A DNA stretch of 49,246 bases from Rhizobium sp. Q54 (lineage in GTDB: Bacteria > Pseudomonadota > Alphaproteobacteria > ATCC43930 > CGMCC-115725): contig CAMATN010000024.1 of the NCBI GenBank assembly GCA_945861155.1, positions 1 to 49,246 of the forward strand, given 5' to 3'. The notes beneath the pieces were generated by a model. The model ran no database searches. It was not told where the DNA came from and was given only the letters and a program-made list of their open reading frames with translations. A program made the translations under genes and the position numbers. Shown here piece by piece: positions 1 through 49,246 of the stretch (positions within the stretch are counted from its first letter, which is position 1; each line of letters begins with the position of its first letter).

Positions 1-26
1 TCGCCGATCGTGTCCACCGCAATCAT
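1..26 (-). CDS. istA: IS21-family transposase IstA, N-terminal start only (runs off the window)
   Basis: Only the first eight codons are inside the window: an ATG at 26-24 on the minus strand reading MIAVDTIG before the left edge. This matches the usual opening of IS21-family IstA transposases as I remember them. The position also fits, because the ORF starts about 120 bp inside a terminal end with the repeat structure of IS21-type elements (89-148). The call rests on context plus a very short match, and the body of the gene lies outside the window. Confidence 0.5.
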
Positions 27-88
27 CCCCCAACCCTTCCCAGCCGGCACCGGCCGAAAAGGAAGGGACGCTGACACACCGCGTCAGA

Positions 89-148
89 GGGTCACGATTG
101 GACGCGAAAACCGCCCCTCAGGGGGTCACTATTGCCCGCGAATTTACA
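89..148 (-). repeat. Terminal end of an IS21-family element with two 20-bp direct repeats
   Basis: Read on the minus strand the element begins with TGTAAATTCGCGGGCAATAG at 148. Two copies of a 20-bp unit (GGGTCAC.ATTG..CGCGAA on the plus strand) lie at 89-108 and 123-142 and differ at three positions. Their period is 34 bp, the same as at the other IS21-type end in this window (467 and 501). Multiple terminal transposase-binding repeats and a TGT terminus are typical of the IS21 family. Confidence 0.6.
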
Positions 149-453
149 CTCCGGGGACGACCGCTCCTCAACCGCCGGTGTGGGTCCCAATTGGGCGCTG
201 ATTCCGGGTCCCGCTTCCGCGCTGTTTGACACTTCAAGGATCGGATCGTCGATGGCGCGACGATATCAGCCAAGTATGACAAGAAGCGGAAGGTGAATTG
301 TTGGTACTGGAGCGTGATATGATGTTCAGCCCACAGGCGAAAAGGCGGGTATCAGCGGGCATGGGCGAGTATCTTTTTAACCCCTGGCGGGCGATAGTAG
401 TCATGCTGAAATCATAGCACATAACATTATAGAGCGGCTGGAAACATACCCGA
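149..453. other. Gap between two IS21-type ends, no gene recognised
   Basis: These 305 bases separate two IS21-family termini. A 62-codon minus-strand frame (234-422) has no protein-like character. A short stretch at 182-201 (GGGTCCCAATTGGGCGCTGA) loosely resembles the repeat unit of the first IS end and may be a third, degenerate copy. I see nothing else. Confidence 0.4.
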
Positions 454-515
454 TGTCAACGCCGGGTTGAATCCTGACCCACTTTGCGAGTTTCGGCCGA
501 TTGAATCCTGACCCA
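454..515 (+). repeat. istB-side terminal end of the second IS21-family element
   Basis: The end starts with TGTCAACGCCGG at 454. It contains two exact copies of TTGAATCCTGACCCA at 467-481 and 501-515, again with a 34-bp period. It lies about 190 bp beyond the istB stop codon (643), where the right end of an IS21 element belongs. No matching inverted copy was found on the istA side, which agrees with loss of that end. Confidence 0.65.
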
Positions 516-642
516 GGTTCGTTGATTGGGGGCTTGTCCAGGTAGTGCATGGGAGGGACCCGCGCGCTGCGCCGCGACCGCCACGAGTCCGGCGGAGCGG
601 CGCGCGGGAGGGGCCTGTGTACCCACCTGGGCAAGCCATGGT

Positions 643-1573
<931 letters not shown>

Positions 1574-1577
<4 letters not shown>

Positions 1578-3622
1578 GCAAGATCATGCCTGAGCACCGC
1601 GAGCGGCAGGCCTATGTTTATGTCCGCCAGTCCACCCCCGATCAGCTGCTGCACAATCACGAAAGCCGGCGGCGGCAATATGCGCTGGCGGACCGGGCTC
1701 GCGCACTCGGCTGGTCCGAAGTGGTGGTTGTCGATGACGATCTCGGTCGCTCGGGCGGCGGGGTTGAGCGGCCAGGATTCGAGCGTCTCTTGGTGGCGAT
1801 CTGCGAAGCGCGGGTCGGTATCGTGCTGGCGGTCGAGGCATCGCGACTGGCCCGTAACGGGCGGGACTGGCACACCCTCTTGGAGTTTTGCGGCCTGGTG
1901 GGCTGTTTGCTGGCCGACGAGGACGGGATTTACGATCCGCGGCTGCCGAACGACCGATTGCTGCTCGGCATGAAGGGCACGATGAGCGAGATGGAGCTCT
2001 CGCTGTTGCGGCAGCGCTCCTTCGAGGCCTTGCACCAGAAGGCGCGGCGCGGCGAGCTGTTCTTTACCGTCGCTGTCGGCTACCACAAGGCTCGGCACGA
2101 TCGCATCGAGATGGAGCCCGACCTGCGGGTTCGCGAGGCAATTGCCTTGGTATTCCGCAAGTTCAGCGAGTTCCACAGCGTGCGTCAGGTCCATCTGTGG
2201 CTGCGCCAGGAAGAGATTCGCCTACCAGCCGTCGAGCACGGGTCGCTCGGGCCGCGGGTCGTCTGGAAATTGCCGGTCTACAACACGATCCTGCATCTCT
2301 TGACCAACCCGATCTACGGCGGCGCCTATGCCTTCGGGCGCACCTGCAGCCGGGTGAGCGTGCGGGACGGGCGCAAGTGGGTCGTCCGTGGCTTTCGCCG
2401 TTCGCAAACAGAGTGGGAGGTGTTGCTCCCTGATCACCACGAGGGATACATCTCGTGGGAGGAGTTCGGAAGGAACCAGCGCCTGATCGCCGACAATGCC
2501 AACAGCAAGGGACTGATGGCCCGCGGATCGGTGCGCCGTGGCGACGCGCTGTTGGCCGGCCTGCTGCGCTGCGGCCATTGCGGGCGCCGGCTGCATGTCT
2601 CCTACAGCGGCACGGTCGGGTTCTGCGTGCGCTATCATTGCCGTGGTGCCCATATCAACCATGGGACGGAGCGCTGCATCTCGTTTGGCGGGCTGCGGGT
2701 CGACGCGGCCGTTTCGGCGGAACTGTTGCGGGTGCTCGCGCCATTTGGGATCGAGGCTGCCCTGCGCGCGCTCGATGCCCGTGCGGCCGATAATTCCGAG
2801 GTCCATCGGCAAGCAGAGCTCGCCCTGACCCAGGCACGCTACGAGGCTGGGCTCGCGCGCCGGCAGTATGATGCAGTCGATCCCAACAACCGCCTGGTCG
2901 TGGGCGAGTTGGAGCGACGCTGGAACGACCGGCTCGTTGAGGTTCATCGCATCGAGGAACAGCTTGCGACACGGAAGACGGCGAAAGTGGCGATGCCGAC
3001 GACCGAGGAACGCGCCCGGTTGATGGCGCTTGGCGCAGATATCGAGGCGCTGTGGCATCATCCCGGTGCCACTGCCGAGACGCGCAAGCATATTTTGCGG
3101 ACGGCGATCGTCGAGATCGTGGCCAAGATCGTCGGCAACACGATCGATCTCGCGGTTCATTGGCAGGGCGGGGATCATACGCGGCTGACGGTACCCAAGA
3201 ATCGGACGGGTCAGCACCGCCTGACAACTGACGCTGAAACGGGCGAACTCATTCGGGCCTTGGCCCGGCAACAGCCGGACGGCGGCATTGCGGCCATCCT
3301 CAACCGCTGCGGCAAGCGCACCGGCAAGGGCAACACCTGGACCGAAAGCCGCGTCCGCTCCCACCGAAGCGCCCACGGCATTGCTGTATACCGCGACGGT
3401 GAGATGGCCGAGCGCGGCGAGTTGACCCTGGAGGAGACGGCGCGGCGTCTCACGGTCAGCAAGATGACGGTGCTCCGGCTGATCGGCAGCGCCCTTATCA
3501 AGGCGGGGCAGGCCTGTAAAGGTGCGCCATGGGCGATTCCCCAAGCCGAGCTTGCGGGCTCGATGCCCGCACGGCTCTCATTCGCCGCCCGCAACCAGAA
3601 AATCCTGATCAACCATCCCTGA
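1574..3622 (+). CDS. Large serine recombinase (site-specific integrase/resolvase family)
   Basis: This 682-residue protein has the standard layout of large serine recombinases. The N-terminal resolvase domain (about 12-160) has the nucleophile Ser20 in AYVYVRQSTPDQ and the Arg motif EASRLARNGRDW. A recombinase domain follows (about 165-310; LTNPIYGGAYAFGR). A zinc ribbon has cysteines at about 333, 336, 356 and 368 (LRCGHCGRRL ... YHCRGAH ... ERCISF). After it comes a Glu/Arg-rich coiled-coil-like segment (about 405-470) and a C-terminal region with a helix-turn-helix-like motif (LTLEETARRLTVSKMTVLRL). All key residues are present, so the enzyme looks active. It is the only large gene of the element and probably drives its insertion into istB P-loop sequences. 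Confidence 0.9.
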
Positions 3623-3665
3623 TGTTTCAATGATGTGGCGAGGTGGGCTTTATGACGCGAGCGCG

Positions 3666-3997
3666 GTGGGGCCGAGAAAGACGACGTTCTCGGCACGCTC
3701 GATAAACGCCAGGCCCGCGAGCTCGTGGATCTGCGGGCGCGGGGCGCCGGTGGCAAAGCCGAAGTCGAAGCCGTCGAGCGTCTTGACTGCCGGGAAGCCG
3801 GCGATGCGAGCGAACATATCGCGGGCGCGCGCTCGGCGCGCGTCACGCTCGGCTCGCAAGCTCTTTTCCAGGAAGTCGGCGAAGGACGATTCTTTCGCCG
3901 CCGCGCTCTGGGCGATGCCGGAATACAGGTTGGGAACCGCACTCAGCCGCAATTCCAGGCACAGCTCGGCGATCCGCTGATGCTGCAAGTCGCTCAT
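3666..3997 (-). pseudogene. istB: IstB ATPase, N-terminal fragment (ends at the P-loop)
   Basis: Starts at ATG 3997-3995 with MSDLQHQRIAELCLELRLSA and runs about 111 residues through the DNA-binding N-terminal region (AKESSFADFLEKSL, GFPAVKTLDGFDFGF) to ENVVFLGPT, the first half of the Walker A loop. Beyond that the frame enters the recombinase element and stops at 3650. Its ATG overlaps the TGA of the istA remnant by one base (TGATG), the coupling normally seen between istA and istB. The remainder of the gene is at 643-1116. Confidence 0.85.
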
Positions 3998-4220
3998 CAG
4001 GCGCCGCCGGCAAACGCGTCGTACAGCGACAGCGGGTGTTGCAGGCCGACGATCGGCACCGGCGCCGGCCTGGCCTGGATCGAGCGCACGCTGCGGCCGG
4101 CATAAGGCGTGGGGATCGGCTGCAATCCCTCCCCACTCAGCCGTTCGGCTGGGACTTCGCCGGTGGTGCCGTGAACGCGAGCGTTCGCCACCTCGCGCAA
4201 CCATCGCCTGGCCGCCAGAG
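3997..4220 (-). pseudogene. istA: IstA transposase, C-terminal fragment
   Basis: Minus-strand codons from about 4220 read ALAARRWLREVANARVHGTT and then GEVPAERL, a hallmark of the C-terminal region of IS21 IstA. They continue to a stop at 3999-3997 after LSLYDAFAGGA. Only about 75 residues survive; the DDE catalytic core and HTH are missing. Upstream, the frame continues into sequence with no IstA similarity. The break coincides with a short palindrome at 4225-4242. Confidence 0.75.
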
Positions 4221-4841
4221 CCTGCCCCGGCGAAGGCCGGGGTTCGCCGCCTCCCGATCGGCGAGCAGGCCTTCCTGGGCCAGCCGGCTGGCCAGCGGCG
4301 CAGCCTTCGGAGGATGGGGCCCTTGCGTTGGTGCTGATTCTGGCGGATTGGCCGTATGCTCGATTAGCCAATTGATGAGCGATGCCTGATCGCTGGGGGA
4401 CAGCAACAGCCAATTTTTTTCAATCTCTTGCCGTAGCCCCACGGACGACGGCCTGATTGCTTGGGAGGGCGGCTTTGGCGCTGCAGGCGGACTGGCGCCA
4501 GTCCGCGGGCTCGACGCCCGGAGAGGCGACGTGGCCCTTGACCCCGCCAGCTTCGCCGCCCGGTTGCGCGCTTGCTCGTCTTCATGGGCTTGCGCCGGAT
4601 CGTCAGCCCGGGCTAATGCCATTACGCGCCGAATGTCGCGAGCGGAGCGTTTGATGCAATAGGCGCACCAGTCGGTCCAAGTCAGATCGGTTTCCCCCGC
4701 ATCGACAAGTCGCCGCGCCGCGATTAACTCAAGACCAGCCTTAATCCGAGAGTCATCGACCTCGTCTTCGAGCCGATCCACCTTCGCAAAATATTCTCGG
4801 GCACGCTTCGCATGAGCATCAAGCTGCGGAGTGGTTTTCAT
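4137..4841 (-). CDS. Unknown protein, C-terminus lost by fusion to IS21 debris
   Basis: ATG at 4841 is preceded by a good ribosome site (GGAGAAA). The first 200 or so residues look genuine: a charged helical N-terminus (AKRAREYFAKVDRLEDEVDD), then IKAGLELIAARRLVDAGE and WTDWCAYCIKRSARDIRRVM. This is reminiscent of plasmid- or phage-borne DUF3102-type proteins, but I am not certain. A Pro/Ala-rich linker and a second helical part (EKNWLLLSPSDQASLINWLI) follow. From about residue 200 the frame runs through the palindrome at 4225-4242 and across the istA fragment in a different frame, so the last 35 residues are not original. No function is assigned. Confidence 0.55.
   Translation of the reverse strand: MKTTPQLDAHAKRAREYFAKVDRLEDEVDDSRIKAGLELIAARRLVDAGETDLTWTDWCAYCIKRSARDIRRVMALARADDPAQAHEDEQARNRAAKLAGSRATSPLRASSPRTGASPPAAPKPPSQAIRPSSVGLRQEIEKNWLLLSPSDQASLINWLIEHTANPPESAPTQGPHPPKAAPLASRLAQEGLLADREAANPGLRRGRLWRPGDGCARWRTLAFTAPPAKSQPNG
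4225..4242. repeat. Palindromic repeat core at the istA truncation point
   Basis: CCCCGGCGAAGGCCGGGG is a self-complementary core nearly identical to the arms of the dispersed repeat at 41081-41147 (CCCGGCGAAGGCCGGG). It lies exactly where the istA remnant meets the 3' end of an unrelated gene, so recombination between such repeats may have produced the deletion. That cause is an inference. Confidence 0.5.
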
Positions 4842-5020
4842 TTGAACTTTCTCCTATAGTGACATTGATACAGCGGTGATACAGCCTACTGTTCTGCGGT
4901 GCGGCACCCCATCCGTCGTAACCCGCCATCTGCTTGCGCCGACTTCTAGCTAAGTTGGACTTTTCGTTGCACGGTAAATATTTGATGGATGCCGCAGTGT
5001 GGCGACAGACCCTAGGCAGG

Positions 5021-5371
5021 CTAGATATCATACCGCACGTTATCGATGAGGAGGGGACCGGGCGGCCCGAATTTGGCGACCCGAATCTCCATATCAATCC
5101 AGCCGCTACGCCATGCAGCCCGGTCGAGTTGGTCGGAGTATGGGCAATCATCTTCACGAACGGCTTGCAGATAGGCGCAGGCACTCGCCTCATACGCCTG
5201 GTGAAGCTCGTGAGCGCATAATGCTATTGGCTTGAAAGACTCGACGCTGGCTTCCAATTCGAGACCAGCCATGACGACATAGTCTTCGGCCTGTTTGTTC
5301 AACTTACGAACGGTTGCAAGGTGTCGGAGCATCTTCTGTATGTGAGCGGCGAACTCGACTGGTGCACTCAT
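5021..5371 (-). CDS. Small unknown protein
   Basis: A 116-residue ORF whose ATG at 5371 is preceded by a strong ribosome site (AAGGAGATCGTT). The predicted protein is mostly helical and acidic (AAHIQKMLRHLATVRKLNKQ, then AHELHQAYEASACAYLQAVR), with no signal peptide, membrane segment or motif I recognise. It sits 179 bases upstream of the truncated gene 4137-4841 on the same strand. Base composition is less GC-rich than the core genes further right, which suggests acquired DNA. Function is unknown. Confidence 0.55.
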   Translation of the reverse strand: MSAPVEFAAHIQKMLRHLATVRKLNKQAEDYVVMAGLELEASVESFKPIALCAHELHQAYEASACAYLQAVREDDCPYSDQLDRAAWRSGWIDMEIRVAKFGPPGPLLIDNVRYDI

Positions 5372-5401
5372 AACGATCTCCTTGTTTCGATTAAATGGTC
5401 A

Positions 5402-5652
5402 TCAGGCGAGGGTGGTAGCATCCGGTAAAAGGTTCCACGCGAAGGCGCGCATTGCGGTTTCTCGTATCGACCGATCGCGAATTTGCTCCTCGGCGACGCA
5501 TTGGGCGACGGTCTCGAAGCCCGGTTTAACTTTCCCGGTTCGCCGGTCGGTGCGCGACAGAAGCAGCCGGTCCAGCCGATACTTATCTGGTATTGGTTCA
5601 GGGATGCTGATCGTTCTGGGTGATTGAAAATATAAATTATTTTATCGTTCAT
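5402..5652 (-). pseudogene. Small minus-strand gene, probably frameshifted
   Basis: An ATG at 5652 (MNDKIIY, ribosome site GGAGAGG upstream) opens a frame that soon reads poorly. The adjacent frame, entered at an AT-rich stretch around 5632-5640, gives protein-like sequence to a TGA at 5402: PDKYRLDRLLLSRTDRRTGK, then VKPGFETVAQCVAEEQIRD and AMRAFAWNLLPDATTLA. Codon third positions there are clearly GC-biased. The simplest reading is one small gene of about 80 residues broken by a shift near its start; a non-ATG start is the alternative. It ends 31 bases before the start of the 5021-5371 gene. No family is recognised. Confidence 0.4.
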
Positions 5653-5781
5653 ATGCCCAAACCTCTCCAATTAGCAATCAGGGGGAGTCGCACCAAATGC
5701 GGTCGTGAACCCTTTTTCCTGCGGATACTCCGCAGCCATCAGCTCGGCGCGGGCACCGCTCTCTCCTCGGGATTTCCTGGT

Positions 5782-6264
5782 TCATAGCGGAAGAAGCGAT
5801 CGCCAAAACCGGGCATCGACAGAAAGTCTTGGATAACGCCCTATGGGTGGCGCAGGATTACGACGGCTAAAGGCAAGACGATATGTATCGGGATAACCCC
5901 ATGTGCACCAAGTAAAATAAGGTTGATTGGCGTCAGCATAGTCCACGAGGTAAATGATGTCCTTGCCTGGGCAGACCGCCGCAATTTCGGCATCAACTTC
6001 TTTCATCATCAATTTCATCGACCCAATGGAGACATCGAATTGTGCAAGTTGGTATAGAATAGCTGCCCGCAAAATCTCTTCCCGACGATACAGTCGCTCT
6101 TTCCCTCTCCCAGTGCGGGGGCCACCTATTGCCCGAAGAACGTCCTGTCCCGCCAAATAACGGACGGTTCGGAACAGTGCAGCCTCAACCGGCCGATGCT
6201 CACTGAATGAGTTGAAAAGGAGCAGCGCAATTTCCGCGCTGGTGATCAATCTCTCTTCGTCCAT
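5782..6264 (-). CDS. Putative MerR-like/winged-helix DNA-binding protein
   Basis: A 160-residue ORF. Residues about 7-75 (LITSAEIALLLFNSFSEHRP, then RLYRREEILRAAILYQLAQF) look like a winged-helix or MerR-type fold, in which a YRREEIL segment typically follows the wing. The middle (GSMKLMMKEVDAEIAA) is helical. No convincing ribosome site precedes the ATG. The C-terminal 30 residues are Pro/Arg-rich. A neighbouring frame holds better-looking sequence (IQDFLSMPGFGDRFFRYEPG, just after an in-frame TAG), so the true C-terminus may have been lost by a frameshift near 5850-5870. The regulatory role is a weak inference. Confidence 0.45.
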   Translation of the reverse strand: MDEERLITSAEIALLLFNSFSEHRPVEAALFRTVRYLAGQDVLRAIGGPRTGRGKERLYRREEILRAAILYQLAQFDVSIGSMKLMMKEVDAEIAAVCPGKDIIYLVDYADANQPYFTWCTWGYPDTYRLAFSRRNPAPPIGRYPRLSVDARFWRSLLPL

Positions 6265-6861
6265 CGGGGAATTATAAGTGATGAACTAATCCATGTCCAT
6301 AGTCTCTCCGTCCCTGTAGCCCTGGGCGGGCAGCCCGTTGGCGCGGCAAGCGCCCGGTCATCGTACCCGGTGCTGCTCGGCAAGGGCCGCAAACCGCCGC
6401 GCCGAGCGCATGCGCCTTTGGCTTCCCTGGGGATTCGACAGTTAGCGTGCGCAAGGGTATTGGCTGCTAGAGACAAGCTAAGTTCGGATGAGTTCTAATT
6501 CCGCAGTCCGTCGAACTGGGTCAAAAGGGTGGCTCAATTGCCCGATTAACCAAATCGATAAGTATCTGATAATAATTTTCGGTCTGCCGCCAGAATCCCT
6601 CCCTCTCCGCCAGCTATAAATTTGGCAAGCGTTGCCGCAAAACAGAAAAAAAGCCAAATGCCTCGCCTTCGGGAAGTATCCGATATGGCTCGATTATTGT
6701 GCACGCGCATCCTGAAAGCGGTCATCCCGCCGGGGCCGCCCGCGCCGGCATTGCGCCAGCCGGGATGCCGCTGCGGAATCGCCGGTCCCTCCTCGCGATC
6801 GGACCGCTCGCGACGGTGCGGCGAGTCGCCATCCTCCGGCAAATCATGATAAAACGCCGCC
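6265..6861. other. 597-bp gap, no gene recognised
   Basis: This stretch separates the acquired small genes from the core gene block. It contains AT-rich DNA at about 6480-6600 and a GC-rich part before the ABC-F start. Open frames on both strands here have the Arg/Pro/Ser-rich composition of non-coding GC-rich DNA. I see no tRNA, integrase or clear attachment site. Promoter elements for the gene at 6862 are probably here but cannot be assigned. Confidence 0.4.
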
Positions 6862-8793
6862 ATGCTGACGATTTCCGGCCTGACCTACCGCGTCGGAGGA
6901 CGCCACGGGCGCGCCCTCTTCAACGAGGCCAACGCGCAGATCCCCGAGGGCAGCAAGCTCGGCCTTGTCGGGCGCAACGGCGCCGGCAAATCGACGCTGC
7001 TCGACCTGATCCGCGGCCGGTTGGCGCCGGATCAAGGCGACGTCATCCTGCCGCGCGGTCACCGCATCGGGTTTCTCGCCCAGGAAGCGCCGGGCGGGGC
7101 GGGCAATGCGCTCGACACGGTGCTTGCCGCCGACCGCGAGCGCGGCCGCCTCCTGGCCGCTCTAGACGCCGCCCTTGGCGCACCGGGCGATTCCCCACCT
7201 GAGTCGAATGGGCCATCGCCGCTGCAGATCGCCGAGATCGAGGCGCGGCTCGATGCGATCGGGGCGCGCGCGGCGCCCGGCAGGGCCGCCCGCATCCTCG
7301 CCGGGCTCGGTTTCGACGCGGCAATGCAGGAGCAGCCGCTCGCCGAATTGTCCGGCGGCTGGCGCATGCGCGTCGCGCTCGCCGCGGTGCTGTTCGCCGA
7401 GCCCGACCTGCTGCTGCTCGACGAGCCGACCAACCATCTCGACCTCGAAGCGGCGCTATGGCTCGAACGCTATTTGCGCCGCTACCGGCACAGCTTTGTG
7501 CTGGTCAGCCACGACCGCCAGCTGCTCAACGCCGCGACGACGACGACGCTGCACCTGGAGGGCGGCAAGCTGACGCTCTATTCGGGCGGGTTCGACCAGT
7601 TCCTGCGCGCCCGTCGCGAAGCCTCGGCGCGCCAATCCGTCATGGCCCAGCGCCAGCAGCGCCAGCGCCAGCACATGCAGGAATTTATCGAGCGCTTCCG
7701 CGCCACGGCGTCGAAGGCGCGCCAGGCGCAGAGCCGGGTCAAGGCGCTGGCTCGGCTTGAGCCGGTGGCGCTGTTCGAGGAAGCGCCGCCACCGGTGTTG
7801 CGGCTGCCGCAACCCCCCGAGCTGAGCCCGCCGCTGATCTCCCTCGACCGGGTCAGCACCGGCTATTCCAGCGAGCACCCGGTGCTGTCGCGGCTCGATC
7901 TGCGGCTCGATCCCGACGATCGGATCGCGCTGCTCGGCGCCAACGGCAACGGCAAGACCACGTTCGCCCGGCTGCTGGCGGGCCGGCTCGCGCCGCTATC
8001 GGGCCGGATGACGCGATCCTCGAAAGTGACCTGCGGGTTTTTCGCGCAGCACCAGATCGAGGAGATGCGGCCCGCCGAATCCGCCTTCGATCACCTTGCC
8101 GCGCTGCTGCCCGACAGCCCGCCCGAGGCGGTGCGAACCCGACTCGGCGGGTTCGGCTTCGGCCAGGACAAGGCGTTCGTGCCGGTCGGCGAATTGTCGG
8201 GCGGCGAGCGGGCGCGGCTCAACCTCGCCCTCGTGACGCATGACGCTCCCTCGCTGCTGATCCTCGACGAACCGACCAACCACCTCGACATGGAGACCCG
8301 CGAGGCGCTGGTCGCCGCGCTCGCCGAGTATTCCGGGGCGGTCGTCCTGGTGAGTCACGATTGGCATTTGGTCGAGCTGGTCGCCGACCGGCTGTGGCTC
8401 GTCGAAGACGGCACGGTGCGGCCGTTCGAGGATGATCTCGAAGCCTATCGCCGCCGGCTGCTCGATCGTGAGGAACCGCCGGCCGGGCCGGACGAGGCCG
8501 CGTCAGGCGGCCGCGATCCGCGCCGCTCCGCCCGCCGCGACGCAGCCGAGCGCCGGGCCGCGCTGGAGCCGTTGCGTCGCAAGGCGCGGCAGGCCGAGGC
8601 GGCGGCGGCGCGTCTTGCCGCCGAACAGCACGCGCTCGACCGCAAACTGGCGGCGCCGGGCGCGTTCGGCGGGCGTGGCGCCGCCCTCGCCGATGCGCTC
8701 AAACAACGCGCCGAACTGGCCCGCCGGATCACGCAGGCAGAGGCCGAATGGGTCGCCGCCGAGACCGAAATCGAGCGGATCAACGGGCCATGA
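6862..8793 (+). CDS. ABC-F family ATPase (YheS/Uup-like)
   Basis: This 643-residue cytosolic protein has two ABC ATPase domains in tandem and no membrane segment, the layout of ABC-F proteins, which act on ribosomes. Domain 1 has Walker A GRNGAGKST (37-45), signature LSGGWRMR (about 163-170) and Walker B LLLLDEPTNHLD (183-194). A Gln/Arg-rich linker (about 250-300) corresponds to the P-site tRNA interaction region. Domain 2 has GANGNGKTT (359-367), LSGGERAR (445-452) and LLILDEPTNHLD. The C-terminal 110 residues are a charged coiled coil (RREEA/RA-rich), which points to the YheS or Uup subgroup rather than EttA. Exact subgroup assignment needs a tree. Confidence 0.9.
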   Translation: MLTISGLTYRVGGRHGRALFNEANAQIPEGSKLGLVGRNGAGKSTLLDLIRGRLAPDQGDVILPRGHRIGFLAQEAPGGAGNALDTVLAADRERGRLLAALDAALGAPGDSPPESNGPSPLQIAEIEARLDAIGARAAPGRAARILAGLGFDAAMQEQPLAELSGGWRMRVALAAVLFAEPDLLLLDEPTNHLDLEAALWLERYLRRYRHSFVLVSHDRQLLNAATTTTLHLEGGKLTLYSGGFDQFLRARREASARQSVMAQRQQRQRQHMQEFIERFRATASKARQAQSRVKALARLEPVALFEEAPPPVLRLPQPPELSPPLISLDRVSTGYSSEHPVLSRLDLRLDPDDRIALLGANGNGKTTFARLLAGRLAPLSGRMTRSSKVTCGFFAQHQIEEMRPAESAFDHLAALLPDSPPEAVRTRLGGFGFGQDKAFVPVGELSGGERARLNLALVTHDAPSLLILDEPTNHLDMETREALVAALAEYSGAVVLVSHDWHLVELVADRLWLVEDGTVRPFEDDLEAYRRRLLDREEPPAGPDEAASGGRDPRRSARRDAAERRAALEPLRRKARQAEAAAARLAAEQHALDRKLAAPGAFGGRGAALADALKQRAELARRITQAEAEWVAAETEIERINGP

Positions 8794-9082
8794 TTGCGGT
8801 GTCGGCTGCGTTCCCCGCTTTCTCGCCGGGCAATAGGCGAATAAACTAGGGGTCGGCGCCGTTGTTTGGGCGTATAGGCCGCGCGATTCGGCCACAAAAC
8901 CAGATGCAAGATGCGCACCGGATCGGACGCGGCCAATGGCCGCAGCAGTAATCCCCGGGCGCCGTTTGACAGCGATGGCGGCGGCAGTTTATCCAATGTT
9001 AACTCTGGAATGCTTTCGTCTACGTTTCTTCCGAGCCTACCCTCAAAGCTGTTTGCCGCCCTCTTACGAATAGGCCGCGCCC

Positions 9083-9691
9083 ATGGCTGAGACACCCGCG
9101 ATCGCCGACCGCAATCTGGAGGCGTCGACCAACATTTCGCTGAAACGCGAACCGGCGTGCTTTGCCTTTTTGTCGGCCCGTTCGGTGGCGCCGCCGATGC
9201 CGATCGATTCGATCAATCTCGATCTGGCCTCGGCCGATTATTTCGAGGGCCGTGCCTCGCTGTGGACGACGCTCGAAATGCGCTCGTCGGTCAACAACGA
9301 CCGGCCGACCGCGATTCTCGGCTTTGACGAGACGTTTCTGCGGCCGTTCGCCCGCGCGCTGGTCGAAGCCTCAACGACGCGCGCCGCCTACCGCATGACG
9401 ATCCTCAACGAGATGCGCGACAACGAGCGCTGCCGCGTCGTCGAATATGTGACCGGGCCGGGCAAGCCGCTAAAGGAAATCGTGCTGCAGCCGTTCGATA
9501 ATGTCGTGCTGATTACCGCGACGACACCGAAGGACGGCGACGAGACGCTGTTCCAATTGCCGCGCACCGACAGCTTCCTGCGCGCCTTCGCCAAGATGTC
9601 CTATACCGCCGACCAGGCGCTGCACGATCTGCTCGAAGAAATGGGACGCATCGCCCGCCGGCATAGTTCTGGGCCGGTCGACACGCCGTAA
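9083..9691 (+). CDS. Conserved-looking protein of unknown function
   Basis: A 202-residue ORF starting at ATG 9083 (MAETPAIADRN). It has good codon character and a soluble alpha/beta composition, with segments such as INLDLASADYFEGRASLWTT, RPTAILGFDETFLRPFARAL and SFLRAFAKMSYTADQALHDL. There is no signal peptide, transmembrane segment or catalytic motif that I recognise. It stands alone: 289 bases from the ABC-F gene and convergent with the racemase gene, whose stop is 75 bases away. No function is proposed. Confidence 0.65.
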   Translation: MAETPAIADRNLEASTNISLKREPACFAFLSARSVAPPMPIDSINLDLASADYFEGRASLWTTLEMRSSVNNDRPTAILGFDETFLRPFARALVEASTTRAAYRMTILNEMRDNERCRVVEYVTGPGKPLKEIVLQPFDNVVLITATTPKDGDETLFQLPRTDSFLRAFAKMSYTADQALHDLLEEMGRIARRHSSGPVDTP

Positions 9692-9765
9692 CCACGGCGA
9701 TGCGGTTCCCGCCTGCACCGCGGCGATGTCGACGACCGGGAAATCTGCACTCATCGTAGCCATAC

Positions 9766-10461
9766 TCATCGGTTCGTCCGCAACCCGGCGCCCCAGCCGA
9801 GGCGCACACGGCCCAAGGCCATCGTGACCGCGGCCTGGGTCGGCTCGACCACCGGAAGCTGCACCGCCTCCTCGAGGTCGTCGCGGTAGCGCGCCATGCC
9901 GGCGCAGCCCATCACCAGCACATCGGCGCCGTGCCGGTCGCGCAGCGCGGTCCCGGTTTCGATCATGCGGGCGAGGGTGGTGCGGGCATCGGCGAGCGCG
10001 GTGACCCCGAGCCCGATCGGCAGGTCGCCGGCCAGCCGCGATCCCACGCCCATCGCGGCGACATAGCGCAGATGGCGCGGCACCGACCCGGCCAGAATCG
10101 AGATCACGCCAAAGCGATGGCCCAGGGTCAACGCGGTCAGGATGCCGCATTCGGCGATTCCCAAAACCGGCTTGCGCGTCGTCTCGCGCGCCGCGAACAG
10201 CCCCGGATCGCTGAAGCAGGCGATGACGAAAGCCGCCGCTTGATCTTCCTGCGCGGCGATCGCCCGGCACAGCGGCTGGATCACCGCATCGGCGTCGCGC
10301 TGGCTTTCGACGCCCGGAGGTCCCTCGTGCAGCGTCTGGCACCGAATTTCGGGCCCGCCCGGCAGGCGCAGCGGCGCCAGCCCGTCATCCATCGCACGCG
10401 TCACCGCGTCGGTCGAATTGGGATTGATGACGATTATGGAACCTGGATTCGCTCCCGGCAT
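9766..10461 (-). CDS. Asp/Glu/hydantoin racemase family protein
   Basis: A 231-residue protein opening with SIIVINPNSTDAVTRAMDDG, the typical start of the Asp/Glu/hydantoin racemase superfamily. These are cofactor-independent enzymes that use two cysteines as acid/base pair. The two expected cysteines are present at Cys82 (VIACFSDPG) and Cys186 (VLVMGCAGMA), so activity is plausible. The GHRFGVIS segment also fits HyuE/allantoin racemase-like members. The substrate cannot be told from sequence, and no hydantoinase or transporter gene is adjacent. The ATG is at 10461 (MPGANPGSIIV). Confidence 0.85.
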   Translation of the reverse strand: MPGANPGSIIVINPNSTDAVTRAMDDGLAPLRLPGGPEIRCQTLHEGPPGVESQRDADAVIQPLCRAIAAQEDQAAAFVIACFSDPGLFAARETTRKPVLGIAECGILTALTLGHRFGVISILAGSVPRHLRYVAAMGVGSRLAGDLPIGLGVTALADARTTLARMIETGTALRDRHGADVLVMGCAGMARYRDDLEEAVQLPVVEPTQAAVTMALGRVRLGWGAGLRTNR

Positions 10462-10570
10462 CGACTGCCTCCGCTGCGCCAGCCTTACGGCCTCGAACCT
10501 CAGCGTAACGCGACCGCTGGACTACCGGTAGGCAAATGAGGCCCGGCCTTTCGCGGGAAATCCAGGCCGC

Positions 10571-10876
10571 TCAGTTGAGCCGGGTTATCCGTGCGGCAAA
10601 GGCTTGCTGCTCCCGCCGCCGTTGCCGGCGGGCGTGCTCGATGCGGCTCGCTTCGGTCACGCGCTGCTCGCGGAACAGACAATCGGTGCTGCACGGCCGG
10701 TTCTGGCAATGCCCGGTGCCCGGCACCCAGGCGCAATCGAGCGCCCATCGCACCGCGTCAGGGTCTGCGGCGATCTCGGCGATGCGAGAGCGACGCGGCA
10801 CGGGGTCTCGGTCGGAATCGTCGTCTGTCACCCTGAATCCGTCATACTGTGCCTCGGGAGCAACGCTCCCTCCCAT
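10571..10876 (-). CDS. Small cysteine-cluster protein of unknown function
   Basis: A 101-residue ORF. Residues 30-90 look genuine: RIAEIAADPDAVRWALDCAW, then GTGHCQNRPCSTDCLFREQR, followed by an Arg-rich helical tail. The four cysteines in DC...HCQNRPCSTDC could bind a metal. The first 28 residues are less convincing, so the start may be internal. The gene lies alone upstream of the racemase gene on the same strand, 109 bases away. Function is unknown. Confidence 0.5.
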   Translation of the reverse strand: MGGSVAPEAQYDGFRVTDDDSDRDPVPRRSRIAEIAADPDAVRWALDCAWVPGTGHCQNRPCSTDCLFREQRVTEASRIEHARRQRRREQQAFAARITRLN

Positions 10877-11173
10877 TTCTTTTGGATTACCTTGGCGGGA
10901 TCCTCGTTGGCGGCTTCAAGCAATACTCGTCGCGCGATCAAGCCACCGGGCGCGCTTTATGATCCCCGACGGGTCGTCATCCGATAATTTCCCGGATCGC
11001 GCCAGCCTGCTGCTGGGAGGACGTGGTTATCACGAATTCCCGCAAATGCAATTCAAGTAAATGGTTAAATAAATGCAAATAATTGGTTAATTCCCATTCG
11101 CCTTACCTTGTACCCGAACCGCCACAGGTGCCCGACCCCATTTTCTCGACCAATTCACCTGAAGGAGATGAAG

Positions 11174-11998
11174 ATGACGGTTCGCTTGGCCGCGGCCTGT
11201 TATGGCGACGGCCCGCCGCTGGCTATTCTGCACGGGCTGTTCGGGTCCGGGCGGAATTGGGCCTCGATTGCCCAGCGTCTTGCCGCGCATCACCGGGTGA
11301 TCGCGCTCGACCTGCGCAACCATGGGGCCTCGCCCTGGGCCGGCCGCATGCAATATGCCGAGATGGCCGGGGATGTCGTGGCGACGCTGCGCGCGCTGGG
11401 GCATACCCGATTTGCATTGCTCGGGCACAGCATGGGCGGCAAGGCGGCGATGGCGGCGGCATTGGTCGATGGCGCGGCGGTCGAGCGGCTCGTGGTGGTC
11501 GACATCGCGCCGGTTGCCTACCCGCGGCACCACCTCGCCCATGTACGGGCGATGCGCAGGCTCGATCTCGCCGGGATCGGGCGCCGTGGCGACGCCGATG
11601 CCCGGCTCGCGCCCGATGTGCCCGATGCCGCCGAGCGCGGGTTGCTGCTGCAGAACCTGGTTTTCGAGGACCCCCACCCTGACCCTTCCCCGCTTGTGGG
11701 GGAGGGGAGGGTGGGGTTGCGCGGGAAGGCGCGCTGGCGCCTCAACCTCGAAGCCATCGAGCGCGACATGCCCGCGCTCGCCGGCTTTCCTTCACTGCCG
11801 GACGATGCCGTCTATGGCGGCTCCGCGCTGTTTGTCGCCGGCGGCCGCTCCGACTATCTACGACCCGAACACAAGCCGGAAATCCGCAAGCGGTTCCCGT
11901 ATTCCCGCATCGAGTGCATCGCGGAAGCCGGCCATTGGGTCCATGCCGAGCAGCCGCGGGCGTTTCTAGAACTGGTCGAACCCTTCCTCGCAGCCTGA
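11174..11998 (+). CDS. Alpha/beta hydrolase (YbfF-like esterase) carrying an in-frame repeat insertion
   Basis: A 274-residue alpha/beta-hydrolase. The oxyanion region is LAILHGLFGSGRNW (17-30), the nucleophile elbow GHSMGG gives Ser86, and the C-terminal catalytic His lies in AGHWVHAEQP. The start at ATG 11174 is chosen for its GAAGGAG ribosome site (11161-11167); ATG 11168 is too close to it. The oddity is residues about 167-183 (PHPDPSPLVGEGRVGLR). They are encoded by a palindromic repeat (11671-11716) placed between LLLQNLVFED and GKARWRLNLEAI, which would join naturally in YbfF-type proteins. The insertion keeps the frame and sits in the cap region, so the protein may still work. The substrate is unknown; YbfF-like enzymes hydrolyse short acyl esters or thioesters. 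Confidence 0.85.
   Translation: MTVRLAAACYGDGPPLAILHGLFGSGRNWASIAQRLAAHHRVIALDLRNHGASPWAGRMQYAEMAGDVVATLRALGHTRFALLGHSMGGKAAMAAALVDGAAVERLVVVDIAPVAYPRHHLAHVRAMRRLDLAGIGRRGDADARLAPDVPDAAERGLLLQNLVFEDPHPDPSPLVGEGRVGLRGKARWRLNLEAIERDMPALAGFPSLPDDAVYGGSALFVAGGRSDYLRPEHKPEIRKRFPYSRIECIAEAGHWVHAEQPRAFLELVEPFLAA
11671..11716. repeat. Palindromic repeat inserted in frame inside a gene
   Basis: The unit CCCCCACCCTGACC ... CTTGTGGGGG ... GGGTGGGG folds into a hairpin and matches the intergenic copy at 45445-45490 almost base for base over its first 37 positions. It adds about 17 codons to the hydrolase gene without a stop or shift. Confidence 0.8.
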
Positions 11999-12010
11999 AA
12001 TGCCACACAA

Positions 12011-12574
12011 TCAGACCGGAAACCCGGCGCGGCGTGGCGATAGTTGGAGGCCGCAGCGCGCCGCTTCCAGCATGTAATAGCGCGTCATCTGCACGATGTC
12101 GGTGCGCCAGTACAGCTGCTCGGGCTCGTTTTCGAGGAAATCCGGGGCGCCGAATGCATAGCAATAGGTCTCGACCCAACGCTTCGCGCTATCGCCGGCA
12201 ATCGGCGCGTCGCGCCAGCCGAATTTCCACCCGGCATGCTCGGCGCCGAGCCGCCAGCGGTCGAGCTGCACAGCCAGGCTGCTGGCGTCGAGCGCGCCGA
12301 GCGCCGGCACGCGGTAGACGACGACGAGCCGGTAGACGTTGACCTGAAGCTGCATCAGCAATTCGTCGTCGAACGCCTGGACCATATAGGTCGCGTCCGA
12401 GGCGCCGCGCACATGGCGGATCTCGACCCGCCCGCGGGCCGCGTCGCCGAGCGCGATCTCGACCGGCTCGGTGTCGAAGCTCGGCAAGCCGTATTCGACC
12501 GCGCGCAGCGCTTCGAGCATCTGCCCGGTCAGGAAATCCTCGGTGCGCTGTTGCGCCGCGACCATCGTCAACAT
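12011..12574 (-). CDS. Conserved-looking protein of unknown function
   Basis: A 187-residue ORF beginning MLTMVAAQQRTEDFLTGQML; the second Met at 12565 is also possible. It has a mixed alpha/beta composition, with EIRHVRGASDATYMVQAFDD, LVVVYRVPALGALDASSLAV and an aromatic C-terminal part (ENEPEQLYWRTDIVQMTRYY). There are no transmembrane segments and no motif I recognise. It lies 75 bases downstream of pckA on the same strand, separated from it by a strong hairpin, and converges with the hydrolase gene (13 bases between stop codons). No function is proposed. Confidence 0.65.
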   Translation of the reverse strand: MLTMVAAQQRTEDFLTGQMLEALRAVEYGLPSFDTEPVEIALGDAARGRVEIRHVRGASDATYMVQAFDDELLMQLQVNVYRLVVVYRVPALGALDASSLAVQLDRWRLGAEHAGWKFGWRDAPIAGDSAKRWVETYCYAFGAPDFLENEPEQLYWRTDIVQMTRYYMLEAARCGLQLSPRRAGFPV

Positions 12575-12610
12575 GCCCCGGAAACAGGGGCAGGGGTGAG
12601 GGCGTTCCGC

Positions 12611-12645
12611 GAACCCCCTCGCCCGCGATGCGGGAGAGGGGGTTC
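12611..12645 (-). terminator. Hairpin after pckA (terminator-like or repeat)
   Basis: GAACCCCCTC (12611-12620) pairs perfectly with GAGGGGGTTC (12636-12645), with an inner CCCGC/GCGGG stem and a GAT loop. It begins five bases past the pckA stop codon. There is no T-run on the minus strand, and the sequence resembles the GC-rich palindromes elsewhere in the window, so it may be a repeat that also terminates transcription. Confidence 0.5.
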
Positions 12646-12649
12646 TCTA

Positions 12650-14308
<1,659 letters not shown>

Positions 14309-14413
14309 GCCCGTGCGCTGGTTTAACGATTGGGCCGAAACATAAACCCGGCGACTTGGCCCCGCAAGCGAACCGATTGCGGCGAAACGGCCGGTGGGGC
14401 ATCGAACCCGCTT

Positions 14414-15169
14414 CTAGGAGCCCGGCGCGGCCTTGCGGGCGGCTTCGGCGAGCGCGGCCAGCATGCGCCGCGCCGTCGCTGGGGTCAGCACCGGCTCGGC
14501 GAAATCGAGCCGGGCAGTCGCGTCCCGGTCCGCCGTCGGGCGGCGCAGGTCGAGACCCTCGGCGTCGATGCCGGTCATCCGCCAGCCGCCGCCCTCGCGA
14601 CCCAGCAGGCGCCCGGCATAGAGCGTGATCGCCTCGGCATGGTCGGCATTCATGTGCGCCAGGATGTCGGCCTCGGCCTCGGCCAGCGCCGACGCGTCGG
14701 CGGCGAGGCGCAGATCCTCCGCCTCGACCCAGGCGATCCGGCCAAAGCCGGCGACCAGGTGGCCGCGCTCGACGATCACCCGGTAGAGGTGGAAATCGGC
14801 AAAGCCGGCATAGGCCGCGCTCGCCGGGTGGCGCGCGGCAAAACGCGCGGCGAGGCGTGGATCCTCGACGCGCTCGACCCGGCCGACCAGGCTCAGCCGC
14901 GGCCCGGCCAGTGGATCGGCCAGTGGATCGGGATGGCTCGCGGTATCCTCGAAGAGCAACGACAGGCGCGGATCGGCGCGCAGGTTGGTCGTGTGCTGAG
15001 CGAGATCGGACAGCAGCATCAGCGGGCTCGCGTCGACGGCGCACGCGGTGGCGACGAGCGAGACATAGGGTCGCCCGTCCAGCAGGGTGGCGAGCGCAGC
15101 GTGATCCCGCCGGCGCATCAGGCGGCGCGCCGCGACGGCGGTTTCGGCCTCTTTTCCGGCCTGAATCAT
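14414..15169 (-). CDS. HugZ-like heme/flavin split-barrel protein with DUF2470 domain
   Basis: A 251-residue protein with an N-terminal pyridoxamine-phosphate-oxidase-like split barrel (about 10-150) and a C-terminal DUF2470-type domain (about 165-245). The split barrel shows RRLMRRRDHAALATLLDGRP, VSLVATACAVDASPLMLLSD and RLSLVGRVERVEDPRLAARF. The DUF2470 domain shows AEADILAHMNADHAEAITLY. This combination is characteristic of HugZ/HutZ proteins, which bind heme and in some cases degrade it, and of related FMN-binding proteins. It cannot be decided which here. It lies between pckA and a methyltransferase gene, all on the minus strand, with 105 and 43 bases between them. Confidence 0.8.
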   Translation of the reverse strand: MIQAGKEAETAVAARRLMRRRDHAALATLLDGRPYVSLVATACAVDASPLMLLSDLAQHTTNLRADPRLSLLFEDTASHPDPLADPLAGPRLSLVGRVERVEDPRLAARFAARHPASAAYAGFADFHLYRVIVERGHLVAGFGRIAWVEAEDLRLAADASALAEAEADILAHMNADHAEAITLYAGRLLGREGGGWRMTGIDAEGLDLRRPTADRDATARLDFAEPVLTPATARRMLAALAEAARKAAPGS

Positions 15170-15212
15170 GCCGATCCCTCTCGCCCGATGCTGAAACGGG
15201 CCGGACCGGGCG

Positions 15213-15896
15213 TCAGGCCGGTCTGCACAGGGCCGGTTCGCACAGGATCGAGTCTTGAATGGGAATGCCGCGCGGATGCTGCCCGGCGACAGACAGGATT
15301 CGCCACCCCGCAGCCTCCACGATCTGCGTCAACAGGGCGAGAGTATAGACGCTGTTCGCGGTTGGCGTTTCCGGGAACATCTCGCGATAGCCGAAATCGC
15401 CCTCTTCCACTGTCGCCGAAAAGAATAGCCGGCCACTATCCCGCACATGCCGGCGCAAGACCGTGAGCAAAGCGCGGGCATCTTCGGGAATCTGATGGGT
15501 GATCACCGAGAACATGCATATTACGTCGAACATGTTCTGGTTGACCGGGAGGACCGTATCGTCGCGCAGCTTCCTGCCTCCCGGGTTGTAGATCGAATGC
15601 CGGACATCGAAATGGACAAACGAAAGCCGCGGGTCGGTGCAATTGTCGGTCAGGAAATCCACTATTTCCCGTTCGACCTCGATGCCGACATAGGAATTCA
15701 GCGCGATGGCGCGGTTGACGATCGCATCGGCAAAGCGCACCCCGCAACCGAGATCCAGGACGTCCAAGCCTGTGAGATTGGCGATACCGATGCGCTCGCA
15801 CATGTACTCGATCAGCCAAAGCCCGGTATCGGCGGGCGGGGCCATCTGCTGTACATCGGGCGAGTTGCGATTGAGGCGGGCGGGAACAATCAACAT
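15213..15896 (-). CDS. Class I SAM-dependent methyltransferase
   Basis: A 227-residue protein with a Rossmann-type methyltransferase core. Motif I is VLDLGCGVRFAD (about 47-58), the acidic end of strand 2 is YVGIEVEREIVDF, and motif IV is near FDVICMFSVITHQ. A typical post-motif segment is VLRRHVRDSGRLFFSATVEE. The C-terminus (GIPIQDSILCEPALCRPA) is Cys-containing and unremarkable. The substrate is unknown. It is divergently oriented from chvI with 207 bases between them, which must hold both promoters. Confidence 0.8.
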   Translation of the reverse strand: MLIVPARLNRNSPDVQQMAPPADTGLWLIEYMCERIGIANLTGLDVLDLGCGVRFADAIVNRAIALNSYVGIEVEREIVDFLTDNCTDPRLSFVHFDVRHSIYNPGGRKLRDDTVLPVNQNMFDVICMFSVITHQIPEDARALLTVLRRHVRDSGRLFFSATVEEGDFGYREMFPETPTANSVYTLALLTQIVEAAGWRILSVAGQHPRGIPIQDSILCEPALCRPA

Positions 15897-16103
15897 CGTG
15901 TTAGCCCGTAATATCCGGAACGATCGACGGCGCGGCTCTCACCCAGCCTACAGGTGCGCAGCCTACAGGATCGGGCGGCCGATCGTCGCGTGGAACGGGT
16001 TTGCCGGTCCCATTTGGTGTTTGCCGCCGAGCGGCCATATTTACGCGGGAAACAATGGGGCCGGCGGCGCGAAAACGCGTGGCCGAGATGGGGGGACCAT
16101 CCC

Positions 16104-16805
16104 GTGACAAGCACGATTGCTCTGGTCGACGACGACCGCAACATCCTGACTTCGGTATCGATGGCGCTCGAGGCCGAGGGGTTCGCGGTGCGCTGCTACA
16201 GCGACGGCATCGAGGCGTTGCAGGCGATGACCGCGCAGCCGGTCGATCTCGCGGTCCTCGACATCAAGATGCCGCGCATGGACGGGATGAAGCTGCTCGA
16301 GCATCTGCGCAAGCAGAAGATCCAAATCCCGGTCATTTTCCTGACGTCGAAGGACGACGAGGTCGACGAGCTGATCGGCCTCACGATGGGCGCCGACGAT
16401 TATATCAAAAAGCCGTTTTCGCAGCGCCTCTTGATCGCGCGTATTCACGCGTTGCTGCGCCGCGGCGAGCTGGCGCGCGAGCGCGAGGACGGCCAGGGCG
16501 AGCCGGTCGTCATGCGCGGCCAGATGACGCTCGATACGGCGCGCCACCTGTGCCTGTGGCGCGGCGAGCCGGTCGAGCTGACCGTCACCGAATTTCTGAT
16601 CCTCAAATCGCTGTCGCAGCGTCCCGGCCACGTCAAAAACCGCGACCAGCTGATGGATGCCGCCTATGGCGAGCACATCTATGTCGACGACCGCACGATC
16701 GACAGCCACATCAAGCGTCTGCGCAAGAAGTTCAAGGCCGTTGATGAGGAATTCGCGCAGATCGAAACCCTCTATGGCGTCGGCTATCGCTACCGCGACC
16801 GCTGA
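16104..16805 (+). CDS. chvI: Response regulator ChvI
   Basis: A 233-residue OmpR-family regulator: receiver domain (about 4-120) with phosphorylatable Asp53 ([12 protein letters not shown]) and switch Lys in [11 protein letters not shown], then a winged-helix DNA-binding domain ([33 protein letters not shown]). The start is the GTG at 16104 ([15 protein letters not shown]), with a purine-rich GGGGGA site before it; the frame is open further upstream but that sequence is not protein-like. ChvI with ChvG controls acid/envelope stress and central-carbon genes in alphaproteobacteria. The sensor gene follows 112 bases downstream, then hprK and PTS genes, the usual neighbourhood. Confidence 0.92.
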
Positions 16806-16917
16806 CGAACCGACGCCGGCCGGACGATCGCCGGGGGGCCAATCGCCAGAATTCCTGACGCATGACCCGGGCATTCATCCGGGCATTCATCCGGGAGGTT
16901 CGGAGGGGTGGTCCTCG

Positions 16918-18573
16918 GTGGACGCGGCTCGAGCGGAGCCGAAAGCCGTTGGAGCCCGGTCGTGGCGTTGGCGCTGGCCGTCGGTGTCGCCGCTGACTCG
17001 CCGGATCGTCGCGGTCAACGTCCTGCCTCTGGCGCTGCTCGCCGTCGGCTTTCTGTATCTCGGCAAGTTCGAGGCCAGCCTGATCGGCCAGCAGGTCGAA
17101 TCGCTCCGCACCCAGGGCGAGATCTTTGCCGCCGCGCTCAGCGAGGGGGCCGTTCTCGACTCGGCCGACGAGGGCGAGATCCTGCTGCCCGATCTGGCGC
17201 GCCAGATGATGCGCCGCCTGGTCGAGCCGACCCGCACCCGCGCGCGCCTGTTCGATATCCACGGCCGACTGATCGCCGACAGCCGGCTGTTGCGCGGGTC
17301 GGGCGATGCCGTGCAGGTGGCCGAATTGCCCGAACCTGCTCAAAAGGGTCTCCTGCCCCGGCTTGCCGATGAGGCGTATGACGCGATCGCGGCGCTGTTG
17401 CCGAGCCGCCATAAGCGCCCGGTTTACAACGAGGGCGAAACCGCCGGAGATTATCGGGAGGCCTTGGCGGCGTTGCAGGGCGAAGCCGGGTCGGCGGTGC
17501 GCAGCAACCCGCGGACCGGCGGGCTGGTGATCAGCGACGCGGTCCCGCTGCAACGCCACAAGCAGGTGCTGGGTGCGGTCATGCTGTCGATCAGCGACCG
17601 CGACATCCAGGAGGATTTGCGTACGGTGCGCCTCGAATTGCTGCGCATCTTTGGCGTGACGCTGCTGGTGACGGTGCTGTTGTCGCTTTATCTGGCGAGC
17701 ACGATTGCCCGCCCGATCCGCCGGCTGGCGGCGGCGGCGCAGCGCGCTCGCGGCCGCGGCGCCCGCATCGAAATCCCCGAGATCACCGCGCGCAACGACG
17801 AGATCGGCGAACTCGCGGATTCGCTGCGCGAGATGACCGATGCCCTATGGCAGCGAATGAGCGCGATCGAGAGCTTCGCCGCCGACGTCGCGCACGAGAT
17901 CAAGAACCCGCTCTCGTCGCTGCGCAGCGCGGTCGAGACCGTTGCCCGCATCGACGATCCGGATAAGCAGCGCCGTCTGATCGCGATCATCCAGGACGAC
18001 GTCGAACGCCTCGACCGTCTGATCACCGACATTTCCGACGCGTCCCGGCTCGACGCGGAACTGAGCCGGCTCGACATGTCGCCGACCGATATCGGCGCGA
18101 TGCTGCGGGCGCTCGTCGAGATGCACGAGGCGACCCGAACCGAGGGTTCCCCCCGCCTCGTGCTCGACTTGCCCCTGGACACGCAGGGCCGGACCCGAGC
18201 GCTGATCGTGCCCGGCATCGAGAGCCGCCTGTCGCAGGTCTTTCTCAACCTGATCGCGAACGCCGCCTCGTTCAGTCCGCCCGGCGGCGAGATCCGCATC
18301 CGCGCCAGCACCGACGGACGCGCCGTTCTCGCCTCGATCGAGGATGACGGTCCCGGTATTCCCGAGGACAAGCTGACGGCGATCTTCGACCGCTTCTACA
18401 GCGAGCGTCCGGCCGGCGAGAAATTCGGCACCCATTCCGGGCTCGGCCTGTCGATCTCTAAACAAATCGTCGAGGCGCATCGCGGCCGCGTCTGGGCCGA
18501 GAACCGGACCTCCGGCCCAGCGGGCGACCAAGGCGGTGCGCGGTTTCTGATCCGCCTGCCGACCGAGCCATGA
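16918..18573 (+). CDS. chvG: Sensor histidine kinase ChvG
   Basis: Chosen start GTG 16918, just after a GGAGG-rich stretch, gives 551 residues. Layout: a first membrane helix (RRIVAVNVLPLALLAVGFLY), a periplasmic sensor domain of about 200 residues, a second membrane helix (LLRIFGVTLLVTVLLSLYLA), HAMP, then the dimerisation domain with His326 in DVAHEIKNPLSSLRSAVE. The catalytic ATPase domain has an N box (LNLIANAASFSPPGGE), G1 (EDDGPGIPEDKL) and G2 (THSGLGLSISK). All catalytic motifs are intact. The periplasmic region includes KRPVYNEGE. It overlaps hprK by four bases (ATGA), so sensing and PTS control are co-transcribed. An upstream tandem gcattcatccgg repeat precedes the start. Confidence 0.92.
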   Translation: MDAARAEPKAVGARSWRWRWPSVSPLTRRIVAVNVLPLALLAVGFLYLGKFEASLIGQQVESLRTQGEIFAAALSEGAVLDSADEGEILLPDLARQMMRRLVEPTRTRARLFDIHGRLIADSRLLRGSGDAVQVAELPEPAQKGLLPRLADEAYDAIAALLPSRHKRPVYNEGETAGDYREALAALQGEAGSAVRSNPRTGGLVISDAVPLQRHKQVLGAVMLSISDRDIQEDLRTVRLELLRIFGVTLLVTVLLSLYLASTIARPIRRLAAAAQRARGRGARIEIPEITARNDEIGELADSLREMTDALWQRMSAIESFAADVAHEIKNPLSSLRSAVETVARIDDPDKQRRLIAIIQDDVERLDRLITDISDASRLDAELSRLDMSPTDIGAMLRALVEMHEATRTEGSPRLVLDLPLDTQGRTRALIVPGIESRLSQVFLNLIANAASFSPPGGEIRIRASTDGRAVLASIEDDGPGIPEDKLTAIFDRFYSERPAGEKFGTHSGLGLSISKQIVEAHRGRVWAENRTSGPAGDQGGARFLIRLPTEP

Positions 18574-19034
18574 GCAAACCGCGGAGCGAGACGCTGCTGG
18601 TACACGCTACCGCGGTCGCGATCGGTGGGGAGGCGGTGCTGTTGCGCGGCGCCTCCGGCTGCGGCAAGTCCGATCTGGCGCTGCGACTGATTGACGCCGG
18701 TGCCCGGCTGATCGCCGACGATCAGAGCGAGCTGTCGCGGCGCGGCGATCGGGTCATCGTGCGCGCGCCGGCGACCCTCGCCGGCCTCATCGAAGTGCGC
18801 GGCATCGGCATCGTGCGCCTCGACGCTCTGGCCGAGGCGCCGGTCGGGCTCGTCGTCGATCTGGTCGCAGCCGAGAAAGTCGAACGGATGCCGGGCCGGC
18901 GCGCCGAGACGATCCTCGGACTGGTCCTCCCGCTGATCGAAATGGCCCCGTTCGACGCTTCGGCGGCGGCCAAGCTGCGTCTCGCGCTGCGCGCGTTTAC
19001 CGCGCCCGGACTTAGCGCTATATTGCTGGAATGA
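18570..19034 (+). CDS. hprK: HPr kinase/phosphorylase, short alphaproteobacterial form
   Basis: A 154-residue protein corresponding to the C-terminal kinase domain only of Firmicutes HprK, as is usual in alphaproteobacteria. It phosphorylates and dephosphorylates HPr on the regulatory serine. The P-loop is GASGCGKSD (27-35), acidic catalytic residues are in LIADDQSEL (48-56), and the conserved loop is LIEVRGIGIVRL. The partner serine is present in the HPr gene 0.7 kb downstream (Ser65). It overlaps chvG by four bases. rapZ, commonly next in the order, is absent. Confidence 0.92.
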   Translation: MSKPRSETLLVHATAVAIGGEAVLLRGASGCGKSDLALRLIDAGARLIADDQSELSRRGDRVIVRAPATLAGLIEVRGIGIVRLDALAEAPVGLVVDLVAAEKVERMPGRRAETILGLVLPLIEMAPFDASAAAKLRLALRAFTAPGLSAILLE

Positions 19035-19344
19035 CGAGCGTCGGCGTCGTTGACGCCGGAGTCGGTTGTCGAGCGGAGGCCGTGCGTGGCACTCGGACCC
19101 GTCCCCATTCGTTCATCAAGCGTGATGACGGACGGCTCAGACAGCGCTATATCGAGCCGGCATACCCCCATACTCCCGCCGAAGCGACCCCCAAGAGCTT
19201 CCGGCGCGAGCGGCTAGTGGCCTCCGCCCTGCGCAATGGTATCGATTTCGTGATGGCGAGCATGATCTGCGGCCCCGGTGACCCAACCGGACGGCCCGGC
19301 GCCGCGGCGCGTCTGCCCTCAGGGCGCCAAGCGAAGGGATCTCG
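19035..19344. other. 310-bp gap where rapZ often lies; no gene recognised
   Basis: Many alphaproteobacteria have rapZ between hprK and the EIIA gene. Here a 105-codon plus-strand frame overlaps the hprK stop (ATGA at 19031), but its composition is not protein-like and it lacks the RapZ P-loop (GLSGAGKS-type). I see no RapZ remnant in any frame. The stretch may hold a promoter for the PTS genes. Confidence 0.45.
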
Positions 19345-19752
19345 ATGATCGGCATGGTCTTGGTCACCCACGGGCGGCTGGCCGCGGAGTTCCTTTCCGC
19401 TCTCGAACACGTCGTCGGCGCGCAAATCCAGATCGCCGCCGTCTGCATCGGACCCGACGACGACATGGAACAGCGCCGCCAGGATATCCTGCGCTCGATC
19501 AGCGAGGTCGATACCGGCGAGGGCGCGGTGCTGTTGACCGATATGTTCGGCGGCACGCCCTCGAACCTGGCGATATCGGTCATGGACCGCGGCAAGATCG
19601 AGGTCATCGCCGGGGTCAATTTGCCGATGCTGATCAAGCTGGCCAGCCTGCGCCAGAGCGAGGGCCTCGAGCGCGCGGTTCTCGGCGCCCAGGAGGCCGG
19701 TCGCAAATACATCAACGTCGCCTCGCAGCTACTGGCGGATGCCCGCCGATGA
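19345..19752 (+). CDS. PTS EIIA component, mannose family (permease-less regulatory PTS)
   Basis: A 135-residue EIIA-Man-type protein, the phosphoacceptor at the end of the local phosphorelay. The active-site histidine is His9 in MIGMVLVTHGRLA. The conserved LLTDMFGGTPSNLAI loop (about 63-77) is present. There is no EIIB/EIIC gene nearby, so it probably acts as a regulator rather than in sugar uptake, for example on ChvG or other targets as reported for related bacteria. Its stop overlaps the HPr start (ATGA at 19749). Confidence 0.9.
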   Translation: MIGMVLVTHGRLAAEFLSALEHVVGAQIQIAAVCIGPDDDMEQRRQDILRSISEVDTGEGAVLLTDMFGGTPSNLAISVMDRGKIEVIAGVNLPMLIKLASLRQSEGLERAVLGAQEAGRKYINVASQLLADARR

Positions 19753-20072
19753 ATGCCGACGGCACGCCCGAAGACGGCTCTCCCACGGTCGCGGCAGACG
19801 CGGCGACGGCGCGGCGCAGCGTCGAGATCTGCAACCAGAAGGGCCTCCACGCGCGCGCCGCGGCCCGCTTCGTCAAGACCGCGGCGCAATTCGATGCGGA
19901 AGTGTGGGTGCGCAAGAACGGCGCCGCGGTGTCGGGGCGCTCGATCATGGGCCTGATGATGCTCGCCGCCGCCTCGGGCACGGTCATCGAGATCACCGCG
20001 GCCGGACATCAGGCAGCAGAAGCGGTGGAGACGCTCGCGCGCCTGATCGAATGCAAGTTCGATGAGGATTGA
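19749..20072 (+). CDS. ptsH: Phosphocarrier protein HPr
   Basis: A 107-residue HPr. The catalytic histidine is His34 (KGLHARAAARF) and the HprK target is Ser65 (VSGRSIMGLMML); the spacing equals that of His15/Ser46 in standard HPr, so both phosphorylation modes should work. It has an N-terminal extension of about 19 residues (MNADGTPEDGSP...) compared with classical HPr. The ATG at 19749 is used because it overlaps the EIIA stop; the frame is open far upstream but not credible there. The 3' end overlaps ptsI by 11 bases. Confidence 0.9.
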   Translation: MNADGTPEDGSPTVAADAATARRSVEICNQKGLHARAAARFVKTAAQFDAEVWVRKNGAAVSGRSIMGLMMLAAASGTVIEITAAGHQAAEAVETLARLIECKFDED

Positions 20073-21855
20073 CGAGACGCCTGGGACCGCGGCACGCAAC
20101 GAAAAGCGGCTGACAGGGATCGGCGTATCGCCGGGCATCGGGATCGGCCCCGCCTATGTCGGCGAACGCGGCGACCTGCCGGTCAGCGAAAGCCGCATCG
20201 CCGAATCCGGCATCGACGCCGAACGCGCCCGCTTCGCCGAGGCTGTCGCGGTCTCGACCAAGCAATTGCGCAAGCTGAAGACGCGCGCCACGGCGCTGCC
20301 CGGGTCGGCCGCCGACGAGATCGGCTATCTGCTCGACGCGCATCTGGCGATGCTCGCCAATTCGCGCCTGGTCCGCGGCGTCAATCAGCGCGTCGCTCGC
20401 CAGCGGATCAACGCCGAGCGCGCGATCCAGCTCGAAATCGAGGAGCTCGGCAAGAGCTTCGCCGCGATGAGCGACCCTTATCTGGCGGCGCGCATCGACG
20501 ACATCAGGGTGGTCGGCTCGCGGCTGATCCGCAACCTGTTGAAGCGGCCCTACGTCGCCTATTCCGGCTTGACCGGCGGCGCGATCATCCTCGCCGGTGA
20601 GATCACGCCGGGCGACACCGCGCTGATGGACCCCCGGCGCATCGGTGGCTTCGCGACCGAGTTCGGCGGCCCCGACAGCCATACCGCGATCATGGCGCGC
20701 GCGCTCGGGCTGCCGGCGGTCCTCGCGGTGCCCGGCCTCCTGGAGCGGGCTCGGGCCGACGCCGAGGTGCTGATCGACGGTTTGGCGGGGACCGTCATCA
20801 TCGATCCATCGCCCGAGACGGTGGCGGAATATCGGGAGCGCCGCGAGGGCTTGACGCGCCAGACGCGCCTGTTGGGCCGGCTGCGCCGGCTGCCGGCGGT
20901 GACCCGCGACGGCATCGAGATCCGGCTCGAAGCCAATCTCGAACTGCCGGTGGAGCTCGAACACGCGCTGGCCAACGGCGCGATGGGGCTGGGGCTCGTG
21001 CGCACCGAGTTCCTCTACATGAACCGCGAGGAATTGCCGAGCGAGGACGAGCAATACGAGTTCTTCGCCAGCCTGGTACGCGGCATGGCGGGACGCCCGG
21101 TGACGCTGCGCACGCTCGATGCCGGCGGCGACAAACTGCCCGAGGCGCTCGCCGGCTATGCCACCGACGACAGCGCCAACCCGGCGCTCGGGCTGCGCGG
21201 GATACGCCTGTCGCTGAAGGAACGCCGTCTGCTCGACAGCCAGTTCGCGGCCATGCTGCGCGCCGCCAATGACGGGCCGGTGCGCATCCTGTTGCCGCTG
21301 ATCTCGACGATCGACGAATTGCGCCGCGCCCGCGAGGCGATGGAGCAGGTGGCGCGCCGGCTGCGCCGCCGCGGCGTGCCGATCCCGGACACGCTGCCGC
21401 CGCTCGGCGCGATGATCGAGGTGCCGGGGGCCGCGCTCGCCGCGGACGCGCTCGCCGCCGAAGCCGATTTCTTCGCGATCGGCACCAACGATCTGATCCA
21501 GTACACGCTGGCGATCGACCGCACCGACGAGCAGGTCGCCCATCTCTACGACCCGCTGCATCCCGCCGTATTGCGCCTCATTCAGTTTGCCGTCGAGGCG
21601 GCGTCGCGGCGCCGCATACCGATCGGAATCTGCGGCGAGATCGCCGGCGACCCGCGTTATTCGGCGCTGCTGCTGGGGCTTGGCCTGCGCGAATTGTCGA
21701 TGTCGCCGCGCCACATCCCACGCGTCAAGCAGCGCATCCGCGGCCTCGACATGGTCGCCGCCACGCGGCGCGCCCGCGCCATCATGGACCAGGCCGATTC
21801 CGGCCGCATCGCCGCCCTCCTCGACGATTTCAACGCGACAATTCAGCCGGCGTGA
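20062..21855 (+). CDS. ptsI: PTS enzyme I (phosphoenolpyruvate-protein phosphotransferase)
   Basis: A 597-residue enzyme I that takes phosphate from PEP and passes it to HPr. The phospho-histidine His207 lies in GGPDSHTAIMARALGLPAV, the PEP-binding arginine region in LVRTEFLYM, metal-binding and barrel motifs in AMIEVPGA and IGTNDLIQYTLAIDR, and the catalytic Cys524 in GICGEIAGDP. There is no N-terminal GAF domain, so it is the PtsI type rather than PtsP (EI-Ntr). With EIIA, HPr and HprK it forms a complete regulatory relay that reads the PEP pool, which the nearby pckA helps to set. Confidence 0.93.
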   Translation: MRIDETPGTAARNEKRLTGIGVSPGIGIGPAYVGERGDLPVSESRIAESGIDAERARFAEAVAVSTKQLRKLKTRATALPGSAADEIGYLLDAHLAMLANSRLVRGVNQRVARQRINAERAIQLEIEELGKSFAAMSDPYLAARIDDIRVVGSRLIRNLLKRPYVAYSGLTGGAIILAGEITPGDTALMDPRRIGGFATEFGGPDSHTAIMARALGLPAVLAVPGLLERARADAEVLIDGLAGTVIIDPSPETVAEYRERREGLTRQTRLLGRLRRLPAVTRDGIEIRLEANLELPVELEHALANGAMGLGLVRTEFLYMNREELPSEDEQYEFFASLVRGMAGRPVTLRTLDAGGDKLPEALAGYATDDSANPALGLRGIRLSLKERRLLDSQFAAMLRAANDGPVRILLPLISTIDELRRAREAMEQVARRLRRRGVPIPDTLPPLGAMIEVPGAALAADALAAEADFFAIGTNDLIQYTLAIDRTDEQVAHLYDPLHPAVLRLIQFAVEAASRRRIPIGICGEIAGDPRYSALLLGLGLRELSMSPRHIPRVKQRIRGLDMVAATRRARAIMDQADSGRIAALLDDFNATIQPA

Positions 21856-23244
<1,389 letters not shown>

Positions 23245-23352
23245 CCGCGCGACCTGATTTCTGACGGTCTCCGCGTCAATGGCCGGGTGCCCCTTTTCTT
23301 TTTCGGGCGAACGCCGGATTATTCAGCGAGCTGAGGGCCGGGCGACCAGAGA

Positions 23353-25734
23353 TTGAACGCGCCCGCCGAAAGGCGGCACATCGTGATCGAGTTCGCTGCC
23401 GGAATCTGCTTGCTCGCCGCGGGGGTATTCGCCGCGCTGTGGTGGCATGTGCGAGCCCGGCGCCGTGACGCGCTGCTGAGTCTCGACGCGGTCGAGCGCG
23501 GTCGCGCCGGCATGGCGGGGGTGCTTGCCACCGTTCCGGTCGCCGGGTTTCGCTGGCACGGCGAGGGGGCCGAGGAGATCGGGCTCGGGCGGTTGCCGGG
23601 GCGCGGCGCGAGCCTCTCGTACCCCTCCTTCCTCGCCGGGCTCGACCCCGCAGACGCGGCGCGCGTCGCCACCGCCGTCGCAGCGCTGCGGCAGTCAGGC
23701 ACGGAGTTTACGGCGGCGGTCTCCGCTCCCGCCGGCGCTGCCTACCAGCTCGATGGCCGCGTGACCCCCAGCGGCGATGCGGTCTTGTGGATTGCCGACG
23801 GGTCGGCGGTCCGTCGCGCCGAAGAAGCCCGCGCCGCCGCCACCGCCGAGACGACCGGTTTGCGCGAGATCGTCGATCTGCTGCCGCTGCCGGTGTGGCG
23901 TCGGGACCCCCGCCTTAGGGTCGTCGATTGCAATGCCGCTTATGCCGGGGCGCTCGATCTGCCGCGCGCCGCGATCATTGCCCCGCCGGACGATCTCGAC
24001 CCGCCGGATCTCGTTCCGCGGGAAATCGCCCAGCCGGCCGCCGCCGGCAGGGCGCACAGCGAGCGCCGCCACATCGTGATCGCCGGCTCGCGCCGCCTGT
24101 TGGAACTTACCGAGGCGCCCGCCCGCTCCGGCGGCACGATCGGCTTTGCGGTCGACCGCACCGACCTCGAAAGCGCCGAGAGCGAATTGGCCCGGCACGT
24201 CAACGCGCATGGCCAGGTACTCGAAGGCATCCACGCCGCGGTCGCGATCTACGGCGCTGCCAAGCGGCTCAGCTTCTTTAACTCGGCCTTTGCCCGGCTG
24301 TGGGGCATCGAGGAGGATTGGCTCTCCGGCGAACCCTCGCTCGACGAGTTGCTGGAGCGCCTGCGCGAACGCCGCCGGGTGCCGGAATACGCCGATTTCC
24401 GCGCTTTCAAGCGCCAGCAGCTCGGTATGTTCACCTCGCTGATCGAGCCGCAAACCGAGCTGATGCATCTGCCCGACGACCGCACGCTGAGCGTGTCGGT
24501 GTCGCCGCATCCGTTGGGCGGGCTGATCTTTATCTACGAGGATGTCACCGACCGCCTGGCGCTCGAACGCTCGTACAACACCTTGATCGAGGTGCAGCGC
24601 GAGACCCTCGATAATCTGTTCGAGGGCATCGCCGTGTTCGGCAGCGACGGCCGGCTCAAGCTGCACAACCCGGCCTATCGCGAGATCTGGGGGTTGTCCG
24701 ATTCCGATCTCGTCGGCGAACCCCATTTCAGCGATATCGTCGAGAAGACCCGTGGCTTTTACGATGACCGCGGCGATTGGCCGGCGATGCGCGACCAGGT
24801 CATCGCCCGGATTACCGCGCAGGCGCATTGGAGCGGCCAGCTCGACCGCCGGGACGGCTCGGTGCTCCAGCTGGCGACCGTGCCGCTGCCCGACGGTAAC
24901 GTGCTGTCGACCTGCCTCGATGTCACCGATACCGCGCGGGTGGAGCGCGCGCTGCGCGAGCGCAATGATGCGCTGGAAACCGCCGATCGTCTCAAGAGCG
25001 AATTCATCGCCAATGTATCTTACGAATTGCGGACCCCGCTGAATGCGATCATCGGCTTTGCCGAGATCCTCGCGAACCAGTATTTCGGGGCTCTGTCGCC
25101 GCGCCAGCTCGATTACAGCCGCGGCATTCTCGACAGCTCGCATCGCTTGATGACGCTGATCAACGACATCCTCGACCTGGCGACCATCGAAGCCGGCTAT
25201 ATGACGCTCGAAACCGGGCGGGTGGCCGTGTGCGACATGCTCGACGCGGTAATGACCCTGACCCGCGAGCGGGCGCGCAGTCAAAGCCTCACCCTGACGT
25301 CAAGCTGTCCGCCTGACATCGGCGCGATCGCCGCGGATGAGCGCCGGCTCAAGCAGGCGCTGTTCAACCTGGTGTCGAATGCGATCAAGTTCACCCCCGC
25401 GGGCGGCACGATCCGGCTCGAAGCCCGGCTCGATACCGAGCCTGGCGGTCCGATTGAGGGGGGCGATCTGATTCTGGCGGTTGCCGATGACGGGGTCGGC
25501 ATCGCGACCGCCGATCAGGAGCGCGTCTTCGAAAAATTCGAGCGCGGCAATCCGCACGCCCGGGAATCCGGCGCAGGGCTCGGCCTGTCGCTCGTCAAAA
25601 GCCTGATCGAGCTGCATGGCGGCTCGATCGGGATCGAATCCGAAGCCGGCTCGGGCACCACCATTCTGTGCCGCCTGCCCGCCAAGCTCCGCCTGCCCGC
25701 GAGCGAACCGGCCGATTCGCACCCCGCCATTTAG
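23353..25734 (+). CDS. divL: DivL-type pseudo-histidine kinase (Tyr replaces the phospho-His)
   Basis: A 793-residue protein starting at TTG 23353. An N-terminal membrane helix (VIEFAAGICLLAAGVFAALW, about 11-30) is followed by several PAS-like domains (about 170-540), a dimerisation domain and an ATPase domain (N box LVSNAIKFTPAGG, G1 VADDGVGIAT, G2 GAGLGLSLVKS). The H box reads NVSYELRTPLN: Tyr557 stands where the phospho-accepting His should be, the defining trait of DivL. In Caulobacter DivL acts with DivK and CckA to set cell-cycle polarity. The neighbours (ahcY upstream, the tsaE operon downstream) fit the divL locus. The TTG start is uncertain; other non-ATG starts are near. Confidence 0.88.
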   Translation: MNAPAERRHIVIEFAAGICLLAAGVFAALWWHVRARRRDALLSLDAVERGRAGMAGVLATVPVAGFRWHGEGAEEIGLGRLPGRGASLSYPSFLAGLDPADAARVATAVAALRQSGTEFTAAVSAPAGAAYQLDGRVTPSGDAVLWIADGSAVRRAEEARAAATAETTGLREIVDLLPLPVWRRDPRLRVVDCNAAYAGALDLPRAAIIAPPDDLDPPDLVPREIAQPAAAGRAHSERRHIVIAGSRRLLELTEAPARSGGTIGFAVDRTDLESAESELARHVNAHGQVLEGIHAAVAIYGAAKRLSFFNSAFARLWGIEEDWLSGEPSLDELLERLRERRRVPEYADFRAFKRQQLGMFTSLIEPQTELMHLPDDRTLSVSVSPHPLGGLIFIYEDVTDRLALERSYNTLIEVQRETLDNLFEGIAVFGSDGRLKLHNPAYREIWGLSDSDLVGEPHFSDIVEKTRGFYDDRGDWPAMRDQVIARITAQAHWSGQLDRRDGSVLQLATVPLPDGNVLSTCLDVTDTARVERALRERNDALETADRLKSEFIANVSYELRTPLNAIIGFAEILANQYFGALSPRQLDYSRGILDSSHRLMTLINDILDLATIEAGYMTLETGRVAVCDMLDAVMTLTRERARSQSLTLTSSCPPDIGAIAADERRLKQALFNLVSNAIKFTPAGGTIRLEARLDTEPGGPIEGGDLILAVADDGVGIATADQERVFEKFERGNPHARESGAGLGLSLVKSLIELHGGSIGIESEAGSGTTILCRLPAKLRLPASEPADSHPAI

Positions 25735-25754
25735 AGTAGACCCGCAACCGGCGG

Positions 25755-26771
25755 TCAGCTGCCCGGCAATCCCTTTGTCGTCGAATACTCGAAATGCAGC
25801 GCCTGGCCGGGGTGAACCAGCGGATGGATCGCATGCGCCGCCATCGCCGCCTCGGCAAAGCCCGACAGGATCAGTTTGAGCTTGCCGGGATAAGTCGCGA
25901 TGTCGCCGATCGCGAAGACCCCCGGCCGCGAGGTCGCGCAGGTCGCCGGGTCGACGCGGATATGATCACGCGCGAGATCGAGCCCCCACGCCGCGAGCGG
26001 GCCGAGATCGGTCGCGAGGCCGAAAAACGGCAGCAGGCAATCGGCGGCGAGCCGGCGGGTTTGGCCGGCAAGATCGGCGACAATGACTGCCGACAGCTCG
26101 CCGCCGGCCCCTTCGAGCGCGTGCAGCTGATAGGGGATCACCAGCTCGATCCGGCCCTCGTCGGCGAGGCGCTGCAGCTGCGCCGCCGATTGCGGCGCGG
26201 CGCGGAATTTGGGCCGGCGGTGAACCACCATCACCCGCTCGGCGATATCGGCCAGCGACAGCGCCCAGTCCACCGCCGAATCGCCGCCGCCGGCGATGAC
26301 CACGCGGCGGCCGCGGAAATCCTCGCGCCGCCGCACCAGGTAGAAGACGCCGCGCTGCTCGAATTCCTCGATGCCGGCGAGCGGCGGGCGGTTCGGCCCG
26401 AACGCGCCAGCGCCGGCCGCGATGATCACCGCACGGGCCGCGACACGTTGCCCGGCCATGATCTCGACGACAAAGCCTTCCTCCGCCGTTGTCAGCCCCG
26501 AGACCGCGTGCCCGAGATGGAACACCGGCGCGAATGGCGAAGACTGCTCGATCAGCCGGTCGACCAGCACGGCGGCATCGATTCGCGGATAGCCGGGAAT
26601 GTCGTAGATCGGCTTTTCCGGATAGAGCGCGGCGCATTGCCCGCCGGGCGCCGGCAAGGCATCGAACACATGACAGCCCATCTCAAGCATGCCGCATTCG
26701 AACACCGCGAAAAGCCCCACCGGGCCCGCGCCGATGATCGCGACGTCGCATCTGTCGGGAGCATTCTGCAT
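25755..26771 (-). CDS. Ferredoxin--NADP+ reductase, thioredoxin-reductase-like type
   Basis: A 338-residue flavoprotein with an FAD-binding GAGPVGLF motif (about 14-22), PGGQCAALYPEKPIYDIPGY (typical of the YumC-type FNR group) and an NADP-binding GGGDSAVDWALSLA. The C-terminal FAD motif is GVFAIGDIATYPGKLKLI. The CxxC redox pair of real thioredoxin reductases is absent, which together with the C-terminal extension (HFEYSTTKGLPGS) places it among FNRs that supply electrons from NADPH to ferredoxin or flavodoxin. It converges with divL, with 20 bases between stop codons. Confidence 0.9.
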   Translation of the reverse strand: MQNAPDRCDVAIIGAGPVGLFAVFECGMLEMGCHVFDALPAPGGQCAALYPEKPIYDIPGYPRIDAAVLVDRLIEQSSPFAPVFHLGHAVSGLTTAEEGFVVEIMAGQRVAARAVIIAAGAGAFGPNRPPLAGIEEFEQRGVFYLVRRREDFRGRRVVIAGGGDSAVDWALSLADIAERVMVVHRRPKFRAAPQSAAQLQRLADEGRIELVIPYQLHALEGAGGELSAVIVADLAGQTRRLAADCLLPFFGLATDLGPLAAWGLDLARDHIRVDPATCATSRPGVFAIGDIATYPGKLKLILSGFAEAAMAAHAIHPLVHPGQALHFEYSTTKGLPGS

Positions 26772-26810
26772 CGTTCCACCTTATACCAAGCGGCTGAGAC
26801 AATGACCTCT

Positions 26811-26901
26811 CGTCATGGCCGGGCTTGTCCCGGCCACCCACGCCTTCGATTTTCTGAGCCAGTTGAAGACGTGGATGCCCGGCACAAGGCCGGGCATGAC
26901 G
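26811..26901. repeat. Dispersed inverted repeat with two 32-nt arms
   Basis: The left arm 26811-26842 (CGTCATGGCCGGGCTTGTCC...) and right arm 26870-26901 are near-perfect reverse complements, each itself a small hairpin. It lies between the FNR gene (start 26771) and tsaE (start 27029), which diverge. The same overall design recurs at 36081-36162, 41081-41147 and 44787-44866 with different sequences. Confidence 0.8.
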
Positions 26902-27028
26902 AGTCATTGATTTGGATGGCTGGTATTAGCCCGGGGGCCGCCTCGCGCAAGCGCGCAGGCGGCCTGTGCGCGTTTGCCATAAGCAGATATTGCGGCCTTC
27001 TGCCTCACGGAATACAAGGCGTCGGCAA

Positions 27029-27490
27029 ATGATCGCGATCGAGCTGCCCGATGAAGCCGCCACCGCCCGGCTTGCCGCCCGCTTGGCGAGGCTCGCCCGG
27101 GCGGGCGACGTGATCGCGCTCAGGGGCGAGCTCGGCGCCGGCAAGACCAGCTTTGCCCGCGCCTTCATCCATGCCCGCGGCGGCGCCGAGGACGTGCCGA
27201 GCCCGACCTTCACGCTGGTGCAGGTCTATGAGGTCGGCGACGCCGCGATCTGGCACGTCGACGCCTACCGGCTGCGCGACCCGGAAGAAGCCTGGGAACT
27301 CGGCCTCGATGATGCCTTTCGCGACGGGATCTCGCTGATCGAATGGCCCGAGCGGCTGGGCGCGTTGGTCCCGGCGCGGCGCCTGGAGATCGCGCTGTCG
27401 CCCGGCGACACGATCGATGCGAGGCGCGTTGCGATCGATGCGCCAGGCGATTGGGCCGCGCGTCTTGCCAGCGTCGCCTTGGAGGCCTGA
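27029..27490 (+). CDS. tsaE: tRNA t6A biosynthesis ATPase TsaE
   Basis: A 153-residue P-loop ATPase required with TsaB, TsaC and TsaD for the threonylcarbamoyl-adenosine modification at position 37 of ANN-decoding tRNAs. The P-loop is GELGAGKTSF (33-42). Family motifs are PSPTFTLVQVYE and HVDAYRL, with catalytic residues in LIEWPERL. The start is ATG 27029 (MIAIELPDEA). It heads a tight operon: the next gene starts one base after its stop. Confidence 0.92.
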   Translation: MIAIELPDEAATARLAARLARLARAGDVIALRGELGAGKTSFARAFIHARGGAEDVPSPTFTLVQVYEVGDAAIWHVDAYRLRDPEEAWELGLDDAFRDGISLIEWPERLGALVPARRLEIALSPGDTIDARRVAIDAPGDWAARLASVALEA

Positions 27491-27491
27491 G

Positions 27492-28526
27492 GTGATTCCT
27501 GCCGGTGTTGAAGCTGCCGAGCGCGAAGCGGCGATGAACGATTTTCTCGCGGCGCGGGGCTGGGCCGGAGTGGCCCCCGTCATGCTCGCCGGCGATGCCT
27601 CGTTCCGGCGCTATTATCGTCTCGTCGATGGCACAAGGCGCGTCGTGCTGATGGACGCGCCGCCGCCGCTCGAGGATGTCGGGCCCTATGTCGCCGTCGC
27701 GAATATGCTGCGCGGTCTGGGGCTCAGCGCCCCCGAAATCCATGCCGAGGACCGCGAATGCGGGTTTCTGCTGATCGAGGATTTCGGCGACGACGTCTAT
27801 ACGAGGCTGCTCGAAGGCGGGGCCGACGAGGCGGCGCTCTATACGCTCGCGGTCGATACGCTGATCGCGCTGCATCGCGCCGTCGGGTCGAGCGAACCGC
27901 CTGCGCTGCCGCGCTATGACGAGGCTCGGCTGCTTGCCGAGGCGGCGCTTTTTGTCGACTGGTATGCGCCTTGTGTGCTCGGGGGACCGCTGCCGCCCGA
28001 TGCGCGCGCGGAATATCTCGCGCAGTGGCGGGCGGTCCTGCCGCACGCGGCGCTGCCGGCGGCCACGCTGGTGCTGCGCGACTATCACGTCGACAATCTG
28101 ATGCTGCTGCCCGGTCGCCGGGGAGTGCAGGCTTGCGGCCTCCTGGATTTCCAGGATGCGGTGTGGGGCGCGCCGACTTATGATCTGGTCTCACTGCTCG
28201 AGGACGCCCGGCGCGATGTTACCGCCGGATTGCGCGCCGCCATGACCGAGCGCTATCTCGCCGCGTTTCCGGAGCTCGACGGCATCGCCTTCGCGCGCTC
28301 CGCCGCGATCCTCGCCGCGCAGCGCAATTGCAAGATCCTCGGCATCTTCACGCGCCTGTGGCGACGCGACGGTAAGCCCGCCTATCTGCGCCACATTCCG
28401 CGGGTCTGGCGGCTCCTCGACGATGATCTGGCGCGCGAGCCGGCGCTGGCGCCGATTGCCGACTGGCTCGATCGCCATTTGCCGGCCGCTTCCCGGCTGG
28501 CGCCGTCGGTGCGCAGCGCGGCATGA
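27492..28526 (+). CDS. amgK: N-acetylmuramate/N-acetylglucosamine kinase AmgK
   Basis: A 344-residue aminoglycoside-phosphotransferase-fold kinase. Motifs are GDASFRRYYRL (nucleotide-binding loop), the catalytic LRDYHVDNLMLL and the metal-binding GLLDFQDAVWGAPTYDL. In Pseudomonas and Caulobacter, AmgK phosphorylates the anomeric position of MurNAc/GlcNAc in peptidoglycan recycling, and the next gene encodes its partner MurU, which makes this assignment firm. The GTG start at 27492 has a GGAGG ribosome site inside the end of tsaE. It overlaps murU by four bases. Confidence 0.88.
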   Translation: MIPAGVEAAEREAAMNDFLAARGWAGVAPVMLAGDASFRRYYRLVDGTRRVVLMDAPPPLEDVGPYVAVANMLRGLGLSAPEIHAEDRECGFLLIEDFGDDVYTRLLEGGADEAALYTLAVDTLIALHRAVGSSEPPALPRYDEARLLAEAALFVDWYAPCVLGGPLPPDARAEYLAQWRAVLPHAALPAATLVLRDYHVDNLMLLPGRRGVQACGLLDFQDAVWGAPTYDLVSLLEDARRDVTAGLRAAMTERYLAAFPELDGIAFARSAAILAAQRNCKILGIFTRLWRRDGKPAYLRHIPRVWRLLDDDLAREPALAPIADWLDRHLPAASRLAPSVRSAA

Positions 28527-29245
28527 CCGGGATTCCCAAATCGGCGATGGTTCTGGCCGCCGGGCTCGGCACCAGAATGCGCCCGATCAGCGATTCGATC
28601 CCGAAGCCGCTCGTCGAAATTAGCGGCCGCAGTCTCCTCGACCATGCCATCGATCGGCTGGCGCTGGTCGGGGTCGAGCGCGTCGTCGTCAACGTGCACT
28701 ACAAGGCGGACATGGTGGCCGCGCGGCTCGCCGGGCGCGAGCATCCCCAGATCGAGCTGTCGCGGGAGGACGAACTGCTCGAAACCGGCGGCGGGGTGGC
28801 GCGCGCGCTGGCGCTGCTCGACGACTGGTTTTTTGTCGTCAACGGCGATGTGCTGTGGCTCGACAGCAAGGACTACGCGCTGGCGCGCCTCGCAGCGGCC
28901 TTCGATCCCGATCGGATGGACGCGGTGCTGCTGCTGCAGCGCACCGTCACGGCAGTCGGCTATGAGGGTGGCGGCGATTATTTTCTCGATGCGCTGGGGA
29001 CGCCGCGGCGCCGCGGCGAGCGCGAGATCGCACCCTTTCTGTTCAGCGGCGTGCAATTGCTGCACCGCCGGCTGTTCGACGGCATCGAGGAGCGGCGGTT
29101 TTCGCTGAACCTGGTCTACGACCGCGCCGAACGCGCCGGCCGTCTGCATGCGATCGTCCATGACGGCGAGTGGTATCACATCGGGACCCCGGAGGGTCTC
29201 GCCGCGACCCGCGCCCGCCTCGCCTCGCACCGCACCGAGCGATAG
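28523..29245 (+). CDS. murU: N-acetylmuramate alpha-1-phosphate uridylyltransferase MurU
   Basis: A 240-residue nucleotidyltransferase with the signature SAMVLAAGLGTRMRPISDSI and PKPLVEI, and metal-binding Asp in FFVVNGDVLW. The C-terminal core includes YHIGTPEGLA. Together with AmgK it turns recycled MurNAc into UDP-MurNAc, bypassing de novo synthesis and the fosfomycin-sensitive MurA step. The family is generic (sugar-phosphate nucleotidyltransferases); the specific call rests on the amgK-murU pairing. Confidence 0.88.
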   Translation: MTGIPKSAMVLAAGLGTRMRPISDSIPKPLVEISGRSLLDHAIDRLALVGVERVVVNVHYKADMVAARLAGREHPQIELSREDELLETGGGVARALALLDDWFFVVNGDVLWLDSKDYALARLAAAFDPDRMDAVLLLQRTVTAVGYEGGGDYFLDALGTPRRRGEREIAPFLFSGVQLLHRRLFDGIEERRFSLNLVYDRAERAGRLHAIVHDGEWYHIGTPEGLAATRARLASHRTER

Positions 29246-29253
29246 CACCCCCG

Positions 29254-32217
29254 GTGCCGCCGCCGCACATTTATACGATCGCGCCGGATCGGCCGTTTCT
29301 GGCGACCCTCGCCGATGGGCTGATCGCGCTGGCCGGCGGCGACCCGCTGCTGTTGCCGGGGATGACCGTGCTGTTGCCGACCCGGCGGGCGGCGCGTTCG
29401 CTGCGTGAGGCGTTCCTGCGCCTGACCGCCGAGGGCAGCGACCCGGGGGCGCCGCTGCTGCTGCCGCGGTTGCGCCCGATCGGCGATCTCGACGACGACG
29501 AGATCGCGCTCGGCGGCGATGCGACGCTCGCGGTCCCGCCCGCCATCCCTGAATTGCGGCGGCGGCTGCTGCTGACCCGCCTCGTCCTGGGCTGGAGCGC
29601 GGCGAAGGGCGATACGGAGCTGCTGCCCGGCCAGGCTGCCGCGCTCGCCGCGGCGCTGGCGCGGCTGCTCGACGCGGCGGCCAGCGAGGGGGCGAGTTTC
29701 GACAGATTGCGCGAGCTGGCGCCCGCCGATTTCGCCGAGCACTGGCAGGAGGTGCTGGATTTTCTCGACATCCTGCCGCGCGCTTGGCCGCCGATTCTCA
29801 ACGCGGAGGGGGCGCTCGACCCCGCCGAGCGGCGCAATCGGCTATTGCGGCGCCAAGCCGCGCTGTGGCGGCAAACCCCGCCGCGGGGTCCGGTCATCGC
29901 CGCCGGCTTGACCGGCGGCATCCCGGCGCTGAGCGATCTGCTGTCGGCCATCGCCTGGCTCGACCAGGGCAGCGTCATCCTGCCGGGGCTCGACCGCTCG
30001 TGCGGGGCGGCGGAGTGGCGGCTGATCGAGGAGGAGCCGACCCACCCGCAGCATTTGATGGCCGGCTTGCTGCGGGCGCTCGACCTCGCCCCCGAGGATG
30101 TTCGCGATTGGCCGGTGGCTTCCCCGCACCCCGGCGTTCGCGTGCGGGAGCGGCGGCTGCGGCTCGTCGCGCAAGCGCTTCGCCCCGCCGCGATCACCGA
30201 TGCCTGGCGCGAGCTGACGCCAGAGGCCGGCGATGCGCTGGCCGGGGTCTCCCGCTACGATTGCACCAGCCCGCAGGACGAGGCGGCGACGATCGCGCGG
30301 TTGCTGCGCCGCACGCTGGAGACCCCGGGCGCGACGGCGGCGCTGGTCACCCCGGATCGCGAGCTGGCCCGCCGCGTCGCCGCCGAGTTGCGCGTCTGGG
30401 ACATCGATATCGACGATTCGGCCGGGCTGCCGCTTGGCCGCACCCCGCCCGGCGCGTTCCTGCGCCTGGTGCTCGATCTGGCCGACAGCGCGCTCGCGCC
30501 GGTCCCGCTGCTTGCCGCGCTGAAGCATCCGCTTGCCGCCGGGGGGCTCGCCCCGGAGATTTTCCGCGATCAGGCCCGCCGGCTGGAAGCCGCGATACGG
30601 GGGCCTCGTCCGGCGCCGGGTTTTGCCGGGCTGCGGGCGGCGCTGGCGCGCGATGCGGGGCTGCGCGGCCTTGTCGACCGCCTCGAAGGTTGTGTCGGCC
30701 GGCTGACCGAGCTCCTCGTCGCCGATGGCGCGCCGCTCGGCGACCTTGTTATCGCGCATGTCGCGGCGGCCGAGCGCCTCGCCGCGACCGACAGTGAAAC
30801 CGGGATCGCGCGGCTGTGGCGCGATGCGGCCGGCGAGGCCGCCGCCCGGTTCTGTCATGAGCTGATCGACGCGGCCGGCGATTTTCCCGCATTGCCCGGC
30901 CGTCACTACCCGGCGCTGTTCGAGGCGCTCGCCGCCGGCATGGTGGTGCGGCCCAATTACGGCCGACATCCGCGCCTGGCGATCTGGGGCCTGGTCGAGG
31001 CGCGGCTGCAACAGGCCGATCTCCTGGTGCTCGGCGGCCTCAACGAGGGCACCTGGCCAGGTCCGGCGGCCTACGACCCGTGGATGTCGCGCCAGATGCG
31101 CCAGGAATTCGGGGTCGCCGTGCCCGAGCGCTCGATCGGCATCGCCGCCCATGATTTCGCCCAGGCGCTCGGCGCTCCCGCCGTTGCCTTGACCCGCGCG
31201 GCGCGGCGTGAGGGCGTGCCGACCGTGCCGTCGCGTTGGCTGCTGCGACTCGACACCGTGCTGCGGGCGGTCGGGCTCGATGACAGGCTCGGCGCGGACC
31301 CGGAGATCGCCGCGGCCGTTTCGTTGCGCGACCAGCCCGGACGGCGCCGCCCGATCCCGCCCGCCCGGCCGCGCCCGCCGCTCGCCGCCCGGCCGCGCCA
31401 GCTTTCGGTGACCCAGGTCGAGACCTGGATCCGCGACCCTTATGCGGTCTATGCCCGCCATATTCTGAACCTGAGGGCGCTCGACGAACTCGATGTCGAT
31501 CCCGGCCGCGCCGATTTGGGCATCAGAGTGCACGACGCTCTCGCGAAATTCGTTGCGCGCCATCCGCGCGGGCTTCCCCTTTTTGCGGAAGACGAGCTGA
31601 TCGCGATCGGCCGCGCCTGCTTTGGCCCGATTCTGTCGCGGCCCGGGGTATGGGCGTTCTGGTGGCCGCGCTTCGAGCGGATCGCCCGCTGGTTTATCGC
31701 CGAGGAGACCGTGCGCGGCGGCGAGATCGTCGAGAGCGTCAGCGAAGAGCGCGGCAGCCTGGTGATCCCGTCCCGCGCCGGCCCGTTCACGATCACCGCC
31801 GTGGCCGACCGGATCGACCGGTTGCGCACCGGCGAACTGGTGCTGATCGACTACAAGACCGGCGCGATCCCATCGCGACGCGAGATCGACAGCGCGATCG
31901 CCGTGCAGCTTCCGCTCGAAGGGGCGATCGCCCGCGCCGGCAATTTCGGGGGGCTCAGCGGCCACCCCGCGGCGCTCGAATACTGGCGGCTTGCGGGAGG
32001 CGACCCGGCCGGTCTGCGCTGTCCGATCGGCGACGACGATCCGGCGGCTCTGATCGATCGGGTACTGACCGCGGTCAGCGCGCTGATCGTGCGCTTCGAC
32101 GACCCCGACACGGCATATCTGCCGGTGCCGGCGCCGCAATGGCAGCCGCGCTTTTCCGATTATTTCCACCTCGAGCGGCTCGACGAAGCCGGGGACCAAG
32201 CCGGGGGCGACGAATGA
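29254..32217 (+). CDS. addB: Double-strand break repair protein AddB
   Basis: A 987-residue protein from GTG 29254 (VPPPHIYTIAPDRPFLA), nine bases after murU. It is the AddB subunit of the AddAB helicase-nuclease that resects DNA ends for recombination. Features: an N-terminal helicase-like region (TVLLPTRRAARSLREAFL), a middle region (WGLVEARLQQADLLVLGGLN and EGTWP) and a C-terminal RecB-type nuclease domain with the motif GELVLIDYKTG (about 863-873). Flanking upstream in-frame codons belong to the murU end in another frame and are not used. It overlaps addA by four bases, as expected for a stoichiometric complex. Confidence 0.92.
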   Translation: MPPPHIYTIAPDRPFLATLADGLIALAGGDPLLLPGMTVLLPTRRAARSLREAFLRLTAEGSDPGAPLLLPRLRPIGDLDDDEIALGGDATLAVPPAIPELRRRLLLTRLVLGWSAAKGDTELLPGQAAALAAALARLLDAAASEGASFDRLRELAPADFAEHWQEVLDFLDILPRAWPPILNAEGALDPAERRNRLLRRQAALWRQTPPRGPVIAAGLTGGIPALSDLLSAIAWLDQGSVILPGLDRSCGAAEWRLIEEEPTHPQHLMAGLLRALDLAPEDVRDWPVASPHPGVRVRERRLRLVAQALRPAAITDAWRELTPEAGDALAGVSRYDCTSPQDEAATIARLLRRTLETPGATAALVTPDRELARRVAAELRVWDIDIDDSAGLPLGRTPPGAFLRLVLDLADSALAPVPLLAALKHPLAAGGLAPEIFRDQARRLEAAIRGPRPAPGFAGLRAALARDAGLRGLVDRLEGCVGRLTELLVADGAPLGDLVIAHVAAAERLAATDSETGIARLWRDAAGEAAARFCHELIDAAGDFPALPGRHYPALFEALAAGMVVRPNYGRHPRLAIWGLVEARLQQADLLVLGGLNEGTWPGPAAYDPWMSRQMRQEFGVAVPERSIGIAAHDFAQALGAPAVALTRAARREGVPTVPSRWLLRLDTVLRAVGLDDRLGADPEIAAAVSLRDQPGRRRPIPPARPRPPLAARPRQLSVTQVETWIRDPYAVYARHILNLRALDELDVDPGRADLGIRVHDALAKFVARHPRGLPLFAEDELIAIGRACFGPILSRPGVWAFWWPRFERIARWFIAEETVRGGEIVESVSEERGSLVIPSRAGPFTITAVADRIDRLRTGELVLIDYKTGAIPSRREIDSAIAVQLPLEGAIARAGNFGGLSGHPAALEYWRLAGGDPAGLRCPIGDDDPAALIDRVLTAVSALIVRFDDPDTAYLPVPAPQWQPRFSDYFHLERLDEAGDQAGGDE

Positions 32218-35200
32218 GCCGCGCCCTGGAAGCGGCGGCCGCGCAGCGCCGAGCGCTGCGACCCGGGGAATCGGTCTGGGTCGCGGCGTCGGCCGGGACC
32301 GGCAAGACCAAGGTGCTGATCGACCGGCTGCTCGCGCTGATGCTCGACGGCACCGATCCGGCGCGCATCCTGTGCCTGACCTTTACCCGCGCCGCGGCGG
32401 CGGAGATGGCCAACCGGGTCAACGAGCGTCTGGCCGCCTGGACGACGCTGCCGCCGGGGAAACTGGCCGAAGAGCTGGTCGCGCTGACCGGCCATTTCCC
32501 GCAAGAGCACGACATCGCGCGCGCGCGCCAGCTTTTCGCCCGCGTTCTCGACGTGCCGGGCGGCGCCAAGATCGTCACGATCCATGCCTTCTGCCAGTCG
32601 CTGCTGCGCCGCTTTCCGCTCGAAGCGCGGGTGCCGCCCGAGTTCGACGTGATGGACGAGCGCAGCGCCACGGAAGCCCTCGTCGAGGCCGCCGAGGCAG
32701 TCATCAATGCCGCACGTTCCGACCAGGACAGCGCGGGCGGGCTCGCGGAGGCGCTGGCGATCGTCGCCCGCTATGCCCCCGAGGAACGCTTTATCGAGCT
32801 GATGGCGGATGTCGCGGCCGAGCGCGGCAGGGTGCGGCGAGCGCTCGCCGGCGGCGCCGCGGGGCTGCGGCGGCGGCTCTGCGCCAGCATGGCGGTGCCG
32901 CAGATGGCCACGAGGGACAGCCTGATCGCGGCATTCTGCGCGACCGGCGTGGCGGACGAGGCCGGCTTGCGCGCTGCCGCGGCGGTGCTCGCCAACGGCT
33001 CGACTGCCGACCGGCAGCGCGGCGCACTCCTCAGCCGCTGGTGCGACAGCCCGGCGCAGCGGCGCGATCTGCTCGACCACCATATCGGCGCCTTTCTGAC
33101 CGAAAAGGGCGAGATCCGCCAAGTGTTGATCACCAAGGCCGCGGCGGCCAAGGCCGTTCCCGCCGATCCGGGCGCGGTATTGCAGGAAGAGGCGCTGCGC
33201 ATCCTGCGGTTCGAGGCCGAACGCGCCGGTCTCGGGCTGATCGACGCGACCGCTGCCCTGATCCGGCTCGGCGACGCGCTGCTCTGCGCCTATGACGAGC
33301 GCAAGCGGCTGCACGGCCAGCTCGACTACGACGATCTCGTGCTGAAGGCGCTTGCCCTGCTGCGGCGGCCCGGAGTGGCGCCCTGGGTCCTCTTTAAGCT
33401 CGATGGCGGCCTCGACCACATCCTGATCGACGAGGCGCAGGACACCAATCCCGACCAATGGGCGATCGTCGCCGCGCTCGCCGAGGAATTCTTCGCGGGC
33501 GAAGGGGCCAGCGCGCGCCTGCGCACCGTGTTCGCGGTCGGCGACGCCAAGCAATCGATCTACAGCTTTCAGCGCGCCGACCCGCGCGCTTTTCTCGACA
33601 TGCGCCGGCATTTCGAGGCCCGCGTCGCGGCGGCGAACCGGGCATGGGCAGTCGTGCCGCTGGAGATTTCGTTCCGCGCCGCCGAACCTCTGCTGCAGGC
33701 GATCGACGCGGTGTTCCAGCATGCCGGCGCGGCCGATGGAGTCGCGCTCGACGGTGTCGCGATCCGTCACGTGGCGGCGCGCGACGGCCAGGCCGGGCTC
33801 GTCGAACTGTGGCCGCCGGTACCGCCCGAGCCGGATGAGCCGGCCGATTTGGCCGACGCCGCGATCACGCGCCGCCGCCCGGCCGAGCCGCGCACCCGCC
33901 TCGCCCGCGCAATCGCCGCGACGATCGCGCAATGGCTGGCGCGGGGCGAAATGCTGGAGCCGCGCGGCCGGGCGCTCAGAGCCGGCGACATCATGGTGCT
34001 GGTGCGCCGCCGCAACGAATTTGTCGGCGACCTGCTGCGCGCCCTGAAGCAGCGCAACGTGCCGGTCGCCGGCGCCGACCGCCTGGCGCTGGCCGACGAG
34101 CTGGCGGTGCAGGATCTGATCGCGCTCGGGCGTTTTCTGTTATTGCCGGAAGACGATCTGACCCTGGCCACGGTCCTTAAAGGCCCGCTCTTCGGGTTTT
34201 CCGAGGACGAGTTGTTCCTCCTCGCCTATGGCCGCGGCGAGGCGCGGTTATGGCGCCGGCTGCGCGACCTCGCGGCCGAATATCCGCGGATGCGCGAGGC
34301 GGCGGAGCGCCTGCGCGAGTTGCTGGCGCGGGCCGATTTCGTGCCGCCGTTCGAGCTTTACGCCGAGATCCTCGGGGCGGGCGGCGGGCGGCGGGCGATC
34401 GTCGACCGCCTCGGCTTGGAGGCCGCCGAGCCGGTCGAGGAATTTCTCGGCCTGGCGCTCGCCTATGAGCGCGAGCACGTGCCCTCGCTGCAGGGGTTTC
34501 TGCGCTGGGTCCTCGCCGGTGGCCTCGAGATCAAGCGCGATTTCGGCGAGCACCAGCGCGACGAAGTCCGTATCCTGACGGTGCACGGCGCCAAGGGTCT
34601 CGAGGCGCCTGTCGTGTTCCTGCCCGATACGATGCAATTGCCGGAGCGCCGGGTCCGGCTGTTGTGGAGCGAGACCGACGGCTTGCCGCTGTGGTGCCCG
34701 GGGCGCGATCTGGCGGCGCCGTTTTACGTGGCGGAGCGCGACGCGCTGCGCCGGCGTCATTTGCAGGAATACCGGCGGCTCCTCTATGTCGCGCTGACCC
34801 GGGCGCAGGATCGGCTCTATGTCTGCGGCTGGCAGACCCAACGGCCGGTCAGGGAGGCGCCGAGCTGGCATGCGCTGTGCGAAGCTGGCTGGAGCGGGTT
34901 GGCGACCCCGATCGAGTTCGACGCGCGGACGCTGATCGGCGAGCGCGACGGCTGGGCCGGCAATGCGCTGCGGCTCAGCGGGGAGCAGACCGCGCCGCCC
35001 AGCCGCGATCGTCCACTTGCGGGCGCCCGTCCGCCAGCTGCCGTGCCGGGATGGGCGTTGGCGCTGCCGCCGCCCGAGCCGAACCCGCCGAAGCCGCTGT
35101 TGCCGTCGCGGCCGAGCGGCCCCGAACCGGCGACGCTGTCGCCGCTTGCCGCCGCGGGGCGCGACCGCTTCAAACGCGGGCTGATCGTGCACCGGCTGCT

Positions 35201-35693
35201 GCAAAGCCTGCCCGAGCTGCCAGCGGCCGATCGCGCGGCGGCGGCGCGGCGCTTTCTCGCATTGCCGGTGCACGCGCTCGATGCGGGCGAACAGGCCGAG
35301 ATTTGCGCCGAAATCCTGATGGTTCTGAACGATCCCGGGCTCGCCGAACTGTGGGGGCCGCAATCGCGGGCCGAAGTGCCGGTCGTCGGGCTGATCCCCG
35401 GGTCAACCCCGGGAAGCGAGCACGCTCTTTCCGGCCAGATCGACCGGCTCGTCGTGACCGCGGAGCGGGTACTGATCGTCGATTTCAAGACAATTCGGCC
35501 CTCTCCCGCCAGCGAAGCCGAGGTGCCGGCGCTTTATCTGCAGCAATTGGCGATCTATCGCGCCGCGCTCAGTCGGATTTACCGCGACCGCCGGATCGAG
35601 TGCGCGCTGTTGTGGACCGACGGCCCGCTACTGATGCCGATCAGCGCCGAACTCCTTGACCGGCACTTGCCAGGGCGATTGACGGGCGGTTGA
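32214..35693 (+). CDS. addA: Double-strand break repair helicase AddA
   Basis: A 1159-residue UvrD-like superfamily 1 helicase with a C-terminal nuclease domain. Motifs: Walker A AASAGTGKTKVL (24-35), motif Ia CLTFTRAAAAEM, motif II HILIDEAQDTNPDQW, motif III VGDAKQSIYSFQRA, motif V LTVHGAKGLEAPVV, motif VI YVALTRAQDRLY. The nuclease motif is VLIVDFKT near residue 1085. ATG 32214 overlaps the addB stop (ATGA). In many alphaproteobacteria trxA follows addA; here a small membrane-protein gene follows instead. Confidence 0.94.
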   Translation: MSRALEAAAAQRRALRPGESVWVAASAGTGKTKVLIDRLLALMLDGTDPARILCLTFTRAAAAEMANRVNERLAAWTTLPPGKLAEELVALTGHFPQEHDIARARQLFARVLDVPGGAKIVTIHAFCQSLLRRFPLEARVPPEFDVMDERSATEALVEAAEAVINAARSDQDSAGGLAEALAIVARYAPEERFIELMADVAAERGRVRRALAGGAAGLRRRLCASMAVPQMATRDSLIAAFCATGVADEAGLRAAAAVLANGSTADRQRGALLSRWCDSPAQRRDLLDHHIGAFLTEKGEIRQVLITKAAAAKAVPADPGAVLQEEALRILRFEAERAGLGLIDATAALIRLGDALLCAYDERKRLHGQLDYDDLVLKALALLRRPGVAPWVLFKLDGGLDHILIDEAQDTNPDQWAIVAALAEEFFAGEGASARLRTVFAVGDAKQSIYSFQRADPRAFLDMRRHFEARVAAANRAWAVVPLEISFRAAEPLLQAIDAVFQHAGAADGVALDGVAIRHVAARDGQAGLVELWPPVPPEPDEPADLADAAITRRRPAEPRTRLARAIAATIAQWLARGEMLEPRGRALRAGDIMVLVRRRNEFVGDLLRALKQRNVPVAGADRLALADELAVQDLIALGRFLLLPEDDLTLATVLKGPLFGFSEDELFLLAYGRGEARLWRRLRDLAAEYPRMREAAERLRELLARADFVPPFELYAEILGAGGGRRAIVDRLGLEAAEPVEEFLGLALAYEREHVPSLQGFLRWVLAGGLEIKRDFGEHQRDEVRILTVHGAKGLEAPVVFLPDTMQLPERRVRLLWSETDGLPLWCPGRDLAAPFYVAERDALRRRHLQEYRRLLYVALTRAQDRLYVCGWQTQRPVREAPSWHALCEAGWSGLATPIEFDARTLIGERDGWAGNALRLSGEQTAPPSRDRPLAGARPPAAVPGWALALPPPEPNPPKPLLPSRPSGPEPATLSPLAAAGRDRFKRGLIVHRLLQSLPELPAADRAAAARRFLALPVHALDAGEQAEICAEILMVLNDPGLAELWGPQSRAEVPVVGLIPGSTPGSEHALSGQIDRLVVTAERVLIVDFKTIRPSPASEAEVPALYLQQLAIYRAALSRIYRDRRIECALLWTDGPLLMPISAELLDRHLPGRLTGG

Positions 35694-35797
35694 CGGCATG
35701 ATTTGAAACCAACGCCGCGCCCGGGAACCCATCGGGGCGAGCGTGCGTCAATCCATCGGGGCGAAATTCTCTATCCCTTCGCGCGAGAGGCGGGCCG

Positions 35798-36046
35798 ATG
35801 CGATCAGTTCTTGGCTTGTATCTGGGGATCGGGATCGTGCTGTTGCTGGTCGGGTTTTTCGCGACCGGCCCTTGTCCCGAGAAGAATGGCGATTTGGTCA
35901 GTAACGTCGTCTTTGTCCTGGGCTGGCCGGTCTATCTTTACGACGGCGTCGTAAAGGGCGAGGCGACGGTGCCGCAATGGCTGCATCGGCAGGCGTGCGG
36001 CGGCGGGGTCGTCACCTATCGCGCGGCGCCCTCTGACCTGAAGTAG
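35798..36046 (+). CDS. Small membrane protein of unknown function
   Basis: An 82-residue protein with an N-terminal hydrophobic helix (LGLYLGIGIVLLLVGFFATG) and a second hydrophobic stretch (LVSNVVFVLGWPVYLYDGVV). It has two more cysteines (GPCPEK and RQACGGG). It probably sits in the inner membrane. It starts at ATG 35798 after a GAGAGGCGGG purine stretch, 105 bases downstream of addA, and converges with hemC. No family is recognised. Confidence 0.6.
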   Translation: MRSVLGLYLGIGIVLLLVGFFATGPCPEKNGDLVSNVVFVLGWPVYLYDGVVKGEATVPQWLHRQACGGGVVTYRAAPSDLK

Positions 36047-36080
36047 CCAAGACGAATCAGCCCAAGCCGACCCCCAAACC

Positions 36081-36162
36081 TGTCGTCCCGGCGCAGGCCG
36101 GGACCCATTTTTCAACCGTCTCGGACGCGGCTCGATGGGTCCCGGCCTACGCCGGGACGACA
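36081..36162. repeat. Dispersed inverted repeat with 27-nt arms
   Basis: Left arm 36081-36107 (TGTCGTCCCGGCGCAGGCCG...) and right arm 36136-36162 are reverse complements with one mismatch. It lies between the convergent small-membrane-protein and hemC genes and could act as a bidirectional terminator. Confidence 0.8.
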
Positions 36163-36206
36163 GTTTTTGGGATTGGACAATCGCTCAAAGCAGTCTGACT
36201 TCTGTA

Positions 36207-37136
36207 TTAACCGAAGCCGAATTCGGGACCGGCGCCGCGGCGCAGTTGGGCGCCGAGTTCGCTTCCGATCGCCTCCGCATCGGCGACGGCGCCGGCGATT
36301 CGGCCGCGGCGTTCGTCATTGCCGTCGGGGGCGAGCAGCAGCCCCTCAAGGCTGAGGCGGTCGCCGTCGATCGTCGCGAGCCCGGCGATCGGCGTGCGGC
36401 ACGAGCCGTCGAGCGCCGCCAGCATCGCCCGCTCGGCGGTGACGCAGGCGGCGCTGGCCGGGTCGTGCAGCGGCGCGAGGAGCTGCCGCACCCAGTCGTC
36501 CATCGCCCGGCACTCGACCGCGATCGCGCCTTGCCCGACCGCCGGCAGCATCAGCTCGGGCGGCAGGATGTCGCTGACCAGAGCGGTCTCCCCCAGGCGT
36601 TCGAGGCCGCATAGCGCCAGGACCAGCGCGTCGAATTCGCCGGCGGCGAGCTTGCCGAGCCGTGTGTTGACGTTGCCCCGGACCGGCACGATCGCCAGAT
36701 CGCCGCGGTGGCGCAGCAACTGGGCGCGCCGGCGCAACGACACTGTGCCGACCCGCGCGCCCCGCGGCAACGCGGCGAGGCCGGCGCCGCCCTGCGCCAC
36801 CAGCACGTCCCGCGGATCGTCGCGCTTCAGCACGCAGGCGATCGCCAGACCAGCCGGCAGCACCGTCTCCATGTCTTTCAGCGAGTGTACGGCGAGGTCG
36901 ATGCGGTCGTCGAACAGCGCCTCCTCGATCTCCTTCGTAAAAAGGCCCTTGCCGCCGATTTCGGCGAGCTGCCGGTTCTGCACCCGGTCGCCGGTCGTGC
37001 GGATCGCGACCAGCTCGACCGCGCCGTCAGCGGCGAGGCTCGGATGGGCGGCGCGCAGCCTGTCGCCGACGAGGCCGGCCTGATAAAGCGCCATCGGGCT
37101 GCCGCGAGTACCGATACGAAGTGGCCGGGTCGGCAC
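36207..37136 (-). CDS. hemC: Hydroxymethylbilane synthase (porphobilinogen deaminase)
   Basis: A 309-residue enzyme that joins four porphobilinogen units into hydroxymethylbilane in heme and tetrapyrrole synthesis. Key parts: RIGTRGSPMALYQA (7-20), catalytic Asp in DLAVHSLKDME (80-90), the arginine motif GTVSLRRRAQLL (130-141), PVRGNVNTRLGKL (151-163) and the dipyrromethane-cofactor cysteine Cys246 (DGSCRTPIAG). All essential residues are present. The usual ALAxAGLxRL segment here reads ALVLALCGLERL, with Cys for Ala. It lies 69 bases downstream of a transporter gene on the same strand. Confidence 0.95.
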   Translation of the reverse strand: MPTRPLRIGTRGSPMALYQAGLVGDRLRAAHPSLAADGAVELVAIRTTGDRVQNRQLAEIGGKGLFTKEIEEALFDDRIDLAVHSLKDMETVLPAGLAIACVLKRDDPRDVLVAQGGAGLAALPRGARVGTVSLRRRAQLLRHRGDLAIVPVRGNVNTRLGKLAAGEFDALVLALCGLERLGETALVSDILPPELMLPAVGQGAIAVECRAMDDWVRQLLAPLHDPASAACVTAERAMLAALDGSCRTPIAGLATIDGDRLSLEGLLLAPDGNDERRGRIAGAVADAEAIGSELGAQLRRGAGPEFGFG

Positions 37137-37205
37137 GAATGTTCCTCGCCAGAAAGGGGCCTGTTCTATTAGCCCGCGCGCGCTGGCCCCGCCAGACCCA
37201 AACGG

Positions 37206-38510
37206 TCACGGAGGGGCGGGGGCGGCGATCGGCGCAGCCGGCGGCGTCACCGGCAGGATGTCGAGAAAAATCAGCCAGAAAGCGGCGAACGCCAGCGACA
37301 GCACCGCGATCGGGATCCCGGCCCGCGCGAAATCGCCAAAGGTCAGCCGCGCGCCCATGCGGTCGGCGCGCTCGGCGATCAACAGATTGGTCAGGCTGCC
37401 GCTGAGCAGCAGGTTGCCGGCCAAGGTCGACAGCAGCGCCAGGGCGTAAAGCACTCCCGGAGGCGGGCTCGGCCAGATCTGCAGGAACAGCATCGCCGCC
37501 GGAACGCTGCCGATTGCGTTGCTCGTGACCACGGCGAACGGCAAGAGCAGCGCCAGATTGTTCGGCAACAGCCCGGAACCATCGAGAAAGGCCAGCACCC
37601 CGGCGGCGATCCCGGTGTCGTTGAGCTGCCCCGTAATCGCGAACAGGCACGAAACCAGCAAAAGCAGCGGCCAATCGACCGTCGCGATCATCGAGCGGCT
37701 GGTGATCTTGCGGTTGGCCAACAGCAATGCCGCGATGATCAGCGCGCCGATCTCGCGCGGCAGCGGCGTCGCGAGGAGCAGCAGCAACGCCAGCACCGCG
37801 ACGCCGCCCTTGATCGTCTGATTGCGGTCGAGTGCGTGGGCGACCGGGAGCGGGGCGGAATCGGGCGGCGGCATCGGCTCGCGCATCCGGCGGCGCCATT
37901 GCACCCAGACCACCGCGAACACGGCGAACAACGCAAACAGGGCGGGCACGCCGCAGGCTGCCAGAAACGTCCAGAAATCGAGCCGGCCGATGGCGCCGAG
38001 CAGAATGTTCTGCGGATTGCCGATCATCGTCGCCGCCGACCCGGCATTGGTCGACGCCGCGAGCGCGATCGCAAACGGCCGCGGGTCGAGGTGGCGACGC
38101 TGCGCACCCGAGATCAACAAGGGCGCCATCGCGATGATCAGGATGTCGTTGGCCAGAACCGCCGAGAGGATTCCGCCGATCGCCACGGTCAGCGCCAGCA
38201 ATGCCGCCGTGCCGCCTGGGGTATTGCTGATCGTGCGGGCGCACAGATCGATAAAGCCCGATTCGGCGAGCTGCGCCGAGATGATCATCATCGCGAACAA
38301 CAGCGCCAGGGTCGGCATGTCGACCGAGGCGCCGAAATCGTCGAGCGTCATCTCGCCGCTCGCCAACAACGCGATGACGGCGAGCAGCGCAATGCCGGTC
38401 CGGTCGACCTGCAGCCACGCGATCCGCCCGGCCGCCATGCCGAGATAGGTCAGAATGAGGATCAGGAGGACGATCGCGGTATGCATGCGCAGGTGCCGAC
38501 GGATGTGCAC
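37206..38510 (-). CDS. SLC13/ArsB-NhaD superfamily membrane transporter
   Basis: A 434-residue integral membrane protein with about 11-12 hydrophobic helices (for example TAIVLLILILTYLGMAAGRI and LALLFAMMIISAQLAE). The repeat-like motifs NDILIIAMAPLLI and STNAGSAATMIGNPQNILLG are the substrate-binding SNT-type loops of the ion-transporter superfamily that includes ArsB, NhaD and SLC13 carriers. A second such loop is VVTSNAIGSVPAAMLF. It probably moves an anion or exchanges sodium, but the substrate is not predictable here. The downstream neighbour is hemC, with which it may be co-transcribed. Confidence 0.82.
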   Translation of the reverse strand: MHIRRHLRMHTAIVLLILILTYLGMAAGRIAWLQVDRTGIALLAVIALLASGEMTLDDFGASVDMPTLALLFAMMIISAQLAESGFIDLCARTISNTPGGTAALLALTVAIGGILSAVLANDILIIAMAPLLISGAQRRHLDPRPFAIALAASTNAGSAATMIGNPQNILLGAIGRLDFWTFLAACGVPALFALFAVFAVVWVQWRRRMREPMPPPDSAPLPVAHALDRNQTIKGGVAVLALLLLLATPLPREIGALIIAALLLANRKITSRSMIATVDWPLLLLVSCLFAITGQLNDTGIAAGVLAFLDGSGLLPNNLALLLPFAVVTSNAIGSVPAAMLFLQIWPSPPPGVLYALALLSTLAGNLLLSGSLTNLLIAERADRMGARLTFGDFARAGIPIAVLSLAFAAFWLIFLDILPVTPPAAPIAAPAPP

Positions 38511-38686
38511 TCATCATAGGGCGAGCCCGATCGCGTCGGGGAGACTCGTCACTTTTGCAACAGGTTTGCGTCGCGGCGTGGTTTCCATGTCACGGTCGGG
38601 TTGGCGCATCATCGAGACTGGCGCCGCTCCTGCGGAAGCGGGTGTGAGGGCGTACCATTGGTGGCCCAGCGCCGGGCAATTGCTAT

Positions 38687-40978
38687 ATGATGTGCGACAT
38701 GATCGATCTCGCAGCCGACCGAGCGCTCCCGGCGGAGCCGCACCCGATGCTTTTCGCGGGCCTTAACGAAGCGCAATGCCGTGCCGTCGAGGCGGTCGAC
38801 GGCGCCGTCCTGGTGCTGGCGGGCGCCGGCACCGGAAAGACGCGGGTGCTGACGACCCGGCTCGCGCACATATTGGGGAGCGGACGCGCCTATCCCGGCG
38901 AGATGCTGGCCGTCACCTTTACCAACAAGGCGGCGCGCGAGATGCGCGAGCGGCTCGAGGCGATGATCGGGCGCGCCGCCGACGGGGTGTGGCTCGGCAC
39001 CTTCCACGCGCTCGCCGCGCGCATCCTGCGCCGCCACGCCGAGGCGGTCGGGCTCAATTCGAACTTCACGATCCTCGACACCGACGACCAGCTCCGTCTG
39101 CTGAAGCAGATCATTGCGGCGGCCAATCTTGACGAGCGGCGCTGGCCGGCGCGGGCGCTGCTCGGGCTGATCGAACGCTGGAAGGACCGCGGCCTTGTTC
39201 CAGGAAAAGTGCCGGCCGGCGACGCGGGCGATTATGCCGACGGCCGCGCGATCGCGCTCTACCGCGCCTACCAGCAGCGTCTCGCGACGGTCAACGCGGT
39301 CGATTTCGGCGACCTGCTGCTGCATAATCTGACGGTTTTCACCGGCAATCCCGAGATCCTCGCCCTCTATCAGCAGCGCTTTCGCTATCTGCTGGTCGAC
39401 GAGTACCAGGACACCAATATCGCGCAATATCTGTGGCTGCGGCTGCTCGCGCAGCAGCACCGCAATCTGTGCTGCGTCGGCGACGACGATCAGTCGATCT
39501 ACAGCTGGCGCGGCGCGGAAATCGGCAACATCCTCAAATTCGAGAGCGATTTTCCCGGCGCGCTGCTGGTGCGGCTCGAGGAGAATTACCGCTCGACGCC
39601 GGAAATCCTGGCCGCCGCCGCCGGGGTCATCGCGCATAATCGCGGCCGGCTCGGCAAGACCTTGTGGACCCGCGCCGAGGGCGGCGAGAAGATCACCGTG
39701 CGCGGGGTGTGGGACGCCGAGCAGGAGGCGCGCTGGGTCGGCGACGAAATCGAGGCGCTGCAACGCCGCCAGCATCCGCTCAAGGAGATCGCGATCCTGG
39801 TGCGCGCCGGGTTCCAGACCCGCGAGTTCGAGGAGCGCTTCATCGCGCTGGCGCTGCCGTATCGGGTGATCGGGGGGCCGCGCTTTTACGAGCGCCAGGA
39901 GATCCGCGACGCGCTCGCCTATCTGCGCCTGGTGCGCCAGCCGAGCGACGACCTCGCCTTCGAGCGCATCGTCAACATGCCGCGCCGCGGCATCGGCACT
40001 GCGACGTTGCAGCTGCTGCACGCCGAGGCGCGCGCCGACTCGCTGCCGCTGGTCGAGGCGGCGCGTCAGCTCGTCGCCGCGGAACGGCTGCCGCGCGCGG
40101 CCCGCAACGCGCTCGGCGCGTTTCTCGCCGCGCTCGACCGCTGGCGCGCTGAGGCTGACCGGCTGTCGCACACCGATCTGGTGCAGATCGTGCTCGACGA
40201 ATCCGGGTACACCGGCATGTGGCAGGCCGACAATGCGCCCGATTCGCCGGGCCGGCTCGAAAATTTGAAGGAACTGGTCGTCGGGATGGCCGAGTTCGAG
40301 AACCTCGGCGGATTTCTCGAACATGTCAGCCTGGTCATGGACAATGCCGCCAACAGCAGCGGCGACATGGTCAATCTGATGACCTTGCACGGCGCCAAGG
40401 GGCTCGAATTCGATACCGTATTCCTGCCGGGTTGGGAGGAGGGGCTGTTTCCGAGTCTGCGATCGGTCGAGCAATCCGGTTTGAAGGGGCTCGAAGAGGA
40501 GCGCCGCCTCGCCTATGTCGGGCTGACCCGCGCGCGCCGGCGGGCCTTCATTTCGTTTGCCGCGAACCGGCGCATTCATGGCCAGTGGCAGAGCGCGGCG
40601 CGCTCGCGCTTTATCGACGAACTCCCCGCCGCGCAGGTCGAGATGGTGACCGAGACCGGGCTCGGGCCGGCGCCGGTCTGGGGTGGCGGATCGACCGCCT
40701 CTGCCGGGATCGCCGGCGCCTCGCCGAGCTGGAGCGCCGCCTGGAGCCATGCGCAAGCCGGCCGCACCGCCCGCCAGCCGGTGTTGATCGAGAGCCCGCG
40801 TGTGCCGCGGCGCGGTCAGGAGGTGCCGAAAATCGGCGGCTTTGCCGTCGGCGACCGGGTGTTTCACCAGAAATTCGGTTACGGCACCGTGAGCGCCGTC
40901 GAAGACAACAAGCTCGCGATCGATTTCGAGCACGCCGGCGACAAGAAGGTCATGGACGCCTTTGTCGAGCGCCGGTGA
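38687..40978 (+). CDS. uvrD: UvrD/PcrA-type DNA helicase
   Basis: A 763-residue superfamily 1A 3'-5' helicase active in nucleotide excision and mismatch repair. Motifs: Walker A LAGAGTGKTRVLTTR (44-58), Ia AVTFTNKAAREM, II YLLVDEYQDTN, III CVGDDDQSIYSWRGA, IV LEENYRS, V LMTLHGAKGLEFDTVFLPG, VI RRLAYVGLTRARRR. The C-terminal Tudor-like tail (GDRVFHQKFGYGTVSAVEDN), which contacts RNA polymerase in PcrA/UvrD, is present. Met codons at 38687, 38690 and 38699 are all possible starts. Confidence 0.94.
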   Translation: MMCDMIDLAADRALPAEPHPMLFAGLNEAQCRAVEAVDGAVLVLAGAGTGKTRVLTTRLAHILGSGRAYPGEMLAVTFTNKAAREMRERLEAMIGRAADGVWLGTFHALAARILRRHAEAVGLNSNFTILDTDDQLRLLKQIIAAANLDERRWPARALLGLIERWKDRGLVPGKVPAGDAGDYADGRAIALYRAYQQRLATVNAVDFGDLLLHNLTVFTGNPEILALYQQRFRYLLVDEYQDTNIAQYLWLRLLAQQHRNLCCVGDDDQSIYSWRGAEIGNILKFESDFPGALLVRLEENYRSTPEILAAAAGVIAHNRGRLGKTLWTRAEGGEKITVRGVWDAEQEARWVGDEIEALQRRQHPLKEIAILVRAGFQTREFEERFIALALPYRVIGGPRFYERQEIRDALAYLRLVRQPSDDLAFERIVNMPRRGIGTATLQLLHAEARADSLPLVEAARQLVAAERLPRAARNALGAFLAALDRWRAEADRLSHTDLVQIVLDESGYTGMWQADNAPDSPGRLENLKELVVGMAEFENLGGFLEHVSLVMDNAANSSGDMVNLMTLHGAKGLEFDTVFLPGWEEGLFPSLRSVEQSGLKGLEEERRLAYVGLTRARRRAFISFAANRRIHGQWQSAARSRFIDELPAAQVEMVTETGLGPAPVWGGGSTASAGIAGASPSWSAAWSHAQAGRTARQPVLIESPRVPRRGQEVPKIGGFAVGDRVFHQKFGYGTVSAVEDNKLAIDFEHAGDKKVMDAFVERR

Positions 40979-41000
40979 ACCCCGAGCCCAAAACATGAAT

Positions 41001-41030
41001 GTCATTGCGAGCGAAGCGAAGCAATCGTGG
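41001..41030. repeat. Short dispersed repeat, left edge of the uvrD-prmA islet
   Basis: GTCATTGCGAGCGAAGCGAA followed by GCAATCGTGG begins 22 bases past the uvrD stop. A related copy in opposite orientation lies at 42329-42365, just before prmA (GATTGCTCGC...CTCGCAATGAC). The shared ends GTCATTGCGA and GCAATC match a repeat type seen between genes in several alphaproteobacteria. The pair brackets the inserted DNA between uvrD and prmA. Confidence 0.6.
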
Positions 41031-41080
41031 GCCGCGAGCCCGTCCTATCGAGTGGTACAAGTAAGACACTTCGTACCCAA

Positions 41081-41147
41081 GTTGTCATCCCGGCGAAGGC
41101 CGGGATCCATGTCTGCCGTGGATACCGGCCTTCGCCGGCACGACAAC
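41081..41147. repeat. Dispersed inverted repeat with 30-nt arms
   Basis: Left arm 41081-41110 (GTTGTCATCCCGGCGAAGGC...) and right arm 41118-41147 are reverse complements at about 26 of 30 positions. It directly abuts the surviving end of the integrase remnant, whose N-terminal part is missing. The core is the same as the palindrome at 4225-4242. Confidence 0.75.
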
Positions 41148-41157
41148 TAAGAGGTGC

Positions 41158-41400
41158 ATTACGTCTGACGCGACATGACGCGCTGCGGATGGTCTGGCGC
41201 CGAGCGCGCGCACGGGCATCGTCGCCGAGTCGGGTTGCCATTCGTTCCGCGCGAGCGGCATCACGGTGTACCTGGTGAATGGCGGCTTGCTCGAACACGC
41301 GCAGCAGATGGCCGCACACGAAAGCGCGCGAACGACGAAAATGTATGACCAGAGGAATGATAAAGTGACCCTCGATGAAGTGGAACGGATTGTGTTGTAG
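41158..41400 (+). pseudogene. Tyrosine recombinase (phage-type integrase), C-terminal frameshifted remnant
   Basis: Two frames joined near 41215-41221 give the C-terminal catalytic end of a tyrosine integrase. The first reads LRLTRHDALRMVWRRARARA (to about 41218). The second, from about 41219, reads IVAESGCHSFRASGITVYLV and then NGGLLEHAQQMAAHESARTT KMYDQRNDKVTLDEVERIVL to TAG 41398-41400. Box II HSFR (HxxR), the second His (AAHES) and the nucleophilic Tyr (KMYD) are all visible. The N-terminal two-thirds are replaced by a palindromic repeat, so the gene is dead. It shows that a mobile element once stood between uvrD and prmA. Confidence 0.75.
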
Positions 41401-41420
41401 GGCGGCACAATCGGCATTGG

Positions 41421-41558
41421 CTATGAGCGCTTGTCAAGAGCGGCAGCGCGAACCTTCCTCATGTACTCGCTCAACGCCTTCTTCGTGCGAAGCGTCTTTC
41501 TCCGTTTCCTCAATGAAAGGGCAGCGAGCTGTAATCCTAGTGTTGGCGTTTTAGTCAT
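41421..41558 (-). CDS. Possible 45-residue basic protein
   Basis: ATG 41558 opens MTKTPTLGLQLAALSLRKRR followed by a basic, helical tail ending AALDKRS. Upstream in-frame Met codons exist to 41654. There is only a weak GGCGAG-type ribosome site. It faces the integrase remnant tail-to-tail. It has protein-like helical character but no family match, and may be a remnant. Confidence 0.25.
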   Translation of the reverse strand: MTKTPTLGLQLAALSLRKRRKTLRTKKALSEYMRKVRAAALDKRS

Positions 41559-41684
41559 GCTCGCCATCATAGCACAAACGCTCGTGGGCGCTATCCACAC
41601 CGAAGTAATCAGTGAGATCAACGCCCACGGTTCCTCAACCGACATACCTTTCAATGAGTTTGCATTTTCGCGATTTCCCGATTT

Positions 41685-42221
41685 TTAAGGACAGGTCGCG
41701 CCGCTTTTGGTCTTCTTCCTTAGCTTGAGATCCCCACGCCGCTCCGTGACCTCGCGCAGGTGGTGCAGTACCTCCGCTAGATGCCGTGCCAGCTCTTCCG
41801 AGGACGTTTCGCCAATGACTACCGACTGATTGTCGCCGGACCAAAAGACCATAATCGGATGTCCCGAGGTACCGCTCAGCAAAGCGCGCTCTTTAACCGA
41901 CAGCGGCTGGCCTACACTGCGCCAGACAACATCAACGTCGGGATGGCTCTCTTGGAATTTGCGGATTTGACGCATCTCGTAGGCGCAGTGACGGCACTGA
42001 TTGGGTTCATGATAGAAAAGTAGGCTTACCCGTTCACGGCCAACTGTGGTAGAGGCAGGCGGGACGGCCGTCGTCGAAGTAGGCGGAACAGCAGTCTTGG
42101 GTAGCGCCACAGGCGGCGGAGATGCCGAGGGACGCGGTGGCGGAGATGATGGTGGCCGACTACCACACGCACTCAATACCAGAATTAAGACAATACACAG
42201 CGTTGCGCTTAAAATCCTCAC
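41685..42221 (-). CDS. Thioredoxin-like lipoprotein with CRHC motif
   Basis: The start chosen is GTG 42221, eight bases after a GGGAGG ribosome site; longer starts upstream lack one. The 178-residue product has a lipoprotein signal peptide (VRILSATLCIVLILVLSAC, lipobox LSAC, Cys19). A low-complexity Pro/Ser/Thr linker follows, including two AVPPxSTT units. The thioredoxin-like domain has Cys76-Arg-His-Cys79 (HEPNQCRHCAYEMRQI) and a cis-Pro-like GTSGHPIMVFW. It should face the periplasm as a thiol oxidoreductase. Composition is less GC-rich than uvrD and prmA on either side, consistent with acquired DNA. Confidence 0.65.
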   Translation of the reverse strand: MRILSATLCIVLILVLSACGSRPPSSPPPRPSASPPPVALPKTAVPPTSTTAVPPASTTVGRERVSLLFYHEPNQCRHCAYEMRQIRKFQESHPDVDVVWRSVGQPLSVKERALLSGTSGHPIMVFWSGDNQSVVIGETSSEELARHLAEVLHHLREVTERRGDLKLRKKTKSGATCP

Positions 42222-42328
42222 GTCGGTGTCCTCCCAGACGGTTAAAATTTGGACCAGACTATCTTTATGCGAGAGTCGCGGCAATATATTTCTATTTGCT
42301 ATCCCCTGTCCGTAGGTGTTATCCACTA

Positions 42329-42365
42329 GATTGCTCGCTCGCGCTAACGCACTCCTCGCAATGAC
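42329..42365. repeat. Short dispersed repeat, right edge of the uvrD-prmA islet
   Basis: GATTGCTCGCTCGCGC ... CTCCTCGCAATGAC ends ten bases before the prmA start. Reverse-complemented, it shares both ends with the copy at 41001-41030 (GTCATTGCGA...GCAATC). Confidence 0.6.
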
Positions 42366-42375
42366 AAACTAAGCT

Positions 42376-43257
42376 ATGATCGGACCTTTGCGTATCGTTG
42401 CCGAAATCGAGGGCGCGGATGCGGCGCTTGCCGTTGCCGCGGCGCTCGACCCGTTGGCCGGGGCGGTCAGCGCGTTCGAGGTGCCGGGCGAGGCCGGCCA
42501 GGACGCGGTGCGGTGGCTGGTCGACGCGTATCCGCGCGCGCCGGTGCTCGATAGCACCTTGGAGATCCGGCTGGCGCTTGCCGCCGCCGGAGCGGGCGGG
42601 CGCCTGATCCGCATCAGCGAAGAGCGGCTGCGCGACCGCGATTGGCTTGCGGAAAACCGCCGCGCCTTTCCGCCGATCCGCATCGGGCGGTTCTTTGTCT
42701 ACGGCTCGCACTGGAAGGGAACCGTGCCGGCCGGGGCGATCAGGATCGAGATCGACGCGGCGACCGCGTTCGGCACCGGGGAACACCCCTCGACCCGCGG
42801 CTGCCTGGTGGCGCTAGACCGCCTGGCGCGGCGCCGCCGCTTTCGCCGCCCGCTCGATATCGGCACCGGCAGCGGCGTGTTGGCGATCGCCGCGGCAAAA
42901 ATTCTGCATCGCGCGGTGCTGGCGAGCGACATCGATTGCGGCTCGGTGCGGGTCGCCGCCCACCACATCAGGCGCAACGGTCTCGCCGGCAAGGTGCGCG
43001 CCGTGTGCGCGCCGGGATACCGCAGCCGGGCGGTGCGCCGCTCCGATCACGATCTGATTTTCGGGAATATATTGGCGCGCCCGCTGGCGCTGATGGCGCG
43101 CGATCTGGCGCGCGCGATGGCGCCGGGCGGCGTCGCGATTCTGTCGGGATTGCTGCGGCGGCAGGAAGCACAGGTGCTGACGGCGCACCGCGCTCAGGGC
43201 CTCGCCCTCGACCGCCGCGTCGTCATCGAGGGCTGGTCGACGTTGATCCTGCGATGA
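42376..43257 (+). CDS. prmA: Ribosomal protein L11 methyltransferase
   Basis: A 293-residue SAM-dependent enzyme that trimethylates lysines of ribosomal protein L11. Diagnostic motifs are the substrate/SAM gate AFGTGEHPSTRGCL (about 131-144), motif I LDIGTGSGVLAIAAAK (about 159-174) and the catalytic-type NILARPL segment (IFGNILARPLALMA, the NxLA/P motif). The alphaproteobacterial arrangement uvrD-prmA is recognisable but interrupted by a 1.4 kb islet. ATG 42376 (MIGPLRIVAEIEG) is the only sensible start. Confidence 0.92.
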   Translation: MIGPLRIVAEIEGADAALAVAAALDPLAGAVSAFEVPGEAGQDAVRWLVDAYPRAPVLDSTLEIRLALAAAGAGGRLIRISEERLRDRDWLAENRRAFPPIRIGRFFVYGSHWKGTVPAGAIRIEIDAATAFGTGEHPSTRGCLVALDRLARRRRFRRPLDIGTGSGVLAIAAAKILHRAVLASDIDCGSVRVAAHHIRRNGLAGKVRAVCAPGYRSRAVRRSDHDLIFGNILARPLALMARDLARAMAPGGVAILSGLLRRQEAQVLTAHRAQGLALDRRVVIEGWSTLILR

Positions 43258-43333
43258 GCGTTTTGGGCGACCCTTGCCGGCCGGGCGGCTCGGGTTCATC
43301 ATTGCGCGTCACAAGGACGAGCGGAGCCACGCG

Positions 43334-44773
43334 ATGAGCACTCTGCCGGAAGACGGTCTGGTCGCGGTCGTCAAGCGCGACTGCCCGACCTGCGTGATGA
43401 CCGCGCCGGTGCTCGGCGAATTGGCGCGGCGCGCCGGCATCATTGTCTACAGCCAGGACGATCCCTCGTTTCCCGACACCGTGGCGCTGCGCGAAAGTGA
43501 TCTCGGGCTCGATATGTCGCACCGCCTCAAGATCGAGATCGTGCCGACCCTGATCCGGCTCGAAGGCGGCCGCGAGGTGGCGCGGACCTATGGCTGGGAC
43601 CGTGCCGAATGGGAGCGGCTCAGCGGCTTGAGCGATCTCGGCCGCGACCTGCCGGCATCCCAGCCCGGTTGCGGCGCCAGGAATATCGAGCCGGGAACTT
43701 TCGAACGCCTCAAGGTGCGTTTCAACGAGACCGGGCTCAAATCGCGCCGGATCGAGATCGGCGGCGACGAGGACGAGCAGGAGGCGATGTTCGCGCGCGG
43801 CTGGTCGGACGGGCTGCCCCTGGTGCCGCCGATCGAGGAGCGGGTGCTGCGCATGCTCGACGGCACCGGCCGCGACCCGCAGGAAGTCATTGGGCTGGTG
43901 CCGCCCGCCCTCGCCGCCGCGACGGTCGAGAAGATCGCGGTCAACGCGGTGATGGCCGGGTGCAAGCCCGAATATCTGCCGGTCGTATTGGCCGCGGTCG
44001 AGGCGGTGCTCGACGAATCCTTCGCGATGCACGGCGTCCTGGCGACGACGATGTTTGTCGGGCCGGTCGTGATCGTCAACGGCGCGGTGCGCCGGCGGAT
44101 CGGCATGAATGCCAAGGGCAACGCGCTGGGCCAGGGCAACCGCGCCAACAGCTCGATCGGCCGGGCGCTGCAGCTGGTCATCCGCAACATCGGCGAGGGC
44201 CGGCCGCAGGAGGTCGACCGCGCGACCCTCGGCAATCCCGGCAAGCTCGGCTATTGCTTTGCCGAGGATGAGGAGGGGTCGTCCTGGGAGCCGCTTTCGG
44301 TCGAGCGCGGGATGAAGCCCGGCGCCTCGGCGGTGACGGTGTTCGCAGGCTTTGGTTTGCAGGGCGTCGTCGACCAGAAATCGCGCGACCCCGAAAGCCT
44401 CGTGCGCAGCTTTGCCGAGTCGCTGAAGGCGGTGCACAACGTCAAGATCGCGCCGGCCTGCGATGCCCTCATTGTCGTTTGCCCGGAGCACGAGCGTACC
44501 TTCCGGGATGCCGGCTGGTCGAAGGCGCGGCTCTATGAAGAACTCTACCGGCTGTGCGAGATCCCCGGCGACGAGTTGGTCGCCGGCGCAAGGGGCATCG
44601 CCGAAGGCGGCCCCGCCTCGCTGGCCGGTAAGACTGTCAACAAGTTCCGCCCGGGCGGCCTCTTGATCGTCCGCGCCGGAGGCGACGCCGGGATGTTCTC
44701 CGGCATTATCGGCGGCTGGTCCGCGAGCGGCGGCCACGGCAGCGTTCCGGTCACCCGCGAGGTGAAACTGTAA
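43334..44773 (+). CDS. Thioredoxin-domain fusion protein, partner of the UGSC selenoprotein
   Basis: A 479-residue protein from ATG 43334 (GGAG at 43323-43326). Residues 1-100 form a thioredoxin-like domain with Cys17-Pro-Thr-Cys20 (VKRDCPTCVMTAPVLGEL) and the cis-proline Pro71 (EIVPTLIRLEGG). The remaining 370 residues are a different domain without a motif I can name. It is rich in conserved-looking segments (GWSDGLPLVPPIEERVLRML, VNAVMAGCKPEYLPVVLAAV, RRRIGMNAKGNALGQGNRAN) and ends GGWSASGGHGSVPVTREVKL. No signal peptide is seen, so it is cytosolic. The selenoprotein gene starts 150 bases downstream on the same strand. I infer that its CPTC pair, the C-terminal domain and the Sec-Gly-Ser-Cys centre work in one redox reaction; the substrate is unknown. 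Confidence 0.7.
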   Translation: MSTLPEDGLVAVVKRDCPTCVMTAPVLGELARRAGIIVYSQDDPSFPDTVALRESDLGLDMSHRLKIEIVPTLIRLEGGREVARTYGWDRAEWERLSGLSDLGRDLPASQPGCGARNIEPGTFERLKVRFNETGLKSRRIEIGGDEDEQEAMFARGWSDGLPLVPPIEERVLRMLDGTGRDPQEVIGLVPPALAAATVEKIAVNAVMAGCKPEYLPVVLAAVEAVLDESFAMHGVLATTMFVGPVVIVNGAVRRRIGMNAKGNALGQGNRANSSIGRALQLVIRNIGEGRPQEVDRATLGNPGKLGYCFAEDEEGSSWEPLSVERGMKPGASAVTVFAGFGLQGVVDQKSRDPESLVRSFAESLKAVHNVKIAPACDALIVVCPEHERTFRDAGWSKARLYEELYRLCEIPGDELVAGARGIAEGGPASLAGKTVNKFRPGGLLIVRAGGDAGMFSGIIGGWSASGGHGSVPVTREVKL

Positions 44774-44786
44774 GGTACGTCTCCGC

Positions 44787-44866
44787 CGTCACCCCCGCGC
44801 AAGCGGGGGTCCAGGGCAACCCGTCGGGACCCGGATCCCTGGATTCCCGCTTTCGCGGGAATGACG
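44787..44866. repeat. Dispersed inverted repeat between the thioredoxin-fusion and selenoprotein genes
   Basis: Left arm 44787-44814 (CGTCACCCCCGCGCAAGCGG...) and right arm 44839-44866 are reverse complements at most of 28 positions. It lies in the 150-base spacer of the presumed operon and could tune relative expression. Confidence 0.8.
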
Positions 44867-44923
44867 CCAAACCGCGGATGCGGCGCCGACTGCCTATCCG
44901 GGTCCGAACCAGAGGAGGTGTCC

Positions 44924-45436
44924 ATGACTGTGCTTCTCGACCCGACCTCGGAGCGAAGTCCGACGATTCGCCCGCGATTACCACGGCCGGACAGCCTCGA
45001 CGGGCTGACGGTCGGCATCCTGGACATCGCCAAATCGCGGGGCGATGTGTTCCTCGACCGCCTCGACGAGCGCCTCCAGGAACGCGGCATCGCGGTCAGG
45101 CGCTACCGGAAGCCGACCAATGTAAGACCGGCGCCGTTGCCGTTGCAGCAGCAGATCGCCACCGAGGTCAACCTCGTCATCGAGGGCCTCAGCGACTGAG
45201 GGTCCTGCATATCGTGCTGTACGCATGACATGGCGGAACTCGAAGCCCGCGGCATTCCAACGGTCGGCGTGGCGACGACCGAATTTATCGAGGGCGCGAA
45301 GGCGCAGGCAAAATCGCTCGGCACCGATCCCGCCCTGGTGTTCATCCCGCATCCGGTGCAGGACCGCACCAACGACGAACTACGCCAGCTCGCCGATGAG
45401 CATTTCGACGCGATCGTCAAGTTGCTGGTGAAGTAA
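44924..45436 (+). CDS. Predicted selenoprotein with Sec-Gly-Ser-Cys (UGSC) motif; in-frame TGA at 45197-45199
   Basis: ATG 44924 follows a strong GGAGG site (44914-44918). After 91 codons, ending NLVIEGLSD, there is a TGA (45197-45199). The same frame then continues open for 78 more codons to a TAA at 45434: GSCISCCTHDMAELEARGIP, then TVGVATTEFIEGAKAQ, to FDAIVKLLVK. Both halves have clean coding character, and the split falls exactly at a U-G-S-C redox motif, known from the UGSC family of (seleno)proteins. Read through, the protein is 170 residues with Sec92 and nearby Cys95, Cys98 and Cys99. A SECIS-like hairpin follows at once (45203-45237). Gene callers will stop at 45199 or start at 45230. 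The fold appears alpha/beta (LTVGILDIAKSRGDVFLDRL). Genes for selenocysteine insertion are outside the window. A nonsense mutation is the alternative. Confidence 0.85.
45200..45237 (+). promoter_or_regulatory. SECIS-like hairpin directly after the in-frame TGA
   Basis: Nested pairs: 45213-45215 CGT with 45221-45223 ACG closing a five-base loop GCTGT (45216-45220); 45208-45210 CAT with 45225-45227 ATG; outer TCC 45203-45205 with GGA 45235-45237. The apical loop starts with G, 17 bases after the TGA, close to the spacing in the E. coli fdhF SECIS. Folding was done by eye, so the exact pairing is uncertain. Confidence 0.55.
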
Positions 45437-45444
45437 AGAAGGCG

Positions 45445-45490
45445 CCCCCACCCTAACCCTCCCCCGCTTGCGGGGGAGGGAAGCGTGCGC
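45445..45490. repeat. Palindromic repeat, intergenic copy of the element found inside the hydrolase gene
   Basis: CCCCCACCCTAACCCTCCCC / CGCTTGCGGGGGAGGG forms a strong hairpin nine bases after the selenoprotein stop and 29 bases beyond the stop of the convergent solute-binding-protein gene. It could end transcription from both sides. It is the sister of the repeat at 11671-11716. Confidence 0.8.
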
Positions 45491-45519
45491 CGGAGCGCAG
45501 GCGGGTATGGGTTGCAGAC

Positions 45520-46884
45520 CTACGACCGCATGAAGCCTTCGAGTTCGGATTCGGCGAAGGCGATCGCCTGGGCGACGGTTTTGCCTTGCTGGGTGCACTG
45601 GGCGACCATCTTCGGGATCGTCGCCTGCGCGAACATCTGGGTGCCGATCTTCAGCGGCGCCGGATAGCCGGAAATGTGCGGGATGACATCGCCGCGCGGC
45701 GGCAGGTGGTAGACCGTGCCCTTCGGGGGCTCGACTTCCTCCCATACCTTGAAATCGGCGAAGCTCTTAAACGCCGGGATGTCGAAGCCGAGGCTCGCCG
45801 TCACCACTTTTTCCTGGACCTCGCGGGTCGAGATGTAAGCCAACAGGCTCTTTGCGGCCGGGATGGCTTTCGAGAAGTTCCAGATGCCCCAGTAGTAATA
45901 GCTGGTCGGGTCCATCCGGCCCTTCGGCCCCTTCGGCGACGGGAAGTGCCAGGTCTGTTCGGCGATTTTCGGAAAATCGCGCTTGGCCACCGCATAGGCG
46001 CTCGGCGGGTTGAAGATCAGCGCGGCCTGCCCCGAGACAAATGCCTTGTTGTTCGAGGCGTTGTCATAGGCGAAGACGCTTTCCGGCATCGTCTTGGCGA
46101 ATTTCTGAAACCATTCGAGCACTTGCCTCGTGGCGTCGGACTTGACGGTCACGTTGCCCTTTTCATCGACGAGTTGCGCGCCGTAGCTGGCGAACACGGC
46201 GCCTTCCATGTTGATCGCGTCGGTGCAGGTGCTCAGGCCGACGCCGAACGGAAACCCGGCCTTTTGGCATTTCTCGGCGGCGGTCAGAAAGGCCTCCCAG
46301 GTCCATTTGTCCTGGAGCTCCTTGTCGGAGGCAACGCCCGCCGGCGCGTACATCTTGGTGATGTCGAGCCCGACATGCTGCTTGAACAGGTCGATGCGGG
46401 CACATGGCGGCAACGACGTGCTGCCGTAGGCGGTCGGCACCGCCATCCATTTGCCGTCGAGCTTGGCGAGGTATTCGCAGGCTTTGGTGGTTTCGCCGTA
46501 TTTCTGGATCAGTGGATTGACGATGTCGTCGACCGGCACGAAATTCTTTTCCTGAGCTCCGACATACCACAGGCGCAGCCCCATGATGTCGTGGCCGGAT
46601 CTGGCCTGCCCTTCCGACATCAAGGTCAAGAGGTCCTTGTCGCCGACCGAGGTGATCAGATCCATGGTCAGCTCGACCTTCTCCTTGGCCGCCCATTCCT
46701 GGCAGATCTTCTGCAAATCTTGCGACGCCCCGGGAACCCAGTGGTCCCAGGCGCCGATCGACAGCTTGCCCGCGGCAAAGGCGCCGCGGACGAACGGAGC
46801 GGCGAGCGAGCTTGCGGCAAAAACGGGCGGGGTAAGCGCGGCGGCCTTCAACACGGTGCGCCGCGTCAACGACGACGTCGACAT
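45520..46884 (-). CDS. Extracellular solute-binding protein, family 1 (Tat-exported), paralogue A
   Basis: A 454-residue ABC-transporter binding protein starting at ATG 46884 after AAGGAGAG. The N-terminus carries a twin-arginine signal (SSLTRRTVLKAAALTPPVFA) with a likely cleavage after GAFAA. The mature part has the family-1 pattern (WDHWVPGASQDLQKICQEWA near the start, then WMAVPTAYGSTSLPPCARID, then AALIFNPPSAYAVAKRDFP). It ends ELEGFMRS. It is clearly paralogous to the gene at 47094-48452 over its full length. No permease or ATPase gene is in the window, so the substrate is unknown; family 1 usually binds sugars or polyols. Confidence 0.88.
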   Translation of the reverse strand: MSTSSLTRRTVLKAAALTPPVFAASSLAAPFVRGAFAAGKLSIGAWDHWVPGASQDLQKICQEWAAKEKVELTMDLITSVGDKDLLTLMSEGQARSGHDIMGLRLWYVGAQEKNFVPVDDIVNPLIQKYGETTKACEYLAKLDGKWMAVPTAYGSTSLPPCARIDLFKQHVGLDITKMYAPAGVASDKELQDKWTWEAFLTAAEKCQKAGFPFGVGLSTCTDAINMEGAVFASYGAQLVDEKGNVTVKSDATRQVLEWFQKFAKTMPESVFAYDNASNNKAFVSGQAALIFNPPSAYAVAKRDFPKIAEQTWHFPSPKGPKGRMDPTSYYYWGIWNFSKAIPAAKSLLAYISTREVQEKVVTASLGFDIPAFKSFADFKVWEEVEPPKGTVYHLPPRGDVIPHISGYPAPLKIGTQMFAQATIPKMVAQCTQQGKTVAQAIAFAESELEGFMRS

Positions 46885-47041
46885 GCGTACTCTCCTTGAT
46901 TGGGCCGGAACGCGTGATCCGGCCGGCTCTGGCGGTTCGGCCTCGTGGTCGAGGCCGGTCGCGCAGAGCCTTAGCACGGCCGAACGAGATTGTCAGCGCG
47001 CTCGCGCCGGCAATTGGTCCAATTTCGGAGGGTGTCGCCTA

Positions 47042-47079
47042 CCCGCCCGCGCCCCACGGGATGGCCGGGCGCGGGCGGG
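47042..47079 (-). terminator. Perfect 13-bp-stem hairpin after the second solute-binding protein gene
   Basis: CCCGCCCGCGCCC (47042-47054) pairs perfectly with GGGCGCGGGCGGG (47067-47079), with a 12-base loop, 14 bases beyond the stop codon at 47094 on the minus strand. No T-run follows, so it may attenuate or protect mRNA ends rather than act as a classical terminator. Confidence 0.55.
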
Positions 47080-47093
47080 GTATGGCCGAAAAG

Positions 47094-48452
47094 CTACGAT
47101 CGCATAAAGCCCTCGATCTCGTGCTCGGCAACCGCCATCGCCTGCTCGATCGTTTTTTTCTGCTGGGTGCAGGCGGCGATCATCTTCTGGATCGTGGCCT
47201 GGGCGTACATCTGGGCGCCGAGCTTCGGCGGCGCCGGGTAGCCGGCCACATTGACCTCCGCGTCGCGGCGCGGCGGGAAGTTATAGTTGGTGCCCTTGGG
47301 CGGCGCCGCTTCCTTCCACACCGGAAAGTCCATCATGCTCTTGAAGGGCGGGATGTCGAAGCCGCTGCCGGCGGTCACCAGCTTCTCCTGGGATTCGCGG
47401 GTCGTCATGAAGCGCAGCAACGCCTTGCCGGCTTCCTTGTTCTTGGAGAATTGCCAGATACCCCAATGCGAATAGGTACCCGAATCGAACCGGCCCTTGG
47501 GCCCCTTTGGCGAATTGAAGGTCCACAATTGCTCGGCGATCTTGGGGGCGTCGCGCACTGCCACCCCCCAGGCCGAGGGCGGGTTCATGATCATCGACCC
47601 CTGACCCGATACCAGGTACTTGTTGTTCGAGGCATTGTCCCAGGCGAAGGTGGCTTCCGGCATGAATTTCACCAGCCGCTGGAACCATTCGAGCGCCTGC
47701 CTTGTGGCGTCGTTGCGGACCGTTACGTTGCCCTTTTCGTCGACCAGCCGGGCGCCATAGGCGCGGAACACCGAGTCGTTGGTGTGGACCCCGTCAGTCG
47801 CGGTGCTCATGCATAGTCCGACGGGATGCCCGCCCTTGAAGCACTTTTCCGCCACGCCGAGGAAGTTTTCCCAGGTCCACTGCTCGCGCAATTCTTCGCC
47901 GCCCTTATCCGCGACCGGATACATTTGGGTAACGTCAAGGCCGGCGTATTTCTTGAAGAGATCGATGCGAGCGCACGGCGGCAGAGCGCTGCTGCCATAG
48001 GCGGTCGGCACGGCGGCCCAGCGCCCATTGATCTTGCCGAGATAGGTGCAGCCGGGCGCCGGCTCGCCGTACTTGGCGATCTGCTCCGTCACCAAATCGT
48101 CGACCGGGACCAGCTTTTCGGCATGAAACGCCGCGTAGAACGGCTGGAAGGTCATCACGTCGTGGCCGGCTCCGGCCTGCGCCTCGGCCGCGACCGCCAG
48201 CGCGAGCTTGTCGCCCTGCGAGGTGATCAGGTCGAAGCTGAGGTCGACCTTCTCCTTGTCCGCCCAATCCTGGGTCATTTTTTGGATGACCTGGCTGGCG
48301 CCCGGAACCCAATGGTCCCAGATCCCGACGCTCAGCTTGCCGGCGGCGTAGGCGCCGCGGACGAACGGCGCTGTCAGCGAGCTTGCCGCCAAAACCGGCG
48401 GGGTCAGCGCGGCCGCTTTCAGCACGGTACGCCGCGTCAACGACTTCGACAT
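47094..48452 (-). CDS. Extracellular solute-binding protein, family 1 (Tat-exported), paralogue B
   Basis: A 452-residue paralogue of the preceding protein, starting at ATG 48452 after GGGAGG. It has a Tat signal (SLTRRTVLKAAALTPPVLA, then GAYAA) and the same framework (IWDHWVPGASQVIQKMTQDW, WAAVPTAYGSSALPPCARID, ending EIEGFMRS). The pair share the ends and core but differ in the presumed ligand region (for example RLWYVGAQEKNFVP in A and QPFYAAFHAEKLVP in B), suggesting related but distinct ligands. Each has its own ribosome site and about 200 bases of spacer, with a strong hairpin between them. Confidence 0.88.
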   Translation of the reverse strand: MSKSLTRRTVLKAAALTPPVLAASSLTAPFVRGAYAAGKLSVGIWDHWVPGASQVIQKMTQDWADKEKVDLSFDLITSQGDKLALAVAAEAQAGAGHDVMTFQPFYAAFHAEKLVPVDDLVTEQIAKYGEPAPGCTYLGKINGRWAAVPTAYGSSALPPCARIDLFKKYAGLDVTQMYPVADKGGEELREQWTWENFLGVAEKCFKGGHPVGLCMSTATDGVHTNDSVFRAYGARLVDEKGNVTVRNDATRQALEWFQRLVKFMPEATFAWDNASNNKYLVSGQGSMIMNPPSAWGVAVRDAPKIAEQLWTFNSPKGPKGRFDSGTYSHWGIWQFSKNKEAGKALLRFMTTRESQEKLVTAGSGFDIPPFKSMMDFPVWKEAAPPKGTNYNFPPRRDAEVNVAGYPAPPKLGAQMYAQATIQKMIAACTQQKKTIEQAMAVAEHEIEGFMRS

Positions 48453-48618
48453 GGGTAACCTCCCTAGAATGCCCGGGGCGGTTTGGTCCCCGCCTGGTGC
48501 GCGGCTTTCTCAGCCATGTGGCAAAGCGTAGCACGACGGAACGAAAATGCCAGCGCGATCCGCGCGAGCGGTGCTTCCCCCTTTGCCCGCTTCGGCGGCA
48601 GCCGATAAGGTGCGCGCG

Positions 48619-49246
48619 ATGCCCGTCATTCAGACCGCGCTCGAACCGCGCTCCGAGGCTTTCCGCGCCAATGACCAGGCGATGCGGGCGGTCGCCCTTG
48701 ATCTGCGCGACAAGACAGGGCGCATCGCCGAGGGCGGCGACGAGGCATCGCGCCGGCGTCATCAGGGGCGCGGCAAATTGCTGGCGCGCGAGCGCATCGG
48801 CCTGCTGCTCGACCCGGGGTCGCCCTTTCTCGAACTCAGCGCCTTCGCCGCCTATGGCATGTATGACGGCGCGGTGCCGGCGGCCGGGATAATCACCGGC
48901 ATCGGGCGTATATCGAATCGCGAGTGCGTCGTCGTCGCCAACGACGCGACGGTCAAGGGCGGGACCTATTTCCCGATGACCGTCAAGAAGCATTTGCGCG
49001 CCCAGGAAATCGCGCGCGACAACCGGCTGCCGTGCCTCTACCTCGTCGATTCGGGCGGCGCGTTTCTGCCGGCGCAGGACGAGGTGTTCCCCGATCGCGA
49101 GCATTTCGGCCGCATCTTTTACAACCAGGCTAATCTGTCGGCGCTCGGGGTGCCGCAAATCGCGATCGTGATGGGCTCGTGCACCGCCGGCGGCGCCTAT
49201 GTCCCGGCGATGTCGGACGAAAGCATTATCGTCAACGGTCAAGGCA
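48619..49246 (+). CDS. mccB: Acyl-CoA carboxylase beta subunit, methylcrotonyl-CoA carboxylase type (partial, 3' end outside)
   Basis: The first 209 codons of a carboxyltransferase subunit. It starts [20 protein letters not shown] and carries [60 protein letters not shown] and [17 protein letters not shown]. The last two are hallmark acyl-CoA binding and oxyanion segments of the MCC/GCC beta family in leucine or isoprenoid breakdown. ATG 48619 matches the usual MccB start; an in-frame ATG at 48547 would add unlikely sequence. It is divergent from paralogue B. The alpha subunit, if present, is beyond the edge. Confidence 0.9.

Follow-up and report, generated by a model that had tools for sequence, protein, structure and literature searches.

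A UGSC family selenoprotein of Rhizobium sp. Q54 and its thioredoxin-fused partner as a possible two-subunit reductase

The UGSC family of selenoproteins has been in print since at least 2008 and was counted among the commoner selenoprotein families of ocean metagenomes (PMC2398784), and a 2026 review places it among the families whose functions are largely uncharacterised (PMC13188914). A thioredoxin-like fold has been suggested for the family (PMC2398784), and Global Ocean Sampling data yielded a UGSC/Unknown_1 fusion, in which UGSC is joined to a conserved unknown domain (PMC2398784). In Geodermatophilaceae, a swap of UAG for UGA as the selenocysteine (Sec) codon of UGSC has already been published (PMC5330540). 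The other systems with which UGSC can be compared are GrdB and PrdB; glycine/proline reductase makes and then cleaves a bond between selenium and carbon, helped by thiols (PMC10298544), and the UxxCxxC motif of GrdB (PMC13188914) is also present in UGSC. No description of a thioredoxin-fused partner of UGSC was found in the portions of the open-licence PMC literature that were covered.

The window, by which we mean the whole stretch of 49,246 nucleotides analysed here, contains one UGSC gene with the following features.

44924 to 45436, + strand: CDS of the UGSC selenoprotein, 170 aa with Sec92 encoded by the recoded TGA (one profile match spans this codon)
45197 to 45199, + strand: UGA Sec codon (codon 92) of a U-x-x-C-x-x-C motif (sequence; relatives)
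44911 to 44918, + strand: AGAGGAGG, the ribosome binding site for UGSC (direct reading)
45211 to 45229, + strand: SECIS-like hairpin, 6 bp, loop UGUAC (fold; conservation in relatives)

From the ATG at 44924 the frame reaches TGA at codon 92 and stays open to the TAA ending at 45436, and with TGA translated as Sec the motif at residue 92 reads U-G-S-C-I-S-C-C, including Cys98-Cys99. The read-through protein scored 141.7 bits against NF041046 (NCBIfam; cutoff, 125) and 141.2 bits against PF24696 (Pfam; cutoff, 25), the latter in one stretch, residues 4-169, that crosses Sec92. An earlier note on this DNA had pointed to a strong ribosome site, to an in-frame TGA with coding sequence onward to 45436 and to Gly-Ser-Cys after the TGA with CxxCC nearby, and had proposed the family name; each of these was borne out, the name by both curated models. 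In itself the gene is ordinary, a plain UGSC family member that agrees with NF041046/PF24696 in its sequence and length as well as in the UGSC motif with its in-frame TGA, and shows no difference from them. The locus differs from the Global Ocean Sampling fusion in that UGSC and its partner are separate genes here. It has the family and the Sec site of the UAG-decoded Geodermatophilaceae UGSC but uses UGA, and the tRNA-Sec of its genome has the anticodon UCA.

What the earlier note missed is the gene upstream, and its association with UGSC is the new element of the present analysis. The features of this partner gene are as follows.

43334 to 44773, + strand: partner gene (479 aa, Cys form) with a thioredoxin domain and an unnamed core (ORF; profiles)
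43334 to 43630, + strand: N-terminal thioredoxin domain, partner residues 1-99 (profile E, 5e-4; structure Z, 9.9)
43382 to 43393, + strand: CPTC redox motif of the partner, Cys17 and Cys20 (81-row alignment)
43670 to 43672, + strand: Cys113 codon TGC of the partner, within PGCGA; TGA in 8 relatives (alignment)
43772 to 44770, + strand: partner core domain, residues 147-479 (common to the neighbour of the second UGSC gene)
44774 to 44923, + strand: 150-nt partner-UGSC spacer containing a strong palindrome whose repeat cores lie at 44794 and 44846

A profile built from the partner alignment (A4) matched PDB thioredoxins over the N-terminus (E, 5e-4), structural comparison by VIA placed the same region with thioredoxins (Z, 9.9; rmsd, 1.8; 85 aligned), and 67 of 81 partner members matched TIGR01068 at an E of ≤1 (best, 1.7e-5), below its whole-protein cutoff. 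Cys17 is present in 80/81 rows and Cys20 in 81/81, so that both the fold and the CxxC motif of a thioredoxin are found. Cys113 and Cys210 are conserved in 81/81 rows and Cys308 in 78/81. The core of ~330 residues had no convincing Pfam or NCBIfam match, only scattered weak ones. Since the thioredoxin domain filled the Foldseek and VIA listings, the structure searches barely probed the core, and a match of the partner to class-I fumarase (E, 6e-3; prob, 0.57) was too weak and was set aside. The core shares 38% identity over 339 aligned positions with the protein upstream of a second UGSC gene in the same genome; that protein is without the thioredoxin domain and without equivalents of Cys210 and Cys308.

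We searched 385 genomes of the class, including that of the window (G000), scoring the top 8 first-look candidates per genome for UGSC and the top 5 for the partner. UGSC (98 matches) and the partner were found in an identical set of 38 genomes (Fisher P = 2e-53, a value that ignores the relatedness of the genomes). With the partner as query, which makes the search independent of the Sec site, at least 575 relatives were confirmed. The best 80 of these were kept as named loci and represent the thioredoxin-fused type nearest the query rather than a random sample. UGSC was found in 75 of these 80 loci, on the same strand as the partner in 72 of the 75, with <60 nt between match edges in 56 of the 72. 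Partner and UGSC lie on one strand 3.9 kb apart in L088 and back to back in L095, L097, and L098. In the sequence around L081, L116, L125, L126, and L127, UGSC was absent; the contig of L081 ends 183 nt past the partner match. One UGSC locus (L142) had no partner within 11 kb, and its genome (G065) has a partner match elsewhere. Taken over these genomes, co-occurrence and gene order make it very probable that UGSC and the partner are a functional pair.

In five loci (L133 to L136 and L143), UGSC and the partner share a single reading frame interrupted only by the Sec TGA; given these in-frame fusions, the Unknown_1 domain of PMC2398784 may be the partner core. Four loci (L134, L136, L137, and L144) have UGSC followed by two partner-core copies, and in L134 and L136 the first copy is fused in frame to UGSC, which suggests a three-domain variant. 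selA and/or selB occur within 10 of the 80 partner loci, and in L060 and L093 profile matches confirmed what these genes are. Beyond these, none of the recurring neighbours in the 22 largest neighbour clusters of the 80 loci names a substrate; the remaining clusters consist of clade-specific genes or are antisense shadows. Next to the pair, the minus strand of the window encodes two neighbouring extracellular solute-binding proteins (SBP_bac families) at 45520-46977 and 47094-48452, and such genes are absent among the 22 largest clusters. The spacer between partner and UGSC contains a strong palindromic intergenic element at 44794-44859, which a 30-nt inverted repeat at 41080-41148 resembles.

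The structural model of UGSC (pLDDT, 93.6; pTM, 0.88) is a five-stranded alpha/beta domain with Sec92 between strand 84-90 and helix 93-108. Such a strand-helix junction is a usual place for a nucleophile. Structural matches were flavodoxin-, TIR-, CheY-, PurE-, and Rossmann-like, with no close relative and no thioredoxins among the matches listed. The top VIA match, 8s7v_H (Z, 12.3; rmsd, 2.6; 126 aligned), was set aside, being close to a designed protein (Z, 11.2). The predicted structure thus does not support the thioredoxin-like fold of PMC2398784, without formally excluding it.

Among 69 UGSC members, 55 weakly matched TIGR01917 (GrdB; best E, 8e-6) and 2 matched TIGR04483 (PrdB), and Pfam GRDB was not among their matches. 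Residues 77-150 of the window protein align to positions 332-400 of the 431-position TIGR01917 profile with 18.2 bits (cutoff, 602.2). UGSC differs from GrdB and PrdB in falling far below their cutoffs, in its length of 170 aa against a 431-position profile, and in having a thioredoxin-fused partner with no GrdE/PrdA-type model among its matches, a missing match being weak evidence. Considering the weak likeness to the glycine-reductase selenoprotein B, we favour a thioredoxin-fed, GrdB-like reductase; by analogy, reductive cleavage of the GrdB kind specifically may be what the pair performs, a proposal that we make tentatively. Elsewhere in the genome, contigs C173, C43, and C72 (L254, L260) carry three C-terminal matches to the GRDB family (PF07355) with no in-frame stop.

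A possible alternative, though less likely than not, is that the same pair works as a generic thiol oxidoreductase or peroxide/disulfide reductase, with O-O, S-S, or S=O bonds reduced by Sec92/Cys95 and no carbon bond cut. The thioredoxin fused to the partner would suit such an enzyme, UxxC is frequent among proteins of this kind in the table of PMC13188914, UGSC is listed there with Trx-fold proteins, and a thioredoxin-like fold is suggested in PMC2398784. However, the UGSC model and its listed matches are flavodoxin/CheY-like alpha/beta, GrdB-type selenoprotein B is the only frequent remote NCBIfam family of UGSC, and conservation of the 330-aa core in the partner hints at one particular substrate. 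It is improbable that Sec92 and the conserved cysteines instead bind a metal or organometal and that the pair detoxifies or traffics metals. Metal binding has been proposed for other Sec families (PMC13188914) and the conservation of Cys113, Cys210, and Cys308 would accommodate it, but the recurring clusters of neighbours included no recognisable gene for metal resistance, and the thioredoxin domain points to electron supply.

As the earlier note had anticipated, a standard annotation (table 11) splits the UGSC gene into two short ORFs, 44861-45199 and 45230-45436. Changes at first, second, and third codon positions between the window and L055 number 22/16/50 upstream of the TGA and 15/7/42 downstream, and third positions are the most changed on both sides in comparisons with four relatives (L054 to L057), which indicates that both halves are coding in one frame. 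Among the 98 UGSC matches of the class, 93 have an in-frame TGA and 5 have none; four of the latter are full length and have Cys at the site (motifs CGSC, CGSC, CGSS, and CGLC), and the fifth is a fragment (profile positions 2-77) that stops short of it. The earlier note had looked to relatives for Cys or Sec at residue 92, as found here, and had held that homologues ending at residue 91 would speak against it; full-length homologues run beyond that residue. The second UGSC gene of the genome, L009 (G000:C142:5855-9364), also has TGA and the same hairpin core. With TGA in 93/98 class matches and Cys in the four full-length exceptions, a sequencing error at the TGA is very unlikely.

Beside the partner, the Sec codon is TGA at 73 sites, TAG at 2, and Cys at none (75 sites in 74 of the best 80 loci, L072 contributing two and L068 being cut off before the site), and TGA or TAG at this position spans six phyla. 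Both TAG sites, L077:6656 (Blastococcus) and L114:6656 (Geodermatophilus), are from Geodermatophilaceae and show the published UAG form; in both genomes the best tRNA-Sec match has the anticodon CUA (labelled Pyl by ARAGORN). This joint exchange of codon and anticodon is a strong natural test that the site is Sec. U92, C95, and C98 are invariant as UxxCxxC in 69/69 rows of alignment A3, which comprises the window and 68 of 71 loci (L085, L097, and L098 were omitted as near copies, after L053, L068, L077, and L114 had been dropped as cut or TAG). A reading in which translation really ends at the TGA, or the TGA is erroneous, and 45230-45436 is an unrelated short ORF is what a table-11 listing shows, but it is next to impossible against a profile match that crosses the TGA, third-position bias on either side, TGA or TAG kept in relatives of six phyla, and a full Sec machinery.

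This machinery was sought in the genome of the window (4.88 Mb, 226 contigs, 96.87% complete), where the search for selA, selB, selC, and selD that the earlier note had called for returned all four: a tRNA-Sec with the anticodon UCA (67.9 bits, RF01852) and selD, selA, and selB, above cutoffs and side by side on contig C40. The next four RF01852 matches (L002 to L005, ≤51.3 bits) are Ser and Leu tRNAs, so a score just above the family cutoff is no proof of tRNA-Sec. Because a Ser tRNA of this genome reaches 51 bits, a threshold of 60 bits was chosen. In a panel covering 50 of the 80 partner loci, the family cutoff was exceeded in 48/50 genomes and a match of >60 bits was present in 46/50, the four below 60 bits being G389, G403, G406, and G424. 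Genome-wide reassignment of TGA (e.g., code 4), with codon 92 as Trp, can be discounted: uvrD and prmA within the window end in TGA, so that TGA is not generally sense in this genome, the relatives examined have TGA, TAG, or a Cys codon at the site, and selA, selB, selD, and tRNA-Sec(UCA) are present. By these sequence criteria, 44924-45436 almost certainly encodes a real selenocysteine protein of the UGSC family, and it is highly likely, if a little less so, that it is both this and the functional mate of the upstream partner.

A bacterial SECIS is a hairpin just downstream of the UGA whose apical loop has a guanosine as its first or second base. In the window, the stem UCGUGC/GCAUGA pairs 45212-45217 with 45223-45228 around the loop UGUAC (45218-45222), which begins 18 nt past the TGA, and the hairpin fits this definition both in position and in having a G among the first two loop bases. 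The SECIS-like hairpin claimed in the earlier note is therefore present, at 45212-45228, but its loop has G second and not first as had been stated. The fold check proposed there had a similarly divided result: the stem forms, but as a single sequence the fold is unremarkable (61 nt; z, -1.58; 15/200 shuffles fold equally well). A seventh stem pair, 45211/45229, is A-C in the window and is unpaired in 15/70 distinct rows, and an Rfam scan of 44800-45500 gave no match up to an E of 1.

The hairpin becomes convincing only through comparison across relatives. Over 70 distinct rows, 96.1% of stem cells are paired (shuffled mean, 95.4; sd, 0.2; 0/500 as high) and three stem pairs show two-sided changes. 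Pair 24/36 joins the third base of a Ser codon, replaced by Thr in three rows, to that of a His codon; it is GC in 35 rows, GU in 30, AU in 4, and other in 1. The stem slid by +2 has a covariation score of 0.115 versus 0.104, yet only 51.6% of its cells are paired, and RNAalifold kept five of the original stem pairs on the same alignment. Loop positions 2-3 (G, U) are invariant in 75 rows. Support from compensatory change is modest because the protein sequence constrains the same site, and codon choice around the hairpin, taken over 72 distinct rows, supports its conservation independently. At Ser +5 only TCG and TCA occur (69/69), versus all six codons at Ser +2; Cys +6 is TGC in 70/72, versus 51/72 at Cys +3; and codon +7 ends with T in 72/72.

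The partner may itself be a selenoprotein in some lineages. Among the best 80 loci, L117:5322 and L125:5340 have a TGA at the Cys113 site and then continue to full length, and both genomes have tRNA-Sec(UCA). For each of these two loci, 389 genomes were drawn from the surrounding order (the two sets overlap for the most part) and the top 4-8 candidates per genome were scored, which gave 18 full-length thioredoxin-fused partner matches. Eight of these have one in-frame TGA, one per genome (G385, G386, G1121, G1002, G1175, G1032, G1148, and G980, the first two being those of L117 and L125; loci L117, L125, L228, L230, L232, L233, L235, and L236), a count that leaves out three rows with stops (G968:C251, G902:C1, and G1100:C37). 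The TGA is at the PG-U-GS site in 8/8, versus PG-C-GS in the other partners. On a tree of 96 rows made by a quick method with SH-aLRT support only (omitting L209, a copy of L117; L234, a copy of L125; and L237, a fragment), the fewest Cys/TGA changes are two, with a seven-member clade (SH-aLRT, 99) and L236 (G980) apart.

In the seven, L-E-P-G-V-A-E is encoded as CTC GAG CCC GGG GTG GCC GAG (the exception is GCT in L235). Codons +1, +3, +4, and +12 vary; +13 and +14 are fixed too, so the codon constancy is partly shared descent. The 24-nt fold CUCG-(A)-GCC-CGGGGU-GGC-CGAG is present in 6/7, with a near variant in L235; a 42-nt fold keeps the hairpin in 4/7, and a 57-nt fold keeps it clearly only in L209 (the L117 copy) and L228. 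L236 has, in other letters, a GC-rich hairpin at the same place (GCUGCC-GGG-GGCAGC). A SECIS after the partner TGA is thus plausible. A TGA-type UGSC gene lies near 6/8 TGA-type partners, the exceptions being L234 (the L125 copy) and L235. In the class of L117, no further Sec-type partner was found outside that locus's own genome among the top candidates scored per genome. TGA flags on partner matches of the class-wide search were set aside; the one worked out, in G053, proved to be the terminal stop. The part of the 119-family table of PMC13188914 that was consulted does not have the partner among its families. The TGA-type partner is, on this comparison, a candidate new selenoprotein family with two apparent origins.

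Comparison of sequences establishes the Sec site, its machinery, the conserved hairpin, the gene association, the thioredoxin domain, and the Cys/TGA exchange at position 113, from which a mechanism can be proposed by analogy for the thioredoxin-fed, GrdB-like reductase. SelB and tRNA-Sec(UCA) would decode UGA codon 92 under the guidance of the following hairpin, and UGSC and the partner would form one redox enzyme. We infer that the partner core would hold a small substrate, which Sec92, as a nucleophilic selenolate, would attack in the manner of glycine/proline reductases, and that the selenium adduct would be resolved by Cys95 or Cys98. Electrons would come from the thioredoxin domain through its CxxC, and Cys/Sec113 would act as a relay or resolving residue. 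As a whole, our proposal is a tentative one: that two paired selenoprotein families, UGSC and the PG-U-GS partner (the Cys form here), may make up a widespread thioredoxin-fed reductase, a distant relative of glycine/proline reductase in which both subunits contribute catalytic residues.

New here are the close tie of UGSC to a thioredoxin-fused partner, the TGA forms of that partner, which seem to have arisen twice, and a putative link to GrdB-type chemistry. For selenoprotein catalogues the partner would be a new entry, and a gene caller halting at TGA would cut the copies of eight genomes. With a partner, the thioredoxin fused to it as a likely electron donor, and Cys/Sec113 as a second redox residue, UGSC would pass from an orphan family to an assayable two-subunit enzyme.
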